Shown: positions 1 through 24,486 of the stretch, piece by piece
Layout of the letters: each line of letters starts with the position of its first letter
Numbering within the stretch: position 1 is the first letter of the stretch
Source: a virus
DNA length: 24,486 nt
IMG/VR virus record: IMGVR_UViG_3300013285_000076
Coordinates: 1 to 24,486 of that record
Direction: 5' to 3' (one strand)
Made by a program: the position numbers and the translations under genes
Notes under the pieces: model-generated
Told to the model about the DNA's origin: nothing
Database searches by the model: none
The model's input: the letters and a program-made list of their open reading frames with translations, nothing else

Positions 1-68
1 TATACTTGGTTTTCTGCTAACCATTGTAACATGGCATCTACTGATTCAAATTTAATGGTGTGCTTCAT
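1..68 (-). CDS. Small hypothetical protein, 3' part outside window
   Basis: The first 22 codons of a minus-strand gene run off the left edge of the window. The start is set by a strong ribosome site, GGAGGAAGC directly before ATG, and by an ATGA overlap with the stop of the upstream gene at 65-217. The visible residues begin MKHTIKFESVDAMLQWLAEN and contain no motif I recognise. Nearly the same junction (GTGGAGGAAGCATGAA) occurs at the start of the gene at 1076-1240, so this may belong to a duplicated gene pair. Function unknown. Confidence 0.6.
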   Translation of the reverse strand, partial: MKHTIKFESVDAMLQWLAENQV

Positions 69-217
69 GCTTCCTCCACCTGATCAAAACTACCCCAATC
101 ACCTTGTATGCGTAGCAATGCTTCGGCCAAACATCCGGCAACAAAATCGTGGTCAAAATTATCATCGTCAGTCATATTCTGATACGCGATATTAATTAGT
201 TTTTCAATTTGATTCAT
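65..217 (-). CDS. Hypothetical small acidic protein (50 aa)
   Basis: A 50-codon ORF read by hand on the minus strand. It starts ATGAATCAA and ends VEEA followed by TGA. GGAG lies about seven bases before the start. Its start overlaps the stop of the membrane-protein gene at 214-363 (ATGA), and its stop overlaps the start of the gene at 1-68 in the same way, which suggests translational coupling. The end, GDWGSFDQVEEA, resembles the end GDWNVYEVEEA of the 55-residue protein at 1237-1404, so the two may be paralogues or share a duplicated junction. No known domain is recognised. Confidence 0.65.
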   Translation of the reverse strand: MNQIEKLINIAYQNMTDDDNFDHDFVAGCLAEALLRIQGDWGSFDQVEEA

Positions 218-363
218 TGTTGATCTCCAAAAGTCCAAGTAATTACCATGGCACTAAACACCATGCCGAATATTAAAAACCAATTAACCGCATACTGGTT
301 TACTTGCGCATATAAACAAGTAATAAAAACTAAGCCGTTAATAAAAAACAATAATAGGTTCAT
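214..363 (-). CDS. Tiny membrane protein (49 aa)
   Basis: A 49-codon minus-strand ORF joined to both neighbours by four-base ATGA overlaps, which is the main evidence that it is real. The protein is very hydrophobic: a first segment at residues 2-18 (LLLFFINGLVFITCLY) and a second at about 28-44 (WFLIFGMVFSAMVITW), with a short polar loop between, consistent with two membrane helices. It ends FGDQQ. Two-helix phage proteins of this size include class II holins, superinfection-exclusion proteins and uncharacterised early proteins. No lysis gene lies beside it, so a holin role is not supported. Confidence 0.65.
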   Translation of the reverse strand: MNLLLFFINGLVFITCLYAQVNQYAVNWFLIFGMVFSAMVITWTFGDQQ

Positions 364-605
364 GCTCTTTCCTTTCTTGGGTTCAGCTGTGGTTCTGTAT
401 AAAATACTTCCCTATAAATCGCTCGCGTTGGTACTCGGTGCGCAACATCTGAGAGATAGCTTGTGTTTACAAAATACCTAAACTGCGCGCATGCTAAGCG
501 CTCTGCATCACACTTGTACTTATGCGAGCAGCCTACGCATGGCTCAACTGTTTTGCTGCGGCCGGCCAATAAATTTATGGTGTACTCGCGTTTTACTCTA
601 TTCAT
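360..605 (-). CDS. Four-cysteine phage protein, putative metal binding (81 aa)
   Basis: The chosen start (ATGAATAGAGT) overlaps the last codons of the gene at 598-903 and follows GAGGAG, so it is preferred over a start 16 codons upstream. A cysteine cluster, C23-x2-C26-x5-C32-x6-C39, lies in the stretch EPCVGCSHKYKCDAERLACA, followed by FRYFV. I know similar short proteins with a CxGC...C...ERLAC pattern from phages of proteobacteria; their function is unknown. Four cysteines at this spacing suggest a zinc site or iron-sulphur cluster, which is inference. The stop overlaps the start of the membrane-protein gene downstream. Confidence 0.7.
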   Translation of the reverse strand: MNRVKREYTINLLAGRSKTVEPCVGCSHKYKCDAERLACAQFRYFVNTSYLSDVAHRVPTRAIYREVFYTEPQLNPRKERA

Positions 606-903
606 CTTCGCACTCCTCAAAAATATAATATGGTACTTCCATAAATCCATCACCCTCGAGCGGCTTCTTGGTAATAAAGTAATTGATCCGGTTCACAAGG
701 TGATAGCCGTCCACAATGTACAAATTACCATCATCACTATCGACCAGAGTCCACACGCAGCGCGGCTCTTTCTTGGCCACTTCTAGCACATAATCAAGCT
801 CTGCGCCATAGGTTTCGAATTTGTCATCATCTTCGCCGGTGATATGGTTTTTAACCGGTTGATACTTTGATATCCATGCATCGTGTTCATCTTCCCAATT
901 CAT
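598..903 (-). CDS. Conserved hypothetical phage protein (101 aa)
   Basis: The start at 903 is preferred over one eight codons upstream because GAGGAG lies just before it and its ATGA overlaps the stop of the gene at 900-1079. The protein starts MNWEDEHDAWISKYQP. It has a central stretch, VWTLVDSDDGNLYIVDGY, then HLVNRINYFITKKP, a pattern I have seen in small uncharacterised phage proteins, and an acidic end (EECEDE). No catalytic motif, signal peptide or membrane segment is visible. Its position in a coupled early-type operon suggests a role in takeover or replication support, but this is only context. Confidence 0.7.
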   Translation of the reverse strand: MNWEDEHDAWISKYQPVKNHITGEDDDKFETYGAELDYVLEVAKKEPRCVWTLVDSDDGNLYIVDGYHLVNRINYFITKKPLEGDGFMEVPYYIFEECEDE

Positions 904-1079
904 AATAGCTCCTCTTCTTTTTTCCATCTATCAAGCTGCATAAATACATTGTAAGGTTCGCATTTTGGAAAATCGCTTTCAAACATATCAATGGCCTCGT
1001 ATTGATCCTCAGCCATAAATGTTTCGTATTGAAAGCACCCATCTAGGTTTAAAAATTCAATCATGTAGCAATTAGTCAT
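900..1079 (-). CDS. Hypothetical acidic protein (59 aa)
   Basis: A 59-codon ORF read by hand. It starts MTNCYMIEFLNLDG and ends RWKKEEELL. An AAGGAG ribosome site lies seven bases upstream. Both ends overlap neighbours by ATGA (start with the stop of 1076-1240, stop with the start of 598-903). The middle (ETFMAEDQYEAIDMFESDFP) resembles the layout of the neighbour at 1076-1240: a short beta-rich start followed by a helix containing a D-x-Y/P-x-A-A/I pattern. This hints at a small alpha/beta fold shared among these genes. Function unknown. Confidence 0.65.
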   Translation of the reverse strand: MTNCYMIEFLNLDGCFQYETFMAEDQYEAIDMFESDFPKCEPYNVFMQLDRWKKEEELL

Positions 1080-1240
1080 AATAACTCCTTTATGTCATTG
1101 GTAAACTCTTCGGCCTCTACGCACCTCCACTTGCCGCTCTGATCCCATGCTTTCTCTTGCGCAGCCTGTGGTGAATCAGCCTCAATTTCAAAGTACTGCA
1201 CTAGGTATTCAGTACGCGCTAATGTTATGCCGTATTTCAT
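1076..1240 (-). CDS. Hypothetical small protein (54 aa)
   Basis: The frame is open nine codons further upstream, but the start at 1240 is chosen: GGAGGAAGC sits immediately before it and the ATGA overlaps the stop of the gene at 1237-1404. The protein begins MKYGITLARTEYLVQYFEIE, followed by ADSPQAAQEKAWDQSGKW and an acidic end. The pattern (beta strands, then a helix with SPQAAQEKA) is common in tiny phage and plasmid proteins of unknown function. No motif indicates activity. The start region almost repeats that of the gene at 1-68. Confidence 0.7.
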   Translation of the reverse strand: MKYGITLARTEYLVQYFEIEADSPQAAQEKAWDQSGKWRCVEAEEFTNDIKELL

Positions 1241-1404
1241 GCTTCCTCCACTTCGTAAACATTCCAATCGCCAGTCCCATCTATCTCTTTAAAATCGCCG
1301 CCATCTAGCTCTCTCGCGTACTCCATTGGATCTACATCGTCCGCTATTTCAAAAGTACATACAAGATCTATGCTCATTGTTGCGTATGCTTTATATCTTT
1401 TCAT
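1237..1404 (-). CDS. Hypothetical small acidic protein (55 aa)
   Basis: A 55-codon ORF found by reading the gap between neighbours. It begins MKRYKAYATMSIDLVCTFEI and ends GDWNVYEVEEA followed by TGA. GGAGG lies eight bases before the ATG, and the stop overlaps the next start (ATGA). The protein is strongly acidic in its second half. Its carboxyl end resembles that of the 50-residue protein at 65-217, and both are followed by the same GGAGGAAGCATGAA junction, so a gene pair seems to have duplicated and diverged. Function unknown. Confidence 0.65.
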   Translation of the reverse strand: MKRYKAYATMSIDLVCTFEIADDVDPMEYARELDGGDFKEIDGTGDWNVYEVEEA

Positions 1405-1406
1405 GG

Positions 1407-1601
1407 TCAATCCTCCAATGTAAATTCTTCAATCTCTACTTCATCGGTATCATCTAAATCATCGGCCTCGTTAATCATCTTGGCCACCTTGGCCGCGAAT
1501 GCTTCGGCGCTCTCGATTGAGGCGAATGCTTTTAGATTTTCCCAGTATACGCTGCCGTCCTCTAGCGTCTCGCTTGATTTAACTAAATAAATGGTTTTCA
1601 T
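1407..1601 (-). CDS. Hypothetical acidic protein (64 aa)
   Basis: The ATG at 1601 is preceded by GGAGGCATA and overlaps the TAA stop of the upstream gene (TAATG). The protein starts MKTIYLVKSSETLEDGSVYW, continues with a helix rich in alanine (SIESAEAFAAKVAKM), and ends in a highly acidic tail (DDLDDTDEVEIEEFTLED). The overall pattern, short strand then alanine-rich helix, is similar to several genes in this operon. No known domain is recognised. Two bases separate its stop from the next start. Confidence 0.7.
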   Translation of the reverse strand: MKTIYLVKSSETLEDGSVYWENLKAFASIESAEAFAAKVAKMINEADDLDDTDEVEIEEFTLED

Positions 1602-1903
1602 TATGCCTCCAACATTAGATCAGCCCATTCTAGGCCGGATTGTTTAACTACAAATTGATAGCTGCCCTTGGTGCCGGCTTGTACATCATCGCGTGATGGA
1701 ATAGTATTGCCGTAATAATCGCGCGCTTGGTCGCGGCCTAGCATACAACGGCCGGCGCTAATAGCATCCATCATAGCGCGGCCATAGCTGCCCTGTAAAC
1801 CCCACATACCGGAATTAATAGTGCGCTGCATGGCCAAATAATAATCCTCTTCAGTGGCCTCATCTTCACCTTCAATAATATTCATATCGTGTAATGTAAT
1901 CAT
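1601..1903 (-). CDS. Conserved hypothetical phage protein (100 aa)
   Basis: Start and stop both overlap neighbours by TAATG, which fixes the limits. The protein begins MITLHDMNIIEGEDEATEED, then has YYLAMQRTINSGMWGLQGS, YGRAMMDAISAGRCMLG and DYYGNTIPSRDDV. The run of small and aromatic residues in GSYGRAMMDAI...GRCMLG looks like a conserved core and resembles uncharacterised phage proteins I have seen next to other short early genes, but I cannot name a family. No membrane segment or signal peptide. Confidence 0.75.
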   Translation of the reverse strand: MITLHDMNIIEGEDEATEEDYYLAMQRTINSGMWGLQGSYGRAMMDAISAGRCMLGRDQARDYYGNTIPSRDDVQAGTKGSYQFVVKQSGLEWADLMLEA

Positions 1904-2205
1904 TATTTCACCTCATAAATTAATTGATCTAAATTGGCCAATACTTCGGCCGGTGCTGCTTGCAATGTCATGCCGGTTAACCTGGCAATTTCATTGTCGT
2001 GTACTGTACGGCCGGTAGCGCGCTCTTTTACTAGCACATCGTCCCACAATCTCCAATTGGCGATTGTGCCGAATTTCTCAGCAATTGCGCCGCTCTCATT
2101 GTCTTTTGCTTTGAGCGGATCAGTATAGATATACTCGCCGCATAGTAAACCATTGGCGCGCGCCTCGCGGCCGGCCTGAGCTGCTAGTGATTGAATTGAT
2201 CTCAT
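1903..2205 (-). CDS. Hypothetical protein (100 aa)
   Basis: The start MRSIQSLAAQAGREARANGL at 2205 follows GAGGGAGCA and overlaps the stop of the 49-codon gene upstream (ATGA). The stop overlaps the next start (TAATG). The protein is predicted to be soluble and mostly helical: an amino-terminal alanine-rich helix, a middle containing TIANWRLWDDVLVKERATGR, and a carboxyl helix (PAEVLANLDQLIYEV). No recognised motif. The coding strand is rich in GGCC and GCGC tetramers, as in the genes further right. Confidence 0.7.
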   Translation of the reverse strand: MRSIQSLAAQAGREARANGLLCGEYIYTDPLKAKDNESGAIAEKFGTIANWRLWDDVLVKERATGRTVHDNEIARLTGMTLQAAPAEVLANLDQLIYEVK

Positions 2206-2351
2206 AATGTAATTGCTCCCTCTAAGTTGTGCGCCTCTACTTCGGCGCGTGTGAAAATAGCCTTGTATATGCGGAATTGATATAAAAGAATATCCGCATA
2301 GCTTCTAGCCGCTTCATAACTGTCAAATATAAACCCGTTGCAGTAGTACAT
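2202..2351 (-). CDS. Hypothetical small protein (49 aa)
   Basis: A 49-codon ORF read by hand; it starts MYYCNGFIFDSYEAARSYAD and ends HNLEGAITL. A GGAGGG ribosome site lies about seven bases before the ATG. The stop overlaps the next start by ATGA. It is the first gene after the non-coding gap at 2352-2432, so it may be the head of a transcription unit running leftwards to position 1. The sequence (FDSYEAARSYADIL) fits the strand-plus-helix pattern of other tiny genes here. Function unknown. Confidence 0.65.
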   Translation of the reverse strand: MYYCNGFIFDSYEAARSYADILLYQFRIYKAIFTRAEVEAHNLEGAITL

Positions 2352-2432
2352 AATTAAACCCTCCATTAAATTACAGTTTGATTTTCGATCTAGCCTCGCG
2401 CATGGTCAATTAGGATAAACCCTAATATCGAT
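2352..2432. promoter_or_regulatory. Non-coding gap with direct repeat and hairpin, putative control region
   Basis: This is the only gap larger than ten bases in the minus-strand operon. It holds the first copy of a 21-base repeat (2385-2405), a hairpin (ATTAGG, six-base loop, CCTAAT, 2409-2426) and the sequence TAAACCCTAA (2416-2425), which also occurs at 4300-4309 upstream of the first gene of the operon. A second repeat copy (2428-2448) enters the end of the gene at 2433-2726. It may be an internal promoter with operator, or a stem-loop punctuating the transcript. I see no convincing -35/-10 pair. Confidence 0.4.
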
Positions 2433-2448
2433 CTAGCCTCGCGCGTGG
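2385..2448. repeat. Pair of 21-base direct repeats
   Basis: TCGATCTAGCCTCGCGCATGG at 2385 is repeated at 2428 with a single A-to-G difference at position 18; the copies start 43 bases apart. The second copy covers the last codons and stop of the minus-strand gene at 2433-2726. The first lies in non-coding DNA. A hairpin fills the space between them. This could be a regulator site, or the mark of a small deletion or duplication that removed a gene. Confidence 0.8.
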
Positions 2449-2726
2449 CCTATGGTGATCACTTGAAAATGATCTATTACAAATTGCCGGATATGGTTTA
2501 ACTCATCGGCTATATTATCCCCATATTCGCTATTGATAGCGCCTTGGCCGTACCATTGGCCGCGCGCCTCATGATAGGTTAACTCTATGCATTGGCCGCG
2601 CCATTTTAAATCTATGGCCTTGTGGCCGGCCGCGAGATATACGCCGGCCATGCGCATAATGAGAGCATGGGACGGCGGCCGCTTACTGTTTAATTCTAAT
2701 GTGACTATTTTGTGCAATGTTGACAT
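2433..2726 (-). CDS. Hypothetical protein (97 aa)
   Basis: The ATG at 2726 follows AGGGGGTTTTT. The protein starts MSTLHKIVTLELNSKRPPSH and has a middle with WRGQCIELTYHEARGQWYGQ, then GDNIADELNHIRQFVIDHFQ. It is predicted to be soluble with mixed strands and helices and no cysteine cluster. I do not recognise a family. The gene is unusually dense in GGCC, GCGC and CGCG. Nine bases separate its start from the stop of the zinc-ribbon gene upstream, in keeping with one operon. Confidence 0.7.
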   Translation of the reverse strand: MSTLHKIVTLELNSKRPPSHALIMRMAGVYLAAGHKAIDLKWRGQCIELTYHEARGQWYGQGAINSEYGDNIADELNHIRQFVIDHFQVITIGHARG

Positions 2727-2735
2727 AAAAACCCC

Positions 2736-2984
2736 CTATAAATTGATTGAATAGCCAAGGCCATAAATTGCGGCCATGGCAAGATAATAAGCGGCCATAA
2801 AGGCCGCCAAGGCGGCAAACCATGCTAAGCGCATACCCTTGGCCGCCGGTTTAAAAACGGCCTCAAAATTACAAAAATCTTCGTCACAATGTAAGCATGC
2901 AAATTGATAACCCTCTGATATATGCGCCGGTTTATTGCTTAATAGGCCGCCACAATGGCGGCAATGCGGCCTTAATTTTGACAT
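2736..2984 (-). CDS. Zinc-ribbon protein with C-terminal membrane segment (82 aa)
   Basis: Residues 8-11 (CRHC) and 30-33 (CLHC), plus C38, give two CxxC pairs. The spacing and the following FCNFEAVFK resemble the Ogr/Delta type zinc ribbon of phage transcription activators (P2 Ogr, P4 Delta). Unlike those proteins, it continues into a hydrophobic stretch at about residues 52-77 (LAWFAALAAFMAAYYLAMAA), predicted to span the membrane. So it may be a membrane-anchored zinc protein rather than an activator. The start has GGGGG upstream. Zinc binding is well supported by the cysteines; function is unknown. Confidence 0.7.
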   Translation of the reverse strand: MSKLRPHCRHCGGLLSNKPAHISEGYQFACLHCDEDFCNFEAVFKPAAKGMRLAWFAALAAFMAAYYLAMAAIYGLGYSINL

Positions 2985-2987
2985 GGT

Positions 2988-3134
2988 TTAACCCCCTAAT
3001 AAATTGATAAGCCGGCATTCTATACGGCCGCCGGTTAAGCGCGCGAATTGCTTAGCGCGCCGCATTGTGTCGAATGGCGCGGAATAATTCTCACCATGGT
3101 GACGATAAAAAACAATAAAAGGCGCGGCGCTCAT
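2988..3134 (-). CDS. Hypothetical small basic protein (48 aa)
   Basis: A 48-codon ORF read by hand; it starts MSAAPFIVFYRHHGENYSAP and ends RIECRLINLLGG. Its ATG overlaps the stop of the gene at 3131-3418 (ATGA) and its stop lies three bases before the start of the zinc-ribbon gene. It fills an otherwise empty 146-base interval with an intact frame, which supports it. The protein is basic (FDTMRRAKQFARLTGGR), with one strand-like start and one helix. Function unknown. Confidence 0.65.
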   Translation of the reverse strand: MSAAPFIVFYRHHGENYSAPFDTMRRAKQFARLTGGRIECRLINLLGG

Positions 3135-3418
3135 AATAGCGCCTTTAATTCGGCTTTAAGCGCCTTGGCGCTATCGCCGCGAAATTGCGCAGCATTGGCC
3201 AAAAAATAGCGTACCACGCTGCGCGCGTCATCATACATATATGTATCGTTGATATTATCTAAATATTGCATGGCCTCAAGATAAGGCGCGGCCGCAAAAT
3301 ATACGCGCGGCCAAGCGCGGCGGATATCGCGCGCAATGGCGGATAAACGGCGCGGCGGCACAATGGCGGCCGTAAATTTTACGCGCTCGCCGGCGCTTAA
3401 TGGTTTTTTGATTGTCAT
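3131..3418 (-). CDS. Hypothetical basic protein (95 aa)
   Basis: The start at 3418 (MTIKKPLSAGERVKFTAAIV) is chosen because AAGGGTTAT precedes it; a start 18 codons upstream would overlap the previous gene and lacks a site. The protein is alanine- and arginine-rich and mostly helical: PPRRLSAIARDIRRAWPRVY, then an aromatic stretch PYLEAMQYLDNINDTYMYDD, then RSVVRYFLANAAQFRGDSAK. No membrane segment or known motif is seen. Basic helical phage proteins of this size are often nucleic-acid or host-protein binders, but nothing here shows that. Confidence 0.7.
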   Translation of the reverse strand: MTIKKPLSAGERVKFTAAIVPPRRLSAIARDIRRAWPRVYFAAAPYLEAMQYLDNINDTYMYDDARSVVRYFLANAAQFRGDSAKALKAELKALL

Positions 3419-3428
3419 AATATAACCC

Positions 3429-4166
3429 TTAAATTGATTTAATAGATATAAAACGGTTTTTAATGCTGCCATGTACGATAATGACGGGATCGGCGCGGCG
3501 AGAGTCTAGGCCGCCGTCACAAGCGCCGCATTCGCCGCATAGTTTTTTGCGGCCGGCCTCCTCTGAAGCAGGACAAATAAACTCGCCGGCGGCCATTGCT
3601 TCATTCTCGGCGCGTACTCTAAATGTACGATATCCTAAGGCCTTGGCCGCTGCGCGCTCGCCGGCATTATCGGCGCTTGCCATGCATAGCGCCATAATAT
3701 CCGCGCCGGCCTTGCCGGTTTGCCACTGGTGAGAGTAGCCGGTATGCCCGCCGGCCTTGGCCAATAGAGTACGCCATATATTGGCCGGTACGGCTGCGGG
3801 ATCGCCATATGTACCAAGTCGCACCATACGGCCGGCGGCGGCATTTTGCGCGGCCATTAAATCGGCGGGATAATTGCCGGCCACAATGGCAGCGGCGACG
3901 GCGCGCGCGCCTTGGCCTAGGTTTACATAACACGCGCCGCCAAGGCCGCGCCTATGCTTACAATCGCCGCATATGGACGCGTCCAATAAATCGCGCGCAT
4001 TGTCGACCGGCGAGCGGCCGTTATCCACTAATATATAGGTTTGCACCATATTACCGGTTTTGCTATTGGTGCTATTGGTGAGCGCCACGACGACAATTGG
4101 CGCGCCGTCCAATTGGCTAGCGCCGCGATAGATAATATAGCCGGCGGGTTTTTTGTTTATTGCCAT
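3429..4166 (-). CDS. Conserved cysteine-containing phage protein (245 aa)
   Basis: It belongs to a recognisable but uncharacterised phage family (I believe DUF7227-like). Marks in order: an early stretch SKTGNMVQTYILVD (35-48), a first cysteine cluster ICGDCKHRRGLGGACYVNLG (C66, C69, C79), the conserved VRLGTYGDPAAVP (115-127), HTGYSHQW (141-148), and a second cluster with C198, C210, C213 and C216. These clusters suggest bound metal or iron-sulphur; the reaction is unknown. The start at 4166 follows GAGGAATT; another ATG six codons upstream is possible. It is the first gene of the minus-strand operon, next to the repeat-rich control region. The DNA is strikingly rich in GGCC. Confidence 0.8.
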   Translation of the reverse strand: MAINKKPAGYIIYRGASQLDGAPIVVVALTNSTNSKTGNMVQTYILVDNGRSPVDNARDLLDASICGDCKHRRGLGGACYVNLGQGARAVAAAIVAGNYPADLMAAQNAAAGRMVRLGTYGDPAAVPANIWRTLLAKAGGHTGYSHQWQTGKAGADIMALCMASADNAGERAAAKALGYRTFRVRAENEAMAAGEFICPASEEAGRKKLCGECGACDGGLDSRRADPVIIVHGSIKNRFISIKSI

Positions 4167-4255
4167 GATGATAATTCCTCTCATAAAATGCGCCGCTTAA
4201 TTGCTGCGCATGGGGTTATTGTAATGAATAACGGCCGATATACGCGCAATGTATA

Positions 4256-4310
4256 CTAGGGAAAACCCTAGGTTTTGGGTACTAAAAACCCTAATAGGGT
4301 AAACCCTAAG
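4256..4310. repeat. Cluster of CCCTA/TAGGG inverted repeats, putative operator
   Basis: ACCCTA occurs at 4265, 4288 and 4303, and its complement TAGGG at 4257 and 4295. They form overlapping hairpins: CTAGGG-AAAA-CCCTAG (4256-4271), AAAACC-CTA-GGTTTT (4262-4276) and the 13-base palindrome ACCCTAATAGGGT (4288-4300). The cluster lies about 90-150 bases upstream of the first minus-strand gene. The arrangement looks like repressor or activator sites, and AAACCCTAAT is repeated in the other minus-strand gap at 2417-2426. Confidence 0.6.
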
Positions 4311-4383
4311 GCGGCGCGTGCGCTCTTAATAATATGGTAATGGCGGCGCACCCCCATTTAGGCCGCTCGCGTACGCGTGCCGC

Positions 4384-4415
4384 GCCACGCTGCCACGCTG
4401 CCACGCTGCCACGCT
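4384..4415. repeat. Tandem array of GCCACGCT (4 copies)
   Basis: Four perfect head-to-tail copies of the 8-base unit GCCACGCT, followed directly by a diverged unit (GCCAATGC) that leads into the first 17-base palindrome. A further CCACGCTGCCACAATGG fragment lies at 4442-4458. Because the unit is not a multiple of three, selection as coding sequence is unlikely. It could be an iteron array or simply slippage. Confidence 0.85.
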
Positions 4416-4420
4416 GCCAA

Positions 4421-4565
4421 TGCACCATTGTGGTGCATTGCCCACGCTGCCACAATGGCCGCGACTCACTGCACCATTGTGGTGCATAGGTTAGTAGTCA
4501 CTAACATAGCGCACCATTGTGGTGCATTGATAGTGAGCGCTTACATCGTGCACCATTGTGGTGCA
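4421..4565. repeat. Four copies of the palindrome TGCACCATTGTGGTGCA
   Basis: Copies at 4421-4437, 4470-4486, 4511-4526 (first base differs) and 4549-4565. Each is a perfect seven-base stem (TGCACCA/TGGTGCA; six in the third copy) around TTG. The starts are 49, 40 and 39 bases apart and the intervening sequences are unrelated. Such an array could be protein binding sites (a repressor or replication initiator) or hairpins in a transcript. It is not a CRISPR: repeats are too short and no cas gene is near. Confidence 0.85.
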
Positions 4566-4647
4566 TTGGCCTAGGTGCTAAGCTGCGCGCCTTGGCCTAG
4601 GTGCCGCGCTGCCAATGCGATAGCGGCGGCCGCCTTGGCCTAGGTGC
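4566..4647. repeat. Three copies of TTGGCCTAGGTGC
   Basis: Copies at 4566-4578, 4592-4604 and 4635-4647, each containing the palindrome CCTAGG. The first begins one base after the last 17-base palindrome. An 18-base exact match to the second copy (GCGCGCCTTGGCCTAGGT) occurs inside the coding sequence of the 245-residue gene at 3905-3922, so the element or its source is not limited to the intergenic region. Confidence 0.8.
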
Positions 4648-4797
4648 CGGCTTTTCTAATAACCGATACCCCAATTTACGAACCCCCACTACCCCTCGGC
4701 CGGGCCCCTGACCAAAAACAAGTTTTTTATTAGCGCGCCCACGCAAAAAGCAACTTCTAAAATTTTTTTTTGTAAAATCAATAACTTACAACTTAAA

Positions 4798-4812
4798 TGA
4801 GAATGGTTCTCA
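4798..4812. promoter_or_regulatory. Fur-box-like palindrome TGAGAATGGTTCTCA
   Basis: A perfect six-base inverted repeat around TGG, preceded by AAA. It matches 12 of 14 positions of the commonly described 7-1-7 Fur box (TGATAATnATTATCA). It lies in AT-rich DNA between two weak promoter-like boxes and the first plus-strand gene. The inverted repeat is certain; recognition by host Fur is a guess, and it may be the site of a phage regulator. Confidence 0.3.
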
Positions 4813-4848
4813 CACCTTTTCTTTATAAATCAAAGACTTACAAATTGA

Positions 4849-4965
4849 GTGTCTGGGTTGTCAGGGTTGGTTACCCTTTTTATTATTTTTTAAAATTTTT
4901 TAAAAAAAGCGAAGCGTAGGGTGGGAATGGTTAAATACGCTGGACAACCCTGCCAACCCAGACAC
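4849..4965. repeat. 21-bp inverted repeat around AT-rich core, origin or operator candidate
   Basis: The left arm (4849-4869, GTGTCTGGGTTGTCAGGGTTG) and right arm (4945-4965) are complementary at 20 of 21 positions. Each arm contains two GGGTTG units nine bases apart, so the arms can also be seen as four iteron-like half sites, two on each strand. The 75-base space between contains TTTTTTAAAATTTTTT and A/T runs (4885-4908). Iterons beside an easily melted core is the classic layout of an initiator-bound origin; a strong regulator site is the alternative. No replication gene is in the window to test this. Confidence 0.55.
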
Positions 4966-4998
4966 AATGGGGACAGAGTCGACTATATTTTTTGTAAA

Positions 4999-5035
4999 AA
5001 AGCAGTATTTGCTGGTTTTGCGTATTAGTAAGGAT
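4999..5035 (+). promoter_or_regulatory. Copy A of late-promoter-like motif (looser)
   Basis: GCGTATTAGTAAGGAT ends directly at the ATG of the gene at 5036. The TATTAG core and flanking TTTTGCG match the other copies. At the position of the upstream box there is AAAGCA instead of AGGGCG, differing only by A/G exchanges. TAAGGAT also supplies a weak ribosome site, although it lies very close to the ATG. Confidence 0.45.
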
Positions 5036-5344
5036 ATGAACAAATATGTATACCAAATCCAAGGGGCGTTGGAAGATGCCCAGGGCCAATTTAAAGGCCT
5101 GCGAGTTTTGGTTTGCGATTTGTATAATTTTGATACGGCAGATGTTCAGGCTAGTATTTTGGATAAAGAAACAGCCAAGTACATTGAGTTTCGTCTAAAG
5201 GTAACTACAGACGTGCTCAACATCCAGAAACTGCCCAATTCAATTCAAAACAAAATTAGATTGCCGTTAGGGCAATGGCTGGACCAATGGGTCCTAGAAA
5301 ATTTCTATGGCAATACTAGCAACGCAAAAAGTGTTAACCCTTGA
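5036..5344 (+). CDS. Hypothetical protein (102 aa), first plus-strand gene
   Basis: The frame is open 23 codons further upstream, but ATG 5036 is chosen because it follows the promoter-like motif and TAAGGAT. The protein starts MNKYVYQIQGALEDAQGQFK, then GLRVLVCDLYNFDTADVQAS, and ends in NFYGNTSNAKSVNP. It looks soluble, with mixed strands and helices. A small terminase subunit often occupies this position, but no helix-turn-helix or coiled coil is evident, so I leave it unnamed. Its last 38 bases overlap the intein-like gene in the +1 frame. Confidence 0.65.
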   Translation: MNKYVYQIQGALEDAQGQFKGLRVLVCDLYNFDTADVQASILDKETAKYIEFRLKVTTDVLNIQKLPNSIQNKIRLPLGQWLDQWVLENFYGNTSNAKSVNP

Positions 5345-6290
5345 TTATTGGAAGCTGGCAGACAATATTGTGCCTGGTGATTATCTGTTTGATGATCATG
5401 GCAAACCAGTAAAAGTTACACTGGTTCAAAAATATCGCGCCACAGCTTGCTATGAGGTGGTTTTTAATGACCGCCTTACGGTAGCGGGGGACGGCAACTT
5501 GCGCCTGCCTATCGAAGACAAAGATAGGCGTAATAAAATCTACCGATATAAAGGAAAACTCAAATTCCGTAGTGCGTTAAAGCCCTATTCAATTGAGCAG
5601 CTGTTAGAAATGCCGCTACGAAACCACCGCAACCGTAGCAAATACGCCATACCTACAGCAGAACCACTGCAGCTACCCCATCAAATCCTACCAGTGCCCC
5701 CGTTTTTGTTTGGGTGCTGGTTGTTTAACCGGCCAAAAGACGGCAGTATGACAACCTCACCAGAGTATGAAGAGTATGTACACCAGCAATTTCAAGATCA
5801 TGGGTACGAGGTCATTGTTAAAGGCGTAAAAAAGCGTCGATTTTTTACAAATCCGTCGATCGCATCCCACTTGATGCCGTTTATACCCAATAAGATACCC
5901 AATAACTACCTTTTAGCCGCCCCAGAGCAGCGATTGGAGCTACTAAAGGGCATTATCCATGGAAAATCCCGGCAGTACAACAAAAAACGCGACGAATTTC
6001 GGTTTACTTCGCACTCCTCGGCGCATACTGCGCAAGTTCAGTACCTAGCCGAGTCGCTGGGGTGCAGAACCATCCCAATGTATGACCCATATTTCAAAAC
6101 ATATACCGTCTTTATTAAAACGCGGCTGCGTTTAGTATCAAATCAAATATCACCACCGGTAAGAATACATCAAGCTCGCCGATATGTGCACGCAATCAGT
6201 TCAATACAGGACCAGTTGTGTGTACATATTGAAACCGAGGGCAAAAACAACAGATTTCTTGTCGGGGAAGGATTTATCTCAGTATGTTAA
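5307..6290 (+). CDS. Free-standing intein-like Hint/LAGLIDADG protein, apparently inactive
   Basis: The order of parts is that of a large intein. Residues 9-24 (VLTLDYWKLADNIVPGD) match intein block A and its following GD turn; 56-68 (RLTVAGDGNLRLP) match block B but lack its TxxH histidine; 133-147 and 209-252 match the two LAGLIDADG-type endonuclease motifs (PPFLFGCWLF, then RLELLKGIIHGKSR with LAESLG); 301-320 (QDQLCVHIETEGKNNRFLVG) match block F. The nucleophile position holds Ala2, the end is GFISVC instead of ...HN plus Cys/Ser/Thr, and the acidic catalytic residues of both endonuclease motifs appear replaced. So splicing and cutting both look lost. It sits just before terminase, a frequent intein host gene, and overlaps its start by seven bases. 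No clear ribosome site precedes ATG 5307; GTG 5331 is an alternative. Confidence 0.75.
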   Translation: MAILATQKVLTLDYWKLADNIVPGDYLFDDHGKPVKVTLVQKYRATACYEVVFNDRLTVAGDGNLRLPIEDKDRRNKIYRYKGKLKFRSALKPYSIEQLLEMPLRNHRNRSKYAIPTAEPLQLPHQILPVPPFLFGCWLFNRPKDGSMTTSPEYEEYVHQQFQDHGYEVIVKGVKKRRFFTNPSIASHLMPFIPNKIPNNYLLAAPEQRLELLKGIIHGKSRQYNKKRDEFRFTSHSSAHTAQVQYLAESLGCRTIPMYDPYFKTYTVFIKTRLRLVSNQISPPVRIHQARRYVHAISSIQDQLCVHIETEGKNNRFLVGEGFISVC

Positions 6291-7726
6291 CACCACAGCA
6301 AGAAGTCACGCTTAAAAAATTTGCGGAGTCCAAAAAACATTGGCCTAAAGATCAGCTCGACGCGGCGATCTGGCAAGTTAAATGGGCGCTGCAGGCACTG
6401 CCTCACCAAAAAGAACCAGACGATGGAGAATACGACACCTTCCTCATGCTTGCCGGTCGCGGATCGGGTAAAACACACACTGCAAGCCATTGGATTGGCA
6501 TTCGTGCTTGGAAGTACGACAACACACGCTGGCTCGTTACTGCCCCAACCTCCAATGATATACGTGCAACTTGTTTTGAAGGAGACTCCGGACTTCTTAA
6601 TATCATCCCCCGCTCACTTATTCGTGATTACAACAAGTCCCTCTTTGAAATTACCCTCACCAACGGATCAATCATCCAAGGTATCCCCGCGTCCGAGCCA
6701 GAACGATATCGTGGTAAACAATACCACGGGGCCTGGTTTGACGAGCTGTGCGCATTTGATTACCTCGATGAAGCCTACGACGGCGTACAGTTTACCCTCC
6801 GTCTTAAAGACCCTCGGATTGAGCGAGTGCAGCAGATTATTACCACCACACCAAAACCTAGGGAAACGATTGTAGACTTAGCAGAAGGTAAGATTGGTGG
6901 CGACGTGTACATGGTTAACGCGTCCTCGTACGACAACAAAGCCAACCTTTCAGAAACCTTCTTCAAACAGCTTGAGACGTACGATGGTACAGACATGGGT
7001 CGACAGGAGATTTACGGAGAGATTCTAGATCCGGAGTCTTCTGGTATTGTCAAACGCTCGCAATTTAAGATGTGGCCAGCAAACAAACCAACGCCTGAGC
7101 TGGAATTTGTGTTGGCATCATACGATCCAGCCACCTCAGAAAAGACTATCAACGATCCGACTGCATGCGAAGTGTGGGGTGTGTTCCAGCAACTTGACGG
7201 CGGTCTTAATGCCATCTTGCTAGATGCCTGGGATGAACACCTGTCCTATCCAGAGTTGCGCAGGAAAGTCATTGACGATTTTAAAGAGATTGTGTACGGT
7301 GCAGATAACGACTTTGGTAAAGGTAAAAAAGCCGACATCATCCTTATGGAAGACAAATCGGCGGGTATCTCACTGATTCAAGAATTGCGAGCCTCTGGAG
7401 TCCCGGTGCAAGGATACAACCCTGGCAGAGCAGATAAGGTGCAGCGATTGAACATTGTTGCGCCTCTGATCGCTAAAGGCAAAGTGTTTATCCCAGAGGA
7501 CCCAAACCGCAAGGGTGAGTTTGTTGAATGGGCAAAACGTTTTATCCGTCAGGTGTGTTCGTTCCCAGAAGCTAAAGGCCACGATGACTACGTTGATTCA
7601 CTGTCCCAGGCGCTGCGTTACCTCAGAGACGATGGTTGGCTGCGTTTAGACCCACTTCCGGCGCGAGATTACGATTACGCCGACGAGGATCCTAAAAAGC
7701 GATATGCCAACCCATACGCCCAATAA
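6284..7726 (+). CDS. terL: Terminase large subunit (480 aa)
   Basis: This is the ATP-driven DNA-packaging motor and headful or site-specific nuclease that feeds DNA through the portal. The ATPase half shows Walker A AGRGSGKT (57-64), Walker B GAWFDEL (149-155, with D153 and E154) and the coupling motif TTTP (187-190). The RNase H-like nuclease half shows acidic positions in LASYDPA (D281), LMEDKSAG (E356/D357) and HDDYVDSL (D434, D435, D438). Length is normal for the family. There is no intein inside it, although an intein-like gene lies directly upstream and overlaps the start. GGGGAAGGA lies about twelve bases before the ATG. The stop codon's last base begins promoter-like copy B. Confidence 0.95.
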   Translation: MLTPQQEVTLKKFAESKKHWPKDQLDAAIWQVKWALQALPHQKEPDDGEYDTFLMLAGRGSGKTHTASHWIGIRAWKYDNTRWLVTAPTSNDIRATCFEGDSGLLNIIPRSLIRDYNKSLFEITLTNGSIIQGIPASEPERYRGKQYHGAWFDELCAFDYLDEAYDGVQFTLRLKDPRIERVQQIITTTPKPRETIVDLAEGKIGGDVYMVNASSYDNKANLSETFFKQLETYDGTDMGRQEIYGEILDPESSGIVKRSQFKMWPANKPTPELEFVLASYDPATSEKTINDPTACEVWGVFQQLDGGLNAILLDAWDEHLSYPELRRKVIDDFKEIVYGADNDFGKGKKADIILMEDKSAGISLIQELRASGVPVQGYNPGRADKVQRLNIVAPLIAKGKVFIPEDPNRKGEFVEWAKRFIRQVCSFPEAKGHDDYVDSLSQALRYLRDDGWLRLDPLPARDYDYADEDPKKRYANPYAQ

Positions 7727-7765
7727 GGGCGGAAACGACATAAACTGCGTATTAGTTAGAATAAG
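7726..7765 (+). promoter_or_regulatory. Copy B of bipartite promoter-like motif
   Basis: AGGGCG (7726-7731), 16 bases, then CGTATTAGTTAGAATAAG (7748-7765) and immediately the ATG of the 48-codon gene. The upstream box starts in the terminase stop codon. Spacing and sequence are the same as copies C and D. TATTAG is ten bases from the ATG, so a transcript starting about seven bases after it would have only a few leader bases. Confidence 0.6.
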
Positions 7766-7912
7766 ATGCCAATTATCAAAACACCGCGCCAAAAACTCAT
7801 GGAGATTCCTAAGACTCCCGGCATGGTTCAAACCCCCAAACAACAGCTGCTTGATAAAGCCGGAATGTTACCGCGCTTAGCCAAGGGCAAAAAAGTTAAG
7901 AAAACCAAGTAA
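7766..7912 (+). CDS. Small lysine-rich protein (48 aa)
   Basis: A 48-codon ORF read by hand between terminase and portal. It starts MPIIKTPRQKLMEIPKTPGM and ends with a strongly basic tail (LAKGKKVKKTK). The start follows the promoter-like motif directly and five bases separate its stop from the portal start. An internal near-repeat is visible: KTPRQKLME and QTPKQQLLD. With no acidic run and about a quarter of residues basic, it may bind nucleic acid or be a minor head protein; neither is shown. Confidence 0.6.
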   Translation: MPIIKTPRQKLMEIPKTPGMVQTPKQQLLDKAGMLPRLAKGKKVKKTK

Positions 7913-7917
7913 AATAC

Positions 7918-10761
7918 ATGGCGACTCCACAACTACCTATTCAAGCTGGCGGAAACCTCCCAGGTCTTGACCGCGAGGAAGATATCCAAGAAGCGACTGC
8001 GCAAGATGCAGAGATGCGCGCGTATGAAGACGAACTTGGATTAGATGCACAAGAAGTAGAAGAAGAAGTCATTGAGTTAGATGACGGTTCTGTCATTGTT
8101 AACTTTAAAGAAAAATTAAGCCCTCTTAAAGATCCGGAATTCTATGCCAACTTGGCAGAAGAGTTAGACGAAAGCATTTTGGATTCTTTGGCAATTGAAT
8201 ATTTAGATTATATTGACGTTGATAAAGAAGCACGCAAACAGCGCGATAAACAATACGAAGAGGGTCTTCGTCGCACTGGTTTAGGTAAAGACGCACCTGG
8301 TGGTGCAACATTTGATGGCGCCTCTAAAGTAGTGCACCCAATCATGGCAGAGGCTTGCGTTGATTTTGCAGCGTCTTCAGCTAAAGAATTATTACCACCC
8401 GACGGTATTGTAAAGTCCAACATCAAAGGCAATAACGATAGCGCTAAAGAAGAAACTGCCGAACGTAAAGTAACGTTTATGAACTGGCAGCTCTCAGAGC
8501 AAATACCAGAGTTCCGCGATGAGATGGAGCAATTGCTTACTCAATTACCACTAGGTGGTTCACAGTATCTTAAATGGCGCTACGACGAAGAGCAATCCCG
8601 TCCAACTTGCGAATGGATTCCGATTGATAATATCATTCTACCATACGCAACAACCAATTTTTATTCTTCAGCACGTATTACAGAACAGCAAGATATCACT
8701 GGCGATATTTACCTCAAGCGTATTGAGGATGGAATGTATCGTGATTTAGAAAATGCAATGTATACCTCTGATGCACCATTAACAGAGCAAACACGCAGCC
8801 AAGAAGCTAACAACAAGATTGAAGGCAAAGAAGATCCATCTAAAAACATTGACGAGTTGCGTCGTGTTTATGAAATCACCTGCTTTATGCGATTAAATGA
8901 TGATCCGGAGACTGAAGGTCGCCGCGCACCATACATTATGACAATTGACGAGACCAGTTCTAAAGTTCTGGCACTACGTCGTAACTGGGAAGCTGGAGAT
9001 GACAAACTCGAAAAGATGGATTGGGTCGTTGAATTCAAATTCATTCCTTGGCGTGGTGCTTATGCTATTGGCCTCCCCCATCTTATTGGTGGGCTCAGCG
9101 CTGCTCTTACTGGTTCTTTACGTGCTCTGCTTGATGCTGCTCATATCAACAACTCTCAGACGATGCTTAAGCTCAAAACTGGACGAGTTAGTGGACAGAG
9201 TGACCGAATTGAACCAACACAAGTAATTGAAGTAGAAGCAGGACCTGGCGTAACTGACATTCGTCAGATTGCTATGCCAATGCCGTTCAATCCGCCATCT
9301 GCTGTATTGATGGAATTGATGGGTTGGTTAACCAGCGCCGCTAAAGGCGTGGTGACTACTTCTGAAGAGAAAATTGCAGATGCCAACAGCAACATGCCAG
9401 TGGGTACAACCCAAGCTCTGATTGAGCAAGGTGCTAAAGTATTCTCAGCTATTCATGCTCGCCTGCACCGCAGCCAAGCTAAATCTCTTGCAATTATCTC
9501 TCGTCTAAATCATTGGTATTTAGAAGAGATGGACAACCAGTCCGGAACAGAAATTCAAATCCGAGACTTTGCGTACAACAACGATGTGCGCCCAGTTTCT
9601 GACCCAAACATTTTTTCTGAAACACAACGTGTCGCACAAAATCAAGCACTTCTTCAGATGGCATCAAGCGCGCCTCCGGGTATGTTTGATATCCGTTCTG
9701 TGTACAAGCGCGTTTTAAAACAATTAAAAATTCCTGAGATTGAAGAAGTATTGCCAAACCCATTGGGGGCAAACGAATCTAATCCAGCACTCGAAAATGT
9801 GTCGATGACTATGGGACATCCTGCCGCTGCTTACCCAGACCAGGACCATATTGCCCATATTCAAATTCATCTTGAGTACGCAAACAATCCAGCCTACGGC
9901 GGCAATCCCGTAATTGGTCCTACCTTCGCACCCCATGCACTTGAACATATTAAGCAGCATTTAACCTTGCACTACTTGCAGTCTATGCGAAGCTACGTTG
10001 CTCAGGCATCGGGCGGCGAGGATGTATTGGAATTACATCAAGAAAAACCACTTGATCAGCAAGCTCAAAAAGCTCTAGCGTTGGCTTCACAGATGGTTAA
10101 TCAAGATACCCAGCAGTCTATGGGTCAATATGTACAACAGATCCAACAATTAGCACAAAAAGTGGCACAAGCCCAGCAAACATCGCAGCAAAATGCTGCA
10201 ATGTCTGATCCTACTGCTGCAGCAATTGTTAAGACTCAAATGGCCGAGACAGAACGCAAAACGCAAGAATCTCAGCAACGTTTACAAGCAGATTTACAAA
10301 AATCTCAACAAAACTATCAACTTGAAGTAGCTAAACTACAACAACAAGTCCAAGAGCTACAAGCTAAATATCAAACACAAACCGACATTGATAACCAACG
10401 CAACGCAACAGACATTGCAATGGCCAATATCAACAACGCCGCAAAAGAACGTGTTGCCATGATCACTGCCGGCTCACAAATGGATCAGCAGCAACAGCAA
10501 CTTGAGCACGAACAGAATTTATCTGCAATTGATGCTGTTCAAGCATCCGATGCTGATATTCGCCAGCATGGTTTAGCTATACAACAGCAAGCATTTAAAG
10601 CGCAAGCTGACCAAGTAGCGCAACAAGCGGAACAACAGAAGCAAGCCGCACTGGCACAACAGCAGCATGAGCAACAAATACAGCAACAAGCATTCCAAGA
10701 ACAAAATCAAGCACTCCAAGGAGCGCAGCAACCACAACAACCACCCACTGAAGGACAGTAA
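7918..10761 (+). CDS. Portal protein with long Gln-rich C-terminal extension (947 aa)
   Basis: The portal forms the ring at one head vertex through which DNA passes. Position directly after terminase, size, and stretches such as GATFDGASKVVHPIMAEACV, FAASSAKELLPPDG, WIPIDNIILPYATTNF and a central PHLIGGLSAALTGSLRALLD support this; it resembles P22-like portals of podovirus-type and related aquatic phages. From about residue 709 onward the sequence becomes glutamine- and alanine-rich coiled coil (repeated QQ, KLQQQVQELQAKYQTQT), about 240 residues, comparable to the helical barrel of P22 portal but low in complexity. The start at 7918 has a weak ribosome site; translation may be coupled to the small gene before it. 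Confidence 0.85.
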   Translation: MATPQLPIQAGGNLPGLDREEDIQEATAQDAEMRAYEDELGLDAQEVEEEVIELDDGSVIVNFKEKLSPLKDPEFYANLAEELDESILDSLAIEYLDYIDVDKEARKQRDKQYEEGLRRTGLGKDAPGGATFDGASKVVHPIMAEACVDFAASSAKELLPPDGIVKSNIKGNNDSAKEETAERKVTFMNWQLSEQIPEFRDEMEQLLTQLPLGGSQYLKWRYDEEQSRPTCEWIPIDNIILPYATTNFYSSARITEQQDITGDIYLKRIEDGMYRDLENAMYTSDAPLTEQTRSQEANNKIEGKEDPSKNIDELRRVYEITCFMRLNDDPETEGRRAPYIMTIDETSSKVLALRRNWEAGDDKLEKMDWVVEFKFIPWRGAYAIGLPHLIGGLSAALTGSLRALLDAAHINNSQTMLKLKTGRVSGQSDRIEPTQVIEVEAGPGVTDIRQIAMPMPFNPPSAVLMELMGWLTSAAKGVVTTSEEKIADANSNMPVGTTQALIEQGAKVFSAIHARLHRSQAKSLAIISRLNHWYLEEMDNQSGTEIQIRDFAYNNDVRPVSDPNIFSETQRVAQNQALLQMASSAPPGMFDIRSVYKRVLKQLKIPEIEEVLPNPLGANESNPALENVSMTMGHPAAAYPDQDHIAHIQIHLEYANNPAYGGNPVIGPTFAPHALEHIKQHLTLHYLQSMRSYVAQASGGEDVLELHQEKPLDQQAQKALALASQMVNQDTQQSMGQYVQQIQQLAQKVAQAQQTSQQNAAMSDPTAAAIVKTQMAETERKTQESQQRLQADLQKSQQNYQLEVAKLQQQVQELQAKYQTQTDIDNQRNATDIAMANINNAAKERVAMITAGSQMDQQQQQLEHEQNLSAIDAVQASDADIRQHGLAIQQQAFKAQADQVAQQAEQQKQAALAQQQHEQQIQQQAFQEQNQALQGAQQPQQPPTEGQ

Positions 10762-10762
10762 A

Positions 10763-10981
10763 ATGGCAAAGAACCCACAAGACGGCGGCGAATTAGGCTT
10801 TCGTAAAACATATAAAATGACTGGCAATGTTGGCTATGCCGGCGGCCCAGATCAAAAAGTAGATAATGGTCCATCCGGGTCACAACGTGCTAACAACGCC
10901 GTAAAAGGTAAACCCGCACGTTCAAGCAAAGTCGGTCCAGATAAAAACCTAAAAGATATTGGTGGTGGAAATTTCTACTAG
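10763..10981 (+). CDS. Hypothetical Gly/Lys-rich protein (72 aa)
   Basis: The frame extends upstream inside the portal gene, but ATG 10763 is chosen because AAGGA lies seven bases before it and it begins two bases after the portal stop. The protein, MAKNPQDGGELGFRKTYKMT onward, is basic, rich in glycine, asparagine and lysine, and probably disordered (GGPDQKVDNGPSGSQRANNA). Small proteins like this next to portals may be minor head components; no family is recognised. It ends just before promoter-like copy C. Confidence 0.7.
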   Translation: MAKNPQDGGELGFRKTYKMTGNVGYAGGPDQKVDNGPSGSQRANNAVKGKPARSSKVGPDKNLKDIGGGNFY

Positions 10982-10986
10982 TATTT

Positions 10987-11023
10987 AGGGCGGAATTGTT
11001 CTGTCCTACGTATTAGTTAAAAT
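10987..11023 (+). promoter_or_regulatory. Copy C of bipartite promoter-like motif, start codon adjacent
   Basis: AGGGCG (10987-10992), 16 bases, then CGTATTAGTTAAAAT (11009-11023) and at once the ATG of the next gene. No ribosome-binding sequence fits between the TATTAG core and the ATG, which are seven bases apart. The upstream box is also part of a nine-pair hairpin, AGGGCGGAA-TTG-TTCTGTCCT (10987-11007, two G-U pairs). Confidence 0.6.
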
Positions 11024-11218
11024 ATGAAGGACTTTATTAGCGAAATTATCGGTCGCGTACGCGCTGAGATACAAATTCAAGCAGAAGCCGTCACTGCGGG
11101 AACAAACGTAGTTAGTTTTGAAGACTACAAACACAATATTGGCAAAATAGAAGGCTTAAAACTAGCCCTTGCAATTGTCGATGAAATTTTGACAGAAGAT
11201 GAAGAAAAAGACCTGTAA
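11024..11218 (+). CDS. Hypothetical helical protein (64 aa)
   Basis: It starts MKDFISEIIGRVRAEIQIQA and continues through TAGTNVVSFEDYKHNIGKIE to an acidic end (EILTEDEEKDL). Three helices are likely. There is no Shine-Dalgarno sequence; ATG follows promoter-like copy C, suggesting a leaderless mRNA. The pattern of an SFEDYKHNIGKIEGL loop between helices occurs in small phage proteins encoded in head modules, with no known role. It precedes the GroES-like gene by 22 bases. Confidence 0.7.
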   Translation: MKDFISEIIGRVRAEIQIQAEAVTAGTNVVSFEDYKHNIGKIEGLKLALAIVDEILTEDEEKDL

Positions 11219-11240
11219 AGGTTATAGGGAGCACTGAATA

Positions 11241-11681
11241 GTGTTTGATTTAAAAGGCAACGAAGAGCCGGATACAAGATCAGAAGAAGAATGTTTTCCA
11301 AAGATTGACACCGGTATTGAAGTAGCTGGAGACCGTGTTTTAGTACAGCTAAGACGCGAGAAGTCAACCAGTAAAGGCGGAATCATCCTAGTGGATGAAA
11401 CCAGACAAACGTTACGATTCAATGAAACAGTAGCTAAAGTGGTGCAAGTTGGACCACTGGCATACCGTAACCTAGACACAGAACTATCCCCGTGGCCAGA
11501 AGGCCCGTGGTGTAAAGAAGGTGATCTAGTACGTACGATTAAGTATGGCGGCGATCGTTTTATTGTAAACCCTGACGACGAAGGTTCACCAGTGGTGTTC
11601 ATTACGTTACAGGCCCGTGAAATCATCTCTCGCATTAAGAATTTTGAATATGCGCAGAAGATGAAAGCATTCGTGGACTAA
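11241..11681 (+). CDS. GroES-like co-chaperonin (146 aa)
   Basis: A GTG start at 11241 follows GGGAG. Residues 30-35 (GDRVLV) open the GroES beta-barrel; 41-50 (KSTSKGGIIL) correspond to the mobile loop, whose GG-I-I/V-L tip docks on GroEL; VAKVVQVGP and KEGDLVRTIKYGGDRF follow as the later barrel strands. At 146 residues it is longer than bacterial GroES (about 97), with an added amino end and an insertion (LDTELSPWPEGPW). Phage co-chaperonins such as T4 gp31 help host GroEL fold the major capsid protein, which fits its place in this head module. Assignment is from motifs only. Confidence 0.85.
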   Translation: MFDLKGNEEPDTRSEEECFPKIDTGIEVAGDRVLVQLRREKSTSKGGIILVDETRQTLRFNETVAKVVQVGPLAYRNLDTELSPWPEGPWCKEGDLVRTIKYGGDRFIVNPDDEGSPVVFITLQAREIISRIKNFEYAQKMKAFVD

Positions 11682-11682
11682 T

Positions 11683-12051
11683 ATGGCTTCTAGTTTAGAA
11701 ACGCAGCAAAAGTACCGAAGCAAAACCCCAAGGTATAGCTTAGGTCAAACGCTGAATCATGCTAAAAAAAGAGCCGAAGTAACAATTACAATCCAAGATC
11801 TTATGGATATTTTTGAAAAGCAAGAAGGCCTTTGCGCTTTAAGCGGATTAAAAATGACATGGCATCAAGGAAAAATTCTTCCAACCTCAATATCAATTGA
11901 CCGGATAGATAATAGTAAGGGTTATGTTCATGGTAACGTAAGATTGGTTTGTGTTGTTGTTAATGCTTTTAAAAGCACTCAAACAGATAGTGAACTCTAT
12001 GAGTTTGCCAAAAGTTTAGTGGAAAACATGGCAAAAACACTTCCGAATTAA
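11683..12051 (+). CDS. HNH-family endonuclease, free-standing (122 aa)
   Basis: The compact core is typical of small HNH/His-Me finger nucleases: C51-ALSG, then SIDRIDNSKGYVHGNVRLVC (71-90) with D73, R74 and D76, GN at 84-85, and VNAFK (93-97). The amino end is basic (QQKYRSKTPRY), likely for DNA contact. It begins one base after the GroES-like stop with no clear ribosome site and splits the co-chaperonin from the scaffold gene. This fits a homing endonuclease that has settled between genes. The target is unknown. Confidence 0.85.
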   Translation: MASSLETQQKYRSKTPRYSLGQTLNHAKKRAEVTITIQDLMDIFEKQEGLCALSGLKMTWHQGKILPTSISIDRIDNSKGYVHGNVRLVCVVVNAFKSTQTDSELYEFAKSLVENMAKTLPN

Positions 12052-12072
12052 ATAACTTTGTAGAAAGTATGT

Positions 12073-13053
12073 ATGGCAGATAAAGAGAAAAACGTTCCCC
12101 AAAAGGAACAAGACGACGGCACATTAATTGCCAAAGTAGATCTCCCAGAAGAGATTGAAACAGAAGAAAAGCCTGTCAAAGTTGAAATGTCTGATGAAGA
12201 CCACGACGATGAAGACGGTGATCGTGAAGATGATGACCATAATGAAGGCGAAACTGACGAAGAGCGTGAAGCAATTCGTGAAGCGCGTAGAGAAGAGCGT
12301 AGACTCAAAAAAGAGTTAAAGAAGCAACGCGAAACCTCTGCCAAGAACAAGATTACTGCTTTAGAAAGACGAAATGCTGAACTAGCAGAACGCCTAGCTA
12401 AAGTGGAAAATACTGCAGCTTCATTTCAGTTTGCTCAAATTGATAAAGCGATTGAAGACGAGGCATCTCGTATTGAATACGCCAAGATTAAGTACCAACA
12501 AGCAGCCGAATCGCAAGATGCTATGGCTCAGATGGAATACTTAGAGCAAATGACAGACGCTAAGCAGCGTTTAAAAGAAGCACAGTATTATAAAAAACAA
12601 CAGCTCGAGCAAGCTAAGGCTCCTAAGCAAAATGTTCCAAACCCAGTTAACAGCGAAGTTCAATCTAACGCGACTAAATGGTTAAAGAAAAACGCTTGGT
12701 ATGATCCACAAGCTCGAGATACAGATAGTAGAATTGCCAAAGTAATTGACCAAGAACTTGCAGCCGATGGTTGGGATCCAAGTGATTCTGAATATTGGGA
12801 AGAGTTAGACAGTCGTTTATCATCCCGCTTACCTCACCGTTATACGGCTAAAGGTGGCAATAGCAACAAACGAGCAGGCCCAGCAGCATCAAGCCGTTCA
12901 GCTTCAACAGTTAGCGCAGCAAAAGCTGGCACCATCACATTAAGCCGTGAACGTGTACAGGCAATTAAAGACGCTGGCGCTTGGGACGATACAGATAGAC
13001 GAAATAAAATGATTCGTGCGTATGCTTCGTACGATCGTCAAAATAAAGGTTAA
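12073..13053 (+). CDS. Putative capsid scaffolding protein (326 aa)
   Basis: The position between portal and major capsid, the very acidic amino end (residues about 30-65 with runs such as SDEDHDDEDGDREDDD), a long charged coiled coil (about 65-200, EEREAIREARREERRLKKEL) and a basic small-residue tail match the architecture of phage scaffolds, which fill the procapsid and are released before packaging. Sequence identity to a named scaffold is not claimed. A region WLKKNAWYDPQARDTDSR may be the conserved part. A weak site (AGAAAG) precedes the ATG. Confidence 0.7.
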   Translation: MADKEKNVPQKEQDDGTLIAKVDLPEEIETEEKPVKVEMSDEDHDDEDGDREDDDHNEGETDEEREAIREARREERRLKKELKKQRETSAKNKITALERRNAELAERLAKVENTAASFQFAQIDKAIEDEASRIEYAKIKYQQAAESQDAMAQMEYLEQMTDAKQRLKEAQYYKKQQLEQAKAPKQNVPNPVNSEVQSNATKWLKKNAWYDPQARDTDSRIAKVIDQELAADGWDPSDSEYWEELDSRLSSRLPHRYTAKGGNSNKRAGPAASSRSASTVSAAKAGTITLSRERVQAIKDAGAWDDTDRRNKMIRAYASYDRQNKG

Positions 13054-13058
13054 TTAAA

Positions 13059-13616
13059 ATGGCAAATACAAGAATTAAACGTGACTTAGACGACCGCATG
13101 GCCGACAGAGCACAAGAAGTGGTGGAGCGCACAATGACTGCTGCTCCTGATGACATTGCACGTCGTGAACGCCTTGATGCGTTTAGAGACAAGTGGGCAA
13201 ATAGTGCGTTGCCCGATCTTCCTGGCGGCATTATTCCAGGGATGCACTTGTGTTGGTTATCAACAACCAATACTTACGACAGTATCGACAAACGTATGGC
13301 GTTGGGTTATGAGCCAGTTAAAGCCTCAGAATTAGGAAAAGGCTTTGAAGGACTAGGCAAAATGAGCTCGGGCAAGTTTGAAGGCTGTGTTAGTTGTAAC
13401 GAAATGGTGCTCTTCAAGTTACCTGAGGACATCTATCAAGAAGTAATGCGTATGCTCCACTTGGAGGATCCGCTTGAACACCAACGCAATATTACAGCGC
13501 AGGTTCGCGACACAGCGCAAGGTAATAAAGGTGGTCGTTCAGTTCTTGAGGGTGGTCTTTTGGAAATGGAAAAAGACACTGCAAGAGCGAATAATAAAAA
13601 TGTTCGTTTTCAATAA
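13059..13616 (+). CDS. Virion-module protein of unknown function (185 aa)
   Basis: It starts MANTRIKRDLDDRMADRAQE and lies five bases after the scaffold stop. The helical amino half contains DIARRERLDAFRDKWANSAL; then comes a probable folded part (GMHLCWLSTTNTYDSIDKRM, LGYEPVKASELGKGFEGLGK) and CVSCNEMVLFKLPEDIYQEV. Proteins with a W-lST-N-yDSi-kR-lGyepV pattern occur between scaffold and capsid genes in many podovirus-like phages, with no established function. The two cysteines of CVSC alone do not make a zinc site. Confidence 0.75.
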   Translation: MANTRIKRDLDDRMADRAQEVVERTMTAAPDDIARRERLDAFRDKWANSALPDLPGGIIPGMHLCWLSTTNTYDSIDKRMALGYEPVKASELGKGFEGLGKMSSGKFEGCVSCNEMVLFKLPEDIYQEVMRMLHLEDPLEHQRNITAQVRDTAQGNKGGRSVLEGGLLEMEKDTARANNKNVRFQ

Positions 13617-13647
13617 CATTCTTCAAAAAAACAAAGGAAATTAGACT

Positions 13648-14310
13648 ATGTCTACAGTATTTCAACCCTTTGGCATGAAGCCTGTGTATCACCCAAGCGG
13701 CCTTGACCGTTCTGTACCATTCGCTGGTACAAACAGTTTTGTCACTGGTGTGTCATACAGCGCGCCCTACAGCTTGAGCTCTGGTCAGTCTTTCTACCAG
13801 TATCAACCTGTCGGCATCACATCTTCAGGCCAATTAACTATTGCAGCTACCGCTGCAGCAACTAGCCCTGTTTATGGCGTATTTGACGGTGTAGAATATA
13901 CAACCGCTGAAGGTCGTCGTACATTAGGCAAAAACGCTTCTAAAGCTACCCTTGACGCCGCTTCTGCTATCGTGTTCTGGATTTTCCAAGATCCATCTCT
14001 CGTATACGAGATTCAGTCTGCAGGTTCAGTAACTTCAGCAGCAATCGGTTCCGAATATGACTTCTCCGCAACTTCTGGCTACACAACCGCTGACGGTTAT
14101 GTAATCGGTACAGGTGGCGCAGGTTTCTCTACAACAGCTTTGGCTGCTGCAAAGAATACCTCTGGCACACAAGGTCAAGTACGCGTAATCGGTTTAGGCC
14201 GTGAAGTAGCATACCCAGCTGGTAATACCAATAGCTGGGGTGATACTTACACGATTGTACAAGTCCAGATCGCCAATAACACATTCTTGGCTCCTAAGGT
14301 CTCGGTTTAA
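13648..14310 (+). CDS. Putative capsid decoration or head protein (220 aa)
   Basis: A good ribosome site (AAAGGAAATT) precedes the ATG. The beta-rich, small-residue protein starts MSTVFQPFGMKPVYHPSGLD and contains VYGVFDGVEYTTAEGRRTLG, FWIFQDPSLVYEIQSAGSV and a late GQVRVIGLGREVAYPAGNTN. This pattern, a protein of 200-250 residues with a GVFdGveY motif directly before the major capsid gene, is common in aquatic and podovirus-like phages. A role as decoration or head-stabilising protein is likely by position, but untested. Confidence 0.65.
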   Translation: MSTVFQPFGMKPVYHPSGLDRSVPFAGTNSFVTGVSYSAPYSLSSGQSFYQYQPVGITSSGQLTIAATAAATSPVYGVFDGVEYTTAEGRRTLGKNASKATLDAASAIVFWIFQDPSLVYEIQSAGSVTSAAIGSEYDFSATSGYTTADGYVIGTGGAGFSTTALAAAKNTSGTQGQVRVIGLGREVAYPAGNTNSWGDTYTIVQVQIANNTFLAPKVSV

Positions 14311-14332
14311 TTAACAACGAAAGGAATTAGCA

Positions 14333-15250
14333 ATGGCAACCCCAATGCGCAGTACAGACTTTCGTGCGGTAGTCGAACCGATTATCAACGAAGTCTTTGA
14401 TGGTGTATATGAGCAACGTGCAGACGAATGGAAAGGCTTTGTAGAGCAGATCCAAGGTATTCCACGTAACTACCATGAAGAAGTAATGCTGTTCGGTATG
14501 AACGCAGCTCCTGCGATGCCTGACGGCACTCCAGTTAGCTACGATCAAGGTGGTACATTGTACATCACCCGTTTCATCTACCAAATCTATGGCTTGGCAT
14601 ACGCCTTGACCAAAGTTTTGATGGAAGACGGCGATCACATTCGTATCGGCTCCACATTCGCTAAACACTTGGCTCAATCTATGATTGAAACCAAGGAAAC
14701 CCTTTGTGCTAACTTGTTGAACTTTGCGTTCACAACTGGCTATGTTGGTGGCGATGGCGTAACTTTGATTAACACAGCACACCCAATCGCAAACGGTCAG
14801 ACTTACTCTAACCAATTGTCTACAGCTGCTTCTTTGAGCCAAACTTCTGTTGAACAGATGTTGATTCAAATCCGTGGCGCTATCGACAACAACGGTAAGC
14901 GTATTCGTCTCAAAGCCGAGCAGTTAGTTGTTCCTCCAGCACTCGAGTTCCAAGCAGAAGTAATTCTGAAGTCGGTTCTCCGTTCTGGTACAGCTGACAA
15001 CGATTTGAACCCAATCAAGTCAACAGGTATGTTGCCAAAAGGCACACACGTTGTTACTCGTTTGAGCTCATCTAAGGCTTGGTGGGTACAGACTGACGCA
15101 GAAAACGGCTTAATGCTCGTAATGCGTCGTCCAATGGAAAAAAGTATGGAAGGAGATTTTGAGACTGACTCCATGCGTTACAAGGCTACCGAGCGTTATG
15201 CCACAGGATGGCACGATGCAAGAAATATTTACGGTACCGCAGGTCTGTAA
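14333..15250 (+). CDS. Major capsid protein (305 aa)
   Basis: HK97-fold type shell protein, likely the most abundant virion protein. Marks: an amino part with DEWKGFVEQIQGIPRNYHEE, the helix LAYALTKVLMEDGD, then LINTAHPIANGQTYSNQLS (141-159), QLVVPPALEFQAEVILKS and a late AWWVQTDAENGLMLVMRRP, in the order seen in Mu gpT-like and podovirus major capsid proteins. A strong site (GAAAGGAATTAG) precedes the ATG. A factor-independent terminator follows 24 bases after the stop, as expected for a highly expressed gene. The GroES-like gene upstream probably serves its folding. Confidence 0.85.
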   Translation: MATPMRSTDFRAVVEPIINEVFDGVYEQRADEWKGFVEQIQGIPRNYHEEVMLFGMNAAPAMPDGTPVSYDQGGTLYITRFIYQIYGLAYALTKVLMEDGDHIRIGSTFAKHLAQSMIETKETLCANLLNFAFTTGYVGGDGVTLINTAHPIANGQTYSNQLSTAASLSQTSVEQMLIQIRGAIDNNGKRIRLKAEQLVVPPALEFQAEVILKSVLRSGTADNDLNPIKSTGMLPKGTHVVTRLSSSKAWWVQTDAENGLMLVMRRPMEKSMEGDFETDSMRYKATERYATGWHDARNIYGTAGL

Positions 15251-15274
15251 TTTATAAAATCAAAAAATATTTTG

Positions 15275-15303
15275 AACCCCGGCCCAAAAAGCTGGGGTTT
15301 TTT
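15275..15303 (+). terminator. Factor-independent terminator after major capsid gene
   Basis: AACCCCGGC (15275-15283), loop CCAAAAA, GCTGGGGTT (15291-15299) pair over nine positions with one G-U pair, and six T residues follow from 15298. It lies 24 bases after the capsid stop codon. Confidence 0.9.
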
Positions 15304-15319
15304 GCATTAGTATAAGTAT
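15304..15319 (+). promoter_or_regulatory. Copy E of promoter-like motif (weak)
   Basis: GCATTAGTATAAGTAT runs directly from the terminator T-tract to the ATG of the HNH gene. CATTAG replaces TATTAG, and no AGGGCG box lies 16 bases upstream; that place is taken by the terminator hairpin. It is a looser relative of copies B-D, supported mostly by its position after a terminator and next to a start codon. Confidence 0.35.
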
Positions 15320-15772
15320 ATGGCAAGAGATCAAGAAAACGCAAAAAGACTTAAAAAAGAATGGTATGCGCGCAACAAAGCACTTACCATTGAACGCGCG
15401 CGTCTTTGGGCTTTAGCAAATCCAGAAAAGAAACACGAAATACACAGAAAAAACAGAACAAAAGATTTAGAAAACCATAATGCCCGCAATCGCGAATGGA
15501 ATAAAAACAATAAAGACAAACGCGCAGCCTATGAGGGCAAACGCCGTGCTATGCAACTTCAACGCACTCCAGCTTGGGACCCAGACGCACACCTTATTAT
15601 TGCCAAATACCAACTAGCCGCTATGTTTACTAAGGCATCTGGCATCGAGCACCACGTAGACCACATTATCCCACTGCAGGGTAAAAAAGTCTCAGGACTT
15701 CACACCTTCGCCAACCTCAGAGTCATCCCCGGCTCAGACAACGTCAAAAAATCCAACAAATACCCGGTCTAG
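15320..15772 (+). CDS. HNH endonuclease (150 aa)
   Basis: The carboxyl half holds the canonical HNH core: HHVDHIIPLQGKKVSGLHTF (111-130) with D114 and H115, then ANLRVIPGSDNVKKSNKY with N132, N141 and K143-K144. The amino half is strongly basic and helical (ENAKRLKKEWYARNKALTIE), likely contacting DNA. Such free-standing HNH proteins are usually homing endonucleases, though some assist packaging when beside terminase, which is not the case here. It lies between the capsid terminator and promoter-like copy D, so it forms its own small transcription unit. Confidence 0.9.
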   Translation: MARDQENAKRLKKEWYARNKALTIERARLWALANPEKKHEIHRKNRTKDLENHNARNREWNKNNKDKRAAYEGKRRAMQLQRTPAWDPDAHLIIAKYQLAAMFTKASGIEHHVDHIIPLQGKKVSGLHTFANLRVIPGSDNVKKSNKYPV

Positions 15773-15810
15773 GGCGCTTTTTAATCTTTTTGCGTATTAG
15801 TTAAAATAAG
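15771..15810 (+). promoter_or_regulatory. Copy D of bipartite promoter-like motif
   Basis: AGGGCG (15771-15776), beginning in the HNH stop codon, 16 bases, then CGTATTAGTTAAAATAAG (15793-15810). It is the only copy not touching a start codon: the next gene begins 90 bases later. It would drive the run of virion and tail-fibre genes that follows. Confidence 0.6.
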
Positions 15811-15900
15811 GAAGATTAATCCCATTCTGACCGCCGACACTTCCCGGTGAGACGACTTAGAGACAGCTTGGGATACCCACTAAGATAAGGAAACACCAAA
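15811..15900 (+). other. 90-base leader between motif D and next gene
   Basis: No ORF is evident. ATCCCA near 15818 and TGGGAT near 15871 could pair and enclose a segment with CACTTCCCGGTG, so a folded 5' leader is possible but weakly supported. AAGGAAACACCAAA provides the ribosome site before ATG 15901. Confidence 0.3.
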
Positions 15901-16473
15901 ATGTCAAGCACATTTACCAGCCCATTACGCGTATTCAAACGCAACAACCCATCAAACGATGGCACAATCGCTCCAGATAACACAGGCGCGGTGGCTTGCA
16001 CACAGCAAAGCTACATCACTAACCCAATTACCACCACAACTGGCACAGCAACTACCCTAACAACAGCTGACGTAGGCTCTACAACAGTAACTCCATTTGT
16101 GTTGCCAGCTGGCTCACAAATTAGCAACGTTCGCTTCTTTCAAACTGTTGCAGCTGGCGGCTTAGTTGGCGGCGTTATTACTGTAGCTATTGTTCAAACT
16201 AGCCCAGTTGATGGCTCTTTGACAACTACAACTTTAGGCACAATCACCCCAACAGCAGCTGGCGGCGTTATTCCTGTTGTGTTTACAGCTTCTGCAGCCG
16301 TTGCAGCCATCCTTAACAACATCGGTACACTTGACGCCACATTGACATTCTCTGCAGCTTCTGTAACCACATTGTCAAGCGGTTCATTGAGCGGTACATT
16401 TGATGTATCTTACACAGCACGTAATTTTGATGGTTCCATTACTCCAATCGGTTCTGGCTACACAAATAGCTAA
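15901..16473 (+). CDS. Virion-type protein of unknown function (190 aa)
   Basis: The start MSSTFTSPLRVFKRNNPSND follows AAGGAAACACCAAA. The rest is rich in Thr, Ala, Gly and Ser and beta-prone (TTTTGTATTLTTADVGSTTV, PFVLPAGSQISNVRFFQTVA, FDVSYTARNFDGSITPIGSG). Composition and position after the capsid and before fibre genes suggest a neck, head-fibre or tail surface protein. No named family is recognised. A stem-loop with T-rich tail follows the stop. Confidence 0.7.
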   Translation: MSSTFTSPLRVFKRNNPSNDGTIAPDNTGAVACTQQSYITNPITTTTGTATTLTTADVGSTTVTPFVLPAGSQISNVRFFQTVAAGGLVGGVITVAIVQTSPVDGSLTTTTLGTITPTAAGGVIPVVFTASAAVAAILNNIGTLDATLTFSAASVTTLSSGSLSGTFDVSYTARNFDGSITPIGSGYTNS

Positions 16474-16480
16474 TATAGAC

Positions 16481-16511
16481 GGCGGGCTTAGTCCCGCCTC
16501 TTTAACCTTTT
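16481..16511 (+). terminator. Stem-loop, possible partial terminator
   Basis: GGCGGG (16481-16486), loop CTTAGT, CCCGCC (16493-16498), followed by TCTTTAACCTTTT. The stem is GC-rich but the T-tract is interrupted, and the next gene's ribosome site (AGGAG) starts at once. It may lower transcription of downstream genes or protect the 3' end of the upstream message. Confidence 0.6.
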
Positions 16512-16521
16512 AGGAGAAATC

Positions 16522-17340
16522 ATGGCAGGTCCACAGTTTTACACATCACCCCCTCATTCCGTAACCGTTCAAGGCGCTTACGAACCATTTGACTTGCAAG
16601 TTGGTCGCAACCAAATTATGGGCCATATCCCAATTGAAATTTTTGGTTACAGCGCACTAGTTGGCTCTACAGCACTTGGCCCACTTTGGGAAGGATTAAC
16701 CCTTTCTGGTGGTGCTTATGTTTATCCGAGTTCTGCATTGCAGATGACCTTGGTATCAAGCAACGCAGGCGATACTCAGATTGTTGCTGTGTTGGGATTA
16801 GACATAAACTTTAATATGATATCAGAGTATGTAACCCTAACAGGCACAACTCCGGTAACAACAGTAAACTCGTACTTTCGTATTAACCAGTTACTTGTAA
16901 CTAATGGTTTAAACGCTGGCACAATTACTTGCAAAAACAGCACCAACTTATACGCTCAAATTAACCCCGGTATTGGTCAGACTCAAATGTCGATCTACAC
17001 AGTACCAAGGGGATATACATTTTATTTGAGCTGTGTTCAGTCTGATTCTAGCATTGGTTTTACATCAAGCAACTATATGACGTTTGTTGAATCTAACAAA
17101 TACAACATCGCTGTTACTGGTGATAATGTTAATGGCTATCCAGTTAACTACGGTAGCAACACTACAGTAGTTTCCCAGACTCCGTTTGTGCAGACATTAA
17201 ATATTCCGTACATTATTCCTGTAGCACATGAACAAGGTACTGATATGCAGTTCCAAGTTAAGGCAAACACGGGATCTCCTTTTGCAGCTGACGTGTACGC
17301 TGGTGGTATCTTAATCAAGAACGATAGCCAGTCAGCTTAA
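16522..17340 (+). CDS. Virion-type beta-rich protein of unknown function (272 aa)
   Basis: AGGAG lies seven bases before the ATG. The protein starts MAGPQFYTSPPHSVTVQGAY and is beta-rich throughout, with repeated short strands, for example YSALVGSTALGPLWEGL, GLDINFNMISEYVTLTGTTP and YTVPRGYTFYLSCVQSD, the last a common motif of phage surface beta-sandwiches. There is no coiled coil or membrane segment. It probably belongs to the neck, tail or head surface. I cannot name a family. The tight spacing with the next gene suggests co-transcription. Confidence 0.7.
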   Translation: MAGPQFYTSPPHSVTVQGAYEPFDLQVGRNQIMGHIPIEIFGYSALVGSTALGPLWEGLTLSGGAYVYPSSALQMTLVSSNAGDTQIVAVLGLDINFNMISEYVTLTGTTPVTTVNSYFRINQLLVTNGLNAGTITCKNSTNLYAQINPGIGQTQMSIYTVPRGYTFYLSCVQSDSSIGFTSSNYMTFVESNKYNIAVTGDNVNGYPVNYGSNTTVVSQTPFVQTLNIPYIIPVAHEQGTDMQFQVKANTGSPFAADVYAGGILIKNDSQSA

Positions 17341-17349
17341 GGCAAATAA

Positions 17350-17967
17350 ATGCCGGTCTACATTGATACGCGCGGTAATTCTGTTCTGTCTGTGGCGATC
17401 TGCGATCGCTGCAGCAGGAAGTTTGCGTATACAGACTTAATGCCTGACCCAAACTTTCCGGGCATGCGCGTATGTAAGGATGATGTAGATCAGTTTGATC
17501 CATGGCGCCTGCCAGCTATCCAAACAGAAAACATTGCACTGCGTTTTCCACGCCCCGATGTGTCTGTTGCAACAGGCCCAATTGGTGGTAATCAGATTCT
17601 TACCGAGAACGGATTCCAGAATGAAAACTCATTGTTTATTCAAGGTGTTCCATCCGGCAATACACAGGGCGATCTAAACACCATGAGCAATGTGGTACCA
17701 TCACCAATGACACTGACCCCAAAAGTTGGCTCTGTGTCTCCTGCAGTTGGCAGCAAAGTTGGTGGCGCATTGGTAACTATTTTTGGTAGCAATTTGACTG
17801 ATGTTAATACTGTCAAGTTTGGTGGTGTGGTATCGACATTTACTTTAGTTAACTCCACGACAATAACCGCCACGACGCCCGCGTATGCGGTGACTGGTAT
17901 CGTGGACGTTGAGGTCTTCTCACCGTTTGGCAACAGCACAGCCTACGGGGCATTTACTTATACATAA
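17350..17967 (+). CDS. Zn-ribbon-like and IPT/TIG two-domain virion protein (205 aa)
   Basis: The amino part has CDRC (C18, C21) and VCKDD (C42), with FAYTDLMPDPNFPGMR between. This resembles short phage head/neck proteins with a CDRC...L-r-VC--C-D pattern, except that the fourth ligand is Asp45 rather than Cys. The carboxyl part (123-205) fits an IPT/TIG immunoglobulin-like fold: PKVGSVSPAVGSKVGGALVT, IFGSNLTDVNTVKFGG, ITATTPA, FGNSTAYGAFTY. Such Ig-like domains on virions often bind surface sugars. The fusion suggests a neck protein that displays an Ig-like domain; this is inference. Confidence 0.75.
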   Translation: MPVYIDTRGNSVLSVAICDRCSRKFAYTDLMPDPNFPGMRVCKDDVDQFDPWRLPAIQTENIALRFPRPDVSVATGPIGGNQILTENGFQNENSLFIQGVPSGNTQGDLNTMSNVVPSPMTLTPKVGSVSPAVGSKVGGALVTIFGSNLTDVNTVKFGGVVSTFTLVNSTTITATTPAYAVTGIVDVEVFSPFGNSTAYGAFTYT

Positions 17968-17970
17968 GAC

Positions 17971-18639
17971 ATGGCAGATCAGTCGATAACCCAACTACCA
18001 GTCGCTATCTCCGTAACAGGAGACGAGCAGACTGTTATCGTCCAGCGTGGTGTCACTAAGCAGGTACAGATTAGCCAGATTGCCAATGCTGTATCGCCAG
18101 GCAAGTTGATCACCAACGTAACACTAAATAACGCAAACTATTTGGTGTTTTACTACAGTGACGGCACGACATCCACCACTGGCCCGATACCTGGATACAT
18201 ATCGGCAACGATCAATGGCTCTGGTCACTTAATACTGACACTGACAACTGGTGGCACAGTAGACTGTGGTAACGTGGTCGGTCCGCAAGGACCCACTGGC
18301 CCAACAGGCCCCACTGGCGCAACTGGTACAGCGGCAACAATTGCAGCAGGCACCGCAACAACCCTGCCGTATGGCTCGACGCCGACAGTAACAAACACCG
18401 GAACTAGCTCTGCGGCGACGTTCAACTTTGGTATACCAGCAGGTCAGCCGGGTGCAGTAACGGTAACAAATGACAACAGCACCAACGCAGTACGCTACCC
18501 ACTGTTTACAGACCAGACTAGTGGAACGTTGACAACAGAGTACGTGGCATCAACACAATTACAGTTTAATCCCGGAGCTGGCACATTGACAACTCCAATC
18601 GTAACAGCTACCGCCGGAATTGGCGGGGGAATATTTTAA
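17971..18639 (+). CDS. Tail-fibre-like protein with short collagen-like segment (222 aa)
   Basis: The start MADQSITQLPVAISVTGDEQ resembles the amino end of many phage fibre proteins. Residues 104-119 carry Gly-X-Y repeats (GPQGPTGPTGPTGATG), which form a trimeric collagen-like rod. After this, FNFGIPAGQPG and NDNSTNAVRYPLFTDQTSGT followed by a LQFNPGAGTLTTPIVTAT segment match a widespread module in aquatic phage fibres; the same module ends the protein at 20008-21039. It is likely a trimeric fibre component for host recognition. Two bases separate its start from the upstream stop. Confidence 0.8.
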   Translation: MADQSITQLPVAISVTGDEQTVIVQRGVTKQVQISQIANAVSPGKLITNVTLNNANYLVFYYSDGTTSTTGPIPGYISATINGSGHLILTLTTGGTVDCGNVVGPQGPTGPTGPTGATGTAATIAAGTATTLPYGSTPTVTNTGTSSAATFNFGIPAGQPGAVTVTNDNSTNAVRYPLFTDQTSGTLTTEYVASTQLQFNPGAGTLTTPIVTATAGIGGGIF

Positions 18640-18648
18640 GGTAACTAA

Positions 18649-20007
18649 ATGGCACAAAGCGGCTACACCCCCATACTACATTACAGCTCAACGACAGCGT
18701 CTCAGACGCCGTCTGCGGCCAACTTGACAAACAGCTCAAGCGGTTCTGAGATTGCAATTAACGTTACTGACGGCAAGCTGTATTACAAGGACAACACCAA
18801 CGCCATTCAAGTCATCGCCTCTAAAGCGGCGGCATCTGGTGCATTTAGCTCGGTCTCAATCACTGGCGGCTCAATTGACGGCACGACAATCGGTGCAACT
18901 ACCAAGTCAACTGGTGCCTTCACTACCTTATCAACGACCGGCCTAGCAACGCTTAACAGCCTGTCCGTTGGTGGCTTGACGGGTTACCTATATGGCAACG
19001 GCGCAGGCGCAGTAACAGCCTCTACAACGATTCCCACGACCGCACTGAGCGGCACAATCAGTAACGCACAGCTGGCAAACAGTGCCTTGACAATCGGCAC
19101 AACAGCCATCTCATTGGGTGGCACGTCACTCACACTGGCTGGCCTAACCAGCGTTACCGTAACACAAGACCCCGTCAGCGCACTACAGCTGGCTACCAAG
19201 CAGTACGTTGATAATATTGCGTCTGGTCTGAGCACCAAGGCCCCGGTTTATGTAGCCACAACAGCAAATATTACGCTCTCTGGCGAGCAAACCATTGACG
19301 GCTTCTTGACATCGTCAAGCCGTGTTCTGGTCAAGAACCAAAGCACAGCGTCACAGAACGGTATCTACGTATCATCCTCTGGCGCATGGACCCGTTCATC
19401 TGATGCAAACACTTGGAACCAGTTGGTTTCTGCCTATGTGTTTGTTGAGGTAGGCTCAACACTAGCAGACACCAGCTGGGTATGTACAGTAGACCCGGGC
19501 GGTACGCTAGGTGTTACTGCGGTGACTTGGGTACAGTTTTCGGGTGCGGGCACCTACACCGCTGGTACTGGTCTGACACTGACAGGCACACAGTTTAGCA
19601 TCACCAACACAGCAGTGACACCAGCAAGCTACACGCTCGGTAACTTTACGGTCAACGCACAGGGCCAGCTCACTGCGGCCTCTAGCACAGCAACCACCGG
19701 CTCTGGCAACGTGGTGCTGGCAACTAGCCCAACCCTAGTAACACCAAACCTGGGTACACCAAGTACGCTTGTTGGTACCAACATCACCGGCACGGCAGCT
19801 GGTTTGTCGATTGGTGGTAATGCAGCGACAGCCACGACAGCCACCAATGCCTCTAACGTAGCGGTTACAACCGGCGCTGCAACAACAAACTACTTGACGT
19901 TTGTAACAGCCACAACGGGCAATTTGCCAGTACTGACAAACACCAATTTAACTTATAATTCGTCCACCAACGCAATCACTGGCGGCATAGCAGGAGGCAC
20001 GTTCTAA
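18649..20007 (+). CDS. Tail fibre protein (452 aa)
   Basis: The amino module (GYTPILHYSSTTASQTPSAA, then INVTDGKLYYKDNTNAIQVI) is shared with the next gene. A central module (about 180-300) starts DPVSALQLATKQYVDNIASG and continues KAPVYVATTANITLSGEQTI, DGFLTSSSRVLVKNQSTASQ, NGIYVSSSGAWTRSSDANTW, a well-known phage fibre domain. The end is Thr/Ala/Gly-rich with LTYNSSTNAITGGIAGGTF, like the end of the previous gene. Composition (few charged residues) fits trimeric beta-fibres. The stop TAA is followed at once by the ATG of the next gene. Confidence 0.85.
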   Translation: MAQSGYTPILHYSSTTASQTPSAANLTNSSSGSEIAINVTDGKLYYKDNTNAIQVIASKAAASGAFSSVSITGGSIDGTTIGATTKSTGAFTTLSTTGLATLNSLSVGGLTGYLYGNGAGAVTASTTIPTTALSGTISNAQLANSALTIGTTAISLGGTSLTLAGLTSVTVTQDPVSALQLATKQYVDNIASGLSTKAPVYVATTANITLSGEQTIDGFLTSSSRVLVKNQSTASQNGIYVSSSGAWTRSSDANTWNQLVSAYVFVEVGSTLADTSWVCTVDPGGTLGVTAVTWVQFSGAGTYTAGTGLTLTGTQFSITNTAVTPASYTLGNFTVNAQGQLTAASSTATTGSGNVVLATSPTLVTPNLGTPSTLVGTNITGTAAGLSIGGNAATATTATNASNVAVTTGAATTNYLTFVTATTGNLPVLTNTNLTYNSSTNAITGGIAGGTF

Positions 20008-21039
20008 ATGGCAGCTACTGGCTACACACCACTATCACTGTATTACAGCGCAACAGCAACCAACACACCAACAGCGCCTAACTTAGTCAATGGTGAATTG
20101 GCAATTAACATCACCGACGGCAAGCTGTATTATAAAGACAATACCGGAGTAGTTCAAGTTCTTGCCACTAAGGCTGCAACCAGCGGCGTGTTTGCTAAGG
20201 TAACAGCAAACGGTAGCACGACGGCATCAGCAAATAGTGGTGCGTTTAACTATGGAACGTTAAGCTACTCCGACACTAATATTTTAGCATCGTACGCTTC
20301 TAGCGTAAACGCATACAACCAGATGGTGTTGCAAAATGCCAGTAACGGGGCTGCGGCATCGACCAACTTTAACGTCTCTAACGACTCAGCTACAACAAGC
20401 ACTAACTTTGGTGAGTTTGGTATCAACTCATCTGGCTTTACTGGCACGGGTGCGTTTAGTGCAGCCGGTAATGTCTACCTAGCAGCGGCCTCTACAGATC
20501 TGGCAATTGGAACCTACGGCGCAAACGCCATCCACTTTGTGGTCAATAGCGGGGCCACTGACGCATTAACAATTGCTTCAACCGGAATTGCTTCGTTCCC
20601 AACCACCGGCGCTGTCAAGTTGCCAGCTGGTACAACAGCGCAGCAACCTACCGGCGTGACTGGTATGATTCGCTTTAATTCAGACAACACAGCGTTTGAG
20701 GGATATAACGGAACAGCTTGGAGCAGTATCGGCGGCGGCTCGACAATCAGCAACGACACAGCCACAGCAAGCAACCGGTACCCGCTATTTGCTGCTGCAA
20801 CTAGCGGCTCTGCAACAACAATCTACACCAGCAACGCAAAGTATCTGTACAAGCCATCTACTGGTGAACTACAGGCTAGTGCTTTAGTAGCTAGTAATGG
20901 TCTAGTGGTAAACGCAAACACCGTGGCAACAAGCTACTCTATTCCTAGCGGTTCTAATGCTATGAGTGTTGGACCAATAACCGTAGCGAGCGGGCAAACA
21001 GTAACCGTCCCATCGGGCAGTCGTTACGTCATACTCTAA
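20008..21039 (+). CDS. Tail fibre protein, paralogue of upstream fibres (343 aa)
   Basis: It starts directly after the previous stop. The first 55 residues (GYTPLSLYYSATATNTPTAP, INITDGKLYYKDNTGVVQVL) closely match the start of the 452-residue fibre. A middle part contains GMIRFNSDNTAFEGYNGTAW, the common fibre motif with W-S at the end. The end repeats the module seen in the 222-residue fibre (ISNDTATASNRYPLFAAATS, YLYKPSTGELQASALVAS) plus a short sequence SGQTVTVPSGSRYVIL. This looks like a mosaic of modules from both neighbours. Confidence 0.8.
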   Translation: MAATGYTPLSLYYSATATNTPTAPNLVNGELAINITDGKLYYKDNTGVVQVLATKAATSGVFAKVTANGSTTASANSGAFNYGTLSYSDTNILASYASSVNAYNQMVLQNASNGAAASTNFNVSNDSATTSTNFGEFGINSSGFTGTGAFSAAGNVYLAAASTDLAIGTYGANAIHFVVNSGATDALTIASTGIASFPTTGAVKLPAGTTAQQPTGVTGMIRFNSDNTAFEGYNGTAWSSIGGGSTISNDTATASNRYPLFAAATSGSATTIYTSNAKYLYKPSTGELQASALVASNGLVVNANTVATSYSIPSGSNAMSVGPITVASGQTVTVPSGSRYVIL

Positions 21040-21048
21040 GGAATCAAT

Positions 21049-21609
21049 ATGGCAATCGTACTTCAATCAACTGGCGGTGGTTCAGTATCTATTCAAGAAC
21101 CTACTACTGCTAGTAATTTTACACAAACACTTCCAGCAAGTACTGGCACAGTAATGGTTAGCGGTAATATGCCAGCGTTTAGTGCTAAAAGCAACGCTTT
21201 ACAAGTTGTTACAACATCAACAACAACTAAAATTTTGTTTCAATCAAAAAATTTTGATACTAACAACAATTTTGCATCATCTACATTTACACCAACTGTT
21301 GCTGGGTATTATCAATTAAGTGCTTTGGTTCAAACAAATTATTCATCATTAAAAAGAATTGCCGTTTACCTTTATAAAAATGGTTCTGCATTTGCAGTTT
21401 TAGCAGATTTAGACCAAGCATCAGCAGTTTCATCTTCATTTAATGGAACTGGTGGAACTATTTTGGTTTATGCAAATGGCTCAACTGATTATTTTGAAAT
21501 TTATGGAAATATGAACGGCACTACATCTGCATCAAATTTAGGGTTTTATGGTGATGGTAGTTCAATTCTATATACTGCATTTACTGGTTCATTAGTAAGG
21601 AGTGCTTAA
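21049..21609 (+). CDS. Tail fibre tip protein with C1q-like domain (186 aa)
   Basis: A short amino linker (MAIVLQSTGGGSVSIQEPTT, TLPASTGTVMVSG) leads to a C1q/TNF-type jelly roll from about residue 52: MPAFSAKSNA, KILFQSKNFDTNNNFAS, FTPTVAGYYQLSALVQTNYS, RIAVYLYKNGSAFAVL, LVYANGSTDYFEIYG and a final FTGSLVR. Such domains form trimeric receptor-binding heads. The DNA here turns AT-rich with different codon choice compared with the three fibre genes before it, suggesting a separate origin. The next small gene starts inside its stop codon. Confidence 0.8.
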   Translation: MAIVLQSTGGGSVSIQEPTTASNFTQTLPASTGTVMVSGNMPAFSAKSNALQVVTTSTTTKILFQSKNFDTNNNFASSTFTPTVAGYYQLSALVQTNYSSLKRIAVYLYKNGSAFAVLADLDQASAVSSSFNGTGGTILVYANGSTDYFEIYGNMNGTTSASNLGFYGDGSSILYTAFTGSLVRSA

Positions 21610-21785
21610 TGTTATATAACAAAATTATTGCTTTATACCCATCATTATCTGATGTTGATTTTCATCATTTACATGGAACAATCACACTACAAAACGATTC
21701 AGACGGCAAAGGCGATTACATTAAGTCTTGGTCGCATCCCGACTTTCCGCAACCTACGGAACAACAATTAGCGGAGATTAAATAA
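21609..21785 (+). CDS. Small fibre-associated (chaperone-like) protein (58 aa)
   Basis: A 58-codon ORF read by hand: MLYNKIIALYPSLSDVDFHH through WSHPDFPQPTEQQLAEIK. Both ends overlap neighbours by TAATG. The pattern (short helix, LqnDsdGkGdYIksW, then PQPTEqqL) matches small proteins encoded next to phage fibre genes, similar to the XkdW/tail-assembly-chaperone type. It probably assists folding or attachment of the adjoining fibre tip; this is family-level inference. Confidence 0.75.
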   Translation: MLYNKIIALYPSLSDVDFHHLHGTITLQNDSDGKGDYIKSWSHPDFPQPTEQQLAEIK

Positions 21786-22909
21786 TGGCTTTTGGAAACT
21801 TAAATGTTGATACTGTAACTACAAGTACGGCTGGTGGTGTATTAGGTGCTGGTAACGCTTCACTCCTAAAAAATAAAATTATCAATGGTGCAATGGTGAT
21901 TTCACAAAGATATGGAAGTTCTAGCGTATCAATTCCATCTACTGCAACTTATACACTTGACAGATATGGTACAGTAGCAAGCCAAAGCAGTAAGTTTAGC
22001 GTTCAGCAAAATGCTAACTCAGTTACTCCGCCAGTAGGATTTAGCAACTATTTAGGTGTAACCTCATCTTCTGCTTATTCTGTTCCAAGCAATGAAATAT
22101 TCTGTAACTATCAGAACATCGAAGGCTTTAATACTGCTGATTTGCAATGGGGTACGGCTAATGCTAAGACTATTACTATTAGCTTTTGGGTGCGTTCTAG
22201 CTTAACTGGTACTTTTGGTGGTTCAGTAGCTAACGAAAACTTTGATAGAAGCTACCCTTATTCCTACACAATTTCAGCCGCAAATACTTGGGAATTTAAA
22301 TCGATAACAATTGCTGGTGATACTACTGGTACTTGGACAGGTGCTACAAACGGCATTGGTATTCGTGTTTATTTTCCTCTTGGTGTTGGTGCTACTTATA
22401 GCGGTACTGCTGGTGCATGGACTGGAAGCGGTTTGATTTCAGCCACAGGAGCAACATCCGTAGTAGGAACAAGCGGAGCAACCTTCTATTTGACGGGTGT
22501 GCAACTAGAAGTAGGAAGTAGTGCTACTGGATATGAGTATCGTCAGTATGGGACAGAGTTAAGTCTTTGCCAACGGTATTATTTCCAACAAGGCGGTGGA
22601 AACTATACTCGTTTTGGTGGAGCTATTGCTCTTGGTAGGTCTGGTACTCAAGCTACAAGTGCACCATTTTTTCCAGTTGCTATGCGAACATTTCCAACAA
22701 TTACGGGCGTTAACTTAAGTAATACTGGTGTAGGCGGCTCAGCCGTTACTTCAATATCTTCTAACGTTGATGAATCAACTGCAAATTATCCTGTTGGCCC
22801 AGTTAGGCTTAATGTATTTGTAGGTGGTGGACTTTCTGCTGGTACTGGTTATGAGTGGGAATCTAGCAACAACGCAACCACAAGATTACTTTTTAGTGCG
22901 GAGTTATGA
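21785..22909 (+). CDS. Tail fibre protein with carbohydrate-binding-like fold (374 aa)
   Basis: The beginning MAFGNLNVDTVTTSTAGGVL leads to a sequence typical of a widespread phage fibre family: LLKNKIINGAMVISQRYGSS, YTLDRYG, YQNIEGFNTADLQWGTANAK, ITISFWVRSSLTGTFGGS, NTWEFKSITIAGDTTGTWTG, then FYLTGVQLEVGSSATGYEYR and QYGTELSLCQRYYFQ. The core has the layout of sugar-binding jelly rolls, so it likely recognises host surface glycans. Short overlaps link it to the chaperone-like genes on both sides. Confidence 0.85.
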   Translation: MAFGNLNVDTVTTSTAGGVLGAGNASLLKNKIINGAMVISQRYGSSSVSIPSTATYTLDRYGTVASQSSKFSVQQNANSVTPPVGFSNYLGVTSSSAYSVPSNEIFCNYQNIEGFNTADLQWGTANAKTITISFWVRSSLTGTFGGSVANENFDRSYPYSYTISAANTWEFKSITIAGDTTGTWTGATNGIGIRVYFPLGVGATYSGTAGAWTGSGLISATGATSVVGTSGATFYLTGVQLEVGSSATGYEYRQYGTELSLCQRYYFQQGGGNYTRFGGAIALGRSGTQATSAPFFPVAMRTFPTITGVNLSNTGVGGSAVTSISSNVDESTANYPVGPVRLNVFVGGGLSAGTGYEWESSNNATTRLLFSAEL

Positions 22910-23076
22910 TGTATAAATTAAATTCTATAAATGGCGAAATAACTTCAGTAAATAAAATTGAAGGCAATACTATTATGTGTATTCCTTTTATTGAATCCAA
23001 CACAGACTACCAAGCCTACCTAAAGTGGCTTGAAGAAGGCAACACCCCAACCCCAGCAGACGGAGAAACATTATGA
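22906..23076 (+). CDS. Small fibre-associated (chaperone-like) protein (56 aa)
   Basis: A 56-codon ORF read by hand: MMYKLNSINGEITSVNKIEG through a carboxyl end with DYQAYLKWLEEGNTPTPAD. The start overlaps the stop of the fibre gene (ATGA; a second ATG follows one codon later) and the stop overlaps the next start. The motif NTDYQAYLkWLeeGNTPtPAd is frequent in small proteins encoded beside fibre genes in aquatic phages, thought to help fibre assembly. Confidence 0.75.
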   Translation: MMYKLNSINGEITSVNKIEGNTIMCIPFIESNTDYQAYLKWLEEGNTPTPADGETL

Positions 23077-23573
23077 GCATTGTCATAGATGGCGGTGGCA
23101 GTATCACAGGATTAACCGCTACTGGTATTAGTGCGGTACAACAACTGCCAAGCGGAAGTGTGTTGCAAGTGGTTAATGCTACATATTCAACACAAACTGG
23201 AACATCATCAGCTACTTATGCAGACACAGGATTAACTGCAAGTATTACACCTAAATTTACGACTAGCAAAGTTCTTGTTTTAGTTGATATGAATGTTTAT
23301 AAAGAAACAACAAATACTTCAGGTGGATTTAAACTGGTTCGTAATTCTACTGATTTAATAGTTCTTGATACTTTTGCTGGCTATACAAATTCAGCATCAC
23401 CAGCAGGAGTTGGAAGTCTTAGCACAAATTATTCAGATAGCCCAGCTACTACTTCATCTACAACTTACAAAATTCAATTTAAAAGCATGAATGGAACTTC
23501 TGCCGTTTATATAAATACTGGCGGATATGGAGCAATAACTTCAACAATTACTTTAATGGAGATTGCAGGATGA
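23073..23573 (+). CDS. Tail fibre tip protein (166 aa)
   Basis: Starts MSIVIDGGGSITGLTATGIS, then PSGSVLQVVNATYSTQTG, TYADTGLTASITPKFTTSKV, LVLVDMNVYKETTNT and a late TTYKIQFKSMNGTSAVYI, TSTITLMEIAG. This succession is the mark of a common short fibre-tip family in aquatic phages, with a beta-sandwich carboxyl domain. It is joined by ATGA overlaps to the small genes on both sides and shares the AT-rich character of the two tip genes before it. Confidence 0.8.
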   Translation: MSIVIDGGGSITGLTATGISAVQQLPSGSVLQVVNATYSTQTGTSSATYADTGLTASITPKFTTSKVLVLVDMNVYKETTNTSGGFKLVRNSTDLIVLDTFAGYTNSASPAGVGSLSTNYSDSPATTSSTTYKIQFKSMNGTSAVYINTGGYGAITSTITLMEIAG

Positions 23574-23890
23574 TTACTACAACTCAATTATGTAACGCTA
23601 TTTACAAACTTTATCCTAATGTAATCCGTACAGTAGGCGATACCGCTTACGATGCAGAAGGCAATGAAGTAGCTTATGACCTAGCCCTAGTCACCGCACA
23701 AGCACAAAAAGACGCTTGTAAAGACAAAGCAAAGTCCTTATTAGCCCAAACTGACTGGGCGGTACTTTCAGATGTTGGCTTAAAGAACTCTGCTGACTTT
23801 GTAACCTATCGTGGAATACTGCGTGGTCTAGTCATTCAACCACAAGAAACCCCTGACTTTCCAGTAGAACCTAAGGCTGTTTGGAGTTGA
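23570..23890 (+). CDS. Tail assembly chaperone-like protein (106 aa)
   Basis: Starts MITTTQLCNAIYKLYPNVIR. The carboxyl half, AKSLLAQTDWAVLSDVGLKN, YRGILRGLVIQPQETPDFPV, EPKAVW, matches the tail-assembly chaperone pattern (LLa-tDW...Yr--LR-i---P-FP---W). Proteins of this type are encoded directly after fibre genes and help fold or attach fibres. The amino half (DTAYDAEGNEVAYDLALVTA) resembles the XkdW-like small proteins. Confidence 0.8.
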   Translation: MITTTQLCNAIYKLYPNVIRTVGDTAYDAEGNEVAYDLALVTAQAQKDACKDKAKSLLAQTDWAVLSDVGLKNSADFVTYRGILRGLVIQPQETPDFPVEPKAVWS

Positions 23891-23891
23891 T

Positions 23892-24062
23892 ATGAGCGAC
23901 CTAATTGACAAAAACGAGGCGGCCTTATCTGCCCACGAACGAATCTGTGAGGTACGCTACGAGTCCATCTGCGCCAGACTAAAGCGTCTGGAGCAGATCC
24001 TCGTTGGCTCTGCTGGCTTTATCATCGTGACCCTAATCACCATAGTACTTAAAATACACTGA
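23892..24062 (+). CDS. Small coiled-coil membrane protein, possible XhlA/holin-like (56 aa)
   Basis: A 56-codon ORF read by hand. It starts MSDLIDKNEAALSAHERICE, forms a charged helix (RYESICARLKRLEQIL), and ends in one hydrophobic segment (VGSAGFIIVTLITIVLKI, about residues 38-55). Coiled coil followed by a single membrane helix is the layout of XhlA-type lysis accessory proteins. A lysis role is possible because it follows the fibre genes, but no endolysin is visible in the window. Confidence 0.65.
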   Translation: MSDLIDKNEAALSAHERICEVRYESICARLKRLEQILVGSAGFIIVTLITIVLKIH

Positions 24063-24068
24063 TGAATA

Positions 24069-24486
24069 ATGGTAGACCCATTCGGAATAACAGAGGGCGC
24101 CAAGACCCTCGCAGCGAGCCTAGACTCAGCCCGTGAGGGATCACAACAACTAAGCAAGTCAATTGCGGACGTACAACAAGAAGCAGTAGACCTTGCAAAC
24201 CAAAGGGCCAAAGAACGCAAACGTGCCGCCCGTGAGGCAGAGTTCAAAAAAGAACACGCACTTATCAAGGCCCTTGAGCAGTGGAACCACAAGAAACAAA
24301 TCTCTGACCAAGAGGCCAAGCTCAAGATTGACTTTGTAAAAAAGCATGGAGCCAAAGAGTGGGAGGCACTTTTGAAAATTAAATTGGATATAGAAGAAAT
24401 TGAACGAAAGAATAACGCAGAATTTCAGCATGACCTTAAAGCGGTTAGAAGAGTGCAGCTCTACTGTTTTGCACTTGCTGCGGTCA
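24069..24486 (+). CDS. Coiled-coil protein with start of membrane segment (partial)
   Basis: An open frame from ATG 24069 to the window end, 139 codons. It starts MVDPFGITEGAKTLAASLDS and continues as a long charged helix with many Lys, Glu, Gln and Ala (LANQRAKERKRAAREAEFKK, EHALIKALEQWNHKKQISDQ). The last visible residues, VQLYCFALAAV, look like the beginning of a membrane helix. This suggests a membrane-anchored or virion-internal coiled-coil protein. It lies six bases after the small membrane protein and probably belongs to the same unit. Function unknown. Confidence 0.65.
   Translation, partial: MVDPFGITEGAKTLAASLDSAREGSQQLSKSIADVQQEAVDLANQRAKERKRAAREAEFKKEHALIKALEQWNHKKQISDQEAKLKIDFVKKHGAKEWEALLKIKLDIEEIERKNNAEFQHDLKAVRRVQLYCFALAAV

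Follow-up and report, generated by a model that had tools for sequence, protein, structure and literature searches.

The window analysed here, a virus record 24,486 bases long, looks like the structural half of the genome of a tailed phage. Directly before the terminase gene, terL, it carries a free-standing gene with the build of a large intein, and the question this raises is what such a gene, with no protein from which to be spliced, might be for. We call the gene and its protein 'Hint', and reserve capitals ('HINT') for the intein domain and fold. An earlier note on this DNA took Hint for a fossil intein that may have been expelled from its former host gene or copied beside it; the intact frame suggested to the note that selection maintains some other function, for example in binding DNA or regulating packaging. 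That interpretation is partly supported: selection for a new role, one that probably involves DNA binding and is tied to packaging, appears well founded, as judged by the intact frame, dN/dS, linkage to TerL, predicted fold and basic charge, and decay does not.

Anatomy and setting of the gene

The Hint frame opens with ATG and continues for 984 bases, or 327 amino acids, without an internal stop. It runs from intein residue 1 (as Met plus Ala1) to the end of block G, and no extein flanks it, just as had been described. Searches of Pfam and of PDB sequences, and with phmmer, return weak matches when the single protein is used, and a family alignment and a structure were needed to place it. Its PHROG matches are mainly to profiles of intein-containing TerL (terminase-with-intein profiles, E 3.5e-11), and in tblastn residues 8-324 align with inteins inside mycobacteriophage terminases. 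The AlphaFold2 model, built with 64 homologues in the input, has a pLDDT of 87.4 and predicts the HINT fold (the intein 'horseshoe') joined to LAGLIDADG. The model aligns with PI-SceI over residues 1-327 (Z 24.4, rmsd 3.9, 314 residues), which is far above chance, and one of its best HINT matches is the DnaB intein, also of class 3, from M. smegmatis (Z 19.4). By this model Hint has the fold of an intein, and the full anatomy first read from the letters, HINT blocks and two LAGLIDADG-like motifs, is confirmed.

Hint lies between a small gene, ORF1, and terL, and overlaps both (Table 1). Throughout the clade of phages that possess it, the order ORF1-Hint-TerL is fixed and so are the overlaps: 38, 68 or 74 nt between ORF1 and Hint, and 7 or 10 nt between Hint and TerL. 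Overlaps so small suggest that translation of the three genes is coupled and that their products are made in matched amounts. The neighbouring terminase was correctly described as intact and intein-free, its P-loop SGKT codons being uninterrupted. ORF1 gave no convincing match in PHROG, Pfam, PDB sequences or Foldseek. As a recognisable terminase small subunit (TerS) it was considered and rejected: it matches no TerS, and against the short TerS of the sister clade described below hhalign returns a probability of 1.9%. Trans splicing between ORF1 and TerL was also rejected, for Hint lacks both the final Asn and the Trp, and its frame differs from that of ORF1.

Table 1. Features of the window discussed in the text (positions are those of the window unless marked as residues)
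Feature	Position	Strand	Remarks
Palindrome TGCACCATTGTGGTGCA, copy 1	4421..4437	.	Upstream array
Palindrome, copy 2	4470..4486	.	Upstream array
Palindrome, copy 3, one mismatch	4510..4526	.	Upstream array
Palindrome, copy 4	4549..4565	.	Upstream array
Motif TGCGTATTAGT	5019-5029, 7746-7756, 15791-15801; 11007-11017		Last site with one mismatch
ORF1, 102 aa, no convincing family match	5036..5344	+	Overlaps Hint gene by 38 nt
Hint gene, standalone, intein-derived	5307..6290	+	ORF, profile matches, alignment, AF2 model
Hint domains: HINT halves	residues ~1-125 and ~287-327
Hint domains: two-motif LAGLIDADG	residues ~126-286		Catalytically dead by sequence
TerL, 480 aa, complete, intein-free	6284..7726	+	Overlaps Hint gene by 7 nt
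TerL P-loop SGKT codons	6464..6475	+	Counted from TerL start; intein site, empty here
HNH/endonuclease VII-like genes, two further	11683-12051 and 15320-15772		One after GroES-like gene, one after major head gene

Motif TGCGTATTAGT occurs just before ORF1, after TerL, and at one other intergenic spot; variants of it, TTGCATTAGT, are found at corresponding positions across the clade, and it looks like a phage-specific promoter. A search for DNA sites in the gap between TerL and portal yielded only a promoter-like motif, and an Rfam search of the window yielded no match. Within terL, the +1 frame at window 6423-6875 is probably an overlapping gene, of ~150 aa. Counted in codons from the P-loop, no stop interrupts this frame from ~-20 to +120 in 99-100% of the TerLs of the Hint clade (107 distinct), against 0.57-0.80 stops in most 20-codon bins of a synonymous-shuffle null, and its ATG is conserved in 90 of the 107; sister TerLs have stops in that region. 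Its product has a hydrophobic N-terminal stretch, and no family match for it was found.

Residues lost and residues kept

The nearest intein relatives of Hint belong to class 3 (profile E-values 1.6e-25 to 2.6e-18). They are found mostly between the Lys and the Thr/Ser of the P-loop (GK^T), in TerL or other NTPases, and most have a variable residue 1 and the signature termed 'WCT' (Trp in block B, Cys in block F, Thr in block G). Class 3 inteins require no Cys1; the block F Cys starts their splicing. The residue of Hint that aligns with residue 1 of these relatives is Ala2, and because the relatives are class 3, and need no Cys1, its absence is ancestral. Here the earlier note, which counted a first Cys/Ser among the losses, was mistaken; alignment with the class 3 inteins of terminases upholds the homology and removes this residue from the list.

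Residue counts refer to 109 distinct full-length Hint proteins. All 109 retain the block F Cys (C305), the class 3 nucleophile, none has the block B Trp, and nine have the block G Thr, leaving the WCT triplet incomplete. Hint, as its residues read, is class 3 by descent and not by function. The final His-Asn is gone, as had been noticed, and homologues end instead in SVC, ACH, PCL, SCR and similar triplets. The block B His, also reported missing, is indeed absent from the window protein (N64); as a statement about the family this does not hold, since 35 of the 109 retain it. Two further cysteines are invariant. One is C48 (109/109); in the M. smegmatis DnaB intein, itself of class 3, a disulfide can link Cys48 to Cys118, which is catalytic (PMC6195587). 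The other is C327, the codon of which is fixed because the start of TerL overlaps it.

In the LAGLIDADG part the helix glycines, G136 and G215, are invariant, and the catalytic acids of a homing endonuclease are missing, again as first observed. Position 141 is N, A, S, G, C or R (N141 in the window), and position 220 is K in 103 proteins, R in four and otherwise S or N (K220 in the window); at neither position is any of the 109 acidic. The mean net charge of Hint is about +17, of which +11 resides in the LAGLIDADG part; the charges of eight relatives span -8 to +12, with six lying between -3 and +2. Since the residues for cutting have gone, basic charge has been gained, and selection is strong (see below), Hint is best read as a nuclease-dead protein that probably binds DNA.

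Where did it come from? The nearest relatives of Hint occupy the TerL P-loop of other phages, and this makes descent from some TerL P-loop intein plausible. Expulsion from its own former host gene, the neighbouring terL, is another matter: it finds no direct support, because neither the Hint clade nor the sister clade has anything inserted at the P-loop site.

A gene fixed in the place of TerS

The family was drawn from a profile scan of viral contigs, of which the best 80 of 247 Hint relatives were used, with additions from ORF1- and TerL-based scans, the latter covering at least 600 stretches of the clade. Deduplication of 155 locus records (some contigs appear twice) left the 109 distinct full-length proteins. 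These are 321-334 residues long, with pairwise identities down to 39%, begin with Met-Ala, and end with the last intein block; all are standalone and open-framed. Their median dN/dS is 0.075 (IQR 0.05-0.09), or about 0.08, compared with 0.039 for the adjacent TerL. On this value, together with 109 distinct open frames, decay is rejected; Hint is a conserved gene and the name 'fossil' does not suit it.

Hint is also a constant companion of terL. Among the matches listed, chosen by TerL alone, 79 loci include upstream sequence, and Hint is present in all 79 and TerS in none. The gene is full-length in 68, cut by the contig end in nine, and interrupted by a stop or frameshift in two (L259 and L272), which may be assembly errors. 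Hint distances correlate with those of TerL (r 0.64; 0/999 permutations), ORF1 distances correlate too, and the ORF1-Hint-TerL module is therefore mostly co-inherited. The patchy presence and discordant history of a mobile gene are not seen. ORF1-Hint-TerL is also present in three contigs (L314, L315 and L316) assigned to a single betaproteobacterial MAG from freshwater, which is either a binning artefact or a weak clue to the host.

The closest TerL clade without Hint, the sister clade (best GenBank member MW202545, 54% identical), has a TerS instead. Among its 82 loci, TerS is found just upstream of TerL in 75 by single-sequence search and in 78 by iterated profile, either as the Sf6 type (PF20901) or as a shorter form with a common C-terminal tail; neither Hint nor ORF1 was found in these loci. 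In a TerL tree rooted with a TerS-bearing Caulobacter phage, the Hint-clade sequences form one monophyletic group (support 1.0). Profiles for both sister TerS forms detect nothing in 20 Hint-clade contigs of up to 68 kb, a result that a diverged, fast-evolving TerS could escape and that applies to contigs most of which may be incomplete; the longer-form profile matches 13 of 13 sister contigs. PF20901, PF03592 and PF05119 give no match above cut-off in 12 Hint-clade records. Hint thus fills the slot directly upstream of terL in a clade where no TerS was found, and neither it nor ORF1 resembles TerS families in sequence. Canonical TerS proteins form rings.

Two observations on the sister phages may be added. 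Sister loci L170-L248 include at least two unrelated TerS N-terminal types with one common C-terminal tail, NVFGELLKxIKxQRQ, which suggests that the DNA-binding parts are swapped and the presumed contact with TerL stays. And in Caulobacter phage RW, TerS and a methyltransferase flank an additional 223-aa piece of a TerL N terminus (L006 2445-3113); this piece includes a P-loop of its own, and the full TerL follows downstream.

The Hint clade has a further peculiarity, a palindrome, TGCACCA-N3-TGGTGCA, that forms arrays ~0.35-0.9 kb upstream of ORF1. The window contains four copies, a number reached by 0/100 shuffles. Of 83 distinct Hint-clade loci, 63 have the palindrome. Its copies number 155 in the upstream stretch and one in the rest of these loci (~650 kb), and sister loci have none in 637 kb. 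Twenty of the 83 lack the exact palindrome, some of them having variants or another palindrome, and a second palindrome, GTGAGCGCTCAC, occurs with close variants in 24. Repeated palindromes are present upstream in 59 of 82 Hint-clade loci versus 0 of 53 sister loci (upstream of TerS). Conversely, when viral contigs were scanned blind for the exact pattern, 23 of the 25 stretches with at least two copies, among the matches listed, had the Hint module. Presence of the palindrome tracks Hint relatedness. In a 68,107-bp Hint-clade contig the array is across the contig junction from the Hint gene, the arrangement presumably being that of a circular genome. In the window the array lies between a minus-strand block that ends at 4184 and ORF1 at 5036, and because this stretch separates divergent gene blocks the palindromes could be operators or replication-origin iterons; for Hint/ORF1 they are a candidate packaging site only. 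Around the array, window 4384-4655 also contains short tandem units, GCCACGCT (x4) and TTGGCCTAGGTGC (x3).

Possible roles and known systems

We propose that, in an ancestor of these freshwater phages, a class 3 intein of the TerL P-loop type came to stand as a gene of its own, with ORF1 on one side and terL on the other. It would have lost its extein junctions, its splicing and its nuclease activity, kept its HINT and LAGLIDADG folds, and become a basic packaging protein that presumably binds DNA. With ORF1 it may then have taken over the job of TerS, as the replacement of TerS and the patterns of co-occurrence suggest. The pair would recognise a specific genomic site, for which the palindrome array is the probable candidate, and hand the DNA to TerL, which would cut and package it. 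To the complete model, that a domesticated intein and ORF1 replaced TerS in genome recognition, we assign a probability of roughly one half. The more specific proposal, that a dead class 3 intein and its small partner replaced a lost TerS as the genome-recognition subunit of the packaging motor by reading the palindromic array, is put forward tentatively, at somewhat less than even odds.

Two other roles, the chief rivals and equally placed, seem unlikely, and deserve attention nonetheless. Hint might be a regulator that binds the array between the divergent early (minus) and late (plus) blocks, and governs either the switch between them or its own operon, TerS then being ORF1 or an unrecognised gene. 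The position of the array suits this idea, palindromes are typical operators, and there is the precedent of WhiA, a DNA-binding bacterial transcription factor derived from LAGLIDADG. What regulation leaves unexplained is why Hint is fixed, with overlaps, between ORF1 and TerL, and why it appears exactly where TerS disappears. Alternatively, ORF1 could be a real but unrecognisable TerS and Hint an accessory packaging factor, like the HNH protein of HK97 without the cutting of DNA. ORF1 is as strictly placed as Hint (all 156 ORF1 loci have Hint), and the free swapping of N-terminal parts in sister TerS proteins, with retention of the tail, is in keeping with this; ORF1, however, matches no TerS, is not similar to that of the sister clade, and resembles no other structure clearly.

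Neither of the two remaining explanations fits well. A dead Hint might bind the DNA of the TerL P-loop, and so shield it from cleavage by the terminase inteins of rival phages. Its nearest relatives are mostly P-loop inteins, and synonymous conservation is raised, in the Hint clade only, at TerL codons 51-130 around the P-loop. That conservation is the sole positive sign, and it is better explained by the +1-frame ORF that overlaps there; the loss of TerS and the palindromes stay unexplained, and we regard a shield as very improbable. We give almost no credence to a chance neighbour of terL, a free-standing homing element that is in decay or still moves. Free-standing homing genes of phages are often near terminase genes (PMC10448857), and the two interrupted frames among the 79 listed loci could be read as decay. 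But all catalytic acids are gone, dN/dS is low, and no TerL-sampled locus with upstream sequence, among the matches listed, is without Hint; mobility is rejected on the lost acids, the distances that follow those of TerL, and the presence in 79/79.

A large clade of uncultured freshwater phages has kept under strong selection the fold of an intein from which both selfish activities have, to judge by its residues, disappeared. Hint shows how a parasite can turn into a component for structure or recognition, and the origin of new small terminases becomes directly testable here because a TerS clade and an intein-module clade share homologous TerL. Domesticated inteins are, to our knowledge, rare, yeast HO being the known case and one that still cuts DNA. 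We found no report of the Hint family, or of any packaging module that includes a dead intein, in the open-licence PMC literature; subscription journals may hold one.

The systems most like Hint in sequence are the class 3 inteins of the terminases of Mycobacterium phage Constella and Escherichia phage Ec_Makalu_002, to which it is homologous over its full length (profile E 1.6e-25 and 1.2e-24, respectively). They have in common the order of HINT and LAGLIDADG, a residue 1 other than Cys, and the block F Cys; Hint differs in being standalone, without exteins, block B Trp or final HN, and strongly basic, with a LAGLIDADG part that is dead by sequence. WhiA is cellular, with an HTH domain and no HINT domain, whereas Hint is a phage protein with a HINT domain. 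The yeast HO and WHO elements show that an intein can be released from its host protein and become domesticated (PMC7282813). Like Hint they are standalone, extein-less, intein-derived genes, and HO is domesticated; unlike Hint, which ends at block G, is apparently nuclease-dead and belongs to a phage packaging context, they have an active nuclease and a C-terminal zinc finger. Similar in setting is the HNH endonuclease beside the HK97 terminase, a homing-type protein that cooperates in packaging (PMC10448857). Its gene, like Hint, is upstream of the terminase, but HNH is active in cos cleavage and Hint is a LAGLIDADG protein without catalytic acids. Similar in position is the Sf6-type TerS (PF20901) of the sister phages: its HTH/Sf6 fold has no sequence relation to the HINT-LAGLIDADG of Hint, yet the two occupy the same slot before TerL and, we propose, may do the same job.
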